Assembly: GCA_017465145.1 (NCBI GenBank)
Contig: JAFTWU010000010.1
Span: forward strand, 1 to 64,000
Source: Clostridia bacterium
GTDB lineage: Bacteria; Bacillota; Clostridia; Christensenellales; Borkfalkiaceae
Length of the DNA stretch: 64,000 nucleotides
Direction of reading: 5' to 3'
This document shows, in pieces, positions 1 to 64,000 of this stretch (the first letter of the stretch is position 1; each line of letters opens with the position of its first letter). A program made the translations under genes and the position numbers. Under the pieces are notes generated by a model, which worked only from the letters and a program-made list of their open reading frames with translations, made no database searches and had not been told where the DNA came from.

Positions 1-1838
<1,838 letters not shown>

Positions 1839-2151
1839 TTTTCTAAAATTGCATTTTCGCAATTCCGTCGAATTTTACTTTCTACATTTCCTTGACTATA
1901 CTCGACTTAATTAAAAGTGAATTGTTTCCTACGTTTTTTTCGTATTAACCTTCATTTTCGTTTAGTCTATTTGCTTTGCCTTAATGTACTAAATCTAAAA
2001 GTCTTTTCTCGATTGATATTTTTGCTATATCTCTCGTTCTACTTTCGTCTATGCAGTTGTCAATCTACGATGTCTTCCACAACAGCGGAAGGTGGTTTTT
2101 ATTAGTTAAAAACACACAAAAACGGGTGCTATCCAAAGCGATAGCCTTAAT
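1839..2151 (-). other. 23S rRNA leader (spacer-like sequence)
   Basis: No coding region is visible. Read on the minus strand it contains TTGACAACTGCAT (about 2051-2063), a string typical of clostridial 16S-23S spacers, a hairpin with CTTCC/GGAAG arms (about 2073-2091) and a hairpin AATTGC/GCAATT close to the mature 5' end. It probably takes part in processing of the 23S precursor. The matching 3' flank that would form the processing stem is outside the window. Confidence 0.6.
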
Positions 2152-2180
2152 ATATTACCATTTATGAGATTTTAAGTCAA
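2152..2180 (-). promoter_or_regulatory. Sigma-A promoter of the 23S unit
   Basis: On the minus strand a -35 TTGACT (2175-2180) and a -10 TAATAT (2152-2157) are separated by 17 bases. It directly precedes the 23S leader, and no other gene lies between. Confidence 0.75.
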
Positions 2181-2298
2181 GCAATTAAACACATTTTTTT
2201 ATATTTTTTTACGATTTTTTTAAGTTAATTTTTTCTAGCAATAAACTAACGAAAACGGCTATTTTTTGTGCCTTTTTTTGCAAAAACGTAAAATTAAA

Positions 2299-2323
2299 GG
2301 CCCTACGGTTAAAACGTAGAGCC
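2299..2323 (-). terminator. Terminator after the SGNH lipoprotein gene
   Basis: Nine-base arms (2299-2307 and 2315-2323, one G-U pair) are followed on the minus strand by a T-rich run, 20 bases after the stop codon. It separates this gene from the 23S unit. Confidence 0.7.
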
Positions 2324-2342
2324 AAAATTTAATTAAAAAGTA

Positions 2343-4238
2343 TTATAAAGTTTTCATCCAAGCGGTAATTCTATCAACGTAGAAGGTCTTGTAACCTAAT
2401 TCGTTGGGGTGCCAACCATCACCATTTGCAGTATAGGTTGCCTTTAAGGTTGGGTTAAGATTTAGTGGTGGAACTAAGTTTTCTAAATCACAGTAAGGAA
2501 CGCCCCACTTTTCTAAACATTTAATCATAATAGGCCTATATTCTGTTGCCCATTTAGATGAACTGTTATAAATCTTATGAACGAAGATATAGCCAACTTT
2601 TCTACCAGAGAGCGAAAGTGTAGCACAAATCTTTTCAAATGCACCTGCAAAGGTTTCAATGTCTAACGCGTTAATATATTCAGTTGAATAATTATCTGGG
2701 TCAAACGCTTCAGCATTAACCGTAACTGAGCGTGCACAGTCATTTACGCCACCTTCAACGATAATATAATCGTAAGTGGTATTACTTACTAACATTGAAA
2801 CGCCCGAAACGATAGAATGGCAAGTGGCGTTTGAATCTGTTTTAACGTTATTTGCAATAGTGCCACCGCTTATACCGTTATTAACGCTTTCCATACCGTT
2901 TGCTGTTGAAATAAATGCCGCATAGCCACCGCTAGAACCTGCGCCGTAACAAATACTATCGCCTTCCCAACCAACTTTTTTTCCATATAGGGGATTAGAT
3001 TGTGCAAGAAGGTCTTTTTCAGCTTGAGTTAAGCCGCCACCCGAAACGTCTTCAGTACCAGGGATTACCACCTTTTCGCCATATGCAACGTAGGTAGTAG
3101 GGAATGTGTCGGCTTGGATTAGCATCCAAGATGAAGTGTTGCGGATATTAAATCTTACATATTTTACGTTTGAGTAGGTAGTTGATGAAAGTGTAAAACC
3201 AAGCGTATCATCATTTAAGTTAGCATAGTCGGTAGCACTTGAGGCAATAGAACCGTTTTCATCTATAATGCTAGATTTAATGCTTGCAACAAATTCTTTA
3301 TTTTCATTATATAGGTATACGTTACGATAGTTTGCACCAAAGTTTGATGCTTCGTTTGTACCCCTATAAAGGTATTGCTTGTCTAATTCTACGGGTATAA
3401 AGTGAGTTACGTATGAACCGTAAGTTACCGTTGCCGCAACACCGTTACCACCGATATTCTTTAAATATTGTGTATCTGGATCATTTTTATTGAAAGAGTT
3501 TTTATAATATTGCGTAGTATCTTTGCCACCGAATTTTTGAAGTAATACTTCCCAAGCACCAGAAATTTTGGTGTATAGAACGAAGTCGTCTGTATCGATA
3601 TAATAGTCGCCGTCTGCGCCTAAAGTTGAAGTGGGTTCTGCCGTGCCGTTATACCATACGGGACCAGCAGAGCCAGAGCCAGCAGCACCGTCTTCGCCCG
3701 TTACTTTACCAAGGTCTACGGGAGTAGAACTATCGGTATAAACTACGATTAAGTGACCATCAGTATTGATAGTCATAGATGCAATGCCCCTACCTGCAGC
3801 GCCGGGGGTACCGGGTTCACCGGGAGCACCAGGGTCACCGGGGTCACCCTTTTCACCGTCTTCGCCAACTACCTTACCTAAGTCTACGGGAGTAGAACTG
3901 TCGGTATAAGTTACGATTAGGTGACCGTTAGAGTCGATAACCATAGACACTATGCCACGTCCCGCTTCACCTGTTTCGCCTTGGGGGCCTTGAACACCTT
4001 GGTCGCCCTTGTCGCCTTTATCACCCTTGTCACCTTTATCGCCTTTATCACCCTTAACAGACGCTAACCATTCTTCGTAAGTTAGCGGGGTTTGGCTTTG
4101 TTGTTGCATGTAAGTAACGTACAAGCCGTATTCTGCATATTGGTTGGTACTGCCGTCGTCTGCAGGCTTACAACCAGCAAAAGCAGCGGTTACCGCACAA
4201 CATAAAGATAACGCGATTGCTAAAATCTTTTTGCTCAT
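2343..4238 (-). CDS. Secreted lipoprotein with collagen-like repeats and an SGNH/GDSL hydrolase domain
   Basis: A 631-residue protein. A signal peptide ends in the lipobox A-F-A-G-C (Cys23), so it should be anchored to the outer face of the membrane. Residues 63-90 and 127-150 are Gly-X-Y collagen-like tracts (many GDK triplets). They alternate with two near-identical blocks of about 35 residues (around 95-130 and 150-185). The C-terminal third is an SGNH hydrolase: nucleophile motif GDS (Ser428), block GGVND (496-500) and the D-G-W-H catalytic pair (Asp607, His610). This suggests a surface esterase or deacetylase acting on glycans or esters; the substrate is unknown. The start was chosen at the ATG preceded by AAGGAGAA, six codons inside the longest frame. 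Confidence 0.85.
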   Translation of the reverse strand: MSKKILAIALSLCCAVTAAFAGCKPADDGSTNQYAEYGLYVTYMQQQSQTPLTYEEWLASVKGDKGDKGDKGDKGDKGDQGVQGPQGETGEAGRGIVSMVIDSNGHLIVTYTDSSTPVDLGKVVGEDGEKGDPGDPGAPGEPGTPGAAGRGIASMTINTDGHLIVVYTDSSTPVDLGKVTGEDGAAGSGSAGPVWYNGTAEPTSTLGADGDYYIDTDDFVLYTKISGAWEVLLQKFGGKDTTQYYKNSFNKNDPDTQYLKNIGGNGVAATVTYGSYVTHFIPVELDKQYLYRGTNEASNFGANYRNVYLYNENKEFVASIKSSIIDENGSIASSATDYANLNDDTLGFTLSSTTYSNVKYVRFNIRNTSSWMLIQADTFPTTYVAYGEKVVIPGTEDVSGGGLTQAEKDLLAQSNPLYGKKVGWEGDSICYGAGSSGGYAAFISTANGMESVNNGISGGTIANNVKTDSNATCHSIVSGVSMLVSNTTYDYIIVEGGVNDCARSVTVNAEAFDPDNYSTEYINALDIETFAGAFEKICATLSLSGRKVGYIFVHKIYNSSSKWATEYRPIMIKCLEKWGVPYCDLENLVPPLNLNPTLKATYTANGDGWHPNELGYKTFYVDRITAWMKTL

Positions 4239-4322
4239 ATTTTTCTCCTTAAACATTAATCCGTTATATATACGGTTCTTTCATTTGTTTTGCAACTTTT
4301 AATATGTGCAAATACATTAAAT

Positions 4323-4351
4323 ATTATATAATCTATAAGCATTATTGTCAA
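4323..4351 (-). promoter_or_regulatory. Promoter of the SGNH lipoprotein gene
   Basis: Minus-strand TTGACA (4346-4351), 17-base spacer, TATAAT (4323-4328): both hexamers match the sigma-A consensus. It leaves an untranslated leader of about 80 bases. Confidence 0.8.
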
Positions 4352-4459
4352 TGCTAAAAACGACCATTTGTCCCATTAAGTTGTCCCTTTATAGCAGTTT
4401 TTTGTTTTTAATTCGGTATAGATTAGGAAGTTTTTTATAAGTGTGTTTTTATAAATGTG

Positions 4460-4488
4460 TTGCGCAAAAGCCTTAATCGTGTTACAAT
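4460..4488 (+). promoter_or_regulatory. Promoter of the UPF0340 gene
   Basis: TTGCGC (4460-4465), 17-base spacer, TACAAT (4483-4488), about 20 bases before the chosen start codon. Confidence 0.55.
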
Positions 4489-4508
4489 GGTTAAAAGGTA
4501 GGTTAATT

Positions 4509-5057
4509 ATGGAAAAAAACGAAATTAAAAATGCTTGCGCGCAAGCCGTTAAAGAACTTTTAGAAGTTGCACGTCTTAGAAAAGGCGATATTATGGTGGT
4601 TGGTTGTTCCACTAGTGAAGTTGGTGGCAGTAAAATTGGCACAAACTCTAACGTAGACGTTGCAGAAGAAATTTTTGAAGGTATTTATTCCATCTTAAAA
4701 AAGAAAGGAGTATACCTTGCCGTTCAATGTTGCGAACACTTAAATCGCGCTATCGTTACTGAAAAAGACGCCGTGCCCTATCTTGAACAAGTTAACGTAG
4801 TTCCGCAAAAGAAGGCGGGCGGTTCACTTGCCACCGTTGCTTATAATAAATTTACAAATCCCGTTGTAGTAGAAAGTATTAAGGCTGACGCAGGTATGGA
4901 TATCGGCGACACCTTTATCGGTATGCATTTAAAGAGCGTTGCCGTGCCCGTAAGGTTATCTATGAAAGAAATTGGCTGTGCGCATTTAACTTGCGCTAGA
5001 GTTCGCCCCAAGTTTATCGGTGGCGTACGCGCCGTTTATAACGAGGAGTTGTTGTAA
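4509..5057 (+). CDS. UPF0340 family protein (YwlG-like, TIGR01440)
   Basis: A 182-residue soluble protein that I recognise as the UPF0340 / TIGR01440 family of Firmicutes (B. subtilis YwlG). Seen here are the family blocks [10 protein letters not shown] near the N-terminus, [12 protein letters not shown] in the middle, and a C-terminal G-x-H-L-K ... [11 protein letters not shown] segment. The biochemical function of the family is not established. The ATG at 4509 was preferred to upstream in-frame codons because family alignment starts there and the promoter's -10 element lies just upstream. Monocistronic, closed by a terminator at about 5079-5106. Confidence 0.85.
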
Positions 5058-5078
5058 AATAATATATTACAAAAGAAA

Positions 5079-5106
5079 ACTGCCCTTTATTTTAGGGCAG
5101 TTTTTT
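5079..5106 (+). terminator. Terminator after the UPF0340 gene
   Basis: ACTGCCCT / AGGGCAGT arms followed by six T, 22 bases after the stop codon. Confidence 0.8.
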
Positions 5107-5126
5107 AATTTAAGGAAAAAATTTCG

Positions 5127-5156
5127 TTGACAGATTACGTCATTATATATTATAAT
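5127..5156 (+). promoter_or_regulatory. Promoter of the GtrA-like gene
   Basis: TTGACA (5127-5132), 18-base spacer, TATAAT (5151-5156). The expected transcription start (about 5163) is only about 11 bases before the first ATG. Confidence 0.8.
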
Positions 5157-5173
5157 TTGAAAAAATTTTTTCA

Positions 5174-5629
5174 ATGGACTATTTTATGGACAAAACGAAA
5201 AAGAAAGAACTTTGGCGCGCCGTTAAATTTTTATTATTTTCGGTAAGCGCAGGCTTAATAGAAATTAGCAGTTTTAGTTTGCTTTCAATCTTCCTAAACG
5301 ACGATTATTATATTCTTAAATCGTTTATATCATTAACCTTATCGGTTATATGGAATTTTACCCTTAACAGAAAGTTTACCTTTCAATCTGCATCTAACGT
5401 GCCTATAGCAATGCTAAAAGTACTTTGCTATTATATTGTATTTGCCCCGCTATCTATACTTCTTGCAGATATGTATTTGGTAAAACAACTTGGTTGGAAC
5501 GAATTTTTAGTTAAAGGTATTACCATGCTTATAAACTTTATAACGGAATTTTTGTATCAAAGATTTTTCGTTTTTAGAAAAAGTCTTGATACGGCAAAAA
5601 AGAAAGAACGTTCTAACAAAAACGCTTAG
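5174..5629 (+). CDS. GtrA family membrane protein
   Basis: A 151-residue protein with four hydrophobic segments (about 16-38, 45-62, 78-98, 110-130), a length and layout typical of the GtrA family. Members act in or beside flipping of polyprenyl-linked sugars for surface polysaccharide decoration. A W-N-F-x-L-N-R-K-F-T-F block after the second segment and a C-terminal F-x-Y-Q-R-F-F-V-F block are characteristic. No glycosyltransferase partner is adjacent. No Shine-Dalgarno sequence precedes either candidate start (5174 or 5186), and the leader is very short, so translation may be nearly leaderless. Confidence 0.85.
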   Translation: MDYFMDKTKKKELWRAVKFLLFSVSAGLIEISSFSLLSIFLNDDYYILKSFISLTLSVIWNFTLNRKFTFQSASNVPIAMLKVLCYYIVFAPLSILLADMYLVKQLGWNEFLVKGITMLINFITEFLYQRFFVFRKSLDTAKKKERSNKNA

Positions 5630-5649
5630 CGATAAACTTTTATAGTTAA

Positions 5650-5681
5650 AGCCCCGCACGATATCGTGCGGGGCTTTTTCA
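5650..5681. terminator. Bidirectional terminator between gtrA-like gene and gdhA
   Basis: A perfect 26-base palindrome (5650-5675, arms AGCCCCGCACGAT) with T tracts on both sides serves the two convergent genes. Confidence 0.85.
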
Positions 5682-5703
5682 TTTTTTTTAAGCTAGCCGT
5701 TTA

Positions 5704-7086
<1,383 letters not shown>

Positions 7087-7219
7087 TTACCACAATTTTT
7101 GCATATGTGTATTTATTTTAACGATAAAATTTATATTAAATTTTTATATTTTATATTATTTTGAGTTATATTTTATTAATTTAGTCTAATTTTTGCTTAT
7201 TGCCGTGCCTTTAGCGACT

Positions 7220-8344
7220 TTAGAAACAATGTTGCAAGTCTAAAATTATTGCCAAAATTAATAAAAGAACTAAACCTACCGCGTGGATAATATTTTCCAC
7301 CTTTCTGCTTATCGGCTTTTTGCGAATCCACTCTATAAGGGTGAACACCGCCCGCATGCCGTCAAGGGCAGGCACGGGTAACAAGTTAAATACCGCAAGG
7401 TTTACACCGATTAATGCCGACATATTTAATAGATACACGAATCCACCGTTTTTTATGGCGTTTGCAGTAAGCGCAACTGTTGTAACAGTTCCGCCAAGCG
7501 CACCCGCGCCAAGTTTTCCGCTAAACAGTTGACCAAGCACGGTGAAAATTGTTCCGCCCAGCTTAAACGAATATTCAAAACTTCTGCCTATCGTACTGAA
7601 AAAACCAAGGCGCACGTTGGTTGAATATAATCCCCCGTTTATTACCGTGCTCGTCTTTCCGTCTAATTCGTAAGATATACCAAGCGCCGTGTATAAAAGG
7701 GGCACGTCTTCAACGTTAGCAAAATCCGTCGTTGCGCGTAGCATAATGGGAACTTCCATTTCCTTTCCACCGCGAATAATCGTAAAGGTAACTATATCCC
7801 CTTTATTTTTATCTTCGACGGCGTTCATAAGGTCGGAAATCATATAAACGTTTTTGCCGTCGGCTTCTAATATAACGTCTTTACTTTGAAAGCTGTATTC
7901 TGCGGGGAAATTTACGTCGTCAGTAAGTTTTACGGGGACTAGTGCCGTTTGCCCGTATGCACTAAACATTATTATAATGCACACCACGGCAAGAATATAG
8001 TTCATAAGCGCGCCCGAAATTAGCACGATTATTCTTTGCCACGGTTTTTTGTTGTTGAAAGACGCGGGGTCAGCATCGTCTTCATCTTCCCCGTTAAATG
8101 CACAAAAACCGCCTATCGGTAAAAGACGAACGGAAAAAATCTCTCCGTTCTTCTTTGTCTTTTTGAATATTTTCGGGCCAAAGCCTATAGCGAATTCGTT
8201 TATCTTAAAGCCGAATATTTTGCCCGCTATATAGTGTCCTAATTCGTGTACCGTAATCATTATAAGCAATACCAAAACGGCAAGTAAAATATAGCCGATA
8301 TACGAAAAAACTTCGGTAAACGAGACTAAAAAATTAAATTCCAT
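7220..8344 (-). CDS. rseP: RseP/RasP-type site-2 intramembrane metalloprotease
   Basis: A 374-residue membrane protease of the M50 family that cleaves transmembrane substrates such as anti-sigma factors. The zinc motif H-E-L-G-H (His33, Glu34, His37) lies at the end of the first hydrophobic segment, a PDZ-like segment occupies about 150-220, and the second metal-ligand motif N-L-L-P-V-P-A-L-D-G lies near residue 320. It is the last gene of the uppS-cdsA-dxr-rseP run, the common Firmicutes order; the gap to dxr is 15 bases and AAAGGTAG precedes the start. Confidence 0.93.
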   Translation of the reverse strand: MEFNFLVSFTEVFSYIGYILLAVLVLLIMITVHELGHYIAGKIFGFKINEFAIGFGPKIFKKTKKNGEIFSVRLLPIGGFCAFNGEDEDDADPASFNNKKPWQRIIVLISGALMNYILAVVCIIIMFSAYGQTALVPVKLTDDVNFPAEYSFQSKDVILEADGKNVYMISDLMNAVEDKNKGDIVTFTIIRGGKEMEVPIMLRATTDFANVEDVPLLYTALGISYELDGKTSTVINGGLYSTNVRLGFFSTIGRSFEYSFKLGGTIFTVLGQLFSGKLGAGALGGTVTTVALTANAIKNGGFVYLLNMSALIGVNLAVFNLLPVPALDGMRAVFTLIEWIRKKPISRKVENIIHAVGLVLLLILAIILDLQHCF

Positions 8345-8359
8345 TACTACCTTTATATA

Positions 8360-9499
8360 CTATTTTGAAAACTTTTTAAGAACGAAGTCGCGCGCGTAGG
8401 CGTCTGCAGAAAATAGGTTTTCTTCAGTTTCTAGCGTATCGCCCTTATAACCTTGCAACGCGCTATCTATCGCCGTGTAAATATCGTTATAGGCAAGTTT
8501 ATCTTGCAAGAAAAGGTTTACCGCCACTTCGTTTGCGCCGTTGACGATACCACTATACACCGCGCCCGCTTTAGCACTGTTAACCACTAAATCAAAACAA
8601 GGATATTTAACGCGGTCAAGCGCCTTAAAAGTAAGGTTGCCAACTTCGGCTAAATTTAAACCTTTTAGGTCGCAATTAAACCTTTCGGGGTAGGTTAGCG
8701 CAATTTGAATAGGTAGTTCCATAGTGGGATAACTCATTTGCGCTATGGTAGAGCCGTCAACGAATTCTACTAAAGAGTGTATGATACTTTCCTTGTGAAT
8801 TATAACGTCTATTTTATCAAAAGAAGTGTTATAAAGCCATTTTGCTTCGATAACTTCAAAGCCTTTGTTAACCATGGTTGCACAGTCAACGGTTATTTTT
8901 GCGCCCATACTCCAATTAGGGTGCTTTAGTGCGTCTTTTGCGCGAACGTGCATAAGGGCGTCTATTGATAAATCTCTAAAAGCGCCACCGCTTGCCGTTA
9001 ATATAAGTTTATTAAACGGTTTATTAAAATCAAAATCAAGGGCTTGCCATATTGCAGAGTGTTCGCTGTCGATAGGAACTATTTTTACGCCCTTTTTCTT
9101 TGCCATATCCATAACGATACAGCCACCAACAACAAGACTTTCTTTGTTCGCAAGCGCAATATCCTTGCCTTTTTTTATAGCGTCTAAAACGGCGATAAGT
9201 CCCTTAAAGCCAACTAGAGCGATAACTACGATATCGGCATCTTCTATAATAGCGTTAGTGAAAGCGTTTTCGCCACATATAACGGAAATGCCCGTTTGTT
9301 CCTTGCAATAGTTTGCGCCTTCTTTAGAAATAACGGTGGCAACGCTTGGGTTAAATTCTTTAATTTGTTTAGCAAAAAGCGTATAGTTACTTCCACCCGC
9401 CATAGAAACAATTTGGAATTTATCGGGGTGGCGACGAACTACGTTTATTACTTGCTGACCGATAGAACCGGTACTGCCTATAAGTGCAATCTTTTTCAT
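8360..9499 (-). CDS. dxr: 1-deoxy-D-xylulose 5-phosphate reductoisomerase
   Basis: A 379-residue NADPH-dependent enzyme that converts DXP to methylerythritol phosphate, the committed step of the non-mevalonate isoprenoid pathway. N-terminal nucleotide-binding motif G-S-T-G-S-I-G-Q (8-15), the N-K-E-S block near 117 and the metal/substrate region P-I-D-S-E-H-S-A-I-W-Q near 146 are all present. Its product feeds UppS two genes upstream. It starts 9 bases after cdsA, with AGGGTGA as ribosome binding site. Confidence 0.95.
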   Translation of the reverse strand: MKKIALIGSTGSIGQQVINVVRRHPDKFQIVSMAGGSNYTLFAKQIKEFNPSVATVISKEGANYCKEQTGISVICGENAFTNAIIEDADIVVIALVGFKGLIAVLDAIKKGKDIALANKESLVVGGCIVMDMAKKKGVKIVPIDSEHSAIWQALDFDFNKPFNKLILTASGGAFRDLSIDALMHVRAKDALKHPNWSMGAKITVDCATMVNKGFEVIEAKWLYNTSFDKIDVIIHKESIIHSLVEFVDGSTIAQMSYPTMELPIQIALTYPERFNCDLKGLNLAEVGNLTFKALDRVKYPCFDLVVNSAKAGAVYSGIVNGANEVAVNLFLQDKLAYNDIYTAIDSALQGYKGDTLETEENLFSADAYARDFVLKKFSK

Positions 9500-9507
9500 T
9501 TTTCACC

Positions 9508-10350
9508 CTACACTAACATAAATACTGCAAACGTTAGAACGCTTAAGAAACTCATACCGTCGATACGGTCCATAACGCCACCGTGCCCCGGCATGATTTT
9601 ACCCATATCTTTTATGCCGACTTTTCGTTTTATAAAACTTTCAAAAAGGTCGCCAACTTGGGTTAGCACCCCGCCGAAAATACCTATCAAAATGAATAGT
9701 AGCACGGGGCTAAAGAAATTGACTTGCGGTTTAAATATAAAGTAAACCAAAAGCGCGCCCGCTATACCGCCTATAAGTCCGCCTATTGCACCAGAAATTG
9801 TCTTTTTGGGGCTAAGTTTTGGGCAAAGTTTAGGACCTTTTAATAGGCTACCCGTAAAGTAAGCCATAGTATCTGTAAAGGGGGATATAACGAATATCAA
9901 AAGGGTTGCTATAAAACCCTTATCCCCCGCTATACCTAAACCTGAAACCACGCCTAAGTCGTTACACATAAGCATAGTTAAAATAAGTAAAGACGGATAG
10001 AAAACGGGAACTAAACCGATAAGAGATTTGCTATCAAACCCGCCAACGATAATAACGATAAGCCCCGTAAGAGCCATAAGTCCAAGCGCAACTATATAGC
10101 CGTTGCCAACTGATAATAGATAGTTAACTAGCGCGTAGATAGGAACGAAAATAGCACCGTAAACTATTAAAATTATATTTACCGCTTTTTTAAGATACCC
10201 TTTTAGTGCGCGGGCAACTTCGAAAGTACCGATAGCGCAGAAAACAAAGTTTAAAAGTTGAAAAATACGCCAATCAACGAATTGACGAAGTAAAAACATA
10301 CCGACGATAATAGCAACGAAAACCGCGCCGGATATTACCCTTGTTTTCAT
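9508..10350 (-). CDS. cdsA: Phosphatidate cytidylyltransferase
   Basis: A 280-residue integral membrane enzyme making CDP-diacylglycerol from phosphatidate and CTP, the branch point of phospholipid synthesis. About eight hydrophobic segments cover the protein. The family signature ending in P-G-H-G-G-V-M-D-R-I-D-G lies near residues 253-265. It lies between uppS and dxr as in many Firmicutes; the 97-base gap to uppS holds an inverted repeat. Confidence 0.94.
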   Translation of the reverse strand: MKTRVISGAVFVAIIVGMFLLRQFVDWRIFQLLNFVFCAIGTFEVARALKGYLKKAVNIILIVYGAIFVPIYALVNYLLSVGNGYIVALGLMALTGLIVIIVGGFDSKSLIGLVPVFYPSLLILTMLMCNDLGVVSGLGIAGDKGFIATLLIFVISPFTDTMAYFTGSLLKGPKLCPKLSPKKTISGAIGGLIGGIAGALLVYFIFKPQVNFFSPVLLFILIGIFGGVLTQVGDLFESFIKRKVGIKDMGKIMPGHGGVMDRIDGMSFLSVLTFAVFMLV

Positions 10351-10377
10351 ACTAGATACTCTCCTTTATATAAATTT

Positions 10378-10442
10378 ATTCGGTAAAAACTGAAGGGGGT
10401 TTCGCGTAAAAATATCCACAAAGCCTTCTTATTCTACCGAAT
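10378..10442 (-). repeat. Long-arm inverted repeat between uppS and cdsA
   Basis: TATTCGGTA near 10378-10386 is mirrored by TACCGAATA near 10434-10442, with a second inner pair GAAGG/CCTTC. In RNA this would fold into a two-step stem just downstream of uppS and upstream of cdsA. No T tract follows, so it is not a classical terminator; it may stabilise or process the operon mRNA. Confidence 0.4.
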
Positions 10443-10447
10443 ATCAA

Positions 10448-11185
10448 TTAAATTTTACCGTATCTACGGTTACGCGCGCTAAATTCTATAACGGCGTTAT
10501 CAAATTCTTTTTCATCAAAATCGGGCCACAACACAGGTGTAAAATATAGTTCGCTATAAGCACCTTGATATAACATAAAGTTAGAAAGGCGCAATTCCCC
10601 GCCCGTTCTTATAATAAGGTCGGGTTCGCCAAACGGCGCGGTGTATAGCGCGGAAGAAATGCTGTCAACGGTGATTTCTTTACCTTCGTTAATGAGTTTG
10701 TTTACCGCGTAAACAATCTCTTGCCTACCGCCGTAGTTGATGGCGATATTTAAGGTGTGCGATAAATTATTTTTGGTAATTTCCATACCGTCTATAATAA
10801 TTTTTTGAAGTTTATCTGATAACTTACTTAAGTCGCCCATAACGAAAAGACGAACGTCGTTAGAAATTACCTTTTTGATAAATTTCTTAAAGTAAACTTC
10901 TAAAAGACGCATAAGTTCATCCACTTCTTCTTGTGGGCGCGCCCAATTTTCCGCAGAAAAAGCGTAAAGAGTTAGCGTTTTTACGCCGACTTCATCAAAA
11001 GCATAGGTAACTATGCGGTCAACGTTATCGCTACCGGCTTTGTGCCCGAAAGAACGCACCTTTCCGCGCGCTTGAGCCCATCTGCCGTTGCCGTCCATTA
11101 TAATACCAACGTGATTTGGGATTTTTAGACTGTTTTTATCCGCTATTATTTCAGCGTTTTGTTGGCTTTTAACTTTTGTTGCCAT
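10448..11185 (-). CDS. uppS: Isoprenyl transferase (undecaprenyl diphosphate synthase)
   Basis: A 245-residue cis-prenyltransferase that builds the C55 lipid carrier for peptidoglycan precursors. Catalytic motif M-D-G-N-G-R-W-A (Asp31) and the C-terminal R-T-G-G-E-x-R-L-S-N-F-M-L-Y-Q block are intact. The start ATG overlaps the frr stop codon (TAATG), giving translational coupling; a longer in-frame reading into frr was rejected for that reason. The roughly 20-residue N-terminal tail before the conserved core is longer than usual. Confidence 0.95.
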   Translation of the reverse strand: MATKVKSQQNAEIIADKNSLKIPNHVGIIMDGNGRWAQARGKVRSFGHKAGSDNVDRIVTYAFDEVGVKTLTLYAFSAENWARPQEEVDELMRLLEVYFKKFIKKVISNDVRLFVMGDLSKLSDKLQKIIIDGMEITKNNLSHTLNIAINYGGRQEIVYAVNKLINEGKEITVDSISSALYTAPFGEPDLIIRTGGELRLSNFMLYQGAYSELYFTPVLWPDFDEKEFDNAVIEFSARNRRYGKI

Positions 11186-11760
11186 TATACGCTCATTACG
11201 TCCTTTTCTTTGTCGGCGCAAAGTTTATCAATCTTAGCGACGCATTCGCTAATGTGTTTGTCAACTTCTTTTTCGCAGATAGCGTGTTCATCTTCAGAAA
11301 GTTCTTTGTTGTTTTTCATTTTCTTTAAGCCGTCCATAGCGTCGCGACGGATATTACGAATAGCAACCTTAGAATCTTCTGCCATCTTTTTGATTTGTTT
11401 AACTAAATCACGACGGCGTTCTTCGGTAAGCGCGGGGAAAACAAGACGGATAACCTTACCGTCGTTAACGGGGGTTATACCGATATTGTCGGCAAGAATT
11501 TGCTTTTCAATAACCTTAAGCATGCTTGCATCCCAAGGTGAAATAACCAAAATTCTACCTTCAGAAACGCTCATGTTACCAACTTGATTGATTGGGGTGG
11601 GCGTGCCGTAATAATCTACTAGAACCTTATCTAAAATGTGGGGGTTTGCCCTGCCTGCACGTATGGTTAGATAGTCGCTGGTTAAAACGGAAATAGTCTT
11701 TTCCGTTCTTTCCATAGTTTCCATCATTAACATATCGTAATTTTCGTTTTGAATAGCCAT
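11185..11760 (-). CDS. frr: Ribosome recycling factor
   Basis: A 191-residue protein that, with EF-G, splits the post-termination ribosome. The sequence shows the family's T-I-R-A-G-R-A-N-P block near 32-42 and the C-terminal R-R-D-A-M-D-x-L-K-K-M-K-K-N coiled region. Follows pyrH in the conserved pyrH-frr-uppS order and shares its stop codon with the uppS start. Confidence 0.96.
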   Translation of the reverse strand: MAIQNENYDMLMMETMERTEKTISVLTSDYLTIRAGRANPHILDKVLVDYYGTPTPINQVGNMSVSEGRILVISPWDASMLKVIEKQILADNIGITPVNDGKVIRLVFPALTEERRRDLVKQIKKMAEDSKVAIRNIRRDAMDGLKKMKNNKELSEDEHAICEKEVDKHISECVAKIDKLCADKEKDVMSV

Positions 11761-11843
11761 AATAATACTCCTTTTATTTATAAGCCGTGTGTTTTTAGCG
11801 TGTGAACTTATTAATCTAAATTCTTTAATAAGATTAATTTGAA

Positions 11844-12548
11844 TTATTTAATAAGAGTGCCGATAGTTTCGCCACATACTGCGCGAACAAGTGCGTTTTC
11901 TTCAAATAAGCCAAACGCTAAAACGTTAATTTCGTTTTCCATGCAAATGGTAATTGCCGTGGTATCCATAGCCTTTAAGCCTTGCGCAATATAATCTTTA
12001 TAAGAAACTTGGTCAAGTTTTTTAGCGTTGGGGTTAAGTTTGGGGTCACTATCGTAAATACCGTCAACGTTTTTAGCAAGAAGTAATACTTCCGCACCGA
12101 TTTCCGCAGCGCGAAGTGCCGCCGCCGTATCCGTTGTGAAATAGGGGTTACCCGTTCCACAAGCAAAGATTACTACTCTGCCCTTACCAAGATGGCTCAT
12201 AGCCTTTCTTAAAATATAAGGTTCTGCAACGCGGGTAATAGTAAGCGCCGTTTGAACGCGGGTGGGAACGCCCTTTCTTTCCAAAGCGTCTTGAAGACCA
12301 AGCGCGTTAATAACGGTGGCAAGCATACCCATATGGTCTGCGGTAGACCTGTCCATTTCTCTACCTTGTCTGCCACGCCAGAAGTTACCGCCACCAACGA
12401 TAATACCTATTTCAACGCCTAAATCTTTAACCGCTTTAAGTTGGTCGGTAATTTTGTCTAAAACCTTTTCGTCAATGCCGTTACCTTTTTCGCCTGCTAA
12501 CGCTTCGCCTGAAAGTTTAATGATAACCCTTTTATATACCGCTTGCAT
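11844..12548 (-). CDS. pyrH: UMP kinase
   Basis: A 234-residue hexameric amino-acid-kinase-fold enzyme that phosphorylates UMP to UDP. Seen are the N-terminal K-L-S-G-E-A-L-A-G motif, the G-G-G-N-F-W-R-G-R loop and the D[10 protein letters not shown] block. AAGGAGAA seven bases before the ATG at 12548 fixes the start; an upstream in-frame ATG has no such site. The gene has its own promoter about 90 bases upstream and is separated from tsf, its usual neighbour, by an inserted lipoprotein gene. Confidence 0.95.
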
Positions 12549-12620
12549 AAAATTCTCCTTGAGCAAATAAATAGCATAAAGTTTTGGCATAAATTTAACC
12601 TGCCCAACTTTATCTTATAC

Positions 12621-12649
12621 ATTATATACTTTTTTTTGCCGTTTGTCTA
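12621..12649 (-). promoter_or_regulatory. Promoter of the pyrH operon
   Basis: Minus-strand TAGACA (12644-12649), 17-base spacer, TATAAT (12621-12626). The -35 side lies inside the duplicated 47-base segment described separately. Confidence 0.7.
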
Positions 12650-12679
12650 TATCATTATTAAAACTGAAAGATAATTTTA
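12633..12679 (-). repeat. 47-base direct repeat, copy A (upstream of pyrH)
   Basis: Identical at 46 of 47 positions to 14355-14401. Both copies carry the -35 region of a promoter and lie on either side of the BspA-like lipoprotein gene. Confidence 0.85.
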
Positions 12680-12720
12680 GTGGAAAATTTAACTAAAAAC
12701 GCTACCTTTCTTAAAATATA

Positions 12721-12749
12721 AAAAGAACCCGAAATTAACGGGTTCTTTT
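12721..12749 (-). terminator. Terminator after the BspA-like lipoprotein gene
   Basis: AAAAGAACCCG / CGGGTTCTTTT perfect arms with a 7-base loop and T run, about 40 bases after the stop codon. Confidence 0.8.
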
Positions 12750-12786
12750 ATAAGATATTTTAGTTTCTAACGTTAATAAATAAACG

Positions 12787-14298
12787 TTAACCAAATGTTG
12801 CCGTGATATCCACGTCTCCATCAGAACAATGAACTATGCTTGCGGGAATATCGTCGTTCCAACCTTCTTCTGCAAATACGTTTGCCCACGCCTTAATTGT
12901 GGCAAAAAAGTATACGTTAGCAAGCGACGTGCAACCTTGAAACGCGGAACTATAAATATAGCAATCAGAGTTTATATAAATGGTAGATAATGAACTACAA
13001 CCAGAAAAAGCGCCTTCTGCAAGGCTTTGGAAGTTATAAGGCAGGAATACGGTTTTTAAGGACGTACACCCCTTAAACAAATCGTTACCAAATCTTCTTA
13101 TTGAACTTCTAGATAAGTCAACGTGTTCAAGAGCCGTGCAATCTTTAAATATAAACGCTGGTAAATTTATAAGATTAGTGTTGGTTATTTCAAGTCTTTT
13201 TATATTGGTTTGCCCTTGAAAAGCCGATTCTGCTATTCCCGTAATAGACGTATTTCCAACGCGTGATGGAATAATTATATCTTCTACGGCTTTGCCAAGT
13301 TCTGTAAAGCCTGTTATAACATTATTTTCTATAACGAAAATTTCTGCCCAATTTGCGGTGTATTTTTTATTACCTGAACTACCCTTTTCTATTGTAACGG
13401 TTTTTACGGGTGTTGTTTGACCTGCATACGTCCAACCAAGGAACACGTACCCGGGGTTAACGGGAGCATTTAGAGTAAACGTTTCCGTTTGAGCGGTATA
13501 CTCCGTGCGGTTGGTTGTGCTACCACCAGCAAGAACGTATTCAATGCTATATTTATTTTCGGTCCACTCTGCAACAAGTTCAGCATCGCTATCAATAGTC
13601 CACGGACCTTCGTATATAGGTTCTCCGTTATAGAACCAGCCGACTAATTGGTGTTCATCAAACGTTGCCACGGGGAAAGAGAAATGTTTTTGATAAGTTA
13701 CCGTATCGCTTGTTTTGGAAACGGTGCCACCGTTTGCATTGTAAGTTACGGTGTATTGTTTAGCCGTCCAAATTGCATTAATACGCGTATCCTTTGTGAT
13801 GGGCTGACTAAAGTCATAGTCCCAACCACTAAAAGTATAGCCTGTTCTAGATGGAATTTCACTTGGGCTAGTAACGTAATCACCTTCGCTAACGGCTATG
13901 GTTTCTAAAATAGTTTCACCCGTATCGAAAAACACCTTAAAACTATCCGCACGATAAATAACTAAAGAATAAATCGTGGTTTTGTTATCTGCTATAACCT
14001 TAACGTAAAAATAATTATTGCCAACGTTCAACTTGGTAGTTTTGTTAGAAAGTGGTTGTAATCCTTCACTATCAGTAAAGATGCTATATTCAACGTTTCC
14101 TATAGGCAAAATTTCTTGTGGAAAGAAGAAATTTGAAACATCATAATCAACAGCGCCATAAACGTTTGTACCTGTAACGGTAAACGTTTTAAAAATAACT
14201 CTACCTGTTGCCGTTTCTTTACATGCCGCACCAACACAGAAAACCGTACAGATAGATAAAATCACTATTAAAATTTTACTTGTAACGTTTCTTTTCAT
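12787..14298 (-). CDS. BspA-like surface lipoprotein with InlB-type and LRR_5 repeats
   Basis: A 503-residue exported protein. The signal peptide ends in the lipobox V-G-A-A-C (Cys26). Residues about 125-330 contain three Listeria-Bacteroides (InlB B) repeats, recognised by the Y-T-V-T-Y-N-A-N-G-G-T and G-Y-T-F-S-G-W patterns. Residues about 335-480 are BspA-type leucine-rich repeats (F-x-x-C-T-A-L-x-x-V-x-L units). Such proteins usually bind host or bacterial surface ligands; no enzyme domain is visible. AAAGGA precedes the start. It interrupts the normal tsf-pyrH linkage and lies between two copies of a promoter-containing repeat, suggesting insertion. Confidence 0.85.
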   Translation of the reverse strand: MKRNVTSKILIVILSICTVFCVGAACKETATGRVIFKTFTVTGTNVYGAVDYDVSNFFFPQEILPIGNVEYSIFTDSEGLQPLSNKTTKLNVGNNYFYVKVIADNKTTIYSLVIYRADSFKVFFDTGETILETIAVSEGDYVTSPSEIPSRTGYTFSGWDYDFSQPITKDTRINAIWTAKQYTVTYNANGGTVSKTSDTVTYQKHFSFPVATFDEHQLVGWFYNGEPIYEGPWTIDSDAELVAEWTENKYSIEYVLAGGSTTNRTEYTAQTETFTLNAPVNPGYVFLGWTYAGQTTPVKTVTIEKGSSGNKKYTANWAEIFVIENNVITGFTELGKAVEDIIIPSRVGNTSITGIAESAFQGQTNIKRLEITNTNLINLPAFIFKDCTALEHVDLSRSSIRRFGNDLFKGCTSLKTVFLPYNFQSLAEGAFSGCSSLSTIYINSDCYIYSSAFQGCTSLANVYFFATIKAWANVFAEEGWNDDIPASIVHCSDGDVDITATFG

Positions 14299-14342
14299 TT
14301 TATAAAATCCTTTATTGTAAATATTTATAGTGGCTTTTTCTA

Positions 14343-14371
14343 ATTATAACCGCATTTTTGCCGTTTGTCTA
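14343..14371 (-). promoter_or_regulatory. Promoter of the BspA-like lipoprotein gene
   Basis: Minus-strand TAGACA (14366-14371), 17-base spacer, TATAAT (14343-14348); the same architecture as the pyrH promoter, with which it shares the repeat. Confidence 0.7.
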
Positions 14372-14401
14372 TATCATTATTAAAACTGAAAGACAATTTT
14401 A
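14355..14401 (-). repeat. 47-base direct repeat, copy B (upstream of the lipoprotein gene)
   Basis: One mismatch relative to copy A at 12633-12679; the first 39 bases are identical. Confidence 0.85.
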
Positions 14402-14438
14402 TCGAAAAATTGAGATAAAAATGAAATTCTTAGAAAAA

Positions 14439-14466
14439 AAACCGACTATCGAGAGATAGTCGGTTT
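14439..14466 (-). terminator. Terminator of the rpsB-tsf operon
   Basis: AAACCGACTATC / GATAGTCGGTTT perfect 12-base arms with a GAGA loop, 36 bases after the tsf stop. Confidence 0.85.
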
Positions 14467-14501
14467 AACTTTTTGTTTTTTACTTTTTGCTTTATAAAAG
14501 C

Positions 14502-15395
14502 TTATTTTTTCATTTGAGCTTCTACTTCTGCAGCGAAGTCGTTTGTTTTCTTTTCTAAGCCTTCGCCCATTTCAAAACGGGTAAAACGCTTGATAGAAAG
14601 TTCTTTGCCCATTTCTTTACCTGCAGCTGCAACAACCTTTTCAATAGTGAGAGAAGGATCTTTAACGAAAGCTTGCTTTAATAAGCAGTTTTCATCGTAG
14701 TATTTGTTGATTTTACCTTCAACCATTTTTGCTTTAACCATATCGGGTTTGCCAGCAAGTTTGGGGTCGTTTTCAATTTGAGCAAGAAGAATTTTCTTTT
14801 CGTTTTCAACGATTTCAGCGGGAACTTCTTCAGCGCAAAGATATAAGGGCTTTGCTGCTGCGATTTGAAGTGCTACGTCGTGAGCAAGTGCCTTAGCACC
14901 GTCGCAAGTGCAACCTGCGATTTCAACGATAACGCCAACCTTACCACCACCGTGGATATAGGTTTCAACAACGCCACCTTCTACAACGTATTTAGCGAAA
15001 CGACGGATAGCGATTTTTTCACCGATTTTAGCGGTAGCAGCGATAGTGTCTGCTTCCTTTGCAGCGATTAATGCTTCAGTATCAGCAATGTCGTTATCTG
15101 CAACGTATTCAGCAACGCTGTTAACGAATTCTTTATATTGGTCGCCCTTTGCAACGAAGTCGGTTTCGCAGTTAACTTCTACTAATACGCCGGTGTTACC
15201 CTTAATTAAAGCAGATACGATACCTTCTGCAGCAATTCTAGATGCCTTTTTAGCAGCGGTAGCAATACCCTTTTCTCTTAAAAATTCAACGGCCTTTTCC
15301 ATATCGCCATCGGTTTCTTTTAAAGCCTTTTGGCAATCTGCAACGCCTGCGCCCGTCTTTTTGCGGAGTTCCATTACGTCTTTACTAGTAAACAT
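14502..15395 (-). CDS. tsf: Elongation factor Ts
   Basis: A 297-residue guanine nucleotide exchange factor for EF-Tu. The N-terminal UBA-like domain (V-M-E-L-R-K-K-T-G-A-G-V block) and the T-D-F motif that contacts EF-Tu (about residue 80) are present, followed by the two dimerisation-type subdomains expected for a full-length bacterial EF-Ts. It follows rpsB by 21 bases and is closed by a strong terminator, so the usual continuation into pyrH is broken. Confidence 0.96.
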   Translation of the reverse strand: MFTSKDVMELRKKTGAGVADCQKALKETDGDMEKAVEFLREKGIATAAKKASRIAAEGIVSALIKGNTGVLVEVNCETDFVAKGDQYKEFVNSVAEYVADNDIADTEALIAAKEADTIAATAKIGEKIAIRRFAKYVVEGGVVETYIHGGGKVGVIVEIAGCTCDGAKALAHDVALQIAAAKPLYLCAEEVPAEIVENEKKILLAQIENDPKLAGKPDMVKAKMVEGKINKYYDENCLLKQAFVKDPSLTIEKVVAAAGKEMGKELSIKRFTRFEMGEGLEKKTNDFAAEVEAQMKK

Positions 15396-15416
15396 AGGTT
15401 ATAATCTCCTTAAAAA

Positions 15417-16163
15417 TTATTCAGCTTTTTCAGCTACTTCTTCTTGAGCTTCTTCAGCCTTTTCAGCTTCTAATTGTTCGCCTTGGTTTGCTTCGATAAC
15501 AGCGTCTGCAATTACAGAAGCGATAAGTTTAACCGCACGGATAGCATCGTCGTTACCAGGGATAACGTGATCGATAACGTCGGGGTCACAGTTGGTATCG
15601 GTGATTGCTACGATGGGGATGTTTAATTTCTTAGCTTCTAAAACTGCGATATCTTCTTGTTCGGGGTCAACGATAAACATAACGCCGGGAAGAGTTCTCA
15701 TTTCCTTAATACCGCCAAGGTTAGCTTCTAGTTTGTCGCGTTCAGCTTTCAAACCGATAACTTCCTTTTTGGGAAGAAGGTCGAATTCGCCCATCTTTTC
15801 CATGTTGTTTAATTTGTTAAGTCTTTCAATTCTTGACCTGATGGTCTTGAAGTTGGTAAGCGTACCGCCAAGCCATCTGTTGTTGATGTAGTATTGACCA
15901 CATCTTTCAGCTTCTTCTTTGATAGCTTCTTGAGCTTGCTTTTTAGTACCAACGAAAAGTACGCTCTTGCTAGCTTTAACTTGTTCTACAACGAAAGGAT
16001 AAACGTCGTTTTCGATAAGTTCAACGGTCTTTTCAAGGTTGATAATGTGAATACCGTTTCTTTCACCGTAGATGTACTTTTTCATCTTGGGGTTCCAACG
16101 CCTTGTTTGGTGACCAAAGTGAACACCGGTTTCAAGGAGTTGCTTCATGTTGATTACTGCCAT
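15417..16163 (-). CDS. rpsB: 30S ribosomal protein S2
   Basis: A 248-residue S2 protein; characteristic blocks are [14 protein letters not shown] near the start and the [11 protein letters not shown] motif near 95-105, with a Glu/Ala-rich C-terminal tail. GGAGGT nine bases before the ATG at 16163 decides the start. First gene of the rpsB-tsf unit, behind a structured leader of about 115 bases that may mediate autoregulation. Confidence 0.96.
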
Positions 16164-16279
16164 AATAAATACCTCCGTTTTCTTCCTCCCCACCGCCTTT
16201 TAGCCGGCAAACATATCCGCGGGTTGTGGATTTTGCGGACACACGATAAGCCGAAAGCTTAATGGGTGCGAATTTTTGC
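16164..16279 (-). promoter_or_regulatory. Structured rpsB mRNA leader (candidate autoregulatory element)
   Basis: Read on the minus strand the leader can form TAAGC(TTTCG)GCTTA, then a TCCGC/GCGGA stem with a 14-base loop, then a C-CGG/CCG-rich hairpin close to the ribosome binding site. Ribosomal protein leaders of this kind are often bound by their product. I do not recognise a described family, so the assignment is inference. Confidence 0.4.
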
Positions 16280-16285
16280 TTGTAT

Positions 16286-16313
16286 ATTTTAACACAATAC
16301 CCCCGCTTTGCAA
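16286..16313 (-). promoter_or_regulatory. Probable rpsB promoter
   Basis: Minus-strand TTGCAA (16308-16313), 16-base spacer, TAAAAT (16286-16291), about 120 bases before the start codon. Confidence 0.55.
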
Positions 16314-16382
16314 CGATTTTACCCGTTTATTTTAAACTTTATATATACTTTTGACGTTTTTTTCTTAACCGCGTTAAAACGC

Positions 16383-16412
16383 TTGCTATATCTTGTGGTT
16401 TTATGCTATTAT
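16383..16412 (+). promoter_or_regulatory. Promoter of the glycine riboswitch-AGCS unit
   Basis: TTGCTA (16383-16388), 18-base spacer, TATTAT (16407-16412), about 30 bases upstream of the first aptamer. The spacer begins with TATCTTGTGG, a string repeated in a similar setting at about 29.76 kb. Confidence 0.55.
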
Positions 16413-16439
16413 AGGCACGACAAACTAAATAAACGCCAA

Positions 16440-16635
16440 GTGAAACGTGCGGAAAAAGTATTTTTACTACCGAAGGAGTAACACTCTCAGGTGCACTAGA
16501 CAGTGTAAGGACCGTTCGTTGATGGCTTTCTGGAGAATCTCAAAACAGTTGAGTACCGAAGGGGCAAAAACCAAAAGAGCATAGAAATATGAATTGCGGT
16601 TTAATCTCTCAGGTAAAAGGACAGAACTTATAGTT
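16440..16635 (+). promoter_or_regulatory. Tandem glycine riboswitch
   Basis: Two consecutive aptamers are recognisable. The first contains ACCGAAGGAGTAA and CTCTCAGGTGC...AAGGAC (about 16445-16515). The second contains CTGGAGA, ACCGAAGGGGCAA and CTCTCAGGTAAAAGGACAGA (about 16530-16630). This is the classical cooperative glycine riboswitch. It precedes an amino-acid symporter and is followed by a terminator hairpin, so glycine probably allows read-through. Confidence 0.92.
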
Positions 16636-16686
16636 TAGCGGTGTAAGTAGGATAAGTGGTATCGTGCTTATGGCGCGCTGTTTTGG

Positions 16687-16715
16687 GGTTGAACTTATTG
16701 AAGTTCAGCCTTTTT
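16687..16715 (+). terminator. Attenuator hairpin of the glycine riboswitch
   Basis: GGTTGAACTT / AAGTTCAGCC arms (16687-16710, one G-U pair) followed by TTTTT, between the second aptamer and the ribosome binding site. Confidence 0.75.
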
Positions 16716-16757
16716 CTTATTCTTTTTATGGGTAAAAAGTTCTATGGAGGAACGTTT

Positions 16758-18260
16758 ATGGAAAAATTATACGATATACTAAATTGGATTGACGGAAATA
16801 TTTTATGGGGTATTCCCATGATTGTATTAATATTGCTTAGCGGTATTTTCTTATCAATAAGAAGCAAATTCTTGCAAGTAAGAAAGTTCGGCACGTCGCT
16901 AAAGCACACCGTTGGTGGCACGATTAAACAAATGAAGAAAAAAGATAAAAAATCTAAAAACCCCAACGCAATTACGCCCTTTGAAGCTTTTTCAACCGCA
17001 GTTTCAGGCACGGTTGGTACTGGTAACATTGTTGGCGTAACTACTGCAATTATATCCGGTGGTCCCGGTGCAGTTTTCTGGATGTGGATTTCAGCCTTCT
17101 TTGGTATGTTTACAAAGTTTGCAGAAATAGTTCTTGGTCTATTCTATCGCAAAAAAAATACCAAGGGTGAATTTGCAGGTGGTCCTATGTACTATATAGA
17201 ACACGGAACTAAACAAAAGTGGCTTGCAATTTTATTCGCGGTATTTACTATTTTAGCAGCTATCGGTATGGGCTCAGTTCAAGCAGATACTATTCAAAAC
17301 ACTTGGAAGACTGCATTTGAAATTCCCACTTGGGTAACTGCGTTAATAATAGTTGCGTTTACCGCTCTTATCGTAATTGGTGGTCTTAAACGTATTGGTA
17401 AAGTTACCTCTTTACTAGTTCCATTTATGATTCTTTTGTTCCTTATTTTGGCAATAGTGTTAGTTTGCGTAAACATAACCGCAGTACCCGCAGCGTTTGC
17501 TTCAATTTTCACTTCTGCGTTTAGCGCAAAATCAATGCTAGGCGGTTTTATGGGTTACGGTATTTCACAAGCTATGCGCTTTGGTTTTGCCCGTGGTATT
17601 TTCTCTAACGAAGCAGGTCTTGGTTCTGCATCTATTGCACACAGTACCGCAGGCACGAAAGAACCCGTTGAACAAGGTCTTTGGGGCATCTTTGAAGTTT
17701 TCGTAGACACTTTCGTAGTATGCACGCTTACCGCATTATTCGTTTTAACCTCTGGTCTTGACGGCAACACTGTTGGCGACGGTGCAAGCGTAGCAATGGG
17801 CGCGTTTAACAAGGTGTTTGGAACTTTTGGTACTATTGCATATAGCATTATATTACCACTATTTGCCTTCTCTACTATATTGGCATGGTCTTTATACGGC
17901 TCTAAAGCAGCACAATACCTATTCAAAAAGCATCAAAAAGCAGCAGACCTTGGCTTTAACGTTATTTATCTTTTATTGATTATCGGCATGGCTCTTTTAA
18001 CCTTCTTCTGCGGTGATAATTTGGGTTCTGATTTCGTATGGCTTATTTCCGATATGACCAACGCGCTTATGGCTATACCTAACCTTATTGCTTTAGTAGT
18101 TCTTAGTGGCGTATTAATGAAGGTTGTTAAAAACTATTTTGATAGAAAGAAAGGGCTTGATATTAAACCCCTAATTTCCGCTTACGACGATGAAGGCTTT
18201 ATGACTAGCACTAAGAAAGAAAACGCTTCTGTAGATTCAAGCGACGTTGCAAAAGAATAA
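16758..18260 (+). CDS. Alanine or glycine:cation symporter (AGCS family)
   Basis: A 500-residue sodium-coupled amino-acid carrier with about eleven membrane segments. The AGCS signature G-T-G-N-I-V-G-V-T-T-A-I near residues 90-101 and the P-M-Y-Y-I-E-H-G motif are clear. The glycine riboswitch upstream indicates that it handles glycine, either taking it up or exporting excess. GGAGG seven bases before the ATG at 16758 fixes the start; in-frame codons further upstream overlap the attenuator. Ends at a perfect terminator. Confidence 0.94.
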   Translation: MEKLYDILNWIDGNILWGIPMIVLILLSGIFLSIRSKFLQVRKFGTSLKHTVGGTIKQMKKKDKKSKNPNAITPFEAFSTAVSGTVGTGNIVGVTTAIISGGPGAVFWMWISAFFGMFTKFAEIVLGLFYRKKNTKGEFAGGPMYYIEHGTKQKWLAILFAVFTILAAIGMGSVQADTIQNTWKTAFEIPTWVTALIIVAFTALIVIGGLKRIGKVTSLLVPFMILLFLILAIVLVCVNITAVPAAFASIFTSAFSAKSMLGGFMGYGISQAMRFGFARGIFSNEAGLGSASIAHSTAGTKEPVEQGLWGIFEVFVDTFVVCTLTALFVLTSGLDGNTVGDGASVAMGAFNKVFGTFGTIAYSIILPLFAFSTILAWSLYGSKAAQYLFKKHQKAADLGFNVIYLLLIIGMALLTFFCGDNLGSDFVWLISDMTNALMAIPNLIALVVLSGVLMKVVKNYFDRKKGLDIKPLISAYDDEGFMTSTKKENASVDSSDVAKE

Positions 18261-18302
18261 ACGTAAGAAATAAACGTAGTGTTAAAAATTAAAAAATAGA
18301 TT

Positions 18303-18336
18303 AAAAGCGACCGACTTAATATAGTCGGTCGCTTTT
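18303..18336. terminator. Bidirectional terminator after the AGCS gene
   Basis: AAAAGCGACCGACT / AGTCGGTCGCTTTT, 14-base perfect arms, between two convergent genes. Confidence 0.88.
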
Positions 18337-18357
18337 CGTTTACTTTTAACTTTTTTA

Positions 18358-18759
18358 TCAGTTGTCGGTAGGTTCTAAACTTTCTGCTTCTGCAGCAAGT
18401 TCGTCTTCTTCTAATACACGGCAGAATTCTTCAAACACTTCGTCTAAGAGTGCTTCGTCTTCTACGGGTAAAAGTTCTGCGGTTTCTTCGTCGTCACCAG
18501 AAAGTTCAAAGATGATAAGGTCGTCGTCTTCAATACCTTCCATTTGTTCAGCGGGTTCAAAAGCAGAATAGTTTTTGCCCTTGTATTCAATAGTACCTAC
18601 GAAATAGAACTTTAATTCTCTACCGTCGTCTGCGGTTAAAATTACAACGTCGTCTTCCCATTCACAACCGCAATCACAGTCGTGGTCGCAAGCATCGTGG
18701 TCGTGTTCACAGTTGCAGTCGCCTTCGCAGTTACATAATTTCTTTTCCTTTTCGCTCAT
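18358..18759 (-). CDS. DUF1292 protein (YrzB-like) with Cys/His-rich N-terminus
   Basis: A 133-residue very acidic protein. Residues about 35-105 match the DUF1292 pattern (I-L-T-A-D-D-G-R-E-L ... F-x-F-V-G-T-I-E-Y ... Y-x-A-F-E-P). The first 32 residues contain seven Cys and four His in C-N-C, H-D-H and C-D-C-G-C clusters, suggestive of metal binding and unusual for the core family. It lies 14 bases after ruvX, the association seen for yrrK-yrzB in Bacillus. Function is not established. Confidence 0.82.
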   Translation of the reverse strand: MSEKEKKLCNCEGDCNCEHDHDACDHDCDCGCEWEDDVVILTADDGRELKFYFVGTIEYKGKNYSAFEPAEQMEGIEDDDLIIFELSGDDEETAELLPVEDEALLDEVFEEFCRVLEEDELAAEAESLEPTDN

Positions 18760-18772
18760 AATAAATCTCCTT

Positions 18773-19213
18773 TTACTTATTATCCGTTTTATTGTTATTT
18801 TTATTCTTTTCGTTCAAAAACCCTTGCAAAATAGACGCGGCGGCAAGGCTATCCACAAGCCCCTTTCGCTCTTCACGCGATTTGCCTTGAGAAATTAAAA
18901 CTTCTTCTGCTTCACAAGTAGTGCAACGCTCGTCAACCGTAAAAACTTCAACGCCCAAATTTTCTTTAAGTTTTTCAATAAAGAAAAGTGCCTTTTGCGT
19001 TTGAATAGAAGGCGTGCCGTCAAAGTTAACGGGCAAACCGCAAACTAGCGCGGTAACGCACCTTTCTTTAACGTAACCTTCAATTTTAGCAAGGTCGGTT
19101 TTAAGGTTTTTGCGGTGATAGGTTTCTACCGGCAAAGAATATGTATTGAACGGGTCGGAAACGGCAATGCCTATACGCTTATCGCCGATATCCAAGCATA
19201 AAAATCTTTCCAC
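18773..19213 (-). CDS. ruvX: RuvX/YqgF-type RNase H-fold nuclease
   Basis: A 146-residue protein of the YqgF family, a putative Holliday-junction resolvase also implicated in 16S rRNA processing. Acidic catalytic positions are visible in L-D-I-G-D-K-R-I-G-I-A (Asp7), V-D-E-R-C-T-T near 100 and V-D-S-L-A-A-A-S-I-L near 125. Followed by the DUF1292 gene, as in Firmicutes generally. No clear promoter was found in the repeat-bearing upstream stretch. Confidence 0.92.
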   Translation of the reverse strand: MERFLCLDIGDKRIGIAVSDPFNTYSLPVETYHRKNLKTDLAKIEGYVKERCVTALVCGLPVNFDGTPSIQTQKALFFIEKLKENLGVEVFTVDERCTTCEAEEVLISQGKSREERKGLVDSLAAASILQGFLNEKNKNNNKTDNK

Positions 19214-19306
19214 CTTTTTATTGTAACATAAAAATTAAACTCAGGCAACATTTATATTTTTTTATTTGCAAAAATTTAACTTTTTTCCGCTTTTGTTTAA
19301 CCTTAC

Positions 19307-19381
19307 CCGCACGTTAGGTTGCATCAACTTCCCCACACGTCAAGTCGCCCTAACGCCACCGCACGTTAAGTCGCCCTAAAG
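19307..19381. repeat. Three imperfect direct repeats of about 22 bases
   Basis: Units start near 19307, 19334 and 19359 and share the pattern C-A-C-G-T-(T/C)-A-(A/G)-G-T followed by CGCCCTAA in the last two. They lie between ruvX and the terminator of the next gene, contain no reading frame of note, and are G+C-richer than the flanks. Function is unknown. Confidence 0.5.
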
Positions 19382-19384
19382 AAA

Positions 19385-19418
19385 AAAGAACTTGTGCGCT
19401 ATTTTCGACAAGTTCTTT
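19385..19418 (-). terminator. Terminator after the small YtxH-like gene
   Basis: AAAGAACTTGT / ACAAGTTCTTT arms 20 bases downstream of the stop codon at 19438. Confidence 0.75.
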
Positions 19419-19437
19419 ATAAAAGGTAGATTAATTT

Positions 19438-19599
19438 TTACTTTTTAAGTTTAGAAAGTTCTTCCATTTTCATTTTTGCGGCTTTTTCTACTTCTGCTTG
19501 ACCTTCTTTAACAAGGTCGCGTGCCTTTACTGAATTAGTAACCAAAAGAGCACCGCCAAGCATACCTAAAATTACACCGCATAAAAATTTTTCGCCCAT
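19438..19599 (-). CDS. Small YtxH-like membrane-associated protein
   Basis: A 53-residue frame with ATG at 19599 preceded by AAAGGGGG eight bases upstream and followed by a terminator. The N-terminal segment M-G-E-K-F-L-C-G-V-I-L-G-M-L-G-G-A-L-L-V is a single glycine-zipper-like membrane helix; the rest is a charged amphipathic helix rich in Lys and Glu. This is the layout of YtxH/YtxG-like small proteins, whose role is not well established. Good signals at both ends support it as a real gene. Confidence 0.75.
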   Translation of the reverse strand: MGEKFLCGVILGMLGGALLVTNSVKARDLVKEGQAEVEKAAKMKMEELSKLKK

Positions 19600-19648
19600 A
19601 ATTATCCCCCTTTAACGCTATTATGCGCGAATTTTGGCGAATTATACG

Positions 19649-19680
19649 AAAAGGGTGCAAGTTGTTCTTGCGCCCTTTTT
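19649..19680 (-). terminator. Terminator of the isc operon
   Basis: AAAAGGGTGCAAG / CTTGCGCCCTTTT arms (one G-U pair), 37 bases after the iscU stop. Confidence 0.8.
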
Positions 19681-19716
19681 ACTCTTTAAATTATTGTATT
19701 TTTTACGCGTTACACA

Positions 19717-20088
19717 TTACGCTTGTTTTTTTGATTGATAATCTTCAATAGCCTTTTTAATTGCTTCTTCTGCCAAAACTGAACAATGCAATTTTTGTGC
19801 GGGAAGACCACCAAGACATTCTACTACACGGCGGTTAGTTAACTTTAGCGCTTCTTCAACCGTCATACCCTTTACCATTTCGGTAGCGGTAGAACTTGTT
19901 GCAATAGCGGCAGCGCAACCGAAAGTTTTAAACTTAGCGTCTACGATAATATCGTTTTCAATCTTTAAAAAGATTTGCATAATATCGCCACAATTTTCGT
20001 TACCAACTAAGCCAACGCCGTCGGCATTTTCTATTTCTCCTACGTTTTTGGGGTTTTTAAAAACGTCCATAACCTTTTCGTTATACAT
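19717..20088 (-). CDS. iscU: Iron-sulfur cluster scaffold protein, IscU/NifU N-terminal type
   Basis: A 123-residue scaffold on which Fe-S clusters are assembled before transfer. The three ligand cysteines are Cys33 (G-N-E-N-C-G-D), Cys58 (T-F-G-C-A-A-A) and Cys102 (L-H-C-S-V-L-A), with the conserved Asp35. AAGGAGAT precedes the ATG at 20088, which overlaps the last 8 bases of iscS, so the two are translationally coupled. It lacks the zinc-site insertion typical of SufU, supporting the IscU/NifU class. Confidence 0.94.
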   Translation of the reverse strand: MYNEKVMDVFKNPKNVGEIENADGVGLVGNENCGDIMQIFLKIENDIIVDAKFKTFGCAAAIATSSTATEMVKGMTVEEALKLTNRRVVECLGGLPAQKLHCSVLAEEAIKKAIEDYQSKKQA

Positions 20089-21271
20089 ACTTAATATCTC
20101 CTTGTGCCTTAAATAGTGGGGACATTGCGCGTAGTTTTTCCACCGCTTCTTTAACAACGTCTACCGCGTAATCAATTTCTTCTAAAGTGTTGTGTTTGCC
20201 AAATGAAAACCTTATGCTACCGTGCGCTAAGCCTTCGGGAAGTCCTAACGCCATAAGCACGTGAGACGGCTCTAGCGAACCGGACGAACAAGCCGAACCG
20301 GAAGACACCGCTATACCCGCCAAGTCTAAACTGAATAAGATGCTTTCGCCTTCGATAAATCTAAAAGAAAAATCTGCGTTTGCGGGAAGTCTATTTTCCT
20401 TTCTTGGCCCGTTAAGTTTTACGAAAGGAACTTCTGCTAATATTCTATCTATAAACTTATCACGCAAAGAGCAAACGTATTCAAAGTTTTTCTCTCTATC
20501 GCGGTCGGCAATTCTAAACGCTTCGGCAAAACCAACGATTGCGGGAACGTTTGTCGTTCCACCGCGTTTCATTCTTTCTTGATGACCGCCCGTCAATATG
20601 CTTTCAACCTTAACGCCGTTGCGAATATATAGCGCGCCTATGCCTTTAGGTCCGTAAATTTTATGACCACTCATACTCATAAGGTCAACGCCAAGTTCTT
20701 TAACGTCCGTTTTCAATACGCCAGCCGCTTGAACGGCGTCCGTAAACATTAAACTGCCGTTATCGTGCGCTATTTTAGCAATTTCTTTAATAGGCTCGAT
20801 AGTGCCCACTTCGTTATTAGCAAGCATACAGCAAACAAGCGTGGTGTCGGGGCGAATAATGGTTTTTAAGTGTTCTAAATCAACAAAACCTTCTTCGTCA
20901 ACTTTCATATAAGAAATTTCAAAGCCGTCTTTTTCAAGTGCCTTTGCCGTAACAAGCATTGCCGCGTGTTCAATAGGGCTTATAATAACGTGCTTGCCCT
21001 TATTTGCGTTAGCGCGTGCAACACCGCGTAGCGCCCAGTTATCCGCTTCAGTACCGCCCGAAGTAAAGTATAATTCGTTGGGCTTGCAGTTTATAATTTT
21101 CGCTATGCTATCCCTTGCTTCGTCTACCGCTTTAACGGCTTCTCTACCGAACATATGTTGACTGTTGGCGTTGCCGAAAATTTGGGTAAAGTAGGGCGAC
21201 ATCTTGTCAAACGCTTCTTTGCACAAGGGGGTAGTAGCCGCGTGGTCAAAGTAAATTGGGGTTTTTACCAT
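20081..21271 (-). CDS. iscS: Cysteine desulfurase, IscS/NifS class
   Basis: A 396-residue PLP enzyme that takes sulfur from cysteine and passes it to the scaffold encoded next. The PLP lysine lies in S-M-S-G-H-K-I-Y-G-P-K-G near residue 205 and the catalytic cysteine in S-S-G-S-A-C-S-S-G-S near 320, the long mobile-loop form of class I. Middle gene of an Rrf2 regulator-iscS-iscU operon; ACGGAGAA precedes the start. Confidence 0.95.
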   Translation of the reverse strand: MVKTPIYFDHAATTPLCKEAFDKMSPYFTQIFGNANSQHMFGREAVKAVDEARDSIAKIINCKPNELYFTSGGTEADNWALRGVARANANKGKHVIISPIEHAAMLVTAKALEKDGFEISYMKVDEEGFVDLEHLKTIIRPDTTLVCCMLANNEVGTIEPIKEIAKIAHDNGSLMFTDAVQAAGVLKTDVKELGVDLMSMSGHKIYGPKGIGALYIRNGVKVESILTGGHQERMKRGGTTNVPAIVGFAEAFRIADRDREKNFEYVCSLRDKFIDRILAEVPFVKLNGPRKENRLPANADFSFRFIEGESILFSLDLAGIAVSSGSACSSGSLEPSHVLMALGLPEGLAHGSIRFSFGKHNTLEEIDYAVDVVKEAVEKLRAMSPLFKAQGDIKYV

Positions 21272-21315
21272 AATCTTCTCCGTAAAAAACGTTAAGTAAA
21301 AAATTTTTAAGATTT

Positions 21316-21720
21316 TTAAGAACGGATTTCACCGTTTAACATTTGCTCTAAATTCATACCGTCTAAAACGGCGTTAATCGAAGAGTAAAGTTTGCGCCAT
21401 ACGGCAGCGGAAGGACAACACTTGCACTTGCCGTCACTTGAAACGCATTCAATAATTTCCATATCGTTTTCAAGCGCGCGAACGATTTCGCCTATCGAAA
21501 CGTCTTTTGGGGGTTTAGCAAGCGAATAACCGCCCGTTGCCCCACGCGTTGCCGTAACGATACCGCGCTTTGAAAGGGTGCGCATAATTTGTTCTAGGTA
21601 TTTGCCAGAAACTTGCATATGGCTCTCTAACGTGCTTGCCGAAACTTGATTATCGGGATAGTTTTTGCCAAGAATATGGCACGCTATAAGCCCGTAATGA
21701 GTTTTTGATGAAAGTTTCAT
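21316..21720 (-). CDS. Rrf2 family transcriptional regulator, IscR-like
   Basis: A 134-residue winged-helix regulator. HTH about residues 27-60, including the T-R-G-A-T-G-G-Y wing typical of Rrf2. Cys92, Cys99, Cys101 and Cys102 lie at the place where IscR binds its [2Fe-2S] cluster, so an Fe-S sensing role is likely; the spacing differs somewhat from E. coli IscR. First gene of the isc operon and probably autoregulatory through the 11+7+11 palindrome that covers its transcription start. AAAGGTG before the ATG at 21720 sets the start. Confidence 0.88.
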   Translation of the reverse strand: MKLSSKTHYGLIACHILGKNYPDNQVSASTLESHMQVSGKYLEQIMRTLSKRGIVTATRGATGGYSLAKPPKDVSIGEIVRALENDMEIIECVSSDGKCKCCPSAAVWRKLYSSINAVLDGMNLEQMLNGEIRS

Positions 21721-21746
21721 TTTAACACCTTTTGACTTTACCTTTC

Positions 21747-21775
21747 TTAATTGCAACCTTTTTAGTTGCAATTAA
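21747..21775 (-). promoter_or_regulatory. Palindromic operator of the isc operon
   Basis: A perfect inverted repeat TTAATTGCAAC - 7 bases - GTTGCAATTAA, placed immediately downstream of the -10 element so that it spans the expected start of transcription. Its position and symmetry fit binding by the dimeric Rrf2 regulator encoded next. Confidence 0.75.
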
Positions 21776-21804
21776 ATTATATTCCTATTATGCCCATATG
21801 TCAA
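21776..21804 (-). promoter_or_regulatory. Promoter of the isc operon
   Basis: Minus-strand TTGACA (21799-21804), 17-base spacer, TATAAT (21776-21781): full consensus match, as expected for a gene held in check by a repressor. Confidence 0.85.
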
Positions 21805-21827
21805 ACGAATTATAGGGAAAAAATAAA

Positions 21828-21851
21828 AGTCCGTAAACTTTTTTACGGACT
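21828..21851 (-). terminator. Terminator after the 110-residue SAP/Rho_N-like gene
   Basis: AGTCCGTAAA / TTTACGGACT arms, 20 bases beyond the stop codon at 21872. Confidence 0.7.
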
Positions 21852-21871
21852 ATTAAATATACGATTATACA

Positions 21872-22204
21872 CTAGATTAAATCTTGCAATATTTCATATA
21901 TTTCTGTAAGTATTTTTATCGCCTTATTTACCTTATTTTTAAGGTCTTTCTTTTTTCTATTAAACTCTTTTACGTCATTATCACTAACAGTAGGGCTGAA
22001 AGAGAGCATATCCTTTCTGCGCCTACCACGATTTGAAAAATGTGGCGACTTTTCTCCCCTTTCAACTGCAATAATTTCCTTTATTAGTTGTTCTTTTTTT
22101 AATGTACTTGGCGCTTTTACCCCTATGCGCGCACCTAAAACCCTTAGGTCGTGCAAATTGAGTTTGTTATAATTTTCTTGATAACTAAAACACGATTTAT
22201 TCAT
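21872..22204 (-). CDS. Small basic protein with SAP/Rho_N-like motif, unrecognised
   Basis: A 110-residue protein of unknown function. Residues about 16-48 (L-H-D-L-R-V-L-G-A-R-I-G-V-K-A-P then L-K-K-E-Q-L-I-K-E-I) resemble the helix-extended-helix nucleic-acid-binding motif shared by SAP and Rho N-terminal domains. A basic R-G-R-R-R-K patch follows near 60, and the C-terminal 40 residues are a probable coiled coil. Divergent from an XRE regulator, with a consensus promoter whose spacer is an operator-like palindrome, so it is probably repressed by that regulator. No Shine-Dalgarno sequence is obvious. Confidence 0.6.
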   Translation of the reverse strand: MNKSCFSYQENYNKLNLHDLRVLGARIGVKAPSTLKKEQLIKEIIAVERGEKSPHFSNRGRRRKDMLSFSPTVSDNDVKEFNRKKKDLKNKVNKAIKILTEIYEILQDLI

Positions 22205-22211
22205 TATATTG

Positions 22212-22226
22212 TTCTATATGGCAGAA
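22212..22226. promoter_or_regulatory. XRE operator-like site 1
   Basis: TTCTAT-ATG-GCAGAA, one base off the palindrome of sites 2 and 3. Lies between the expected transcription start and the start codon of the minus-strand gene. Confidence 0.55.
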
Positions 22227-22234
22227 TTTTATTT

Positions 22235-22263
22235 ATTATAGTTCTATGTTATAGAATTGTCAA
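22235..22263 (-). promoter_or_regulatory. Promoter with embedded operator (site 2)
   Basis: Minus-strand TTGACA (22258-22263), 17-base spacer and TATAAT (22235-22240). The spacer contains the perfect palindrome TTCTAT-GTT-ATAGAA (22242-22256), so a bound repressor would exclude RNA polymerase. Confidence 0.8.
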
Positions 22264-22291
22264 GTATTTTTTATTCTATCGTGGCAAACTA

Positions 22292-22306
22292 TTCTATATG
22301 ATAGAA
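22292..22306. promoter_or_regulatory. XRE operator-like site 3 overlapping a start codon
   Basis: TTCTAT-ATG-ATAGAA, a perfect palindrome whose central ATG is the proposed start codon of the XRE gene (22298). A lone half site TTCTAT also occurs at 22274-22279. Confidence 0.6.
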
Positions 22307-22630
22307 ATTTGTGATAGATTAATTAAATTAAGAAAAGAAGTTGGAGCTAAACAAAAAGACGTTGCGAACGCTCTACACATTGCACCCAATACCTTATGTC
22401 AATTTGAAAAGGGTATTGCCAAACCTAGTATCGAAGTACTTTGTGCTCTTGCAGATTACTATTCGGTTTCTTTAGATTATCTTTTGGGTAGGGCTGACGA
22501 CCAAGGCGTTATCAATCTTTACGCTGACCTATCGCCTGAAGAGGCTGACCTTTTAACCAACTACCGTGCAAGTAGTAAAGAACAGCGCAATGCTTTACTT
22601 ACTACTGCCCGCTCTTTTGCAACGAAATAA
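22298..22630 (+). CDS. XRE-family transcriptional regulator 1
   Basis: A 110-residue protein with a Cro/C1-type HTH (about residues 6-62: L-I-K-L-R-K-E ... Q-K-D-V-A-N-A-L ... P-S-I-E-V-L ... S-L-D-Y-L-L-G). It is followed by a 36-residue helical tail, probably for dimerisation. The ATG at 22298 is chosen because the HTH begins there; it has no Shine-Dalgarno sequence and sits inside an operator-like palindrome, implying autoregulation. The tail is identical to that of the next gene. Confidence 0.85.
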   Translation: MIEICDRLIKLRKEVGAKQKDVANALHIAPNTLCQFEKGIAKPSIEVLCALADYYSVSLDYLLGRADDQGVINLYADLSPEEADLLTNYRASSKEQRNALLTTARSFATK

Positions 22631-22634
22631 TTAA
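22522..22634 (+). repeat. 113-base near-identical segment, copy 1
   Basis: Encodes the C-terminal tail of XRE regulator 1 and matches 22858-22970 with three mismatches, all synonymous. Confidence 0.9.
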
Positions 22635-22648
22635 CAATTTGAATTATT

Positions 22649-22966
22649 ATGAAACTAAAAGAATTGCGTAAAGAAATTGGAATAACGCAAAAAGAATTAG
22701 CCGATAAAATTGGTGTTATGCATTATAACGTGCGCGACTGGGAAAGTGGCAAAGCAGAACCAAGCATTGAAATGCTTATTAAAATTTCTAGGTTGTTTGA
22801 AGTTAGCGTGGACTATCTAATTGGCAATAGCGATGACCAAGGAATAATTAACGTATGCGCTGACCTATCGCCTGAAGAGGCTGACCTTTTAACCAACTAT
22901 CGTGCAAGTAGTAAAGAACAGCGCAATGCTTTACTTACTACCGCGCGCTCTTTTGCAACGAAATAA
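22649..22966 (+). CDS. XRE-family transcriptional regulator 2 (tandem paralog)
   Basis: A 105-residue protein with a Cro/C1-type HTH (about residues 4-58) that differs substantially from its neighbour, especially in the recognition helix (H-Y-N-V-R-D-W-E versus P-N-T-L-C-Q-F-E). Its last 35 residues are identical to those of regulator 1, and the DNA there differs at only three synonymous sites. It begins 18 bases after the first gene and probably shares its transcript. Different DNA specificity with a common dimerisation tail would allow heterodimers. Confidence 0.83.
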   Translation: MKLKELRKEIGITQKELADKIGVMHYNVRDWESGKAEPSIEMLIKISRLFEVSVDYLIGNSDDQGIINVCADLSPEEADLLTNYRASSKEQRNALLTTARSFATK

Positions 22967-22970
22967 TTAA
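22858..22970 (+). repeat. 113-base near-identical segment, copy 2
   Basis: Second copy of the tail-coding segment, 336 bases downstream of copy 1. Confidence 0.9.
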
Positions 22971-22982
22971 TATTATGTTTTT

Positions 22983-23010
22983 AACGCGCCCCGCAAAAGC
23001 GGGGCGCGTT
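22983..23010. terminator. Bidirectional terminator between XRE2 and the Myb-like gene
   Basis: AACGCGCCCCGC / GCGGGGCGCGTT perfect 12-base arms, tetraloop AAAA; convergent genes on each side. Confidence 0.85.
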
Positions 23011-23018
23011 TACTTTTT

Positions 23019-23735
23019 TTAATTTATTTTATTTTTGTAACTAGCCGTTTTTACACCCTTAAAATACTTAACTGTGGCGGGGGTTACGTCCGCTTGCAAA
23101 AGATTGTTAAGGCGCAAATTCTCCATTTCTAAAAAGGCAACGCGGTCTTTTAGATATTTATTTTCTCTGCGGAATTTTTCACTTACTCTATAAAAAAGCC
23201 CGTCTATTTCACGCTTTAATCTATCAAACTGAACTTCGGTAATTTGCGAATCTTTTTGGGTGGGTAAAACCTTGTTAATCTCTAGCGTTTTGCCGTCTGT
23301 TTCCGCGTTGATTTCCGCCACCATATTAACGATTTTATCGGGTGATTTTTTAACTAGGTTGCGGAATTTGTTTTGATAGCGTAGCGCGGTTTTTTGGTCG
23401 CCAAGGGCTAAATCGAAAATGGCTTTTCTAACCGATTTACCCTGTTTTTTTGCCGTTAAAACCTTTCTTAAAAGCCACGTTTCTTGCTCATTGTTAAACT
23501 CTTCTATTTCGCCAACTTCAATAGGTTTTCCGCCTAGATAAGTTTTACAAAGTTGCTTATCCTTTTTGCTTAATTTTGCAAGTGCGTAGTAAAGATTTCT
23601 TACCGTACCCTTTGCCTTGCCGTTAATGGTGGCAAATTCTTCAAACACGCTTGATAAACTTTTTTCTCCCCTATCCTTAATAAACTGTGCTAAAGCGATA
23701 AGGTCGCTTTCTTTATAACCGTAAACTTTTTCCAT
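23019..23735 (-). CDS. Putative DNA-binding protein with tandem Myb/SANT-like helices and coiled coil
   Basis: A 238-residue basic protein that I cannot place confidently. Residues about 8-55 and 85-135 each look like a three-helix bundle ending in a basic recognition-like helix (K-G-T-V-R-N-L-Y-Y-A-L and Q-K-T-A-L-R-Y-Q-N-K-F-R). Residues about 165-215 are a heptad-rich coiled coil containing L-K-D-R-V-A-F-L-E-M-E. The architecture recalls RsfA-like prespore regulators of spore formers, but the resemblance is only of layout. GGAGAA precedes the start; divergent from the next gene. Confidence 0.55.
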   Translation of the reverse strand: MEKVYGYKESDLIALAQFIKDRGEKSLSSVFEEFATINGKAKGTVRNLYYALAKLSKKDKQLCKTYLGGKPIEVGEIEEFNNEQETWLLRKVLTAKKQGKSVRKAIFDLALGDQKTALRYQNKFRNLVKKSPDKIVNMVAEINAETDGKTLEINKVLPTQKDSQITEVQFDRLKREIDGLFYRVSEKFRRENKYLKDRVAFLEMENLRLNNLLQADVTPATVKYFKGVKTASYKNKIN

Positions 23736-23805
23736 AAAATTCTCCTTAATTTTTATACGATTATTAACATATTAAAATTAAAATATACATACTGTTTAAA
23801 TTAAG

Positions 23806-24762
23806 ATGAATTTATTTTTTTCTTCTAGTTATCCCGCGGTATTAAAGGTTAACGGGCTTTATATCTGCACGTTAAACGACGGCGTTTTTAACTATTCTTG
23901 TGATAATTTTAATATCAACAAGCCCCCTTTTATTGAAATATGCCCCCTTGCGCCTTGCGAAAACTATATTTGCTTTTTCCCTGATTCTAGTTATATAAAC
24001 AATCCGTCATCAAGCGTAGTGGTTGCAGACCTTAAGGGCGGATATCATTTTAAGTTTAATAAAAGTTATTCGGGCGGGGAATTTGCCGTTATAAATCAAA
24101 CGCGTTTAAGCGACGGGTTAGTTACCGTTTTTAACGAAAACGGCAAGAAAATTTCTATTGAAACTCCTTACGATTTTTATATAGAAAACCTTTATTTTGA
24201 CTTTACTTTGGTTAACTTTTACCGCCCCGAATATTATAACGGAAAACTGCTATTTATTGAATTTTGCGGTGATAATAAATGTGTTGCAGTTTACAATTTA
24301 TGCGACAAAATTAGACCTATTTTTATGCGCCAAGTTGCCGATTTTTCTATTGACGACGGCTTTATTACAACGGAAAACTACCTTGATATTGCCAAGCACT
24401 CCGTTCAAACGACTTGGCAATTTGACGGCGAAAATTTTACCGTAAAAGACAAGGTTGTATCTTGCGATAAAGATTTTAACCGCATAAACTTTTGCGACAA
24501 GGTTATCCCCTATGCTTTTTTAGAAAGTTATCTTGTCGGCGGTGAATATAAAGACTATTTATGCGAAAGCATTAAGGAAAACACAACCGCGCTATCTAGT
24601 TATTTAGGGGACTTTATAGGGGTTATGCCCCCGCCACCCTTTAGAGATATTAACGACGTTGGCGTAATCTATCCCGTAAAAAAGAACTACTATCAAGTAT
24701 CATATTTTAAGTTTAGCGTAGAAAATGGACTTATATTAAACCTTAAAAAACTTGATGAGTAA
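23806..24762 (+). CDS. Hypothetical protein, beta-rich, unrecognised
   Basis: A 318-residue protein without signal peptide or membrane segment. It is rich in Phe, Tyr, Asn and Asp with many short hydrophobic-aromatic strands (for example L-K-G-G-Y-H-F-K-F-N, L-Y-F-D-F-T-L-V-N-F-Y), suggesting a beta-propeller or beta-sandwich fold. A short P-P-P-P segment lies near residue 276. I recognise no family. Divergent from the Myb-like gene with only 70 A+T-rich bases between; no clear ribosome binding site. Codon pattern resembles neighbours, so it is not obviously foreign. Confidence 0.6.
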   Translation: MNLFFSSSYPAVLKVNGLYICTLNDGVFNYSCDNFNINKPPFIEICPLAPCENYICFFPDSSYINNPSSSVVVADLKGGYHFKFNKSYSGGEFAVINQTRLSDGLVTVFNENGKKISIETPYDFYIENLYFDFTLVNFYRPEYYNGKLLFIEFCGDNKCVAVYNLCDKIRPIFMRQVADFSIDDGFITTENYLDIAKHSVQTTWQFDGENFTVKDKVVSCDKDFNRINFCDKVIPYAFLESYLVGGEYKDYLCESIKENTTALSSYLGDFIGVMPPPPFRDINDVGVIYPVKKNYYQVSYFKFSVENGLILNLKKLDE

Positions 24763-24799
24763 ACTTTACGCGCTCTATACATAAAAAATTTTAAAATAA

Positions 24800-24825
24800 A
24801 AACGACCTAGAAACCTAGGTCGTTT
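24800..24825. terminator. Bidirectional terminator after the 318-residue hypothetical
   Basis: AAACGACCTAG / CTAGGTCGTTT perfect arms between convergent genes. Confidence 0.82.
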
Positions 24826-24847
24826 AGTTTATATTTACAAATTAAAA

Positions 24848-25714
24848 TTATTTAACGGTGATAGACTTAATCATTGCCTTAACGTTGCCGTCTACTGCGG
24901 TATTAGGAACTCTAATAGTGCGCTTGTTGTAAGAAACAAGTTGTTGCCCTTCTGCAACGAAAATATCGGGGTCGTTTTCGTTAAATTCGTCAGCGGAAAC
25001 GATATGAGCAGTCAAACCGTAATCGTTATTAACTTGGGTAGCATCGTAAGTACCGGTGTAATAAACAACGTATTCGTCGTAGTGGTTAGAGTTAGAAAGC
25101 AAGCCGTCGATAGCGTTTAATGCGGTTACGTTATTAGCGTTTTCTAAATCGATTTGCGCAAAGATGCAGAAATATCCGTCGTATGAAGGAATTTCGGTAA
25201 CGGGCATATACCAAGTTGCTCTGCCAGAATACATAGCGTTGCTGGTGGTCTTATAAGTAGATGAGTCGTTAGCAAAATATGAACGCCATAAACCGATAGC
25301 ACCCTTAACGTTTGTAAGGTTAGAACCCTTTACGCCACCGTAGGTAAATTCTGCTTTGTCAAGCGTGGGTTTAATTGCGTTAAGTTCAATTTCGCCGTCT
25401 ACCATTTTATAATCGCCAACCATAATTTGCGAAGTTTGACCGTCTACTTTATAAAAGAAAGTATCGTTATAATAACCTTCGTTAATATAGTTGATGATTG
25501 CACCGCAAGTTTTGGGCGCAAGGTGACGATATAAATCTACCGTTAAAGTAACTTCTTCATCAGTATAAAATTCGCCTTCAGTAGAATTGTAAAGTTGAAC
25601 TTTAACTTCTACTTGAACGATATCTTCGCCCGTGCAAGCCGTGAAAGAAAAGCAAGCAACCGTTGCCATTATAACGGCGATTACGGACACGAAAATTTTC
25701 CAAAGTCTTTTCAT
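24848..25714 (-). CDS. Cyclophilin-like peptidyl-prolyl isomerase lipoprotein
   Basis: A 288-residue exported protein. The signal peptide ends in the lipobox-like S-F-T-A-C (Cys27). The remainder follows the cyclophilin plan: L-A-P-K-T-C-G-A-I-I-N-Y-I near 67-80 and G-Y-Y-N-D-T-F-F-Y-K-V after it correspond to the A-P-x-x-x-x-N-F and Y-x-x-x-x-F-H-R strands, although the catalytic F-H-R arginine is replaced (F-Y-K). It may therefore be a weak isomerase or a binding protein for exported proteins. GGAGAT before the ATG at 25714 decides the start. Confidence 0.75.
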   Translation of the reverse strand: MKRLWKIFVSVIAVIMATVACFSFTACTGEDIVQVEVKVQLYNSTEGEFYTDEEVTLTVDLYRHLAPKTCGAIINYINEGYYNDTFFYKVDGQTSQIMVGDYKMVDGEIELNAIKPTLDKAEFTYGGVKGSNLTNVKGAIGLWRSYFANDSSTYKTTSNAMYSGRATWYMPVTEIPSYDGYFCIFAQIDLENANNVTALNAIDGLLSNSNHYDEYVVYYTGTYDATQVNNDYGLTAHIVSADEFNENDPDIFVAEGQQLVSYNKRTIRVPNTAVDGNVKAMIKSITVK

Positions 25715-25744
25715 AAATATCTCCATAAGTTGATTAACACATAT

Positions 25745-25773
25745 ATTTTACAGTTATTTTGCCCGTTTGTCAA
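25745..25773 (-). promoter_or_regulatory. Promoter of the cyclophilin-like gene
   Basis: Minus-strand TTGACA (25768-25773), 17-base spacer, TAAAAT (25745-25750). Confidence 0.7.
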
Positions 25774-25924
25774 TAAAACTATATATTTTGTGGGCGTTTT
25801 TTGTTAACAGTTGTTAAATCTTTTAACTTTTATGGTCGAAAATGCTGATATAATCCACTTAAGTAACGGCTTAACTCTTTTAAACGTCTGTTTGCTACGC
25901 TAAAAATAAGTTAAAAGAAAAATA

Positions 25925-25952
25925 AAAACGGACGAAAAAATTCGTCCGTTTT
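25925..25952 (-). terminator. Terminator after rplL
   Basis: AAAACGGACGAA / TTCGTCCGTTTT perfect arms with an AAAA loop, 26 bases beyond the rplL stop; closes the ribosomal operon before any rpoB. Confidence 0.85.
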
Positions 25953-25977
25953 AATTCTTATTGGTAGTAGCTAAAAA

Positions 25978-26352
25978 TTATTCAGCAACAACTTCTGCGC
26001 CAGCTTCCTTGAACTTAGCAATCATAGCGTCAGCGTCTTCCTTGCTAACTGCATCCTTAATGGTTGCGCCGTCAACAGCAAGAGCCTTAGATTCGATAAG
26101 ACCAAGACCGGTAACGTCCTTGATAACTTTGATAACGCCGATTTTGTTAGCGCCAACAGCCTTAAGAACAACCTTGAATTCAGTCTTTTCTTCAACTGCA
26201 GGAGCAGCTTCAGCAGCTGCAGGAGCAGCAGCAACAGCTACGGGAGCAGCAGCGCTTACGCCGAATTCTTCTTCTAATGCCTTAACGAGTTCGTTAAGTT
26301 CTAAAACCGTCATACCTTTAACTTCTTCAATAAACTTTTGAATGTCTGCCAT
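25978..26352 (-). CDS. rplL: 50S ribosomal protein L7/L12
   Basis: A 124-residue stalk protein. N-terminal dimerisation helices (about 1-35), an Ala/Pro-rich hinge (36-55) and the conserved C-terminal factor-binding domain with K-x-x-V-I-K-x-V-R/K-D-V-T-G-L-G-L-x-E-S/A-K (about 68-90) are clear. It follows rplJ by 66 bases with GGAGG as ribosome binding site. It is the last gene of the unit. Confidence 0.97.
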
Positions 26353-26418
26353 TTTAAATTTCCTCCAAAAAATACTTAATATGTTTTAATTTTTTTAATT
26401 TTTGTTTTTCGTTATTAA

Positions 26419-26943
26419 CTACTGAGCCTTCTTTTCAGCCACAGCGTTGAGTGCAATAACCAAACTTCTGGGCATTGCGGAAAGCACACCAACGAACTTG
26501 GAAATAGGTGCTTGTAACGAACCAAGCATCTTTGCGATAAGTTCGGGTTTCGAAGGCATAGATGCAAGACCTTTTACGCCGTCTGCGTCAACTCTAACGC
26601 CGTCAACGTATGCGCTCTTTACAGCAACCTTCTTGTCATACTTCTTAACAGCTTCAATAATAACTTTAGCTGCACCAGTTTCGTCTGCACCGAACGCTAC
26701 TGAAGTAGGACCGTTCAAGTCTGCGTCGAAATCGGTTACGCCAAGGTCGTTAAATGCACGTCTGATAAGAGTGTTTTTCAAAACTTTGTATTCAACGTTG
26801 TTCTTTCTGAATTCGCGACGGAGTTCGGTATCTTCTGCAACGGTAAGACCGGTGAATGATACGAAAACAACTGAATTAGAGTTTTGAATTTTTTCTTTAA
26901 TTTCTTCAACTACCAATTTTTTTGCTTCAAAATTTGCCGACAT
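26419..26943 (-). CDS. rplJ: 50S ribosomal protein L10
   Basis: A 174-residue protein that anchors L7/L12 to 23S rRNA. The N-terminal rRNA-binding domain shows F-x-G-L-T-V-A-x-x-x-x-L-R-R-x-F-R and the K-N-T-L-x-R-R-A block; the C-terminal helix carries L7/L12. Its own promoter and an L10 leader with attenuator lie directly upstream, so the L10-L7/L12 complex probably controls expression by feedback. Confidence 0.96.
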   Translation of the reverse strand: MSANFEAKKLVVEEIKEKIQNSNSVVFVSFTGLTVAEDTELRREFRKNNVEYKVLKNTLIRRAFNDLGVTDFDADLNGPTSVAFGADETGAAKVIIEAVKKYDKKVAVKSAYVDGVRVDADGVKGLASMPSKPELIAKMLGSLQAPISKFVGVLSAMPRSLVIALNAVAEKKAQ

Positions 26944-26959
26944 GTTTTACCTCCTTTTG

Positions 26960-27110
26960 AGTTTGAAAAAAGCCCTTGCACCAAAACGGATGCAAGGGCA
27001 TAATAACCTTAAAACTAAAGTTAATAAAATGCTTACTAAAGCTTCCGCCTCGGTTGGTCCGCATCACTTAAGTAATGCAAGTTAACACCTACTGTCTTGG
27101 GCTATTAAGT
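26960..27110 (-). promoter_or_regulatory. L10 leader (ribosomal protein autoregulatory RNA)
   Basis: On the minus strand the leader contains CCAAGACAGTAGGTG followed by the CCAACCGAGGCGGAAGC segment, recognisable as the Firmicutes L10 leader that binds the L10-(L12)4 complex. It ends in a terminator hairpin (26965-26999) upstream of rplJ. Confidence 0.85.
26965..26999 (-). terminator. Attenuator hairpin of the L10 leader
   Basis: GCCCTTGCA / TGCAAGGGC arms, followed on the minus strand by a TTTTTT tract before the rplJ ribosome binding site. Confidence 0.85.
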
Positions 27111-27122
27111 TTTTACTTGTTG

Positions 27123-27152
27123 ATTATAACACCACTAAAGAGTGATTGTCAA
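27123..27152 (-). promoter_or_regulatory. Promoter of rplJ-rplL
   Basis: Minus-strand TTGACA (27147-27152), 18-base spacer, TATAAT (27123-27128), beginning immediately after the rplA stop codon. Confidence 0.82.
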
Positions 27153-27839
27153 CTAATTTTTAGCGTTAATTTTTACGCCGGGGCCCATGGTGCTTGCAAG
27201 AGATACGCTTCTAACGTATTGACCTTTTGCAGCAGCGGGTTTTGCTTTAATGATAGCATCCATAAGTGCTTCGTAGTTTTCTTGTAACTTTTCTTTGCCG
27301 AAGCTCTTTTTACCGATGGGGCAGTGAATAATAGCGGTTTTATCAAGACGGTATTCAACCTTACCAGCTTTGGTGTCTTTGATAGCCTTTGCTACGTCCA
27401 TAGTAACGGTACCAGATTTGGGGTTAGGCATTAAGCCCTTAGGACCTAAGATTTTACCGATACGACCAACCAAGCCCATCATATCAGGGGTGGTGATGAT
27501 AACGTCGTAATCAAACCAGTTTTCCGTTTGAATCTTTTGAATCATTTCTTCTGCACCAACAAAGTCAGCACCTGCTTCCTTTGCGATATCGGCTTTTTCA
27601 CCCTTAGCAAGTACCAAAACTTTAACGTCTTTACCGGTACCGTTGGGGAGAACTAGAACGCCACGAACTTGTTGGTCTGCTTGTTTGGGGTCTACACCCA
27701 AGCGAACGTGAAGTTCAATGGTTTCGTCAAACTTTGCTTTTGCTGTGTCAAGAACAAGGTTAATAGCTTCGTCAACTTCGTAAAGTTTAGCGCCGTCAAT
27801 AACCTTTGCACTGTCAATATATTTTTTTCCGTGTTTCAT
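27153..27839 (-). CDS. rplA: 50S ribosomal protein L1
   Basis: A 228-residue L1-stalk protein. Typical blocks seen are [15 protein letters not shown] near 37-51, V-L-P-N-G-T-G-K near 64-71, and [14 protein letters not shown] near 132-145. In many bacteria L1 represses its own rplK-rplA mRNA. It follows rplK by 54 bases. Confidence 0.97.
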
Positions 27840-27893
27840 TTAATTTACCTCCTGTGGTACGTTCGGGGAACTATCCCCTCCCACATAACTTTA

Positions 27894-28319
27894 CTAATCT
27901 ACGACTTCTACACCCATACTTCTTGCGGTGCCAGCAATCATGCTGATAGCACTTTCCAAAGTGTTTGCATTAAGGTCGGGCATTTTGATTTTTGCAATTT
28001 CTTCAACTTGAGCTTTGGTAATTTTTGCTACCTTGTTCTTGTTGGGGGTTGCACTTGCACTTTCGATACCGCATGCCTTCTTAATAAGAACGGGTGCCGG
28101 TGGGGTCTTAAGAATGAAAGTGAAAGAACGGTCTTGATAAATCGTCATTACAACGGGGATAATAAGACCTGCCTGATCTTGCGTTTTAGCGTTGAATTCT
28201 TTCGTAAAGCCGGGAATGTTAATTCCGTGAGGACCTAACGTTGAACCTACGGGCGGACCTGGTGTTGCTTTGCCTGCGGGCAACTGCAATTTAACGATCG
28301 CCGTAACTTTTTTTGCCAT
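27894..28319 (-). CDS. rplK: 50S ribosomal protein L11
   Basis: A 141-residue protein of the GTPase-associated centre, at the family's exact usual length. Diagnostic features are [16 protein letters not shown] near the start and the C-terminal rRNA-binding K-M-P-D-L-N-A block with G-T-A-R-S-M-G. GGAGG precedes the start. The 177-base gap to nusG holds a hairpin and an alternating purine-pyrimidine tract. Confidence 0.97.
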
Positions 28320-28390
28320 AATTGTTACCTCCTATTGTGGTAATAGCGTTGCGCCAGTGAGAAAAAGATTTAACGCAACTCCCACCTATA

Positions 28391-28457
28391 TACCAACGGC
28401 GCGTGCCGTTTGTACCAAATTTAAATAATGTATACGCACACGCGTAACGCATACGCG
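28391..28457 (-). promoter_or_regulatory. rplK-rplA leader: hairpin and alternating purine-pyrimidine tract
   Basis: A 10-base stem with one mismatch (TACCAACGGC / GCCGTTTGTA, 28391-28414) lies next to a 30-base stretch (28428-28457) of alternating purines and pyrimidines broken once. It sits between nusG and rplK and may be the regulatory leader or L1-binding region of the rplKA mRNA; I recognise no specific family. Confidence 0.4.
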
Positions 28458-28496
28458 AAATGCTTGCAAGGACATCAACTAGTTAATTGACTTTCC

Positions 28497-29033
28497 TTAG
28501 TTTACAGCCGTAATTTTCTTTACGTGAACGAAATCAAGTTCAACGTCGGTACTTCTGCCGAACATTGAAACGTTAACCATAACTTTTTGGGTGCTTTCGT
28601 TAAGTGATACAACCTTACCGACGAAAGATTCTAAAGGTCCAAATACGATTTGAACGTCGTCACCAACGGTAAAGTCAACGTTAACTGCAACTTTTACTAA
28701 GCCCATTCTTGCAACTTCTTCATCGGTTAAAGGCAAAGGTCTGCCTTGAGGACCAACGAAACCGGTTACGCCACGGGTGTTAGTTACAAGCCACCAAATA
28801 TCGTTGCTGTAAATCATCTTTAAGAAAACGTAGCAAGGGAATTTTTTTCTTTCAACAATCTTTTTCTTGCCGTTTGCCTTTTCTTCTAAGGTTTCTTCGG
28901 TAGGAATTTGAATTTCGAAAATGTTTTCTTGCAAATTATTGTTTTCAATAAGCTTTTCTAAACTGTCTTTCACCATTGCTTCGTAGCCGGAGTATGTGTG
29001 AATGACGTACCACTTTGCGTCTTCTACTGCCAT
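28497..29033 (-). CDS. nusG: Transcription termination/antitermination factor NusG
   Basis: A 178-residue protein with the NGN domain (W-Y-V-I-H-T-Y-S-G-Y-E near residues 8-18) and a C-terminal KOW domain (V-G-D-D-V-Q-I-V-F-G-P-L-E-S-F-V-G-K-V near 122-140). It binds RNA polymerase and links it to the ribosome or Rho. Follows secE by 9 bases in the conserved order. Confidence 0.96.
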   Translation of the reverse strand: MAVEDAKWYVIHTYSGYEAMVKDSLEKLIENNNLQENIFEIQIPTEETLEEKANGKKKIVERKKFPCYVFLKMIYSNDIWWLVTNTRGVTGFVGPQGRPLPLTDEEVARMGLVKVAVNVDFTVGDDVQIVFGPLESFVGKVVSLNESTQKVMVNVSMFGRSTDVELDFVHVKKITAVN

Positions 29034-29042
29034 AAAATACCC

Positions 29043-29354
29043 CTACGCACCAACTGATGGTGAAACAAGTTTTAATAATTCTAAAAGCCCTAAATCGAAT
29101 AAAGAAATAACGATTAAGAAAGCAAGAACAACGACGATTACGATACCGGTCTTTTTAACAACTTTGCCAAATGAAGGCCAGCTAACCCTTTTGAGTTCTG
29201 AGAATACGTCTTTGATTTTGCCACCTAGTCTTTTAAAGAAGTTAGGTTTTTTATCCTTTTTCTTTACCGGTTTTGCTTCCTTTTTGGGAGCGACTGCCTT
29301 ATCTTCACTAGTTGATAAGAAATCTTTTTCCGGCTTTTTTGATTTTTTTGCCAT
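29043..29354 (-). CDS. secE: Preprotein translocase subunit SecE
   Basis: A 103-residue subunit of the SecYEG channel. The amphipathic cytoplasmic helix with E-L-K-R-V-S-W-P-S near 53-61 and one membrane helix (about 68-90) are the functional core. The N-terminal 40 residues are Lys-rich and longer than in most Gram-positive SecE proteins (about 60 residues). Confidence 0.93.
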   Translation of the reverse strand: MAKKSKKPEKDFLSTSEDKAVAPKKEAKPVKKKDKKPNFFKRLGGKIKDVFSELKRVSWPSFGKVVKKTGIVIVVVLAFLIVISLFDLGLLELLKLVSPSVGA

Positions 29355-29415
29355 TTTTTACCCCTTTGCGCCAAATAGCGACTGGTTAAAAATTAAACTT
29401 TTACTTAACTACCGA

Positions 29416-29580
29416 CTACTTTGCTTCTTTATGAGTAGTGTGCTTTTTGCAGAACTTGCAATATTTTTGCATTTCTAACCTTTCGGTATCGTTCTTCTTA
29501 TTTTTGAAAGTATCGTAGTTTCTCTGTTTGCATTCCGTACAAGCGAGAGTGATTTTGTTTCTAGCGCCTTTTGCTGCCAT
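29416..29580 (-). CDS. rpmG: 50S ribosomal protein L33, zinc-binding form
   Basis: A 54-residue protein with two C-x-x-C pairs (C-T-E-C near 14-17 and C-K-F-C near 41-44), the C+ type of L33. GGAAGGTG seven bases before the ATG at 29580 sets the start; an in-frame ATG six codons upstream lacks such a site. First gene of rpmG-secE-nusG-rplK-rplA. Confidence 0.93.
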
Positions 29581-29634
29581 AATGCACCTTCCGAACATGA
29601 AAAAATTAACACCCCGAAACCGAGATGCTAATGT

Positions 29635-29663
29635 ATTTTAACAAATAAACAAGTATGTGTCAA
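29635..29663 (-). promoter_or_regulatory. Promoter of the rpmG-secE-nusG-rplKA operon
   Basis: Minus-strand TTGACA (29658-29663), 17-base spacer, TAAAAT (29635-29640). Confidence 0.75.
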
Positions 29664-29834
29664 GTTTTTTACCCTATTTTTTAAATATTTTAAGGGTTTT
29701 TTGCGTCTTTTTTAAGCCTTTTCTACATTTAGAAAAGTTGTCCGCGTTTTTTACCATATCTTGTGGTTTATATGTAATATAAAGTGTCACTTTTAAGTGA
29801 GTTTTAAAACAAATTGTTTATTTCAATCTTTTAA

Positions 29835-30758
29835 TTATTCCGTTTTGGCTATGTGGTTTATTATGGGGGTGTAAAAATCTTTGGTGGCGATAATGCTGTT
29901 TATAGTTTGTTGCGATAGGGTGGCAATAGGTATATCGTTGTCGAATATAACTATTTCGTTAACGGCTTCTGGGTCTAAAATATCGTAAAGCCGTTTTACC
30001 GTTGCCGATTTATCTAGCGCTTGCTTTTTATAAGGGACACCGCGTTTTAATGATAGTGCGCTTGGAAATTCTATCGCGCGAATATATCCCGTATTTTTCA
30101 CAAACAACCCCGACAAAATAAATAGCGCAAATAATAGAATTGATAAGTTTACGCTGGTAAAACAAGAATATATAAAAAGCGCAATTAAAACGCCCGCCAT
30201 TACCCCGCCTATAATCCGGCAAATTTTAAGCGCGGTTTTTCTGTCTTTATAGAGTGATATTATAGCGCACAAAACCCTTCCGCCGTCTAGTGGATATGCG
30301 GGAATAAAGTTAATTATAGCCATTGAAAAGTTGGCTTCTGCCACTATATCGGTATAGGCGTAAGTTTCGGGGAATATCCACCAAAGCGCAACGAAAAAGA
30401 CGCCCACAAACAAATTCAAAAATGGGCCTGCAAGTGCAATTTTAATTTCGTCTTTTGCCTTAAGGTTATCAAGGTCGCCAGATACCACCGCGCCAAAGGG
30501 CATAAGGGTTATTTTGTTAAGTTTGTACCCCCTATCGTTTGCCACGAAAGAGTGCCCTAGTTCGTGCATTAAGGCGCATATGGTATATATTAAAAATATT
30601 AAAAATCTACCCGTTAAAGCATAGTAAAAACCGCAAACGAAGAAAAGTGGATGAAGGGAAAACCTTAACCCGTTCGATTGCGGATTTTCTTTATTATTTT
30701 TACTTAATGCAAAGCCTTTTGGGACTTTTGGAATTTTAGGAAGTATTAAACCGCCCAT
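29835..30758 (-). CDS. spoIVFB: SpoIVFB-like site-2 protease (M50 family)
   Basis: A 307-residue membrane metalloprotease. The zinc motif is H-E-L-G-H (His65, Glu66, His69) and the third ligand lies in P-A-Y-P-L-D-G-G-R-V near residue 158. In Bacillus SpoIVFB cleaves pro-sigma-K in the forespore membrane during sporulation. The gene overlaps the end of a SpoIVFA-like gene by 13 bases, the same pairing as in Bacillus, which supports the sporulation assignment over a generic M50 peptidase. Confidence 0.85.
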   Translation of the reverse strand: MGGLILPKIPKVPKGFALSKNNKENPQSNGLRFSLHPLFFVCGFYYALTGRFLIFLIYTICALMHELGHSFVANDRGYKLNKITLMPFGAVVSGDLDNLKAKDEIKIALAGPFLNLFVGVFFVALWWIFPETYAYTDIVAEANFSMAIINFIPAYPLDGGRVLCAIISLYKDRKTALKICRIIGGVMAGVLIALFIYSCFTSVNLSILLFALFILSGLFVKNTGYIRAIEFPSALSLKRGVPYKKQALDKSATVKRLYDILDPEAVNEIVIFDNDIPIATLSQQTINSIIATKDFYTPIINHIAKTE

Positions 30759-31708
30759 ACCACCGTGTCGTCGATAATTTGATAGTTAGATATAACTTTA
30801 CCGTCCGCGCCCATAAAACACATAGTTGCTTGCTCTTTAACGAACCCTACGGGCAAGGTAGCGTATACCTTATCCCCCGCGCTAGAATAGGCGTAATCTA
30901 GCCCGCTAAATACCGAAATAAAGTTTTTGTTGTGGGCAATTTCCACGGTATATTTGCCGTTATCATCAACCGTAACGCTAGTTATCGTGCCGTTTGCAGA
31001 CGGATAGATACTGCCTGTACCCGAGAAGGTCAAAACGCCTTCTTCCATTTGATAATCGGTTAAATCGCTATCGTTAATTACAGGTGCAAAGTCGGTGTAA
31101 CTGCGGTTATCTACCTGCGTACTTTCCGTGCCGAACACACCGCGAAGGAACACGTTTACACCGCTGTCGGTATATAGCGCGTTAGTAATAAAAATGGTGG
31201 CTATTAAAACGCCGATTATGGCAAGTTGAACGCCAAGGACGGAAATCTTAAATCTGCCTTTTTTCTTTTTATTTTCTATTTTTGCCCGCCTTACGTTACT
31301 TGTGGGCTGATATAAATCTTCTATGTAATCGCTTTTAGGAATTTCGGTGTTTTCGCCGTCACCTTGAACGTAATATTCGCCATCCACCACTTGCCCGTTT
31401 TGTTGCATATCCGCTTGATTAAGGGGCTCGGGCGTTTGCATATCATCGCAATTTAAGGCGTTAACGTAACTTTGATTTTCAATATCAAGGTTTTCCCTTT
31501 CCGCCACGTTTTCTGATTTAACGTCTTCTATCGTTTGTTCGGAAACGATATTTTCAGCGTTGACCTTTTGCAAAAGTTGTTCTTTCACTTCTTCGGGGCG
31601 AATTTCCTTTTTACGACGACGGCGCACCTTTTTCGCCGGCTTATAGGTGATATTGCAGGTGTTTACGGGAATTTCAAGCATACTTGCATATTGTAATTTT
31701 TCGTTCAT
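30746..31708 (-). CDS. SpoIVFA-like membrane protein with degenerate LytM domain
   Basis: A 320-residue protein with a long acidic cytoplasmic N-terminus (about 1-155), one membrane segment (about 163-185) and an extracytoplasmic domain. Its C-terminal part (G-T-I-T-S-V ... V-E-I-A-H-N-K-N-F-I-S-V-F-S-G-L) resembles M23/LytM but lacks the H-x-H metal site. SpoIVFA has this layout and inhibits and anchors SpoIVFB, the neighbouring gene. AAAGGAGC precedes the ATG at 31708. The N-terminus is longer than in Bacillus SpoIVFA. Confidence 0.72.
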   Translation of the reverse strand: MNEKLQYASMLEIPVNTCNITYKPAKKVRRRRKKEIRPEEVKEQLLQKVNAENIVSEQTIEDVKSENVAERENLDIENQSYVNALNCDDMQTPEPLNQADMQQNGQVVDGEYYVQGDGENTEIPKSDYIEDLYQPTSNVRRAKIENKKKKGRFKISVLGVQLAIIGVLIATIFITNALYTDSGVNVFLRGVFGTESTQVDNRSYTDFAPVINDSDLTDYQMEEGVLTFSGTGSIYPSANGTITSVTVDDNGKYTVEIAHNKNFISVFSGLDYAYSSAGDKVYATLPVGFVKEQATMCFMGADGKVISNYQIIDDTVVWAV

Positions 31709-31780
31709 AATTTGCTCCTTTACCATTGCTTGTAAAAATATATGAACGCGAAATTAAAGTTATGCTATCAAAAACAAAGA

Positions 31781-31806
31781 AAAAGCGCACGTATTTGTGC
31801 GCTTTT
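31781..31806 (-). terminator. Terminator after apgM
   Basis: AAAAGCGCAC / GTGCGCTTTT perfect arms, about 20 bases beyond the apgM stop at 31827. Confidence 0.8.
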
Positions 31807-31826
31807 TGTAATTTTTTACCTTTTTA

Positions 31827-33038
31827 TTATTTTTCCAAAAACTTTTGCATAAGCATAACGCCACTTTCTATAAAGTTACCGCTATTTTCCGCTTGTTCTT
31901 CCGTATAAGTATTTGCCGTGCCGTTAACCTTTTTGTTGCTTTTATAAATAACGTATGGAACAGGGTCGGCACAATGCGTCATTATAGATATAGGCGTGGG
32001 ATGGTCTGGGCAAATAAGCATAGCAAAATCTTCTTTGCTTTCTCTTAAATATGAAAGGATAGGACCAACCACCTTTTCGTCAATTTGTTCGATAGAGTAA
32101 ATCTTCTTTTCCGCATCGCCGTGATGACCGCACTCGTCTGGGGCTTCCATATGAATATAAACGTAATCTACGCCATTTTTAAGTGCATCTATACAAGCGT
32201 TTGCCTTGCCCGTAAAGTTGGTATCGTAGTTGCCCGTTGCACCTTCAACTTCTATAACCGACATATCGGCAAGTTTGCCTATGCCTTTAAGAAGGTCAAC
32301 GGCGGAAATCATTGCGCCCTTTATACCGTAGCGTTCATAAAAGTTTTGCAAAGACGGTTTAGTGCCTTCACCCCAAAACCAAAGTGAATTTGCGGGGCGT
32401 TTACCCGCTTTTACGCGTGCGATATTTACGGGGTGGTCTTTTAATATTTGCACCGATTTTTTCATTAAATCAAGGTAAATTTGACCTTGTGCGCTAGTTG
32501 GCAAATGCCCTTTTATCGCCTTGCCCGTTATGTCGTGTGGGGGCGTTAAATCGCCTGCGATAGTGCCGTTATCAACCACTAGACAATGGCGATAACTGAT
32601 ACCTGCGTATAGTTTAAGGGCGCTAGTGTTAAGTTCTTTTGCTAGCGTTTCTATAAGTGCTTTTGCTTCTTCAGTAGAAATTTCGCCCGCGCTGTAATCT
32701 ACCATAGTTTTATCTTCAAAAACTTCTTCTTCGGTTAAGGTTACTAAATTTGCGCGCGCGGTAACGTCGGTATCTTTTAAGGATATACCGATAGACGCCG
32801 CTTCTAAGGGGGAGCGCCCCGTGTAGCATTCTTTAATATCATAGCCTAAAACGGAAAGGTTAGCTACGTCGCTACCCGGTTTTACCCCGCAAGGTACAGT
32901 TTTACAAAGCCCTATTTCAGAAATAGGACAAAGGGAATCTATATTAGGTTTTTTTGCAAGCATTAGGGGGGTTTTGCCGTTTAACGAAGGTTGGCGATAA
33001 TCCGCCATACCGTCCCCTAAAATTACCACGTATTTCAT
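31827..33038 (-). CDS. apgM: Cofactor-independent phosphoglycerate mutase, archaeal-type
   Basis: A 403-residue alkaline-phosphatase-superfamily enzyme that interconverts 3- and 2-phosphoglycerate. Metal and catalytic blocks are G-D-G-M-A-D near the start, P-G-S-D-V-A-N-L-S-V-L-G-Y near 52-64, E-A-P-D-E-C-G-H-H-G-D near 302-312 and C-P-D-H-P-T-P near 342-348. This clade is the aPGAM type; bacterial members are often labelled proposed homoserine kinases. Its ATG overlaps the ung stop codon (TAATG). Confidence 0.88.
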   Translation of the reverse strand: MKYVVILGDGMADYRQPSLNGKTPLMLAKKPNIDSLCPISEIGLCKTVPCGVKPGSDVANLSVLGYDIKECYTGRSPLEAASIGISLKDTDVTARANLVTLTEEEVFEDKTMVDYSAGEISTEEAKALIETLAKELNTSALKLYAGISYRHCLVVDNGTIAGDLTPPHDITGKAIKGHLPTSAQGQIYLDLMKKSVQILKDHPVNIARVKAGKRPANSLWFWGEGTKPSLQNFYERYGIKGAMISAVDLLKGIGKLADMSVIEVEGATGNYDTNFTGKANACIDALKNGVDYVYIHMEAPDECGHHGDAEKKIYSIEQIDEKVVGPILSYLRESKEDFAMLICPDHPTPISIMTHCADPVPYVIYKSNKKVNGTANTYTEEQAENSGNFIESGVMLMQKFLEK

Positions 33039-33706
33039 TATAAATCACTCCAAATAACAGGCAAAGTGCCGTGTGTGATAAGATATTGATTTGCTTTGTT
33101 AAAATGCCCGTTGCCGAAAAATCCGTTGTAAGCGGAAAGCGGGCTTGGGTGCGCGCTTTCTAAAACCAAGTGTTTAGTTTGGTCTATAAGTGCCTTTTTA
33201 CTGCGGGCGTTACTGCCCCAAAGGATAAAAACAACCCCTTTACGAAGGTTAGAAATCTTTTTGATTATACCGTCTGTAAACTCTTCCCACCCCTTGCCTT
33301 TATGAGAGTTGGCGTTGTGTGCGCGAACTGTTAAACAGGTGTTAAGAAGAAGTACGCCTTGTTCCGCCCAACGCGTTAAGTCGCCGTGAGTGGGCATTTC
33401 TTCACCCGTTTCTGCGGAAATTTCTTTATAGATATTTACAAGGGACGGGGGTTTTTGAACGCCTTTAGGCACGGAAAACGATAAGCCCATTGCTTGACCT
33501 TCTTCGTGATAAGGGTCTTGCCCCAAAATTACCACCTTTATATCGTTAAACGCCGTTTTTTTCATACTGTTAAAAATATCGTTCATAGGCGGATATACCG
33601 TTTGAGTGAAATATTCTGTTTTCAAAAATTCTCTAAGCGATTTATAGGTGGGCGAAGAAAATTCTTCTTGCAATATGCTATCCCATTCTTCAGTAATTTT
33701 AACCAT
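33038..33706 (-). CDS. ung: Uracil-DNA glycosylase, family 1
   Basis: A 222-residue base-excision-repair enzyme that removes uracil from DNA. The catalytic water-activating motif G-Q-D-P-Y-H (about 60-65), L-L-L-N-T-C-L-T-V in the middle and the C-terminal minor-groove loop H-P-S-P-L-S-A are intact. Cotranscribed and translationally coupled with apgM, a pairing with no obvious functional link. Confidence 0.96.
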   Translation of the reverse strand: MVKITEEWDSILQEEFSSPTYKSLREFLKTEYFTQTVYPPMNDIFNSMKKTAFNDIKVVILGQDPYHEEGQAMGLSFSVPKGVQKPPSLVNIYKEISAETGEEMPTHGDLTRWAEQGVLLLNTCLTVRAHNANSHKGKGWEEFTDGIIKKISNLRKGVVFILWGSNARSKKALIDQTKHLVLESAHPSPLSAYNGFFGNGHFNKANQYLITHGTLPVIWSDL

Positions 33707-33728
33707 ATATATATTTTATCATTTTGTT

Positions 33729-33757
33729 TTGACAAAAGCAATATAATTTTATATACT
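33729..33757 (+). promoter_or_regulatory. Promoter of mntP
   Basis: TTGACA (33729-33734), 17-base spacer, TATACT (33752-33757). The leader is only about 10 bases, too short for a manganese riboswitch. Confidence 0.75.
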
Positions 33758-33774
33758 ATTGGCAAGGTTTTTAT

Positions 33775-34371
33775 ATGAATTATTTTGACGTTATTATGGT
33801 AGGACTCGCGCTATCTATCGACGCGTGCGCCTTAACAATAGCAAATTGCACCGCCTATAAAGACGCGCTTACTAGAAAAAAGGCGTGGCGTATGCCCGCC
33901 ACTTTTGCGCTTTTTCAAGGCTTAATGCCGTTAATAGGTTTTTTCGTTGGCGGGCTTTTTGCAAAATATTTACAAGCGGCAAGCGGATATATAACTAGTG
34001 CCGTATTCTTTATTCTTTGCGGTAAAATTATTTTCGATATAATTAAAGAACGCCGTGAACTAAAAGAAGTTGGCAAAGATGCGGATAATAAAAACGGGGG
34101 CGCAAAGTTTACCGTGCCCACACTTTTAATTCAAGCGGTGGCAACAAGCATAGACGCGTTAGTTATAGGCGTTACTATGAGTATGGGGATATCAATGCCC
34201 ATCTATATTGCCGTATTAATTATTGCCGGAATAACCCTTGTTTTAGTAACCCTTGCCCTTCTTGTAGGAAAAGGACTTGGCGCACTTTTTGGAAAATACG
34301 CTAATTGGGTGGGCGCGTTTATATTGTTTACCCTTGCCGTTAAATCTTTAATAGAAGCGATTATAGGTTAA
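33775..34371 (+). CDS. mntP: Manganese efflux pump MntP
   Basis: A 198-residue membrane protein with six hydrophobic segments. Two internally similar halves each carry the conserved acidic signature: G-L-A-L-S-I-D-A-C-A near residue 10-19 and Q-A-V-A-T-S-I-D-A-L near 116-125. This is diagnostic of MntP (former DUF204), which exports Mn(II). AAGG lies just before the start. Unlike many mntP genes it has no visible yybP-ykoY riboswitch. Confidence 0.93.
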   Translation: MNYFDVIMVGLALSIDACALTIANCTAYKDALTRKKAWRMPATFALFQGLMPLIGFFVGGLFAKYLQAASGYITSAVFFILCGKIIFDIIKERRELKEVGKDADNKNGGAKFTVPTLLIQAVATSIDALVIGVTMSMGISMPIYIAVLIIAGITLVLVTLALLVGKGLGALFGKYANWVGAFILFTLAVKSLIEAIIG

Positions 34372-34419
34372 CCTATAAAGTAGGCACACAAAATCCAAAA
34401 TATTAAATTTCTAAAACAA

Positions 34420-34444
34420 AACCCCCGACTTTTTGTCGGGGGTT
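34420..34444. terminator. Bidirectional terminator between mntP and the GH4 gene
   Basis: AACCCCCGAC / GTCGGGGGTT arms with T tracts; convergent genes on both sides. Confidence 0.82.
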
Positions 34445-34464
34445 AATTTTTTTGTTACGCCAAA

Positions 34465-35850
34465 TTACTTTTGGGTTTTTGCGTATTGTTCGTAGAAGGG
34501 AAGATACTTTCTGGTGTTGTAAAGCATTTCGTTAAAGAGTGCGCGTGCATCTTTTAATGAAAGGTTTACGTTGGGGTCGTTAGCAAATGCTTGGAAAGCA
34601 AGTTCATAATCACCGCTGATAGCAGCGTCGATAATTGCTTCTTGGTTTTGAGCAACCCTAGTTACCATAGAGTTAACAACGAAAGGTAACTTGCCTGCAC
34701 ATACGGGGCGAACTTCATCGCTACCAAAGAACGCGTTGGTTTCAACAACTATACCTAAAGGCATGTTTTCCATTTGACCACGGTTAGGCATGTTTACGTT
34801 AGTTATGAAAGATTCTAAACCTAAAAGTGCTTTCATTTGACGAACGCTTTCTTCACCCGTTTTGTAGAATTCAAAAGGTTCACCGTTAGCACGGTTGTTT
34901 TGAACTTCAATTCTCCATGCTAAGTCTTCTTTTCTCCAAGAAACAGGGGTTAAACCGAATTTCATTTCTGCAACGCGGTCTGGAGAAGAGAGATACCAAC
35001 TGCCAGGGGTGAATTCTGCAAGGTGACGGTCGCCTGCTGCAGCGATTACGCCGTAACGTTCGTAAAGGTCGAACTTAACTAATTCTAAAGTATCGAAAGC
35101 GCCGTTTGCCCAGTGTCCACCGTCGGGGCTAACGCCTTCTGGGTGGTCTTTAATGTATTCGCCGTAAAGGGGCATAAGGTCGTGCCCTTTGCAACTTGCT
35201 TTATCTATCCAAGTGAAGTGGTTGATACCTAAAACGTTAATCTTAATATCGTCGCGGGTAGCCTTGATGCCAAGTTTTTCATCGGCAACTTTAGCCAAGA
35301 TTTCTTGAGTGCCGAAAACTTCGTGACAGCAACCGAAAGCCTTAATTCCTGGGAAACCCCTGTAAAGAGCAGCAACGAGCATTGCCATTGGGTTAGTAAA
35401 GTTAATTACCCAAGCGTTAGGACAATATTTTTCAATTTCTTTAGCGTAGCCGTAGAAAATTGGAACAGCCCTTAAAGCACGAACGCAACCACCAGGACCG
35501 GTAGTATCGCCAACTGATTGGTAAATACCGTATTTTTCGGGAGCGTGTACGTCGCTTTCCATTTCGTCAAAAGTGCCGGGAAGAATTGACATAATAACAA
35601 AGTCTGCTCCTTCTAAGCATTCTTTTGAATTATCGCAAGAGATATATTCCCATTTACCTACAACGTCTTCACGTGCGGTTAAAAGATTACCGATTTTAGC
35701 GTTTTTGTCTGAAGCATCTTTATCAATATCATAAAGATAAACTTTACCTGCTAGAGCGGGTTCTTGTGCTAAGTCGCACATAAGGTTTCTTGCCCAACCA
35801 CGACTGCCGCCGCCGATAAAGGCAATTTTAAGATTTTTAACGTCGTTCAT
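34465..35850 (-). CDS. Family 4 glycoside hydrolase (alpha-galactosidase/glucosidase or galacturonidase type)
   Basis: A 461-residue NAD- and Mn-dependent glycosidase. The Rossmann motif I-A-F-I-G-G-G-S-R-G-W lies at the N-terminus, the metal-site cysteine and histidine lie in G-C-C-H-E-V-F-G near 175, and the I-N-H-F-T-W block follows near 210. GH4 members hydrolyse diverse alpha-glycosides through a redox mechanism; the sugar specificity cannot be read from sequence here. AGGAGA lies seven bases before the ATG at 35850; the ATG two codons earlier is too close to it. Monocistronic, with palindromes in the promoter. Confidence 0.9.
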   Translation of the reverse strand: MNDVKNLKIAFIGGGSRGWARNLMCDLAQEPALAGKVYLYDIDKDASDKNAKIGNLLTAREDVVGKWEYISCDNSKECLEGADFVIMSILPGTFDEMESDVHAPEKYGIYQSVGDTTGPGGCVRALRAVPIFYGYAKEIEKYCPNAWVINFTNPMAMLVAALYRGFPGIKAFGCCHEVFGTQEILAKVADEKLGIKATRDDIKINVLGINHFTWIDKASCKGHDLMPLYGEYIKDHPEGVSPDGGHWANGAFDTLELVKFDLYERYGVIAAAGDRHLAEFTPGSWYLSSPDRVAEMKFGLTPVSWRKEDLAWRIEVQNNRANGEPFEFYKTGEESVRQMKALLGLESFITNVNMPNRGQMENMPLGIVVETNAFFGSDEVRPVCAGKLPFVVNSMVTRVAQNQEAIIDAAISGDYELAFQAFANDPNVNLSLKDARALFNEMLYNTRKYLPFYEQYAKTQK

Positions 35851-35884
35851 CACCATTCTCCTATTAGAACAAAATTGTAAATAT

Positions 35885-35913
35885 ATTCTACACTTTTTTT
35901 ATAAAAGTGTAAA
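35885..35913 (-). promoter_or_regulatory. GH4 promoter with palindromic operator
   Basis: Minus-strand TTTACA (35908-35913), 17-base spacer, TAGAAT (35885-35890). The inverted repeat ACACTTTT - 5 bases - AAAAGTGT (35890-35910) fills the spacer. A second perfect palindrome TTTTGTACAAAA lies upstream near 35929-35940. Both are candidate repressor sites. Confidence 0.6.
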
Positions 35914-36090
35914 TCGTTTTTGAGTGTTTTGTACAAAATTTTCAAAAAAAAGTGCAAACATAAAGTTTTCGGTCAATTTTTTTGACGGGCTTTTGATTAT
36001 GTGTTGATAACCTGTCGTTTTTGTCTTTATTTCTGCCCTTTTTTCTTTTTTAATTCTACGATAAATTATATCGTTAAAACAAGGCGCGAA

Positions 36091-37293
36091 TTATGCCAAG
36101 CGCTTTGCAATGGCTTGTAAAAATTCCCTTGAATTAAGTTTAACGGGGGTTACGCCTTCTTTTTTGAATAAGCCTACTAAGTCGCCCGTCATTTCGCCAC
36201 CTTCGATTGTGTCGATAGTTGCCTTTTCAAGTTTATCGGCAAAAGCCACAAGGTCTGGGGTGCAATCTAGTTCACCGCGCTTTCTTAAAGCACCGCTCCA
36301 AGCAAATATAGTTGCAACGGGGTTAGTTGAAGTGGGTTCGCCCTTAATATACTTATAGTAGTGTCTTGTAACCGTGCCGTGTGCCGCTTCATATTCGTAA
36401 ATGCCGTCTGGAGAAACTAAAACGCTTGTCATCATGGCCAAACTGCCGTATGCGGTGGCAACCATATCACTCATAACGTCACCGTCGTAGTTTTTGCACG
36501 CCCAAACGATACCGCCTTCACTTCTTACGATACGCGCAACAACGTCGTCGATTAAGGTGTACATATATTCAATGCCAGCTTTTTCAAACTTTTCTTTATA
36601 TTCGTTTTCGTAAACTTCGTTAAAGATTGCCTTGAAGTTGCCGTCGTAAACTTTACTAATAGTATCTTTAGTTGAAAACCAAAGGGGAAGTTTTAAATCT
36701 AGCGCATAGTTAAAGCAAGCGCGTGCGAAACTCTTAATAGACTTATCGGTATTATGCATTGCGCAAACTACACCGCCGTCTTTAAAATCGAATATTTCTT
36801 GAACGGTTTTATTGCCGTCTTTATCGGTATAAACAAGTTCTGCCTTGCCAACGCCTGCCTTACCGTCTACCGCCTTATAAATATCGCCGTAAGCGTGGCG
36901 GGCAATAACGATAGGTTTTTTCCAAGTGGGAATATACGGGGTTATGCCGTCAACTAAAATAGGTGCGCGGAAAACCGTGCCGTCAAGTAGCGCCCTTATA
37001 GTACCGTTAGGGCTTTTATACATTTTCTTAAGGTTATATTCTTCTACGCGTTGAGCGTTGGGGGTTATGGTTGCGCACTTTACTGCAACGCCATATTTTT
37101 TGGTTGCTATCGCGCTATCTACCGTAACTTTATCATCAGTTTTGTCGCGCTCAACTAAACCTAAATCGTAATATTCCGTTTTTAAATCTACAAACGGTTC
37201 AATAAGTATTTCTTTTATCCACGACCATAAAATTCTGGTCATTTCGTCGCCGTCCATTTCAACTAGCGGTGTTTTCATGAAAATTTTGGACAT
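36091..37293 (-). CDS. icd: NADP-dependent isocitrate dehydrogenase, eukaryotic-like type II
   Basis: A 400-residue homodimer-class enzyme converting isocitrate to 2-oxoglutarate, which could supply glutamate dehydrogenase. It belongs to the class resembling eukaryotic cytosolic IDH, seen from M-D-G-D-E-M-T-R near the start, P-N-G-T-I-R near 95 and [11 protein letters not shown] near 304-314. No citrate synthase or aconitase is adjacent. GGAGAGA precedes the ATG. No terminator is obvious between ddl and this gene. Confidence 0.95.
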
Positions 37294-37344
37294 AAAAAAA
37301 TCTCTCCGTGTTTTTTTAATAATTGTAACACAGAGAGTTTTATT

Positions 37345-38451
37345 TTACAAGTGTTTTGCCCCTTTGCTACCGCTAAAAGACAAAATTTTAGTGGAATATT
37401 TTTTTATAGTCGTGCTTTCCGCCGCCCAAGAAATTTCCGCTAGTGAAACCATCTTCGTAAGCATTTTTGAAAACTCTTTCAAGGTATCGCAAAATAGATA
37501 ATACGCAAGTGAGCCCGGCACGGAATTTATTTCGTTTAAATATACTTTATCGTCTTGCAAAAAGTAATCTATTCTAATAACGCCATCGATAGATAACGCG
37601 TCGTAAACTTTAGCGGTTATCGTTTGAATTTTTCTAGCGATTTTTTGTGGGATATTTGCGGGGAATTCTCTATCGCCGTCAACGTATTTATCGTCAAAAG
37701 TTAAAACGCCAGACTTCGATAAAGGTTTTTCGCACAAAGAAACGATTATATCCCCCTTTTCATTGCGATAGGCGGCGCAGTTTATTTCGCTAAAATTTTC
37801 TAGCGCGTTTTCCACTATTACCCTAGTTCCAAAGCGCAAAGCGTAGTTTATACCGTTAGATAACTCTTTTTCGTCTTTCGCCACCGTAATGCCTATGCTA
37901 GAGCCACCACAATTTGGCTTTACTATCATGGGAAAGTTAAGGTTTTTAAGTGCTTTTTCCTTTTCGGTAATAGAAGATAGCGTTACACTCTTAACCGTTT
38001 TTACACCTATTCCTTTTAAGAAAATTTTAGTTGCGCTTTTATCTATACTGATAGAAGACGCTAAAAGACTTGGCGATGCAAAGGGAACGGAACAAAGTTT
38101 TAGTAAGCCCGCTAAACTTCCGTCCTCACCCCTTTCGCCGTGCATACAGTTTATCGCACACGCTATATCGCACAACTTTTTTAACTTATTTTCCCCTTTG
38201 CCTTTTATCGCGTATAGAGAGTTGCTAGAAGGTATCATTATTACGGGTGTAAGGTTTTTAAGATTTAACTCTTTATATCCGTCTAAATCTTTAAGGATAT
38301 CGCCCGTGTACCACTTGCCGTCCGTATGAACGTAGATAGGAACTCCGTTATACTTAGCCCCGTCTAAACTGTTTATGGTAAGAACACCCGTTATTACTGA
38401 AACGTCGTGTTCTACCGACATTCCGCCAAAAAAAACCGCTATATTTTTCAT
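37345..38451 (-). CDS. ddl: D-alanine--D-alanine ligase
   Basis: A 368-residue ATP-grasp enzyme making D-Ala-D-Ala for peptidoglycan. It shows the N-terminal F-F-G-G-M-S-V-E-H-D-V-S block, H-G-E-R-G-E-D-G-S-L near 103-112, and the metal-binding R-I-D-Y-F ... N-E-I-N-S-V-P-G-S near 296-317. The position equivalent to the V/I-S-Y-S specificity block is less standard. It precedes icd and follows murF, the enzyme that uses its product. Confidence 0.93.
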   Translation of the reverse strand: MKNIAVFFGGMSVEHDVSVITGVLTINSLDGAKYNGVPIYVHTDGKWYTGDILKDLDGYKELNLKNLTPVIMIPSSNSLYAIKGKGENKLKKLCDIACAINCMHGERGEDGSLAGLLKLCSVPFASPSLLASSISIDKSATKIFLKGIGVKTVKSVTLSSITEKEKALKNLNFPMIVKPNCGGSSIGITVAKDEKELSNGINYALRFGTRVIVENALENFSEINCAAYRNEKGDIIVSLCEKPLSKSGVLTFDDKYVDGDREFPANIPQKIARKIQTITAKVYDALSIDGVIRIDYFLQDDKVYLNEINSVPGSLAYYLFCDTLKEFSKMLTKMVSLAEISWAAESTTIKKYSTKILSFSGSKGAKHL

Positions 38452-38576
38452 TAAAAAAACACCTCCGCTTTTTGTTGCTTTGGTGTTTTAATATTTTTAG
38501 CGTTAGTTTTTAATCGTTGCGCAAGGTTAATTACGCGGTTAATCTAAAATTAATTAAGGTAACTATCCGCGCCTGT

Positions 38577-40271
38577 TTAGTTATAGTTATCGGGCAAGTC
38601 GTTTTCAAACAAAACTACGTCCCCTTCCGCTAAAATTTCGTTTAGGTCTTCGTTTGCCTTGTTAAGTGATTTTGCAAAACGGATATTTTCGCGATTCATA
38701 CCGCCTTCTATTAAACCGCTTACTATCATTTCGGCATTGTGAGTGCCTATAACGAATACTATATCGGCGTGTTTTGCCAAAAGTTTGCCAAATTCCATAT
38801 TAGCAACGTTTTCCATTCTGCCAAGTTCTACTAGCCCTGGGGTTAAAACGATTTTTCTACCTTCAAAGGTATCTAAAACTTCCATGGCGGCGCGCGTGCC
38901 GTCTACGTTACTATTATAACTGTCGTCAATAATTATTATATTCTTGTTGTTGGGTAAAAGTTCTAGTCTATGCCCTACCGATTTAATACGGTTGATACCC
39001 TTTGCAATTTCATCTGCGCTAAGCCCAAGTTTATATGCAACCGCCGCCGCAAGACAAATGTTTCTTACGCTGTGTTTACCAAGTAATACCGTGTTGCACA
39101 TTACCGTTTGTTCACCCTTTATGCAAAGGTTAAAGGTAGTACCGCGCGCATCGGTAACTACGTCTACCGCGGTAACTAAGTTATCCATTTCGCCCTTTTC
39201 CGTTTGCCCCATACCAGCAAGGTATTTTTCACCGTTAAAGCGGTTGTAAAGTTCTATAGCACAGTCGTTGTCAGTAGAGAAAAAGCCCTTTCCACCATAT
39301 TCGCTTATGGCGTCGAAAAGTTCGTATTTAGTGTTTTTTGTAACTTCTATACTGCCAAAGGTTTCTAGGTGTTGGTTGTTAACCCCCGTTAAAATAGCAT
39401 AGGTAGGTTTAACGATATGCGCAAGAGCCTTTATATCCCCTTTATAGCGCGCACCCATTTCAGCAATAAAAATATCGTGAGTGCTATCTAAACGCTTTAC
39501 GGCAAGGGATATTCCAAGCGGTGTATTAAAAGACGCGGGCGTTGATAATACCCTATATTTTTGCGATAAAATGGTGGTTAAAATTTCCTTAACACTAGTT
39601 TTAGCGTAACTGCCCGTAATACCTATTTTAATCACGTTAGAGTGGTCTAAAATATGCGTTGCCTTTGCAACGTAATGACGGCGAACTACTTCTTCAAAAG
39701 GTTCGTTAATGCAATACGCTATGAAAAGTAGCCACGGCGTTAATAACGGCAACAAACAAATAATTGCAAAGCGCAAAAGCCCGAAAACTTCGTCGCCGAT
39801 AATAAACGCTAGATAGTTAAGCAAGGTTACAAGTCCAAAAGTAACCACCGCCAAGCACAAAAAGTAAGTTATTGAAAGCCTTATTAGGCGTTTTGTCTTT
39901 TTGAGTGGAACTTTTACGTTAACGCTTGATTCCGATTTAATATATAGCGCACCGAATAAAAAATATGAAATAAAGCCGATATATGATGCGAAAGTTTCGC
40001 CAAGCATACCCGAAAAGCACATATTAAGCACGCAGAAGAATAACACGCCCAAAAGACAAAGTAGCATAAGTCTTTTAAAATATGGCGTTTCTGGGCTAGA
40101 AACCCACTTAAAGTATCTTTTATATTTATAACCGCCTTGTTGAAGGGCAAGCATAAACTTTAGTGAAGATAAAAAAAGTAAGGCAGCGTTAAGCAGACTG
40201 AATACGATGTATACAGCCAACTGCCAGCCCGTAAATAACTCTGAAAAATTCGTTACGTTTATAGGAAACAT
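38577..40271 (-). CDS. murF: MurF-type ligase with a membrane-spanning N-terminal domain
   Basis: A 564-residue protein. Residues 1-190 contain about six hydrophobic segments (around 17-38, 68-86, 92-110, 132-154, 163-187). From about 200 onward it is a Mur ligase: P-loop G-I-T-G-S-Y-A-K-T-S (217-226), E-M-G-A-R-Y-K-G-D-I near 272-281 and D-D-S-Y-N-S-N near 456-462, the MurF pattern for adding D-Ala-D-Ala to UDP-MurNAc-tripeptide. The usual small N-terminal UDP-binding domain is replaced by membrane helices. ddl follows downstream in the same direction. Confidence 0.85.
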   Translation of the reverse strand: MFPINVTNFSELFTGWQLAVYIVFSLLNAALLFLSSLKFMLALQQGGYKYKRYFKWVSSPETPYFKRLMLLCLLGVLFFCVLNMCFSGMLGETFASYIGFISYFLFGALYIKSESSVNVKVPLKKTKRLIRLSITYFLCLAVVTFGLVTLLNYLAFIIGDEVFGLLRFAIICLLPLLTPWLLFIAYCINEPFEEVVRRHYVAKATHILDHSNVIKIGITGSYAKTSVKEILTTILSQKYRVLSTPASFNTPLGISLAVKRLDSTHDIFIAEMGARYKGDIKALAHIVKPTYAILTGVNNQHLETFGSIEVTKNTKYELFDAISEYGGKGFFSTDNDCAIELYNRFNGEKYLAGMGQTEKGEMDNLVTAVDVVTDARGTTFNLCIKGEQTVMCNTVLLGKHSVRNICLAAAVAYKLGLSADEIAKGINRIKSVGHRLELLPNNKNIIIIDDSYNSNVDGTRAAMEVLDTFEGRKIVLTPGLVELGRMENVANMEFGKLLAKHADIVFVIGTHNAEMIVSGLIEGGMNRENIRFAKSLNKANEDLNEILAEGDVVLFENDLPDNYN

Positions 40272-40278
40272 AATTATA

Positions 40279-40995
40279 TTAGAGTAAAAACTCTTTTACC
40301 TCCACGTTAAATTTTGCGCTTTTATCAATAAAGCAAAAATGCCCTGCGTTATCGTAAATTGATAGTTTAGAATTTTTAATTCCTTTATTTAACCGCTTTG
40401 CCATATACACGGGCGTTTCTTTATCACGCTTGCCGAATATCAAAAGCGTTTGGTTTTTAATTTTAGGTAGATATCCGTCTAAATGTTCGTTTACAATCTT
40501 TTTGAAACTCTCTTGCATCACGGGTGATAGCGCTTGGTAATCCTTTGAATAAAACCTTGTTAACCTTTCTTTTGGAACAAACCGTTTTGCCACCTTAAAC
40601 GCGGTGCGCCTTATCACCTTTTTGACGGAATTTTTAGGCTTTAACCCAGCCGCGCCCGTAAGCACCATTTTATCAAAAATTTCGGGGTTTTCCCCCGCCA
40701 TTTTAATGGCTATTCTACACCCGAAAGAGTGCGCTATAACGTGCGGTTTAAAGATATTGTTTTCCTTTAGATAGGTTTTAACTTCTTTTATATAATCGTC
40801 TAGCGAATAAGGATATGGCATATCTAAATTTTCGCCAAAACCCTTAAGGTCAAAACAAAAAACTTGAAAATCCTTTTTAAAATAGGCTAGTTGATAAGAA
40901 AAAGTTTTTGACGACGCTAGATAGCCGTGCAAAAAAATTATCGGCTTTTTTTCCTTTTTCTCTTTAGTATAAGCACGGTTAAATACTGTACTTAT
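40279..40995 (-). CDS. Alpha/beta hydrolase with an apparent AUA start codon
   Basis: A small alpha/beta-fold hydrolase of about 238 residues. Oxyanion strand F-L-H-G-Y-L-A-S-S, nucleophile elbow A-H-S-F-G-C, acid region F-G-K-R-D-K-E and C-terminal N-A-G-H-F-C-F are visible; the substrate is unknown. No ATG, GTG or TTG precedes the first core strand (K-P-I-I-F-L-H-G). The only standard start, TTG at 40932, would delete that strand. AAAGGAG lies five bases before an in-frame ATA at 40995 that overlaps the rimI stop codon, so I place the start there, tentatively. Confidence 0.72.
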   Translation of the reverse strand: MSTVFNRAYTKEKKEKKPIIFLHGYLASSKTFSYQLAYFKKDFQVFCFDLKGFGENLDMPYPYSLDDYIKEVKTYLKENNIFKPHVIAHSFGCRIAIKMAGENPEIFDKMVLTGAAGLKPKNSVKKVIRRTAFKVAKRFVPKERLTRFYSKDYQALSPVMQESFKKIVNEHLDGYLPKIKNQTLLIFGKRDKETPVYMAKRLNKGIKNSKLSIYDNAGHFCFIDKSAKFNVEVKEFLL

Positions 40996-41474
40996 ATTAA
41001 CTCCTTTTTTAATACCAACGCGTCTTCCCCGTCGGCATAATATTTTTTACGGGTGGAAATCTCTTTAAAATCGCACCCTTTATATAGGGAAATCGCTGGG
41101 GTGTTAGATGCGCGAACTTCAAGTAAAATACTTTCCACGCCCTTTGATTTTAACTCTTTTTCTAGTTTAAGTAAAAGTGTTTTAGCAATACCCTTTTTGC
41201 GATAAGAAGGGTTTATAAAAACGCTTTCTATATCGGCAAAATCTTGAACGTGCGTTGCCGTTATAAAGCCAATCTTTTCACCGCCACTCTTAGCAATATA
41301 GCCACAAAAACCACCGTTATTAAAGGAATTTAACACCATTTGCTTTGACCAACCGTCGCTAAAACCAAAGTCCTTAGCGCTAGCAATAAAGTCGGCGTCG
41401 CTAGTGGTGATTTTTATTAATTCTATATCCGCTTTTACACGAGTTTTTTCGTCCTTAACCATACTGCTATCCAT
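40992..41474 (-). CDS. rimI: GNAT N-acetyltransferase, RimI-like
   Basis: A 160-residue acetyltransferase. The acetyl-CoA site R-K-K-G-I-A-K-T-L-L (about 93-102) and the C-terminal N-T-P-A-I-S-L-Y-K motif (about 125-133) are typical of RimI, the ribosomal S18 N-terminal alanine acetylase. Lying after tsaE-tsaB, a common neighbourhood for rimI, supports the name. Its ATG overlaps the tsaB stop (TAATG). Confidence 0.88.
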   Translation of the reverse strand: MDSSMVKDEKTRVKADIELIKITTSDADFIASAKDFGFSDGWSKQMVLNSFNNGGFCGYIAKSGGEKIGFITATHVQDFADIESVFINPSYRKKGIAKTLLLKLEKELKSKGVESILLEVRASNTPAISLYKGCDFKEISTRKKYYADGEDALVLKKELI

Positions 41475-42085
41475 TATGGTCTACCTTCTTCCGCTTGGCT
41501 TTTTCTAACGTATAAGGGGGCTAAATCGTCTAGATTACTAGAAACTTTGTCAAGGTTACTTTCTATTGCTTCTATCAAGCCTTCGGCAACGGAAACGACG
41601 GTTACGTTTAAGCCTTCTATTTCTTCAAAGGCTAAAAATTCGTATTCGGCATTTAGGGGCAAAAGGTCTTCTTTTAAGATATAGCACGGGGGCAAAATTA
41701 CTTTGCCGTCGCTATAGCCACAAGCGTAAAAACCGCCGTGTCCAGCGTTGATTATCGCCATAACCTTGCCACTTTTTTTATTATATGCGATAGTATCGAA
41801 AGAAGTTATTGAAAGGTAAGGCAAGTTTTTGGCAAAACATAACGCCTTTACCGTGGAAACGCCTATCCTTATACCCGTAAAAGAACCCGCGCCAACAACC
41901 GTTGCGATAAAGTCAAGGTCGTCTAGCGTTAGGTTTATTTTATTTAACATTTCTTCCGTTTTTACCATAACTTCAACAGAGTGCTTTACCCCGCAGTTTT
42001 CATCGCTGTAAACTAAAGGCGAAGTGCCGTTACAAACGGCTATGGTAAGATTTTTACCGCTAGTATCTATTGCAAGATATTTCAT
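41474..42085 (-). CDS. tsaB: tRNA threonylcarbamoyladenosine biosynthesis protein TsaB
   Basis: A 203-residue ASKHA-fold protein needed with TsaD and TsaE for the t6A37 modification of ANN-decoding tRNAs. The N-terminal L-A-I-D-T-S-G-K-N-L-T-I-A-V and the V-G-A-G-S-F-T-G-I-R-I-G motif (about 64-75) are diagnostic. The start overlaps the tsaE stop by four bases (ATGA). tsaD itself is not in the window. Confidence 0.94.
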   Translation of the reverse strand: MKYLAIDTSGKNLTIAVCNGTSPLVYSDENCGVKHSVEVMVKTEEMLNKINLTLDDLDFIATVVGAGSFTGIRIGVSTVKALCFAKNLPYLSITSFDTIAYNKKSGKVMAIINAGHGGFYACGYSDGKVILPPCYILKEDLLPLNAEYEFLAFEEIEGLNVTVVSVAEGLIEAIESNLDKVSSNLDDLAPLYVRKSQAEEGRP

Positions 42086-42480
42086 AGGATAATTTTCCTT
42101 TCGTTTTCGCTAATCTTTTGTATAACCACGCGCTTAACGTCCTTTGGCAAAACGTCTATAATATTTTCCGCCCATTCGATAAAGCAGATATTATCGCCGT
42201 TAAAGTAGTCTGTAAGTCCAAGCATAACGGCGTCTTCCCCACAAGATAGCCTATAGCAATCGTAGTGGTAGATAAAATCGCCGTAAACGTTAAGATAAGC
42301 GTAGGTGGGGCTTGTAACTTCATCTTGTATATTAAAGTGCTTTGCAATACCCTTTACGAAATGAGTTTTACCTGCACCAAGGTCGCCAGATAGAATAACC
42401 ACGTCACCTTTATTTAGTTGTTTGGCGTATTCGATAGCGATTTTTTCGGTATCTAAAACGCTTTTTGAAATTAATTCCAT
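42082..42480 (-). CDS. tsaE: tRNA threonylcarbamoyladenosine biosynthesis protein TsaE
   Basis: A 132-residue ATPase that drives turnover of the TsaB-TsaD complex. Walker A motif S-G-D-L-G-A-G-K-T-H-F (about 31-41), T-S-P-T-Y-A near 57-62 and F-I-E-W-A-E near 99-104 match the family. First of the tsaE-tsaB-rimI-hydrolase run; the gap to ribU upstream is 43 bases, so it may share the FMN-controlled transcript. Confidence 0.94.
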   Translation of the reverse strand: MELISKSVLDTEKIAIEYAKQLNKGDVVILSGDLGAGKTHFVKGIAKHFNIQDEVTSPTYAYLNVYGDFIYHYDCYRLSCGEDAVMLGLTDYFNGDNICFIEWAENIIDVLPKDVKRVVIQKISENERKIIL

Positions 42481-42523
42481 CTTTAACCTTTACACCCCCT
42501 GCGTTTTAGGGCGCACGTTTTTA

Positions 42524-43129
42524 CTATTTTAATTTAATCTTTTCAAAAATGCTAGCCACTCTCTTATACAAAATAATGGTTAACATACTTATCGTTACAA
42601 CTTTAATTCCGTTAAGAATCAAAACGGAAATATACCACTTATACCCATAGAAAAAGTCATATGGGGTAATGGGCATTTTATACATCCAAATAAAGAAGGG
42701 AACGTTTATAAACCTGTTGACTACAAGTGATAAAACTATTTGAAGAATAGAGCCAACCAAAAGCCCTATACCAACGTTTTTTAACCCCTTTTTATATTTA
42801 TATAAAATTGAAGGGAATAAAACGTAAGCGGTGGTTAAAATTATGTTTGCGCATTCACCTACGCCCATAGTAGTTCCAACAAAAAGGTGCAACGCTTCTT
42901 TTAACACCGTTACGATAACGGCGGCGAGCGGACCGTACATAAAACCTGCAAGCATTACGAAAACGTTAGAAAAATCTAGTTTTAACACGTTTGCGGGCGG
43001 TGCTGGGAAAATGGGTATTTCTATTAAATACGCCGCGAAAGATAGCGCGGTGAAAATAGCCATACCGGCAATTTTTCTAGTAGTGAAAAGTTTTTCTTTT
43101 TTATTGTTTTTCTCTAGTTGGCTTGTCAT
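42524..43129 (-). CDS. ribU: Riboflavin ECF transporter substrate-binding subunit RibU
   Basis: A 201-residue membrane protein with about six hydrophobic segments, the S-component of an energy-coupling-factor importer. The F-P-A-P-P ... L-K-L-D-F-S-N-V block (about 44-61) and the K-E-A-L-H-L-F-V-G-T motif (about 79-88) are RibU features, and an FMN riboswitch lies directly upstream. The ATG at 43129 is preceded by AAGGGGC inside a hairpin; upstream in-frame codons lie within the riboswitch expression platform. Confidence 0.93.
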   Translation of the reverse strand: MTSQLEKNNKKEKLFTTRKIAGMAIFTALSFAAYLIEIPIFPAPPANVLKLDFSNVFVMLAGFMYGPLAAVIVTVLKEALHLFVGTTMGVGECANIILTTAYVLFPSILYKYKKGLKNVGIGLLVGSILQIVLSLVVNRFINVPFFIWMYKMPITPYDFFYGYKWYISVLILNGIKVVTISMLTIILYKRVASIFEKIKLK

Positions 43130-43136
43130 AAAAAAC

Positions 43137-43157
43137 GCCCCTTTTATTTTTAGGGGC
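43137..43157 (-). terminator. FMN riboswitch expression-platform hairpin overlapping the ribosome binding site
   Basis: GCCCCT / AGGGGC arms followed on the minus strand by G and six T directly before the ATG. The 3' arm contains the AAGGGGC ribosome binding site, so this hairpin could end transcription, block initiation, or both. Confidence 0.65.
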
Positions 43158-43202
43158 AAAAAGAAAAGCAAAAGATAATAAATGCGGAAAAACCCACCAT
43201 TT

Positions 43203-43313
43203 ATAGACTCTTTTCCCATCCGGACTATAACCGTCGGTTTCGGAATTTAACCGAATCAACCCTAAAAGAGTTCGCAGACTATACTGCCGATAGGGAATTT
43301 CACCCTGCCCCAA
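43203..43313 (-). promoter_or_regulatory. FMN riboswitch (RFN element)
   Basis: The minus strand reads GGGGCAGGGTGAAATTCCC, then ATCGGCAGT, then CCGAAACCGACGG and AGTCCGGATGGGA, all hallmark RFN blocks in the right order. It controls ribU and represses it when FMN is plentiful. Confidence 0.95.
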
Positions 43314-43325
43314 AGAATCAATTAT

Positions 43326-43354
43326 AATATATAACTAAATGATAAATTTGTAAA
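43326..43354 (-). promoter_or_regulatory. Promoter of the FMN riboswitch-ribU unit
   Basis: Minus-strand TTTACA (43349-43354), 17-base spacer, TATATT (43326-43331), just upstream of the aptamer. Confidence 0.65.
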
Positions 43355-43502
43355 GTATTTAAGGCTTGATAGTTTAATAAAGTTAAAAAAGTTAATTGCC
43401 GAAAGAATAAAAAACAAAATAACGCAATTATTAACAAATACCGCCCCTATTTTAACTTTTCCCTTTGGTATGCTTAAACAAAAAGGGTTAAGGGAAATAA
43501 TT

Positions 43503-43757
43503 ATGGGTGCATCTTTTATAACGGGTTTATCTTGTATATTTTTATTATTCGCAGTATCGGTAGTGCTTGTTATAGGGGTAAAATATACCTATTTTGCCCT
43601 GCTTAAACTATTTGCAACCGAAAGCGCTAAACCTTCTGCCGTGCGCAAAAGAAAGCGAAAACCCAAAGAGATTAAACCGCCCGCGCCACCCGCCGTTAGA
43701 AGTATTGAAATCAACCCCGAAGAAATTGATAGAATTTACGTTAAAAAGGTGGGATAG
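43503..43757 (+). CDS. Small single-pass membrane protein, unrecognised
   Basis: An 84-residue protein: a hydrophobic N-terminal segment (about 4-36), a very basic stretch (R-K-R-K-R-K-P-K-E) and a Pro-rich linker (P-P-A-P-P-A), ending in a short acidic/basic tail. AAGGGA seven bases before the ATG at 43503 supports the start. The shape resembles small OadG/MtrG-type or stator-like membrane peptides, but without sequence motifs I assign no function. It stands alone between divergent units. Confidence 0.5.
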   Translation: MGASFITGLSCIFLLFAVSVVLVIGVKYTYFALLKLFATESAKPSAVRKRKRKPKEIKPPAPPAVRSIEINPEEIDRIYVKKVG

Positions 43758-43868
43758 CGCTATATAGCATTATTAAACTTTCGCTACGTTAAATACTTTT
43801 TCGTTGATAAAATTAATTGATAAAAATAGTTAATAAAATTAAGCGCATCTATACGGTGCGTTTTATTT

Positions 43869-44216
43869 TTAGAATTTTTCAACGTTACTTTCGTCGCCCC
43901 AAAGTTGTTCTAAGTGATAAAACAACCTTGATTCGTCGTTAAAGATATGCACAATAACGTCGCCGTAATCTAAAACTGCCCAACGACCTTCGCGCACCCC
44001 TTCTTTACGGGTGGGCGAAACGCCGTGATTTTTTTCAATATCTTCTTCTAAGTGGCCGATAAGCGCGCGGGTATGCGTCATTGACCTGCCGTCTGCCACA
44101 ACGAAATAGTCTGCAATCGAAGTCTTTTCTTTAACGCAAATGCAAACGACGTCTTCTGCCTTATAGTCCTTTAATAAATTGCAAATTTCACGTGCAAAAT
44201 CTTTACTTTCTATCAT
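43869..44216 (-). CDS. rsfS: Ribosomal silencing factor RsfS
   Basis: A 115-residue protein of the RsfS/YbeB/Iojap family that binds L14 and blocks subunit joining in slow growth. Present are D-Y-F-V-V-A-D-G-R-S near 33-42, the G-x-x-E-G-x-x-E-G-R-W-A-V-L-D-Y-G-D-V-I-V-H-I-F pattern near 72-95 and Y-x-L-E-x-L-W-G-D at the end. Its ATG overlaps the stop codon of nadD-yqeK, matching the usual nadD-yqeK-rsfS order. Confidence 0.95.
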   Translation of the reverse strand: MIESKDFAREICNLLKDYKAEDVVCICVKEKTSIADYFVVADGRSMTHTRALIGHLEEDIEKNHGVSPTRKEGVREGRWAVLDYGDVIVHIFNDESRLFYHLEQLWGDESNVEKF

Positions 44217-45346
44217 TATTTTTCTCCTTCATTAACGTAAAAATTATAAGTGTTTATAGTTTCTTTATAAATGGGCGTGCCCTTATTCTTTAGGTGAATA
44301 AGTTCTTCCCTTAAACATTCTTTAAAACAAAAATCAAAATCTTTTTCGTATAGGTCGCGCAAATATTCCACGCCTTCATAGTCGCGCCCTTCTTCTACCA
44401 TATCGGCAACTAAAATAAGTTTTGCTAGCGTGCTCATATTCGCCTTGCCGGAAGTATGATAGCGGATAGCATCTAAAATTTCTTCATCTTCTATCCCAAG
44501 CACCTTTTGGGCAACGTAAGCGCCCAAAAACGCGTGAACTACCGGTTTTGGAACGTCACTTTCAATAGTGAAGTCCTTAAAATCTTTGGGGTCTAAATAT
44601 TTAGCGCAATCGTGTAACATTGCGGTAGTTAAAACCTTATTAGCGTCAAGTTTAAGTTCTTTAACCTTGCGCATAGCACAGTCCACAACGCCCGCCGTGT
44701 GTATACGGCGCTTTTCCGTCAGCACCCTTTTTAAGAACTCCGTGTAAAAGTCCCCTTTATATAAACCTTTTTCTTCAATATAGTTTGCAACGCGTGGGCA
44801 AGTTAGCGAAGATATATCAAGCCCTAAAGATGCGTAAATTCTTATCTTAGTGGAAGAAAAAGCCTTGCCGTCGTAACCGATTTTTATAAAACTTTTACCA
44901 AAGTTCTTTAAAAAATATTCTTCTTCTGCCTGATAGTCGGTGAAAAAATCGTCCCTGCCGAAAACACAAAGGTCGCACGCCTTAAGTATACGGTCTGGGT
45001 TGCGCCAAGTCTTAAAATCGGTAAGCATATCCCCCCCGACTATAAAGTAAAGGTGGGCGGATAATTTTTCCTTAAAATGCTCTACCGTAAGGTAGGTATA
45101 ACTTTTGCCCTGTTTTTCAATTTCAAAGTCGCTAACTTCAATTTTATCGTCATCTAAAAAGGCAAGTTTAAGCATATTTAGCCTATCTTGTGCCGGCGCG
45201 GGAATAATTTCTTTATGCGGTGGCAAATAGGTTGGCATTATTATAAGTTTGTCAAGATTAAGCGCTTTAACCGCCTTTTTGGCAAGATTGATATGCTCTA
45301 AGTGAACGGGGTTAAAAGTTCCGCCTAAAATACCGATTTTTTCCAT
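44216..45346 (-). CDS. nadD: Fused nicotinate-nucleotide adenylyltransferase and YqeK-type HD hydrolase
   Basis: A 376-residue two-domain protein. The N-terminal 195 residues are NadD: G-G-T-F-N-P-V-H-L-E-H (7-17) and S-S-T-K-I-R near 163-168, catalysing NaMN to NaAD. From about 195 on it is a YqeK-like HD domain (H-T-A-G-V ... A-M-L-H-D-C-A-K-Y), a family described as diadenosine tetraphosphatases. In most Firmicutes the two are separate adjacent genes. No good Shine-Dalgarno sequence marks the start; the ATG at 45346 begins the conserved strand directly. Confidence 0.92.
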   Translation of the reverse strand: MEKIGILGGTFNPVHLEHINLAKKAVKALNLDKLIIMPTYLPPHKEIIPAPAQDRLNMLKLAFLDDDKIEVSDFEIEKQGKSYTYLTVEHFKEKLSAHLYFIVGGDMLTDFKTWRNPDRILKACDLCVFGRDDFFTDYQAEEEYFLKNFGKSFIKIGYDGKAFSSTKIRIYASLGLDISSLTCPRVANYIEEKGLYKGDFYTEFLKRVLTEKRRIHTAGVVDCAMRKVKELKLDANKVLTTAMLHDCAKYLDPKDFKDFTIESDVPKPVVHAFLGAYVAQKVLGIEDEEILDAIRYHTSGKANMSTLAKLILVADMVEEGRDYEGVEYLRDLYEKDFDFCFKECLREELIHLKNKGTPIYKETINTYNFYVNEGEK

Positions 45347-45552
45347 GCTTTTATTATTGCACATTTTACCGATAAAATCAACTTTTAATCGCTTTTTATA
45401 GGGGGCAAAAGTTTAATAAAGTTATAAAAATTAAAAATGCGGGTATAATTACAAAAAATATTTTTTAACGGCGAATTGTTTCGTTTAATCTTTAATTTAA
45501 CCTAGGATATGCCTACGCGCTTGCCGTTAACTAAATCTTTCAAGGTGAATAT

Positions 45553-46332
45553 ATGAAAAATATTACCCTGCCCGTTGTTTTAGACTGTATTTTAACTTCT
45601 TTTACCGCCTTTTTACTTTCTTTCGTGCTAGTTAGTTATGGCATTGAAAAGCCCTTTTCTTATATAATTGCCGTATGTATAGGCATATTATTTGGGCTTA
45701 TGGCGTTTAAGTTTTTCACGGGGAAACAAAAGGATATTAAACTTAAAAAAAGTGAAGAAAGCCTTTGCCAAAAGGTTATAATTGAACTTTGTTTTAACAA
45801 AAAAGAATTTGCAGAGCAACTGTTTTTTAAGGTCTTTCAGTTAAAAAACCTTAACCCCGTAAAGCGTTTTAACGGAATTTATATAGAGAGTGAAAAAAAG
45901 GTGCATTACTTTTTATTTTCTTTCGACGGGGTTAAAAAAAGTCAAATAGTAAAAGCGTTTAATATGGCGGGCAAAGAAAATGAAACGGTTATTTGGGCAG
46001 ATAATTTTAATAAAGATATAGTTGATTTTACTACTAAATTTAACGGACGCGTTAGTCTATGCGACGGCAAGAAAGCCTTTTTAACTTTAAAAGAATTTGA
46101 CCTTTTACCCAAAGGATTTTGCCCCGTTGCAAGCGTGGTGAAAGCTAAACCTAATATAAAACTTAATATACTAAACAAGAAAAAGGCAAAAAACTATTTA
46201 CTTTTTGGCGTTACCTTTTTGATTATGAGTTATTTTGTGTATTTTAAGGTTTATTATATCGTTTTCGGGTGTTTATTTTTAGCGCTATCGCTAGTTGCTA
46301 TTTTATTTGGCAAAAATAATAAACCCGCCTAG
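45553..46332 (+). CDS. Hypothetical membrane protein
   Basis: A 259-residue protein with two hydrophobic segments at each end (about 7-28, 34-55 and 215-232, 236-253) enclosing a basic cytoplasmic domain of about 150 residues. The central domain alternates strands and helices (V-H-Y-F-L-F-S-F-D-G, E-T-V-I-W-A-D-N-F, R-V-S-L-C-D-G), reminiscent of restriction-endonuclease-like folds, but no catalytic motif is clear. AAGGTGAA precedes the start. No family recognised. Confidence 0.6.
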   Translation: MKNITLPVVLDCILTSFTAFLLSFVLVSYGIEKPFSYIIAVCIGILFGLMAFKFFTGKQKDIKLKKSEESLCQKVIIELCFNKKEFAEQLFFKVFQLKNLNPVKRFNGIYIESEKKVHYFLFSFDGVKKSQIVKAFNMAGKENETVIWADNFNKDIVDFTTKFNGRVSLCDGKKAFLTLKEFDLLPKGFCPVASVVKAKPNIKLNILNKKKAKNYLLFGVTFLIMSYFVYFKVYYIVFGCLFLALSLVAILFGKNNKPA

Positions 46333-46423
46333 GCTTAGCGTGTAACTGCCTAGCCTTAGCCTTAAACCGCCCCCACATACTTTGCATATCGCATCTATTT
46401 GTAGACCACACCAAAAGTTAAAA

Positions 46424-46452
46424 TTGACATATAAAAGATAAAATGCTATACT
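46424..46452 (+). promoter_or_regulatory. Promoter of the RlaP-like nucleotidyltransferase gene
   Basis: TTGACA (46424-46429), 17-base spacer, TATACT (46447-46452), leaving a leader of about 15 bases. Confidence 0.78.
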
Positions 46453-46472
46453 TTTATGGTAGAGGTGACAAA

Positions 46473-47255
46473 ATGACTGATATGGAACTTTTTAAGAAGG
46501 CCCTTGCTAAAAGAAGTGAAGCGCAAAGCGAAAACACAAAAAAAGAAGGGATTGAAAGCACGATATTAAAAGAAATTTGTGAAATAGAAAAGCGTGAAAA
46601 GGTAACCATTTTGTACTGCGCGCTATCAGGCAGTAGAGCGTGGGGTTATAACGCGTTAGATAGCGTTTACGAAGTGCGCTTTATATATAAGCGAAACGAA
46701 ACTCTTTCCGAAACGGACGGCGACAAAACTAGCAATAAAAGAGATGAAATTCGTTGGCAAAAAGATGGCGTGCTTGATATTAACGGATGCGATATAAAAA
46801 AGGCAACCGACCTTATAAAAAATTCTAACCCGACTATTTACGAGTGGAGCGTTTCCCCCACCGTTTATAAAAGGTCTTTAGAATGGCAACAAATAAGTGA
46901 AAATATTAAAAACCACTTTTCCGTTAAAGAAACGCTTATACAATATTTAGATATACTAAGCGCAAAATCGCGCGGTTTATTAAAACAAGAAAAAATTAAA
47001 ATAGACGATTATTTTGAAGTTTTAATTCCCTTGCTTTGCTGTAAGCACTTAATAAACGCCAACTCTTTCCCTAAATTAAACGTTGCTTATTTAATGGAAA
47101 ACTACCTTGAATTAGACGTTAAAACTGAGGCTAATAACCTTTTGCAACTTAATTTATCGTCGACAAAATCCCCTCTCATTGAAAAAAATAGCCTTATTGA
47201 CGGCTTTATAGAAAAAACCGTTTTAGAGATGAAAGATTATATAAGCGCACTATAA
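46473..47255 (+). CDS. RlaP-like nucleotidyltransferase with altered catalytic motif
   Basis: A 260-residue protein of the DNA polymerase beta-like superfamily, COG3541 / RlaP type, families linked to RNA repair. The motif G-S-R-A-W-G (53-58) and V-R-F-I-Y (68-72) are conserved. The expected S-D-Y-D-V acidic pair reads S-V-Y-E-V (64-68): the first metal-binding Asp is Val65 and the second is Glu67, so activity is doubtful. AGAGGTGA lies before the ATG at 46473; an earlier in-frame ATG overlaps the promoter. Monocistronic. Confidence 0.78.
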   Translation: MTDMELFKKALAKRSEAQSENTKKEGIESTILKEICEIEKREKVTILYCALSGSRAWGYNALDSVYEVRFIYKRNETLSETDGDKTSNKRDEIRWQKDGVLDINGCDIKKATDLIKNSNPTIYEWSVSPTVYKRSLEWQQISENIKNHFSVKETLIQYLDILSAKSRGLLKQEKIKIDDYFEVLIPLLCCKHLINANSFPKLNVAYLMENYLELDVKTEANNLLQLNLSSTKSPLIEKNSLIDGFIEKTVLEMKDYISAL

Positions 47256-47307
47256 ATATAAACCTAGAACACGCGCCTTAACAAAGAAAAAATATTAAAT
47301 AAAACAA

Positions 47308-47337
47308 AAAGTGGTTTGTTTTTCAACAAACCACTTT
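47308..47337. terminator. Bidirectional terminator between the RlaP-like gene and yhbY
   Basis: AAAGTGGTTTGTT / AACAAACCACTTT perfect 13-base arms; convergent genes. Confidence 0.85.
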
Positions 47338-47373
47338 CTTTTTTTAAATTTGTCGTTAATCTAGTCCTTTTTA

Positions 47374-47667
47374 TTAAAACTCTATATGGTTAATCTTTTC
47401 GTTTTTGCTACGGCGGTAAAATACTAGTTTTCTACCCGTTGCGCACACGAATTCCGCACCTAAAAGGTTTGCAATTTCAAAACCCGCGTCCTTTGGAACT
47501 AGACCGGAATTTTCTAAAACGGTAACCTTAATTAGTTCGCGTTTTTCAATGGCTAAATTAAGGCTTTCTATAAGCGCATCGTTAACGCCAAGTTTACCAA
47601 CTTGGGTTACGGGCTCTATTGTTTGCGCCAAAGAGCGCAATTTACTTCTTTGTTTACTGTTTAACAT
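47374..47667 (-). CDS. yhbY: YhbY family RNA-binding protein
   Basis: A 97-residue CRM-domain protein associated with 50S assembly. Visible are L-R-S-L-A-Q-T-I-E-P-V-T-Q-V-G-K near 11-26, R-E-L-I-K-V near 43-48 and a C-terminal V-F-Y-R-R-S. It follows obgE by 41 bases, as in the obg-yhbY-nadD order of Clostridia; here other genes separate it from nadD. Confidence 0.9.
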   Translation of the reverse strand: MLNSKQRSKLRSLAQTIEPVTQVGKLGVNDALIESLNLAIEKRELIKVTVLENSGLVPKDAGFEIANLLGAEFVCATGRKLVFYRRSKNEKINHIEF

Positions 47668-47708
47668 AATTTATCCTTTTTGGCGTTTACGCCTTTGTTT
47701 ATTAAAAA

Positions 47709-48971
47709 TTAATCTATAAGTTCAAATTCTTCGCCACCGATAATGATGGTTGACTTGTCCGTTGCACCCATTTTGCGAAGTTCATCAATAATGCCCCTAT
47801 CGCGCAATACTTTGTGCAAGTATGCAAGAGAGTTCATATCGTCCATAACAACGTTGCGCTTTAACACTTCTACAAGCGTGCCTTCGATAACGAAGGTTTC
47901 CCCTTCCTTAAAGATATCGTAGTCAAGCCTATCGGGTTTAACGTAATTAAATTCTTCAAATTCAAGCGGTTTTACGGGGGGAAGTTTTTCTAGCACCTTA
48001 AAGATTTCCCCTTTAAGTTTATCTAATCCTTCACCCGTGATAGCAGATATAGGAACGATTTTTCCCTTGCGACCAAGTTTTTTCTTAAACTCTGCAAGTC
48101 GTTCTTCCGCATCGTACATATCAAGTTTATTTACCGCGATAATTTGCTTTAATTTTGCTAAAGCGGGGCTGTAATTTTTAAGTTCCGCGTTTATTTTAAG
48201 GTAATCTTCATAAGGGTCTCTACCTTCAACGCCAGAGATATCTACAACGTGAACTAGCATTCTAGTACGTTCTATGTGGCGCAAAAACTCTATGCCAAGC
48301 CCTGCACCGTCGCTTGCCCCTTCGATAAGACCGGGGATATCTGCAACGATAAACTGATTATCGTAATAATCACATACGCCAAGGTTTGGGGATAGTGTTG
48401 TAAAATGATAGTTTGCAATCTTTGGGCGGGCGCGGGTAATCTTAGATAAAATAGTGGACTTGCCAACGTTGGGGAAACCGACCAAGCCTACGTCTGCAAT
48501 AGTCTTAAGTTCTAAAACTACGCGCTTAGTTTCCGTCTTTTCGCCCGTTTGTGAAAAGTGGGGGGCACGACGACGTGAATTTGCAAATTTAGCGTTACCT
48601 TTACCGCCTTCGCCACCGACTAAAACAACTTTCTTTTGTCCTTCATAGAACATATCGGCAATTATATTTCCGCTTTCATAGTCTTTGATAACGGTGCCTA
48701 GGGGAACTTTTAAAATAAGGTCTTCACCAGACTTGCCAAAACAGTCCTTAGGCCCACCGTTTTCGCCGTTTTCGGCAACGAATTTATTTTTGTAATAATA
48801 ATCCGCAAGGCTTGTAACGTGCTTGTCCGCAAGGAAAATTACGTCGCCACCTTTACCGCCGTCGCCACCGTCAGGACCACCGCTTACCTTTCCTTTATAA
48901 TGAATAAAAGAAGTAATGCCGTTTCCGCCGTTACCTGCTTTAATATTTATTTTTGCTCTGTCTATAAACAT
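47709..48971 (-). CDS. obgE: GTPase Obg (ObgE/CgtA)
   Basis: A 420-residue ribosome-assembly and stress GTPase. It has the glycine-rich Obg fold (1-158: G-G-P-D-G-G-D-G-G-K-G-G), the G domain with G-F-P-N-V-G-K-S-T (about 165-173), D-I-P-G-L-I-E-G and N-K-L-D, and a C-terminal OCT domain (about 340-420) typical of Gram-positive Obg. Begins three bases after the nth stop and continues to yhbY. Confidence 0.96.
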   Translation of the reverse strand: MFIDRAKINIKAGNGGNGITSFIHYKGKVSGGPDGGDGGKGGDVIFLADKHVTSLADYYYKNKFVAENGENGGPKDCFGKSGEDLILKVPLGTVIKDYESGNIIADMFYEGQKKVVLVGGEGGKGNAKFANSRRRAPHFSQTGEKTETKRVVLELKTIADVGLVGFPNVGKSTILSKITRARPKIANYHFTTLSPNLGVCDYYDNQFIVADIPGLIEGASDGAGLGIEFLRHIERTRMLVHVVDISGVEGRDPYEDYLKINAELKNYSPALAKLKQIIAVNKLDMYDAEERLAEFKKKLGRKGKIVPISAITGEGLDKLKGEIFKVLEKLPPVKPLEFEEFNYVKPDRLDYDIFKEGETFVIEGTLVEVLKRNVVMDDMNSLAYLHKVLRDRGIIDELRKMGATDKSTIIIGGEEFELID

Positions 48972-48974
48972 AAA

Positions 48975-49601
48975 TCACCTTTTTATATTCTTCTGGCAAA
49001 GTTCTTTTATCGGGCACTCTATACAGTTTGGGTTTTGAGCCTTGCAATAACTTCTGCCAAGGTAAATCAAATAATGATGGGCGCGCGACCAATCTTTTTT
49101 GTCGATTGCTTTCATAAGCGCCTTTTCCGTTGCCAAAACGTTAGTTTCTTTTGCAAGTCCTATTCTGTTAGAAACCCTAAAAACGTGGGTATCCACCGCG
49201 ATAGCATCACCCTTAAACGCCACGCTATACACTACGTTAGCCGTTTTTCTGCCAACGCCTGCTAGGGTGCGAAGGTCTTGCAAATTGTTTGGAACGTTGC
49301 CGTTAAACTTATTTATAATATCCGCCGTTGCGCTTAAAATATGCCCCGCCTTAGACTTATATAGCCCGCAAGAGAATATATATTTTTCAAGTTCTATCTG
49401 AGAGAGTGTAATTAACTTTTCCGGCGTATCGTAATCTGCAAAAAGACGCGCGGTAACTTTATTAACACGCTCGTCTGTACATTGTGCCGATAAAATTACG
49501 GCGACAAGCAACTGATAGGGTGTATTAAAGTTAAGTGCAGGTTTATCGGTAAAAATGCCCGAAAGCCTGTCTATTATAGCCTTTACCTGTGCTTTTTTCA
49601 T
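48975..49601 (-). CDS. nth: Endonuclease III
   Basis: A 208-residue DNA glycosylase/AP lyase that removes oxidised pyrimidines. The HhH motif L-A-G-V-G-R-K-T-A-N-V (about 111-121) with the catalytic Lys, the later Asp in V-D-T-H-V-F-R-V (about 135-142), and four [4Fe-4S] cysteines (C-x6-C-x2-C-x5-C at the C-terminus) are intact. AAGGAGAA precedes the start; first gene of nth-obgE-yhbY. Confidence 0.96.
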   Translation of the reverse strand: MKKAQVKAIIDRLSGIFTDKPALNFNTPYQLLVAVILSAQCTDERVNKVTARLFADYDTPEKLITLSQIELEKYIFSCGLYKSKAGHILSATADIINKFNGNVPNNLQDLRTLAGVGRKTANVVYSVAFKGDAIAVDTHVFRVSNRIGLAKETNVLATEKALMKAIDKKDWSRAHHYLIYLGRSYCKAQNPNCIECPIKELCQKNIKR

Positions 49602-49651
49602 AAGTTCTCCTTAATGATTTTAGCACAGGAAAAGACTTTTTACAAGCAAAT

Positions 49652-49909
49652 TTATATACTTTTGACTATGCGCGTGCCGTGAACTTCCTTTACAAGAAAA
49701 AATCCCGCAAAGGACGAAAGGTTTACGGCGTTTACCATATTCTTAACGGTATATAAAGCCGTTTTAGAGATTTCTACCGAAAGTCCGCACCCAACCCCCG
49801 CTTCTTTTGGGGTGTTAACAATGTGGTTTGTTATGCCGTATCCACCCAAAAAGTTAGAAAATTTTACCGTGTGAGCGCGCGAACGAAAGGCTACGATTAT
49901 ACTTTCCAT
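49652..49909 (-). CDS. DUF3343 putative Se/S carrier-like protein
   Basis: An 85-residue protein matching DUF3343 (Pfam describes it as Se/S-carrier-like). It contains the family's central cysteine in G-V-G-C-G-L-S-V-E-I (about 38-47), after a C-terminally directed T-P-K-E block. Such proteins are found beside cysteine desulfurases and selenium-metabolism genes. Here it is divergent from a SufS-like desulfurase, which supports a role in shuttling persulfide or selenide. GGAGAAA precedes the start. Confidence 0.8.
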   Translation of the reverse strand: MESIIVAFRSRAHTVKFSNFLGGYGITNHIVNTPKEAGVGCGLSVEISKTALYTVKNMVNAVNLSSFAGFFLVKEVHGTRIVKSI

Positions 49910-49920
49910 ATTTTTCTCCT

Positions 49921-49950
49921 TTGCATAAAAGGAATATTATCCCATACAAT
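49921..49950 (+). promoter_or_regulatory. Possible promoter of the cysteine desulfurase gene
   Basis: TTGCAT (49921-49926), 18-base spacer, TACAAT (49945-49950), 43 bases before the start codon. Confidence 0.4.
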
Positions 49951-49993
49951 ATAATATTAACTTTAAATATATTTTGTTACGGATGGTGGTAAA

Positions 49994-51265
49994 ATGATTT
50001 ATTTTGATAACGCTGCGACGGGTGGATTTAAACCGCAAAGAGTAATTGACGCTTGCACTACGGCTATAAAATATCTAACGGCTAACCCCGGCAGAAGTGG
50101 GCATAGGCTATCGGTTACGGGGGCGGAAACCATATCTAACACTAGGCAAGCGGTTGCCGAAACTTTTGGCGGAACGGCTGATAGGGTTATCTTTACAAAA
50201 AATTGCACGGAAAGTTTGAACACGGCTATCTTTGGTTTATGTAAGGCGGGCGACCACGTTATAACCACCGTTTTTGAACATAATTCCGTTCTTCGTCCCC
50301 TATTTGCCCTAAAAAACGCGGGGGTAATTTCGCTTAGCGTAGTTGCACCAAAATTAAGCGAAGTTGAACTAGAGCAAAGCAAGGTTACTCCAAAATTAAG
50401 CGAAGAAGAACTAGAGCAAAGCAAGGTTGCGCCCGCCCGTAGTGAAGTTGCGCCCGTCCGTAGTGAAGTTGCGACCGACCGTGTTTACGGAAAATTTAAT
50501 GATAACGCCCTATTAGATGCTATCAAAGGGGCTATAACCGATAAAACTTCCGTTATCGTTATGACCGCAGTATCGAACGTTACGGGGACGGTAATGCCAG
50601 TTAGCGAAGTCGGCGCTATTTGTAAAGAAAAAAATATAACCTTTATCGTTGACGGTGCTCAAGGGGGTGGGCACGTGCCGTTAGACGTTAAACAGCAAAA
50701 CATTTCCGCGCTATGCTTAGCCGGTCATAAGGGTTTATACGGAATTATGGGTAGCGGTGTGCTTGTGTTTAGTGAAAACACCAACATATCCCCCCTAACT
50801 TACGGCGGAACGGGTAGCGATTCTTTCAACGAAAATCAACCGTCATTTTACCCCGACAAACTAGAATCGGGCACGCTTAACTTACCGTCTATAGTTGCGC
50901 TAAACGAAGGGATACGATACCTTAAAAACAACTTTTTAGAATTTTCGCATATTTTAACTGAACGCACCGCACTTATTATTAACGAACTTTTAGAAAATCC
51001 TTTTATAACTTGTTATTCTTCTATTAACCCCGCGGGGATAGTGTCGTTTAGCGTTAAAAATTTAGATAGCAATCAGGTTGCCGATATCCTAAACGATAAA
51101 TACGACGTTGCCGTGCGCGGTGGGTTTCATTGTGCCCCGCTTTGCCATAAATTTTTACAAACTGATAATACGGGGCTTGTTAGGGTTTCACTTTCTGCGC
51201 AAAACTCTAAAACGGAAATTAACTATTTTCTGCGCGCGATAAAACAAATTACTTCTAATTTATAA
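49994..51265 (+). CDS. SufS-like cysteine desulfurase with heptad-repeat insertion
   Basis: A 423-residue class V aminotransferase-fold PLP enzyme. N-terminal Y-F-D-N-A-A-T-G, PLP lysine in L-A-G-H-K-G-L-Y-G (about 240-248) and catalytic cysteine in R-G-G-F-H-C-A-P-L (about 373-381) place it with class II desulfurases or selenocysteine lyase-like proteins. Residues 117-163 are a 47-residue insertion of six and two-thirds heptads (V-A-P-K-L-S-E, V-E-L-E-Q-S-K and variants) in a place where relatives have a short turn. Divergent from the Se/S-carrier-like gene. Confidence 0.88.
   Translation: MIYFDNAATGGFKPQRVIDACTTAIKYLTANPGRSGHRLSVTGAETISNTRQAVAETFGGTADRVIFTKNCTESLNTAIFGLCKAGDHVITTVFEHNSVLRPLFALKNAGVISLSVVAPKLSEVELEQSKVTPKLSEEELEQSKVAPARSEVAPVRSEVATDRVYGKFNDNALLDAIKGAITDKTSVIVMTAVSNVTGTVMPVSEVGAICKEKNITFIVDGAQGGGHVPLDVKQQNISALCLAGHKGLYGIMGSGVLVFSENTNISPLTYGGTGSDSFNENQPSFYPDKLESGTLNLPSIVALNEGIRYLKNNFLEFSHILTERTALIINELLENPFITCYSSINPAGIVSFSVKNLDSNQVADILNDKYDVAVRGGFHCAPLCHKFLQTDNTGLVRVSLSAQNSKTEINYFLRAIKQITSNL
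50342..50482 (+). repeat. 21-base tandem repeat inside the cysteine desulfurase gene
   Basis: Units of 21 bases all begin with GTT: two copies of a 42-base double unit (50342-50383 and 50384-50425), then two 21-base units (50426-50446, 50447-50467) and a 15-base partial unit. The reading frame is kept throughout. Confidence 0.88.
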
Positions 51266-51302
51266 ATATAAAGCACGTGAAAAGCATATTATTTAACGGT
51301 AA

Positions 51303-51330
51303 AAAACCGCCCTATATAAAAAGGGCGGTT
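51303..51330. terminator. Bidirectional terminator after the cysteine desulfurase gene
   Basis: AAACCGCCCT / AGGGCGGTTT arms with an 8-base loop; convergent genes. Confidence 0.8.
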
Positions 51331-51363
51331 TGTTTATGTTTGATTTTTTACTTTTGTTTTATA

Positions 51364-51654
51364 TTAAATTTTTTTAAGTTCGGTTACCACTTTAGTTAGC
51401 ATTTTTCTTTGTTTATCGTCAAGCATAGGGTAAATCATAGAATAAAAGTTATCAATTTCCGCGTTTGTAAGCGTGCCGTTGCGCTTGCCCTTTAATGCCT
51501 CATCGTAAATGGCTTTAAGCAGTTCGCCTTGGCTTTTTCCGTCAAATTTTTGCGCTAGAGAAGATACAATGCTAAAAATATCGTTCGGCGTATTTTTCCC
51601 GCTAGAATTTCCGCTTACGTTTTGCCTTTTAGAATATTGGTTGAAATCTTCCAT
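51364..51654 (-). CDS. Small hypothetical protein, helical
   Basis: A 96-residue soluble protein. The first 25 residues are polar and probably disordered; the rest is predicted helical, with G-E-L-L-K-A-I-Y-D-E-A and F-Y-S-M-I-Y-P-M-L-D-D-K-Q-R-K-M-L as the conserved-looking parts. AGGAGTTTTTTATATG gives a good ribosome binding site. Divergent from the next small gene by about 70 bases. No function known to me. Confidence 0.6.
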   Translation of the reverse strand: MEDFNQYSKRQNVSGNSSGKNTPNDIFSIVSSLAQKFDGKSQGELLKAIYDEALKGKRNGTLTNAEIDNFYSMIYPMLDDKQRKMLTKVVTELKKI

Positions 51655-51727
51655 ATAAAAAACTCCTATAAAATAATTTCAATTTTATTGTATGTTTAAC
51701 ATATATTATATTGTTAGCGGAGTTTTT

Positions 51728-52015
51728 ATGGAAATATTACAATTTTTAATTTCTTTCTTTTTAGAAGAGTATAAAGACAGCAATTTTGCGCCCATACTTT
51801 GCCACCTTAAAGATAACGGTTTTGATTTAAGGCGGGCGTTTAGTTCGCTAAAGCCTGATATGGTTGCACCCGTTATTCGCGCGTTTATGCAAGGAATAAA
51901 TAAAAATACCCCGACGGAAACCGTCGGGCAAGATATGTACGATAAGCCTATATTAAATTTTGCCGACAAAGAAATAGTTAATAACCTTAACCGTTACTTT
52001 AATCAAAGCGTTTAA
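51728..52015 (+). CDS. Small hypothetical protein
   Basis: A 95-residue protein beginning with a hydrophobic helix (I-L-Q-F-L-I-S-F-F-L) and continuing with helical segments such as F-A-P-I-L-C-H-L-K-D-N-G-F-D-L. GCGGAG five bases before the ATG at 51728 decides the start over an upstream in-frame ATG. Its size and helical character resemble the divergent neighbour at 51364-51654, but the sequences are not evidently homologous. Confidence 0.55.
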   Translation: MEILQFLISFFLEEYKDSNFAPILCHLKDNGFDLRRAFSSLKPDMVAPVIRAFMQGINKNTPTETVGQDMYDKPILNFADKEIVNNLNRYFNQSV

Positions 52016-52038
52016 TAAAAGGCGTTAAATATATGTGA

Positions 52039-53520
52039 TTAAGGCGTTACTACGGGGTCTAATATAATTGCGCCTTCATCTAGGGTTGCTATTGCGCGCG
52101 CAAGTGCAAGACTGTTAATAACGGCGTTTGCACTATCGTTGGGGTTAGCGCCTTGTACGGCAACCTTAGGTAATATGCCTATACCGTGAATACTAGTGCC
52201 TTCTTGATATTTGCTGTGGTCGGGCCACTTGAGAAGTGCGGTAGTTAACTTAAGTGCGCCACCTGAAGTCAACTGATAGGTGGTTTGCATAATGCCCTTA
52301 CCGTAAGTTTTTGCAACGCCGTTTTGGTTTTTAACGATAACTAATCTACCAAAACCGAACACGGTGCAATCGGTACTGTTATATTTAGCCCTGTCTTCTT
52401 CTTTTTCAGCCGTTTTATACTTTTCGCCGTAATGATAAAGCATTGCGCCAAGCAAACATTCCGATGCGGACGCGCTGTTTTCGTTTGCTATTACGGAAAT
52501 TTTTTCAATAAAGCCGTCGAAACGGTCTCTATCCGTACTAAAGTGTGTGGTTTCGTTTTTGCCTACGGCAGAAACAAGTTTAACCTGCAATCCGTTGCCG
52601 TCGATAATAAGGGACGCAATTTTTTCTAAAACGTCCATACTGCCACCGCCGTTATTGCGAAGGTCTAGCACGAGTTTGGTTTTACCCTGCTCTTTTGCAT
52701 AAGCAAACGCCCTTTCCATTTCGCCGAAAGCGTTGCCTTGGAAGGCTTTTAATATAACGTAGAAAACGTCCGTTTTGCCGTTAAGTTCACTTAAATTAAC
52801 GGTGGGGCGCGCAGTTACAACGTTGGTTAAGTCGTTCCCTTCATAAGTAAAGGTAAGTGCGTTTTCGCTATCGTAATATTCAACGTAGGTTGCCTTGTAA
52901 TCGGTTTTTTTGATGGTTACGGGCTCTTCTTTATCCTTAAGATAAAATACGTAGTCAACGTCTTTTTCAGTAGCGTTTAAAAAGTCAACTAGTTGTTGTT
53001 GGGTTGAAAAGTTAGTAACCGTTGTATCGGTGCTTTTTCTAGCACTTTCAATAACGTCGCCCGTCTTTAAGCCTGCGTTATACGCGGGTGAGTTGCCGTT
53101 AGTTGAGTGAAGGGGTTTTACCGGTATTGAACTTAAAGAAATTCCCCCGTCAGTTTCTTCTTTATAACTCCAAGTAAAGCCAAAACCAGAATAGTCGCCC
53201 TTGCTTTCCGCTTGAACTTTTTCATATTCTGCTTTGGTGTAATAGGTGCTATATTGGTCAAGAAATTTTTCCGCAATAATTTCGGCAACCTTATCGCCGT
53301 CAAGTTCAACGTAATCGTTAGTTTCGGGGTCGTAAACGTAGCCAACTTTTTCGATAAGATTTAGAACGTCGATAGGCGTTTTGCTTTCTTTACCGTAAGT
53401 TAAACGGTGCACGTAATAACCGCCGGCAAAAGATAATAACATTAAAAGCGCCATACAAAGCGCAAATAACGTGTGTTTATTACTATGACGTTTTTTTGTA
53501 ATTTTGTTTTGTTCTTCCAT
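52039..53520 (-). CDS. S41 family C-terminal processing peptidase
   Basis: A 493-residue exported serine protease anchored by an N-terminal membrane segment (about 17-40). A PDZ-like domain covers about 105-205 (S-P-A-Y-N-A-G-L-K-T-G-D-V-I). The protease core shows L-V-L-D-L-R-N-N-G-G-G-S (about 283-294) and the nucleophile block N-E-N-S-A-S-A-S-E (about 346-354), with a Lys about 50 residues later. Tail-specific proteases of this type trim exported proteins and, in spore formers, signalling proteins. It follows the PucR-like gene by 3 bases. Confidence 0.88.
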   Translation of the reverse strand: MEEQNKITKKRHSNKHTLFALCMALLMLLSFAGGYYVHRLTYGKESKTPIDVLNLIEKVGYVYDPETNDYVELDGDKVAEIIAEKFLDQYSTYYTKAEYEKVQAESKGDYSGFGFTWSYKEETDGGISLSSIPVKPLHSTNGNSPAYNAGLKTGDVIESARKSTDTTVTNFSTQQQLVDFLNATEKDVDYVFYLKDKEEPVTIKKTDYKATYVEYYDSENALTFTYEGNDLTNVVTARPTVNLSELNGKTDVFYVILKAFQGNAFGEMERAFAYAKEQGKTKLVLDLRNNGGGSMDVLEKIASLIIDGNGLQVKLVSAVGKNETTHFSTDRDRFDGFIEKISVIANENSASASECLLGAMLYHYGEKYKTAEKEEDRAKYNSTDCTVFGFGRLVIVKNQNGVAKTYGKGIMQTTYQLTSGGALKLTTALLKWPDHSKYQEGTSIHGIGILPKVAVQGANPNDSANAVINSLALARAIATLDEGAIILDPVVTP

Positions 53521-53523
53521 AAT

Positions 53524-54567
53524 CTATCCTTTAATGATTTTGCTTAAAACGGTTATTAACCTAAAGGTAACCGCATCTGAAAACTTGCGGATATTAAGCC
53601 CCGTACCGCGTTCAATTTTATCAAGCCTATAGTTTAGCGTGTTGCGGTGCAAATACATTTTTCTTGACGTTTCGCTAATATTTAAACTATTTTCCAAAAA
53701 GGCTTCGGCAGTTTCAATCATTTCTTTGTCTTCAAAAATTTGTCTGCTCTTTTTATCGGTTAAAATAGCGTAATATTCTTTAAGTCGGCTTTCAGGCATT
53801 TGTTCTAGCACCCTAACTAAAACGTAATCTTTATAGGAGTGCACGTCCCCTTTAAGACCGATAAGGTCGCTCATACGCTCTGTTGCAAGTGCTTGAGCAA
53901 AACTTTCTGCTATTTGATAAAGATTTTCCGCGCCGTTGCCTAAATAAATTTTAACCTTAACTCCGCGTTCTTCTAAAACGGAACTTTTTAGATATTCTGC
54001 AAATTCCGCTTGTGAGCGATATTCGTTGTTGCTTGCGCCCGTAAATTTAACCAAGGCGCATTTTTTATCTTCAACTTTAACAATAAAGTCGTGTGCCGTT
54101 CCGCCGTAGTTTAGCAAAACGTCTAAAATATCGTCTGCGCTACCCGAAAGGGTTTTTATAAGCATAACGCTAGAAGGGGCGTTGGGAACGCCAAGTTTTT
54201 GCGCGGTAAGCTCCGTTTGAACGGCACTTTGCCCACCGTTTATAAGTAAGCGCCAAAATTCCGCCTTGCTTATTGGGGATAGAGAAGAAAACTCAAGGTC
54301 GGCAAGTTCGCAAATAAGATATGCAAACTTTTTTTCCGTTTCCCCTGCACCTTCCATCATTGCGATAAGGTTAAGCGCGCCACAAGTTAATTTGAAAAAG
54401 GTTTTAGAATTTTGTTCATCACAAAAAATTCCGTTTGTAAAAGTTGGAACGGTTATCTTATGGCTGTTTGCACCGCCGATATAGTTACCGCCTTCGTCAA
54501 AAACGGCAAGTTCTATACCCGTGCTTTGCTTTATTTTGTTTATAAAGTCTTTAACGATTTTTTCCAT
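53524..54567 (-). CDS. PucR/CdaR-type transcriptional regulator
   Basis: A 347-residue regulator. The N-terminal portion (about 1-120) is a ligand-sensing domain with an F-D-E-G-G-N-Y-I-G-G start similar to sugar-diacid recognition domains. The C-terminal 60 residues form a PucR-type HTH_30: A-E-A-F-L-E-N-S-L-N-I-S-E-T-S ... L-H-R-N-T-L-N-Y-R-L-D-K-I-E. It lies between an S41 protease gene and an MsmX/UgpC-like ATPase gene, all in the same direction, which hints at sugar or sugar-acid control. Confidence 0.82.
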   Translation of the reverse strand: MEKIVKDFINKIKQSTGIELAVFDEGGNYIGGANSHKITVPTFTNGIFCDEQNSKTFFKLTCGALNLIAMMEGAGETEKKFAYLICELADLEFSSLSPISKAEFWRLLINGGQSAVQTELTAQKLGVPNAPSSVMLIKTLSGSADDILDVLLNYGGTAHDFIVKVEDKKCALVKFTGASNNEYRSQAEFAEYLKSSVLEERGVKVKIYLGNGAENLYQIAESFAQALATERMSDLIGLKGDVHSYKDYVLVRVLEQMPESRLKEYYAILTDKKSRQIFEDKEMIETAEAFLENSLNISETSRKMYLHRNTLNYRLDKIERGTGLNIRKFSDAVTFRLITVLSKIIKG

Positions 54568-54700
54568 AATCTAACTTGAACTTATAACCTTTCACCTTTC
54601 TCTTTTACATTATAACTTTTTTTTAGCAATATTTCAACTAATTATAACTTTTAACTTTTTAAAAGTAAAAATTATAAAAATTTTTGAAAGGTAAAAAGAA

Positions 54701-54726
54701 AAAAGCCGTAGAATTTACGGCTTTTT
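54701..54726 (-). terminator. Terminator after the ABC ATPase gene
   Basis: AAAAGCCGTA / TACGGCTTTT arms with T run, 41 bases after the stop codon. Confidence 0.8.
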
Positions 54727-54766
54727 AATTTTAATTTTTTTGCTTACGCTTATAGGTTATAAAGCA

Positions 54767-56191
54767 TTATTCAGCGTCTGCTTTGTCATCAGTTGCGTCA
54801 ACGGTGATTTCTTCATCGATAACTTCAGCGATTTCTTCAACAGATGCATCTGCCTTTTTGCCTAATTTCTTTTGTAATTTAAGAGCGCGTTTTTCTGCTT
54901 CTAAAGCAAGTTTTGCTTCTTCTTCAGCAAGTTTAGCAGCAAGAGCGGCAGCCTTATCTGCTTCTTCTTGTTCACGACGTGCTTGCAATTCTTCGATATA
55001 AGCCTTTTGTTCTTCATCTCTTGCGATAATGGTAACTTCGGTTTCTTTATCGAATACTTGGCAATGTCTTGTGTCAAGAGCAACCATGATAGTGTCGCCC
55101 GCCTTGGTGGTTGAACGAGAGTCAACCTTTGCGGTAACGTTAGAAATATCGTCTACGATACTTACGTCGCCTTCAGCTTCTACCTTTTCAACTTCACTTC
55201 TGGTTTTGCAGTAAATTAAGGTTTCAGGACCTAATGCTTCAACAACGTCTACCTTAACTTGAATTTGGGGTGCGCTAGCATCAGCAAGCCAAGCGGGTGA
55301 ATCGTGAATATCTTCAGGACGAACGCCGAACACGATTTCTCTGCCTGTGTTAAGATATTTATCAAGGTTAACGATAAGTGCAACCTTATCTTTGGGAAGA
55401 AGAACTTTTTCCTTGCCGAATTCTACGTATACCTTGGTTTTAGTACCGGTAAGCGTGCCGGTGAAGAAGTTCATTTGAGGAGTACCGATAAAGCCAGCAA
55501 CGAAAAGGTTGATGGGGTAATCGTAAAGATTGATAGGCGTATCAACTTGTTGCATGAAACCGTCTTTCATAACTACGATTCTAGTACCCATGGTCATAGC
55601 TTCTACTTGGTCGTGGGTAACGTAGATAAAGGTGGTTGCTAAACGGTTGTGAAGTTTGGTAATTTCCGTTCTCATTTGTGAACGAAGTTTAGCGTCTAAG
55701 TTAGATAGCGGTTCGTCCAAAAGGAATACCTTAGGTTCACGAACGATTGCACGACCAAGTGCAACACGTTGACGTTGACCACCAGATAAAGCCTTAGGCT
55801 TACGAGATAAGTACATTTCGATACCTAAAATTCTTGCAGCTTCTTTTACCCTAGCGTCAATTTCAGCCTTGGGCATTTTGCGAAGTTTAAGACCGAAAGC
55901 CATGTTGTCATAAACGGTCATGTGGGGATATAGCGCGTAGTTTTGGAAAACCATTGCGATATCTCTGTCTTTAGGTGCGCGGTTGTTAACCAAAACGCCG
56001 TCGATATAAAGTTCACCGGAAGAAATTTCTTCTAAACCAGCAATCATACGAAGGGTGGTTGACTTACCACAACCAGAAGGACCAACGAATACGATAAATT
56101 CTTTGTCTTCAATGTCAAGGTTAAAATCCGTTACGGCGATAACACCAGAAGGATAAACCTTATAAATGTTTTTTAAGTTCAAACTTGCCAT
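54767..56191 (-). CDS. Carbohydrate ABC transporter ATPase, MsmX/UgpC type, with long charged tail
   Basis: A 474-residue ATP-binding subunit of the multi-sugar class. Walker [10 protein letters not shown] (37-45), ABC signature L-S-G-G-Q-R-Q-R-V (about 135-143), Walker [13 protein letters not shown], and a TOBE-like C-terminal domain with F-G-V-R-P-E-D-I-H. In Firmicutes a single MsmX often serves many sugar permeases, which fits the absence of permease genes here. Residues about 390-474 are an extra Ala/Glu/Lys coiled-coil tail absent from typical members. Confidence 0.92.
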
Positions 56192-56393
56192 AATTTTCTC
56201 CTAAAAAGCGTGGCTTATTATTAGCCCCTTATTTTTTACTTTATAATTTTACTACTTTTTTTACCATTTTGCAATAGTCAAAGGGCATAAATTTTACTAT
56301 TTTTTACATGAAGTTTTTGTGCAACTTGCACAAATTTTATTATTGAAATTTGTTTTTGCCCGTTACCAAACTATTTTAGCGCGCTAACTAAAA

Positions 56394-56969
56394 TTAATCT
56401 AATTCATCTAGGGTTAGTTCGTATGCGGGAGCGAACTCTTTCATAAAATATTCAACTTCTTTGCATTTGCTTGCTTTAAGTTCTGCGCCTATAGTCGATT
56501 TCGCCTTTTTAAATTCGCTATTGCCCGCCTTTACTTCTTCTACGCATTTAAGGTAAGCGGAAAGTCTGTCGGCGTATTTTACAAGTTTATATTCTTCCGT
56601 TTCAGTATCGGGGATAACGTAGGTGCGGTATTCTTCTTTTAAGATATCGGGCAACATATTTATTAACTTTTCGCTAGCGTCTTTTTCCAAATCCTTATAA
56701 GCCGCTTTAATTTCGGGGTTAAAGTATTTTATAGGAGTAGGAAGGTCGCCCGTGATAACTTCGCCAACTTCGTGATATTGCGCAAGAAGTACAACCGTTT
56801 TAACGTCTACGTTTCCACCGTAAACTTTATTATTAATAAGGGCAAGCGCGTGCGCTATAACGGCAACTTGTTGGCTGTGTTCCATAATATTTTCTTCACG
56901 GACGCTACGCATAAGCGACCAACGTTTAATATATTTCATTCTGTTCAAAAATGCGAAAAATTTTGACAT
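56394..56969 (-). CDS. yfbR: YfbR-type 5'-deoxynucleotidase (HD superfamily)
   Basis: A 191-residue HD-domain phosphohydrolase acting on deoxynucleoside monophosphates. The N-terminal R-S-V-R-E-E-N-I-M-E-H-S block and T-G-D-L-P-T-P-I-K-Y-F-N (about 75-86) are diagnostic. The HD signature itself reads Y-H-E-V-G-E, so the usual Asp is Glu. AGGTG six bases before the ATG at 56969 chooses this start over an upstream GTG. Monocistronic. Confidence 0.87.
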   Translation of the reverse strand: MSKFFAFLNRMKYIKRWSLMRSVREENIMEHSQQVAVIAHALALINNKVYGGNVDVKTVVLLAQYHEVGEVITGDLPTPIKYFNPEIKAAYKDLEKDASEKLINMLPDILKEEYRTYVIPDTETEEYKLVKYADRLSAYLKCVEEVKAGNSEFKKAKSTIGAELKASKCKEVEYFMKEFAPAYELTLDELD

Positions 56970-57030
56970 ATATATCACCTAAGTATCAGTTTTTATTTTT
57001 AAGTTTTTTTATTGTATCACATAAATTTAG

Positions 57031-57059
57031 TTGACGCAATAACTAAAAAGCATTATAAT
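57031..57059 (+). promoter_or_regulatory. Promoter of the TPP riboswitch-thiT unit
   Basis: TTGACG (57031-57036), 17-base spacer, TATAAT (57054-57059), just before the aptamer. Confidence 0.75.
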
Positions 57060-57079
57060 CAAAATATCAAAATTAAATA

Positions 57080-57190
57080 TTCGCTATGGGTGCCGTTTGG
57101 CTGAGATTATACCATTGAATCCGCAAGGTAATGCTTGAAGAAAAATGCAAAAAAATACAGTTTATCAGCACCCGCTAGGGTGCTTTTTGT
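57080..57190 (+). promoter_or_regulatory. TPP riboswitch with terminator
   Basis: ATGGGTGCC (about 57086), GGCTGAGA (57099-57106), ACCAT (57111-57115), then GAATCC and AGGTAATGC (to about 57134) follow the THI-box order, with a very short P3 (GCC-GTTT-GGC) and an abbreviated 3' domain. A terminator follows (AGCACCC / GGGTGCT plus TTTTT, about 57165-57186). GGGTGC in the aptamer can pair with GCACCC of the terminator, giving a plausible switch. Confidence 0.82.
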
Positions 57191-57216
57191 TTTCGTAGCG
57201 AATAGAAGGAGTTTTT

Positions 57217-58398
57217 ATGTTATTTAATTTACTTTCTTCTGCTAAACCGATATTTTTATCGGACAAAGTAGAACCGTTTGCTATCTGGATAACGGTTGGC
57301 ATAGTTTGTGCCCTTGTGGTTAGTTGGCTTATTTTATTTTTAATTAAGCCCACGCGCAAAATTAGTGGCACTGTTGCTAAAAAAATGCTTTTCGCCTTTT
57401 TAATTTACGCGCTTGCACTTGGCATTTTTATGCTTGCGCTAGAAATTGAAAAAAAGTATGCCGACGCTTACCTAGATTACAACTGGGTTAACAAGGATAT
57501 TATAAACTACGTTTTTATACCCCTTTTAGCAACGGCTATTTTATCACTATGTAGCGCTATAACTCTTTTCGTGCTAGCAAAACTTAAAAAAGGTAAGGCG
57601 CTTAAGATTACGGGCATAGTTTGTGGCACGGCGTTAATAGTTGCAATTATTACCTGCCTTGTTTTCGTTTACCTTTACTATAAAAACCATATAGTTGGGG
57701 ACGGATATTATACAGACGAAGCGGCTAAATTCAACTCTACCGCATTAATTATAGGCGCGTGCGTTTTAACGGCAATAGTGGTGGCAGTTTCCTTTATCGT
57801 AGGCAGAAAAAATAAAGCGCCCTATACCGCACGTTGTTTGGCGTTTGCAGGCGTTTGCGTTGGTCTTTCTTTCGCGCTATCTTATATAAAATTTGAAGCG
57901 GCTTGGTTGCAAGGCGGTTCAATTACCTTAGTTTCCTTTTTGCCGATATGCTTATTCGCCTATACTTACGGTATGAAAAAAGGTTTACTAGTTGGTTTAA
58001 TTTACGGTCTTTTACAAGCAATACAAGACCCGTTTATCGTTCACCCCGCACAATTTTTACTTGATTACCCCATCGCCTTTTCAATGATTGCACTATCCGG
58101 TCTTTTAACCGACCTTAAAGTTTTAGAAAATCTTCCGCAACTTAAGTTTGCAATAGGCGTTTCTTTGACGGGTATATTTAGATATTTAACCCACGTGATA
58201 TCGGGCGTATTCGCTTTCGGGGCGAACGCGCTTAACGACGGTGCAACTAACTTTTTAGCATATAGCGCCGCTTATAACAGTTACGTATTTATAGATATTG
58301 CACTTGTAATAGTGGTTGGCGTAATTTTACTTTCTTCTAAAGGGTTCAAAAAAGAACTTGTTAAACTTGGTCCCGCGGAAGTTAAAAAGGAAAATTAA
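57217..58398 (+). CDS. thiT: Thiamine ECF transporter S component ThiT with N-terminal membrane extension
   Basis: A 393-residue membrane protein. The C-terminal part (about 205-385) is ThiT-like: the L-Q-G-G-S-I-T-L-V-S-F-L-P-I segment, then Y-G-M-K-K-G-L-L-V-G-L-I-Y-G-L-L-Q and L-D-Y-P-I-A-F match thiamine-binding S components, normally about 190 residues alone. The first 190 residues add about five further hydrophobic segments of unknown role. The TPP riboswitch upstream supports the thiamine assignment. AAGGAG six bases before the ATG fixes the start. Confidence 0.88.
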   Translation: MLFNLLSSAKPIFLSDKVEPFAIWITVGIVCALVVSWLILFLIKPTRKISGTVAKKMLFAFLIYALALGIFMLALEIEKKYADAYLDYNWVNKDIINYVFIPLLATAILSLCSAITLFVLAKLKKGKALKITGIVCGTALIVAIITCLVFVYLYYKNHIVGDGYYTDEAAKFNSTALIIGACVLTAIVVAVSFIVGRKNKAPYTARCLAFAGVCVGLSFALSYIKFEAAWLQGGSITLVSFLPICLFAYTYGMKKGLLVGLIYGLLQAIQDPFIVHPAQFLLDYPIAFSMIALSGLLTDLKVLENLPQLKFAIGVSLTGIFRYLTHVISGVFAFGANALNDGATNFLAYSAAYNSYVFIDIALVIVVGVILLSSKGFKKELVKLGPAEVKKEN

Positions 58399-58449
58399 TT
58401 AGTAGTTGCAAATATTAACAGTATAATCTTAAAAACAAAAGAAAAACAG

Positions 58450-58482
58450 AAAGCGCCGTTGCCTATCAGCAACGGCGCTTTT
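58450..58482. terminator. Bidirectional terminator between thiT and the next gene
   Basis: AAGCGCCGTTGC / GCAACGGCGCTT perfect 12-base arms; convergent genes. Confidence 0.85.
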
Positions 58483-58497
58483 AATTATTATTATGCA

Positions 58498-58944
58498 TTA
58501 ACAGTTATTTATAAAAACGACTATTAATATAGATAAAACTATTGACAATACAATGAATATTATAGAAAGTATCAGCATCCATTTTGGCGTAATTTTCTTT
58601 TTGATGCCCAATGTAGATTTAGCTATGTTAATAACTGAAAGAATAATCGTTGCAGTATAACCAGCATAACCAGCACAAAGCAACCCTATAATACAAATTC
58701 CTGCAACAGTACCAATAACAAACTTTTCTTCGGATGCGTTAGCCAATTCGTTTGATAAATAAGCAGCACTTGCAGAAAAAATTGCACATATAACTGTTGT
58801 AATAGTAAACACAATCATTATAGGTATTAATAGCCCTAGAGATTTCTTTTTCTTTATAGGCGAACTCTCATTTTGTTGATTTGTCGTTTCAATTTGAACA
58901 ACCGCGTTGTCTACCGCTAGGGTTTCGTTGAAAATATTAGCCAT
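58498..58944 (-). CDS. Small three- to four-helix membrane protein A
   Basis: A 148-residue protein with a polar N-terminus of about 35 residues ending in K-K-K-K, then hydrophobic segments at about 38-62, 78-105 and 122-146. No recognised family. It follows a gene of the same design (58986-59414) by about 40 bases. The shared plan is a polar tail, a lysine cluster, then membrane helices with an I-I-K/I-N-I-A-K linker, which suggests a membrane-associated pair or diverged paralogs. Confidence 0.6.
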   Translation of the reverse strand: MANIFNETLAVDNAVVQIETTNQQNESSPIKKKKSLGLLIPIMIVFTITTVICAIFSASAAYLSNELANASEEKFVIGTVAGICIIGLLCAGYAGYTATIILSVINIAKSTLGIKKKITPKWMLILSIIFIVLSIVLSILIVVFINNC

Positions 58945-58985
58945 AATTTTCTATTTTCTCCTATAGCCGTTTATTTAACCCTTTA

Positions 58986-59414
58986 TTACACTACGTTAAA
59001 CAAGAAGGTTAGCAAATAAAATACTACCCACATTATAATTGGTAAAACAGCCATAACGATAAAGTAAATTAAAGTGCTTTTTTCTACCTTTTTCTTTACG
59101 AATTTAATTATAGAAACAACAAGTGCAGCTATATTTACAGCAAGGCTTATTCCGTATAAAATTGAGCCATATGTTAAAACGGTAAGCAAATATCCCAAAG
59201 CTCTAAGGTCTGGTTGGTCTGCAGCGGGAACGTCTAAGAAAACGTCTATTGTCGTCCATGTTAAAAATACGGTTGTGACAAAGAATATTGCAGCGGCTAT
59301 AATACCTAGCGCTAACATCTTCTTCTTTTTGTGTGCAACTTCTTTTTGTTCTTCTGCGGGAGCGGTAGAAACTTCAACTTCTTCCGTTATTACGTCTTTA
59401 ATTTTTTCAGTCAT
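58986..59414 (-). CDS. Small membrane protein B
   Basis: A 142-residue protein: acidic N-terminus (about 1-26), H-K-K-K-K cluster, and hydrophobic segments at about 33-52, 70-105 and 115-140. The spacing of features matches its downstream neighbour. AAGGAGAA before the ATG gives a solid start. No function can be assigned from sequence. Confidence 0.6.
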   Translation of the reverse strand: MTEKIKDVITEEVEVSTAPAEEQKEVAHKKKKMLALGIIAAAIFFVTTVFLTWTTIDVFLDVPAADQPDLRALGYLLTVLTYGSILYGISLAVNIAALVVSIIKFVKKKVEKSTLIYFIVMAVLPIIMWVVFYLLTFLFNVV

Positions 59415-59488
59415 ATAAATTCTCCTTTATATCCTTTATATATAAATACTGCAAAAGAAAGGATTTTCCCTTTTTTGCCGTTATTTAT

Positions 59489-59920
59489 CTAGTTTTGAGC
59501 CAAATATTTTTCCGTTATAGTGGCGGCGATAGAACACAATTCTCCACACGGGCGCTTTTTATAATATTCCTCCGTTCTAGCATCGGGTACGGGTGATTTA
59601 TCTGCAGTAACACCTTCTAAAAGTTCGGCACAAATTATAGAGCCCGTTTCCTTTTTGAAATCTGCACACGCCTTTTGAATTACGCTATAAATTGCAAGTT
59701 TATCTTGCCCGTCTGACAAAAGGTAACTTAGCACCATACACATACCTGAAACGGCACCGCAAGTTAGCCTTTGCCTACCTAACCCACCGCCAAAGCCGAT
59801 GGAGAGTTTTTTAAGGTCATCTACCGATAACCCCATTTCATCTTTGAAAGCAAGAACTACTGCTTGGCAACAGTTTAAACCACTATTAAAATTTTGCAAC
59901 GCTATTTCAGATTTAGTCAT
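59489..59920 (-). CDS. C_GCAxxG_C_C family redox protein
   Basis: A 143-residue protein with the cysteine pattern that names the family: N-C-C-Q-A-V near 17-22, G-F-G-G-G-L-G-R-Q-R-L-T-C-G-A-V-S-G-M near 42-60, a later C-A-E-L-L near 98-102, and R-P-C-G-E-L-C near the C-terminus. Such proteins are thought to bind metal or take part in electron transfer in anaerobes; the precise role is unknown. AAAGGAAAC before the ATG at 59920 sets the start. Confidence 0.85.
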   Translation of the reverse strand: MTKSEIALQNFNSGLNCCQAVVLAFKDEMGLSVDDLKKLSIGFGGGLGRQRLTCGAVSGMCMVLSYLLSDGQDKLAIYSVIQKACADFKKETGSIICAELLEGVTADKSPVPDARTEEYYKKRPCGELCSIAATITEKYLAQN

Positions 59921-60141
59921 AAGTGTTTCCTTTGTTTTTAATATAATACCATAGTAATGGTTTATACGCAATAGGTAATTTAAAATTTAACTTTTGTGCT
60001 ATTTACTAATCTATTTAATAAATTAAATATAAAGCGCACGCCCGCGCAGTATAAATGTTGTTATGGAATTGAGTAAAAAGACCGAAAAAGTGATTTAAAA
60101 ATTCAAAAAGCAAAGACGCGCGGTTTTTACCCTTTAAAATT

Positions 60142-60266
60142 CAAAAAGCAATAAACACTGTTTACTGCTTCCTGAATAATATATGATAAGGGGGAAAATG
60201 ATGAGCTTTTTATAGTCTTGGGAACTTTATGTCCCACGACGACAACGAAACTTTCTGTCCGTTGAC
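60142..60266 (-). ncRNA. Candidate small RNA, about 125 nt, with a C-rich segment
   Basis: In a 628-base stretch without a convincing gene, a minus-strand promoter is followed about 100 bases on by a strong intrinsic terminator (AGCAGTAAAC / GTTTATTGCT, 60147-60169, then TTTTT). Between them lie two copies of GGACANAAAGTT (60249-60260 and 60223-60234), a hairpin with GGGA/TCCC arms, and a probably single-stranded TTTTCCCCCTT (60188-60198) complementary to Shine-Dalgarno sequences. No known RNA family recognised. The opposite strand offers only a five-codon frame. Confidence 0.55.
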
Positions 60267-60290
60267 AATAATAATATACAACTTTATACA
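60262..60290 (+). promoter_or_regulatory. Plus-strand promoter overlapping the sRNA promoter
   Basis: TTGACA (60262-60267), 17-base spacer, TATACA (60285-60290). A transcript would run through about 200 A+T-rich bases without a gene to the terminator near 60.5 kb. Confidence 0.45.
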
Positions 60291-60301
60291 CCTTTTGTAA
60301 A
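60273..60301 (-). promoter_or_regulatory. Promoter of the candidate sRNA
   Basis: Minus-strand TTTACA (60296-60301), 17-base spacer, TATATT (60273-60278). Confidence 0.6.
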
Positions 60302-60481
60302 GTATTTTGTACACGATTTTTGAATTTTTTTGAAAATTTTTAACACATTTTTTTGATTTACGGTTAATTTTGTTAAATTTTAACATTTTTTGTTATAACT
60401 TAAAATTTTTTATTTTTAAAGAGAGTGTAAAAACGCACTAAGCTATAAATTATCGCAAAAATATCTAAAAATACAAAACAA
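60302..60481. other. A+T-rich stretch without a gene
   Basis: Very A+T-rich sequence with many T and A runs (TTTTTTTGAAAATTTTT and similar). No reading frame, tRNA or repeat of note is visible. It could be an A-tract region or an untranslated RNA. Confidence 0.5.
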
Positions 60482-60510
60482 AACCCCCGCTCATTTTTGC
60501 GCGGGGGGTT
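60482..60510. terminator. Terminator after rpsR
   Basis: AACCCCCGC / GCGGGGGGTT arms, 38 bases beyond the rpsR stop; can act in both directions. Confidence 0.75.
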
Positions 60511-60547
60511 AACCTTTTTAGTGATAAATTACACTTTTATTTAATAA

Positions 60548-60844
60548 TTATTCACCCTTGAAAGGCAATAAGTCAACAAGTCTAGCACGTTTGATAGCTT
60601 TTGCTAAAACACGTTGGTGTTTTGCGCATACGCCGGTCATACGTCTAGGAAGAATTTTACCACCTTCAGCAACGTACTTTTTCAAAGTGTTGATATCCTT
60701 ATAGTCGATAGCATCAACTTTTGCTTGACAGAAAGCACAAACTTTTCTGCGGGGAATTCTTTTTACAAACTTTTTACCTTCTCTAGCTGCGGGAGCGGCA
60801 GTAGCTGCTTCTGCAACGGGGGTTACGTTGGTATTTTCTTCCAT
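60548..60844 (-). CDS. rpsR: 30S ribosomal protein S18
   Basis: A 98-residue S18. An Ala/Thr-rich N-terminal extension of about 25 residues precedes the core. The core has C-A-F-C (36-39) and a later G-V-C-A-K-H-Q (about 71-77), the zinc-binding C+ form, and ends [10 protein letters not shown]. Last gene of the rpsF-ssb-rpsR operon. Confidence 0.96.
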
Positions 60845-60887
60845 TATATTACTCCTTATAATCGTTAATTAGGGCAAATTTGCCAAA

Positions 60888-61295
60888 TTAGAAGGGAAGC
60901 TGATTATCGTCGATTGCTTCCAATTGAGGGGGTTCTCTTCTGCTAACAACGGGTGCAACGTCTTCGTCGCCTTGAGCGTTCTTAGGGGTTAAGAACTCCA
61001 CTTCGTTTGCAATAATGTCGGTAACGTTTCTCTTAATACCGTCTTTATCTTCATAAGAACGGGTTTGGATACTACCAACGATTGCAACTTTGTTTCCTTT
61101 TTTCAAATACTTACCACAGTTTTCCGCTCTGCCACGCCATACCGTAATATTGAAAAAATCAGTTTCACGGTTGCCTTCGCTGTTTGCGTAATCCCTTGAA
61201 ACAGCAATAGCAAATCTGCATACTGCAACGCCACTAGGGGTTTCGGAAAGTTCTGGGTCACGGGTTAAGTTACCCACAAGTATTACTTTGTTCAT
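60888..61295 (-). CDS. ssb: Single-stranded DNA-binding protein
   Basis: A 135-residue OB-fold protein. N-K-V-I-L-V-G-N-L-T-R-D-P-E-L at the start, F-F-N-I-T-V-W-R-G-R-A-E-N near 46-58, and the acidic C-terminal tip D-D-N-Q-L-P-F that recruits repair and replication proteins. The linker is short, giving a compact SSB. Lies between rpsF and rpsR as in most Bacillota. Confidence 0.96.
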   Translation of the reverse strand: MNKVILVGNLTRDPELSETPSGVAVCRFAIAVSRDYANSEGNRETDFFNITVWRGRAENCGKYLKKGNKVAIVGSIQTRSYEDKDGIKRNVTDIIANEVEFLTPKNAQGDEDVAPVVSRREPPQLEAIDDNQLPF

Positions 61296-61311
61296 ATATC
61301 ATTTACCTACC

Positions 61312-61593
61312 TTATCTTTTGGTTACCATTCTTCTTATGATACCGTCTGTTATACCAGCAACACGCTTCATTTCAGCAACGATGGTGTTAGGCGCTTCAA
61401 AAGTCATTAAAACGTAGTAGCCCTCAGTTTTGTAGTTGATGGGGTATTGCAACTTTTTAACGCCCCAACGATCAGTACCTTCAACGGCACCGCCTACTTT
61501 TACTACAAGGTCTTCAAACTTCTTAATGATAGCTTCTTTAGCTTCGTCGCTTAAAGTCGTATCTAAGATATAAAGCATCTCGTACTTCGTCAT
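61312..61593 (-). CDS. rpsF: 30S ribosomal protein S6
   Basis: A 93-residue protein, the partner of S18 in the small subunit. The M-T-K-Y-E-M-L-Y-I-L start, W-G-V-K-K-L-Q-Y-P-I-N-Y near 43-54 and G-Y-Y-V-L-M-T-F are standard. GGGAGGT precedes the start. First gene of its operon, with a promoter and a hairpin-bearing leader upstream. Confidence 0.96.
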   Translation of the reverse strand: MTKYEMLYILDTTLSDEAKEAIIKKFEDLVVKVGGAVEGTDRWGVKKLQYPINYKTEGYYVLMTFEAPNTIVAEMKRVAGITDGIIRRMVTKR

Positions 61594-61599
61594 AAAATT

Positions 61600-61676
61600 T
61601 ACCTCCCGGACTTATTCGGCTTGCATACGAATTGCAAGCAAGGTTATATGCTATCGCCATTACGCTAGCGATTTAG
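61600..61676 (-). promoter_or_regulatory. rpsF leader, candidate S6:S18 binding element
   Basis: On the minus strand a GCTTGCA / TGCAAGC hairpin is followed by CCGAATAAGTCCGGGAGG; an earlier CGCTA / TAGCG stem lies upstream. S6:S18 leaders are characterised by a hairpin with CCG near the ribosome binding site, so autoregulation is plausible; I could not verify the full consensus. Confidence 0.5.
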
Positions 61677-61683
61677 CCTTAAA

Positions 61684-61712
61684 ATAATAACAAAATTAGC
61701 CTATCTTGTCAA
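61684..61712 (-). promoter_or_regulatory. Promoter of rpsF-ssb-rpsR
   Basis: Minus-strand TTGACA (61707-61712), 17-base spacer, TATTAT (61684-61689). Confidence 0.78.
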
Positions 61713-61793
61713 ATATTTTATAAACTTTTGTTAAAAATTACTATTTTTATATATATTTAATATTATATTGCTAAGATTTTCCCTTTTTTGTAA

Positions 61794-64000
61794 CTATGAA
61801 ATAGCAGACAAATCAGGGAACGACGTTGCCGCAACGTCAAGCGCTTGTCTTACGGTGTAAGCGTAAAGTCTACTGTAGTCTTTAGAAGAAGATAATAACC
61901 CTAAATCCCAAAGTTCACGAACTGTTGATTCGTTAAGTTCTGTTGCAATGTTGCCAAACGCCGTTTGAAAATTCTTTAAGGTTATATCTCCCTTATAGGC
62001 GTAAACACCCGCTAAACCGCTACCAACGTAACCCGTCACCGTTCCGTAAGTAACTTGGGTTTGTTCTATTTGGTCACCGTGATAGTACATTAAAAAGAGT
62101 GCGCCCGCATACTTGTTCATATAATATTTAGTGGGTGCCATAGTCGCCGTATCAATTTCGAATTGATCCCAAAAATCAGAATTTGGGTCTATCGTAAAGC
62201 CGTCTAAACTAGCAACGTAGGTGTCTTTATAGAAGGCGTTATCGCTAACGTGTTTATAGTATACGGGAGTGTCGGCGGTTATAAAATCATTTTGCGGAGA
62301 ATCGGCGGTTATAAAGCATTCCGCTTCGAAGATGGTGGTTAAGCTTAGATTATCGATATCTTCGCCTATAGATGCAATCGTGCCGTCATTTTGGAGTAGA
62401 GCGTTAAGAATTTTGTTTTCACTAGATTCTCCTAAAACTGATTTGAGTTTAACGTTCAAAACGTTAAAGTACGTTTCAAGGTCGCAAACGCGCATATCTG
62501 CAGCCGAATTAAAACTAGCGTCCGTTATGCCGTTATCCGTTTTATATTTTTGCCAATCAACCGCTTCGTTAAGAAGTTTATAAAGGTCTGGGTTTGCGCT
62601 TTCTTTAAGCACTACGCCAAGGTGAATATTTGTGGGGTCAAAGGTCTTTAAGTCGCCAAGCGTAACGTTTTCGGGGTCAGCGTAAAGGTCGCCAAGCATT
62701 TCAAATAGGCTTTCGCTATCGTGCACTACGGTAGCAATTTTAATTTCATCAAAGTGCATTTCACCCCTTAATGCCGCAATAGTTAAATCGTCGTAACTAT
62801 CAGAGCGCGTTACTTGAAGTAAAATATCAAAGATTTCACCGTTATAAGTGGGGCTAGCGGGGTCGTTATCAATGGTAATAATTGAATCTAAGTGAACGTT
62901 ATCGATAGTCATGTTTGCTAGGTCGCCAATCGTAATACCTTTAGTTGCATCCGCGGGGATTATCGCTTCGTCTAAAAGTTTATACAGTCCGGTATGTGTA
63001 GCCCTATCTAAAACCGTTTCAAGTTTAACGTTGTTTACGGAAATATTGCCTGAAGATAGGTCGCCTATAACGATAAGTTCTGCAGCTTTGCCCGTTTGGT
63101 CAACTAAAATATCGTATAAATCTTCGTTGCCCGTAACGGGAATAACGGTAGTAAGCGTGATGTCGTCTACGTTAAGGTCGCTATCCATTAAATCGCCAAC
63201 GGTCAAATCGCTTGGAGAAGATACGTCTGCAAGTTGGCACAAAATATCGTACATCTTTTTGTTTTCAGTATCAACGGGCCCTAAAAGTTTTTCTAACTTT
63301 ACACTATCAACGGAAAGCTCGCCTATTTCACTAACGGTGCTATCGCCTAAAACGTCTGCGATAAGGCTATCTTCAGTAATGGTTGCACCGCCTAGAGAGT
63401 TCAAAAGTTCGGTAACTTTAAGAACTGCTATACTATCGGGAAGTGCGCCTATCATTTCGGTAATAGGAATAACTGCAAGGTTAACGTAGTAAAGTTCGCC
63501 ATTTTGCGCCGCTAGTTGCGCCCCCGTATCGTCTGCCCATTGAACGTGGTCGTCATCGTCTAAAGTAAACACGCGCTTATATTCGTCGTCAGTTGGGGTT
63601 TCGCCCGCCTTAGACGGAACGTAATAGTAAATAACGTATTCCGTGCCTTCAAGAGTTTCTAAATTAACCACCTTATCTGCGGGAACGGGTGTCCATTGCT
63701 TGAAGGGAGTAAGTTTAGAGAAAGTGCCCAGCATACTGCTAAGATTTAAACTATTAACCGACGCGGTTACCTTAACGTGTTTCATTAATTCCGTGCCGAA
63801 ATTGTTTTCGCCGTCACTATAAGCAAAGGGTATATCTTTAATCGCGTCAAGGTCAATTTCCACGTAATCGTCTACGTTGTTGTCTACCATAAGCGATTCT
63901 AAAGCGTCAACAAGTATAGGAAAGTCCCCTGCTTTAAGGTCTTTGTAATTCATAACGACTTCTAAAAGAGTTTTGTCCGTTACGTTGTCACTAACTTTTT
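61794..64000 (-). CDS. Large repetitive protein, 5' end outside the window
   Basis: At least 735 residues; the frame stays open through position 64000 and the ATG at 63953 has no ribosome binding site, so the true start lies beyond the window. Degenerate repeats of about 55-65 residues share the pattern L-T-(I/V)-G-D-L ... (V/I)-x-L-x-T-V-(I/L) ... L-Y-(D/K)-(I/L)-L. The composition is acidic with few Lys and very few Cys, typical of an extracellular repeat protein. No C-terminal membrane anchor or LPXTG motif is visible. Function unknown. Confidence 0.7.
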   Translation of the reverse strand, partial: KVSDNVTDKTLLEVVMNYKDLKAGDFPILVDALESLMVDNNVDDYVEIDLDAIKDIPFAYSDGENNFGTELMKHVKVTASVNSLNLSSMLGTFSKLTPFKQWTPVPADKVVNLETLEGTEYVIYYYVPSKAGETPTDDEYKRVFTLDDDDHVQWADDTGAQLAAQNGELYYVNLAVIPITEMIGALPDSIAVLKVTELLNSLGGATITEDSLIADVLGDSTVSEIGELSVDSVKLEKLLGPVDTENKKMYDILCQLADVSSPSDLTVGDLMDSDLNVDDITLTTVIPVTGNEDLYDILVDQTGKAAELIVIGDLSSGNISVNNVKLETVLDRATHTGLYKLLDEAIIPADATKGITIGDLANMTIDNVHLDSIITIDNDPASPTYNGEIFDILLQVTRSDSYDDLTIAALRGEMHFDEIKIATVVHDSESLFEMLGDLYADPENVTLGDLKTFDPTNIHLGVVLKESANPDLYKLLNEAVDWQKYKTDNGITDASFNSAADMRVCDLETYFNVLNVKLKSVLGESSENKILNALLQNDGTIASIGEDIDNLSLTTIFEAECFITADSPQNDFITADTPVYYKHVSDNAFYKDTYVASLDGFTIDPNSDFWDQFEIDTATMAPTKYYMNKYAGALFLMYYHGDQIEQTQVTYGTVTGYVGSGLAGVYAYKGDITLKNFQTAFGNIATELNESTVRELWDLGLLSSSKDYSRLYAYTVRQALDVAATSFPDLSAIS

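Follow-up and report, generated by a model that had tools for sequence, protein, structure and literature searches.

A predicted small RNA with a nearly invariant segment antisense to the translation initiation region in a clostridial order

A gene-free gap separates the ribosomal protein S18 gene (rpsR, 60548-60844) from a gene for a C_GCAxxG_C_C protein (59489-59920) in a Clostridia bacterium of the family Borkfalkiaceae, raising the question of whether the gap encodes an RNA and how such an RNA might act. The window considered here is the whole analysed stretch of 64,000 nucleotides (contig JAFTWU010000010.1, forward strand). From its sequence, the gap had been proposed to hold a small RNA with an anti-Shine-Dalgarno (anti-SD) C-rich segment, and this original prediction is supported by the transcription unit, its strand, its conservation and its antisense relation to the initiation region.

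The unit in the window

On the minus strand of the gap, a mechanical list of open reading frames (ORFs) contains only frames of 54 and 58 amino acids (aa). The same strand carries a sigma-70-type promoter, a body of about 125 nt and an intrinsic terminator, and the original prediction was correct in their position and in each of these elements (Table 1). Folding of positions 60266-60141 (126 nt) gave -35 kcal/mol, compared with -19.3 +/- 3.0 kcal/mol for dinucleotide shuffles (z -5.3). The predicted fold consists of two 5' hairpins, around 38 unpaired nucleotides in the middle and, ahead of the U-runs, a terminator hairpin of 16 pairs.

Table 1 Features of the small-RNA locus and of a candidate target in the window
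Feature	Position	Strand	Remarks
Sigma-70-type promoter	-35 TTTACA 60301-60296; -10 TATATT 60278-60273	minus	17-nt spacer
Predicted small RNA	60136-60266	minus	Length ~124-131 nt; predicted start near 60266, 7 nt past the -10 box; predicted end from the U-runs
Variable 5' part	60215-60266 (hairpins 60266-60241 and 60240-60215)	minus	Two hairpins; carries both GGACANAAAGUU repeats
Two GGACANAAAGUU repeats	60260-60249 and 60234-60223	minus	Within the two 5' hairpins
C-rich core, GCUCAUCAUUUUCCCCCUUAUCAU	60206-60183	minus	24 nt, unpaired, nearly invariant; antisense to SD (AAGGGGG), 6-nt spacer, AUG, AGC
C-rich segment, UUUUCCCCCUU	60198-60188	minus	Inside the core
Intrinsic terminator	60136-60176	minus	16-17-pair hairpin, loop AGU, then UUUUU and UUUU
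Partial second copy of the terminator 3' half, TTTGCTTTTTGAATTTTTAAA	60094-60114	minus	Apparently a remnant of downstream modules
53-aa protein gene, candidate target	19438-19599	minus	SD AAGGGGG 19612-19606; predicted pairing

Conservation, distribution and transcription signals

Using the unit as a blastn query, 41 of the 43 other congeners gave a match (E <= 4.9e-18), and the two without one, G027 and G035, are 58%-complete assemblies. Most of these alignments do not cover the whole RNA: the 5' hairpins differ by species, while GCTCATCATTTTCCCCCTTATCAT is the same or nearly the same throughout. In more distant families, the terminator sequence is altered as well, and core, promoter and terminator are kept in most copies. 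The two GGACANAAAGUU repeats emphasized by the original prediction are present in the window but, judged by eye, absent from most relatives' copies, and they are thus local parts of the hairpins rather than a functional part of the RNA.

Allowing up to three mismatches, the core was detected in 102 of the 297 genomes sampled from the order (0 with a reversed-pattern control). At least three of these are false: two correspond to gene starts (G146 and G220), and G142 lacks a terminator and scores 8/12 for the promoter; the remainder were inspected in part. An exact scan of named genomes returned at least 120 stretches, and the carriers among the matches listed are Borkfalkia, Pumilibacter intestinalis, Christensenella, one Roseburia metagenome-assembled genome (MAG) and many uncultured Clostridia; in the NCBI taxonomy, Borkfalkia belongs to Christensenellales and Pumilibacter to Eubacteriales. 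A match in Ruminococcus bicirculans (L147), with a best promoter score of 7/12 and no terminator, was rejected as a member and dropped from the counts. Outside the order, 12 matches were found in 372 sampled genomes of the class, and in ten of them an ORF of at least 40 aa starts at the predicted AUG, i.e., they are gene starts read backwards. Two of the 12 (L450 and L457) pass both lax rules (promoter 9/12; hairpin and T-run), L451 passes the terminator rule only, and none reaches a promoter score of 10/12; L450, L451 and L457 are gene starts with ORFs of 225, 502 and 179 aa, respectively. The two matches that are not gene starts, L444 and L449, have neither promoter nor terminator signal. 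Since the matches are either gene starts or devoid of signals, none in the 372-genome sample qualifies as a convincing member outside the order. As for an origin in mobile elements, the exact core was absent from the viral contigs searched, and the window RNA gave no plasmid match.

To describe the transcription signals, we collected 202 copies that have full flanks and match the 19-nt core exactly, omitting divergent cores and L147, and reduced them to 150 non-redundant copies (>15% flank difference). Promoter-like sites were scored out of 12 over 150 nt upstream on the RNA strand and over 90 nt only on the opposite strand, while a terminator was defined as a hairpin of <= -8 kcal/mol followed by a T-run downstream of the core. 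A promoter-like site of at least 9/12 is present in 148 of the 150 copies (mononucleotide shuffles, 62.6; opposite strand, 33, over 90 nt as against 150 nt in sense) and one of at least 10/12 in 115 (shuffles, 11.4; opposite strand, 8). A terminator on the RNA strand is found in 147 copies (shuffled, 38; opposite strand, 46), and in 145 copies it occurs together with a promoter-like site of at least 9/12. The original prediction had staked itself beforehand on conservation of the C-run and the terminator, and both proved conserved, in 41 of 43 congeners and, for the terminator, in 147 of 150 copies. In terminators of the genus type, the six pairs of the variable stem part are formed in 39 of 40 copies, and the third stem pair is A-T in 23, T-A in 14 and G-C in 3 of these 40, i.e., it shows compensatory changes. 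The gene unit and its strand are almost certainly real.

In 111 copies that could be folded, the predicted RNA is 72-183 nt long (median 110). Its 5' part, 8-96 nt long, differs in sequence and length between species, and a 5' hairpin of <= -3 kcal/mol is predicted in 94 of these copies. The core itself is mostly open, with a mean unpaired probability of 0.82 and values above 0.8 in 64% of the copies. A direct repeat of the box GTCGAA, with one unit inside the promoter spacer and the other at the presumed start site, was seen in 13 of the 150 copies (40 of the 150 being of the genus type), for example L027, L030 and L032, and is a possible operator.

The location of the unit between rpsR and the C_GCAxxG gene may suggest a cis-acting leader or 3'-UTR element of a neighboring gene, and certain neighbors do recur: among 123 copies, a gene that we take by recognition to be spmB-like is a near neighbor in 27 loci and a presumably spoIIE-like gene in 10. 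A Gate domain was confirmed in the spmB-like neighbor, the sole domain confirmation for these neighbors. Yet, a cis-acting element is highly unlikely, as 145 of 150 copies have a promoter-like site and a terminator of their own, and the neighboring genes differ between lineages and lie in both orientations (123 copies). A link to sporulation is not claimed; SpoIVA is too common, being present in 246 of the 297 genomes of the order, to serve as a discriminator.

Some genomes have multiple copies, with six matches in G088, four of them arranged as two close pairs. Nearby duplicate cores were also seen at L061, L062, L090 and L160 and in G338, G194 and G270, with diverged 5' parts where these were read. 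In addition, one to three tandem modules of ~145-155 nt lie 3' of the RNA terminator in some congeners (L070, L071, L024, L019, L022, L031 and L038). The modules have the layout CTGCTTCCTTCTCCTCCGCT..CTACGGAGCACTAG.CCGTCAAG..GTCGTGCAG followed by a further copy of the same terminator, and they contain a second CU-rich, anti-SD-like stretch. Rfam gave no match for the modules at three of these loci, and the exact module motif was not seen in long stretches of the own genome (G000) or of G003.

The antisense core and its candidate targets

The complement of the core, AUGAUAAGGGGGAAAAUKAUGAGC, consists of an SD (AAGGGGG), six bases, AUG and AGC. For the A form of the core, the complement outscores 97.8% of 864 own initiation regions, and 0.28% of shuffles reach its score; for the C form, the corresponding values are 74.7% of 864 and 4.9%. 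Because the complement scores highly against both own regions and shuffles, the core is antisense to a good initiation region. The C-rich antisense segment of the original prediction is thus present, but it extends over ~25 nt rather than 11 and also spans the spacer, the AUG and the second codon. Conservation inside the 19-nt core is by construction, as the collection demanded an exact core. The adjoining G, C and A are conserved at 0.91, 0.95 and 0.99, respectively, in the 150 copies; these positions were fixed by no exact search, though copies obtained by blastn or the mismatch search may lean toward them. The main variable position of the core is C or A (CAUCAU or CAUAAU) and corresponds to the base just before the AUG in the complement.

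A convincing initiation region in the complement could also mean that function resides in the plus strand, where the conserved stretch would provide a tiny ORF (ATG AGC ...) with its ribosome binding site and start. This is barely credible, as a position-wise table shows no conservation past AUG-AGC, and that strand has promoter-like sites in 33 of 150 copies (over 90 nt) and terminators in 46 of 150, around the shuffle level, compared with 148 and 147 on the RNA strand.

As an SD variant, AAGGGGG is readable through a G-U pair with CCUCC of the ribosome; the 3' end of the own 16S rRNA did not turn up in the own-genome stretches covered. Among 1137 own initiation regions, GGGGG serves as SD in 65 and GGAGG in 119, and the longer forms AAGGGGG, AAGGAGG, AAGGAGA and AAAGGAG occur 30, 36, 136 and 116 times, respectively, so that AAGGGGG almost equals AAGGAGG in frequency in this genome. 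In other species bearing the RNA, GGGGG precedes the start of 37 of 820 genes. This abundance of GGGGG SDs, the complementarity of the core to a consensus initiation region rather than to any one gene and the several copies in genomes such as G088 would suit a global damper of translation, in which the RNA forms weak duplexes with a great many initiation regions, acts as a decoy of the 16S rRNA 3' end and sets the overall initiation capacity. However, AAGGGGG is rarer than AAGGAGA or AAAGGAG, and genome-wide pairing of own initiation regions with the core is only slightly better than controls: duplexes of <= -14 kcal/mol form with 232 of the 1137 regions, compared with 156 +/- 45 when the core is fully shuffled and 176 +/- 35 when its flanks are shuffled and the C-run is kept (highest of 20 such runs, 248). 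A global damper is therefore regarded as improbable.

Individual targets may be sought among the best duplexes. The 53-aa gene at 19.6 kb, described as YtxH-like and named as an example target in the original prediction, ranks second of the 1137 own initiation regions by duplex energy (-27.4 kcal/mol), while its product has no Pfam or NCBIfam match. The gene has a match in 38 genomes of the genus. Of the 36 that were read, 34, including the own genome (33 of 35 congeners), have a GGGGG SD although the flanking leader diverges, a figure for which no RNA-less congener serves as control and in which the species are not independent. Among orthologue pairs of the own genome and G003, GGGGG is kept in 8 of 24, including the 53-aa gene and with a few doubtful starts, and GGAGG in 30 of 40. 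Outside the genus, five orthologues were readable: GGGGG is present in G050, which lacks a significant match to the RNA by blastn (E 0.22), and absent in G046, G048, G055 and G056, all of which carry the RNA by blastn. As none of the four RNA-bearing orthologues has GGGGG and the one from G050 has it, the gene is unlikely to be a target beyond the genus.

HslU, SpoIIID and an EF-G-like gene were chosen for their high rank among the 1137 predicted duplexes, and all three were rejected as order-wide targets. GGGGG precedes HslU in 0 of 30 and the EF-G-like gene in 1 of 16 read, with 14 weaker matches outside the count. For SpoIIID, it was found in 7 of 20 genomes with the RNA and in 9 of 25 without a core match, and because of the latter the signal is independent of the RNA. 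Taken by itself, GGGGG before the SpoIIID start in 16 of 45 read (L460-L479 and L510-L534) is well over the background of 37/820. Long near-perfect targets were likewise not obtained, as the core pattern with up to three mismatches on both strands returned mainly the RNA itself. Long complementarity to the core was seen at starts of genes that are presumably Hsp20-like (two genomes) and DUF2804-like (one). No conserved order-wide target is established among the candidates tested.

Given this, and pairing barely over controls, the core could instead be mainly a protein-binding site, the RNA sequestering or delivering an RNA-binding protein that recognizes unpaired UCAUNAUUUUCCCCCUUAUCAU, with its likeness to an anti-initiation segment being secondary. 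The ~25 nearly invariant nucleotides are more than a pairing seed alone would obviously need, which favors a protein site and counts against the antisense reading. Still, a protein site would not require SD, spacer and AUG to appear in antisense at natural distances, and the main variable position is the very base before the AUG; this explanation is considered unlikely.

Known regulatory RNAs and the proposed mode of action

None of the Rfam 15 covariance models exceeded its gathering threshold at the window site or at eight relative loci. The best match in E-value mode, to a plastid psbA 3'-UTR model, falls on the terminator at 28.4 bits (threshold, 55.8) and was dismissed as chance or terminator-like. 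Elsewhere in the window, an FMN riboswitch (43204-43321, minus), a glycine riboswitch (16520-16634, plus) and an L10 leader (26957-27119, minus) lie above the Rfam thresholds. A narrow text search of the open-access literature found neither the core (16-17 nt) nor its complement. With its own promoter, intrinsic terminator, intergenic location, non-coding body and an unpaired and conserved C-rich segment, the RNA has these features of the general kind of anti-SD C-rich trans-acting small RNAs. For pairing with target mRNAs and their repression, duplex energies and SD conservation gave a mixed picture.

In layout, it closely resembles the CiaR-dependent csRNAs of streptococci, which belong to a different class of bacteria. 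As described for csRNAs, an unpaired anti-SD and anti-AUG segment lies between a 5' stem-loop and the terminator, some csRNAs have the terminator stem only, and S. pneumoniae has five similar copies (PMC3091779). The shared anti-SD and anti-start-codon segment points to a shared way of working, not to descent. The CiaR site given for csRNAs (TTTAAG-N5-TTTAAG; PMC3091779) was found in 0 of 150 copies within 150 nt upstream when one mismatch was allowed, and the conserved nonamer [A/C]UCCUAAA[A/C] given in the same source is, by eye, absent from the window RNA, whose own antisense segment is nearly invariant across families.

In RsaE/RoxS and FsrA, a C-rich unpaired region is described to pair with the SD and block initiation (PMC5419742, PMC9410917, PMC4132741). 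The window RNA shares such a region, but it has one long antisense segment including the AUG and second codon, and no Rfam match. It also lacks the several C-rich regions of RsaE/RoxS, its body having a single C-run of at least four. For LhrC1-5 of Listeria, which is multicopy, and IsrR of staphylococci, CU- or C-rich single-stranded motifs are described to pair at or near the SD (PMC4132741, PMC9410917, PMC5419742). There, the C- or CU-rich motifs number three and are short, redundant and in part located in loops, whereas here one continuous 25-nt segment is present; judged by Rfam only, no sequence relation was detected. The best reading is that the RNA would work like csRNAs or RsaE/RoxS, without a detected sequence relation to them.

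The locus is thus probably an independent gene whose RNA product acts in trans as an antisense inhibitor of translation initiation. We infer that the RNA is transcribed, that it pairs with mRNAs and represses them, and that its targets are several mRNAs rather than one. The RNA would be made from its own housekeeping-type promoter and end at the intrinsic terminator, and the usually present 5' hairpin and the terminator hairpin would flank the ~25-nt core and keep it open. The core may then pair with the initiation regions of mRNAs with a G-rich SD (AAGGGGG rather than AAGGAGG): CCCCC would lie opposite the SD and the U-rich stretch opposite the spacer, with CAU and GCU pairing with the AUG and the second codon, respectively. 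Binding of the 30S subunit would be blocked and translation lowered, probably followed by decay of the mRNA.

A nearly frozen 25-nt antisense segment for which no frozen target was found is an unusual combination. It could be speculated that the RNA is a frozen, universal anti-start RNA of the lineage that tunes all mRNAs with a G-rich SD together, though this is rather doubtful. Here, a single A-to-G change in the SD (AAGGAGG to AAGGGGG) would place a gene under control of the RNA, and target membership would evolve by such single SD mutations, so that the RNA stays frozen while no target is conserved.

For the antisense RNA more generally, the core is far more conserved than the hairpins or the neighborhood, which points to strong selection on one antisense stretch. 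The RNA appears to form a family absent from Rfam 15 that occurs across several families of a mostly gut-dwelling clostridial order, and the GGGGG SD variant is predicted to mark its regulon. Pumilibacter intestinalis CLA-AA-M10, whose copy (L106) shows a promoter and a terminator by eye, is listed as a strain rather than a MAG, so that a test of this regulon should be feasible.
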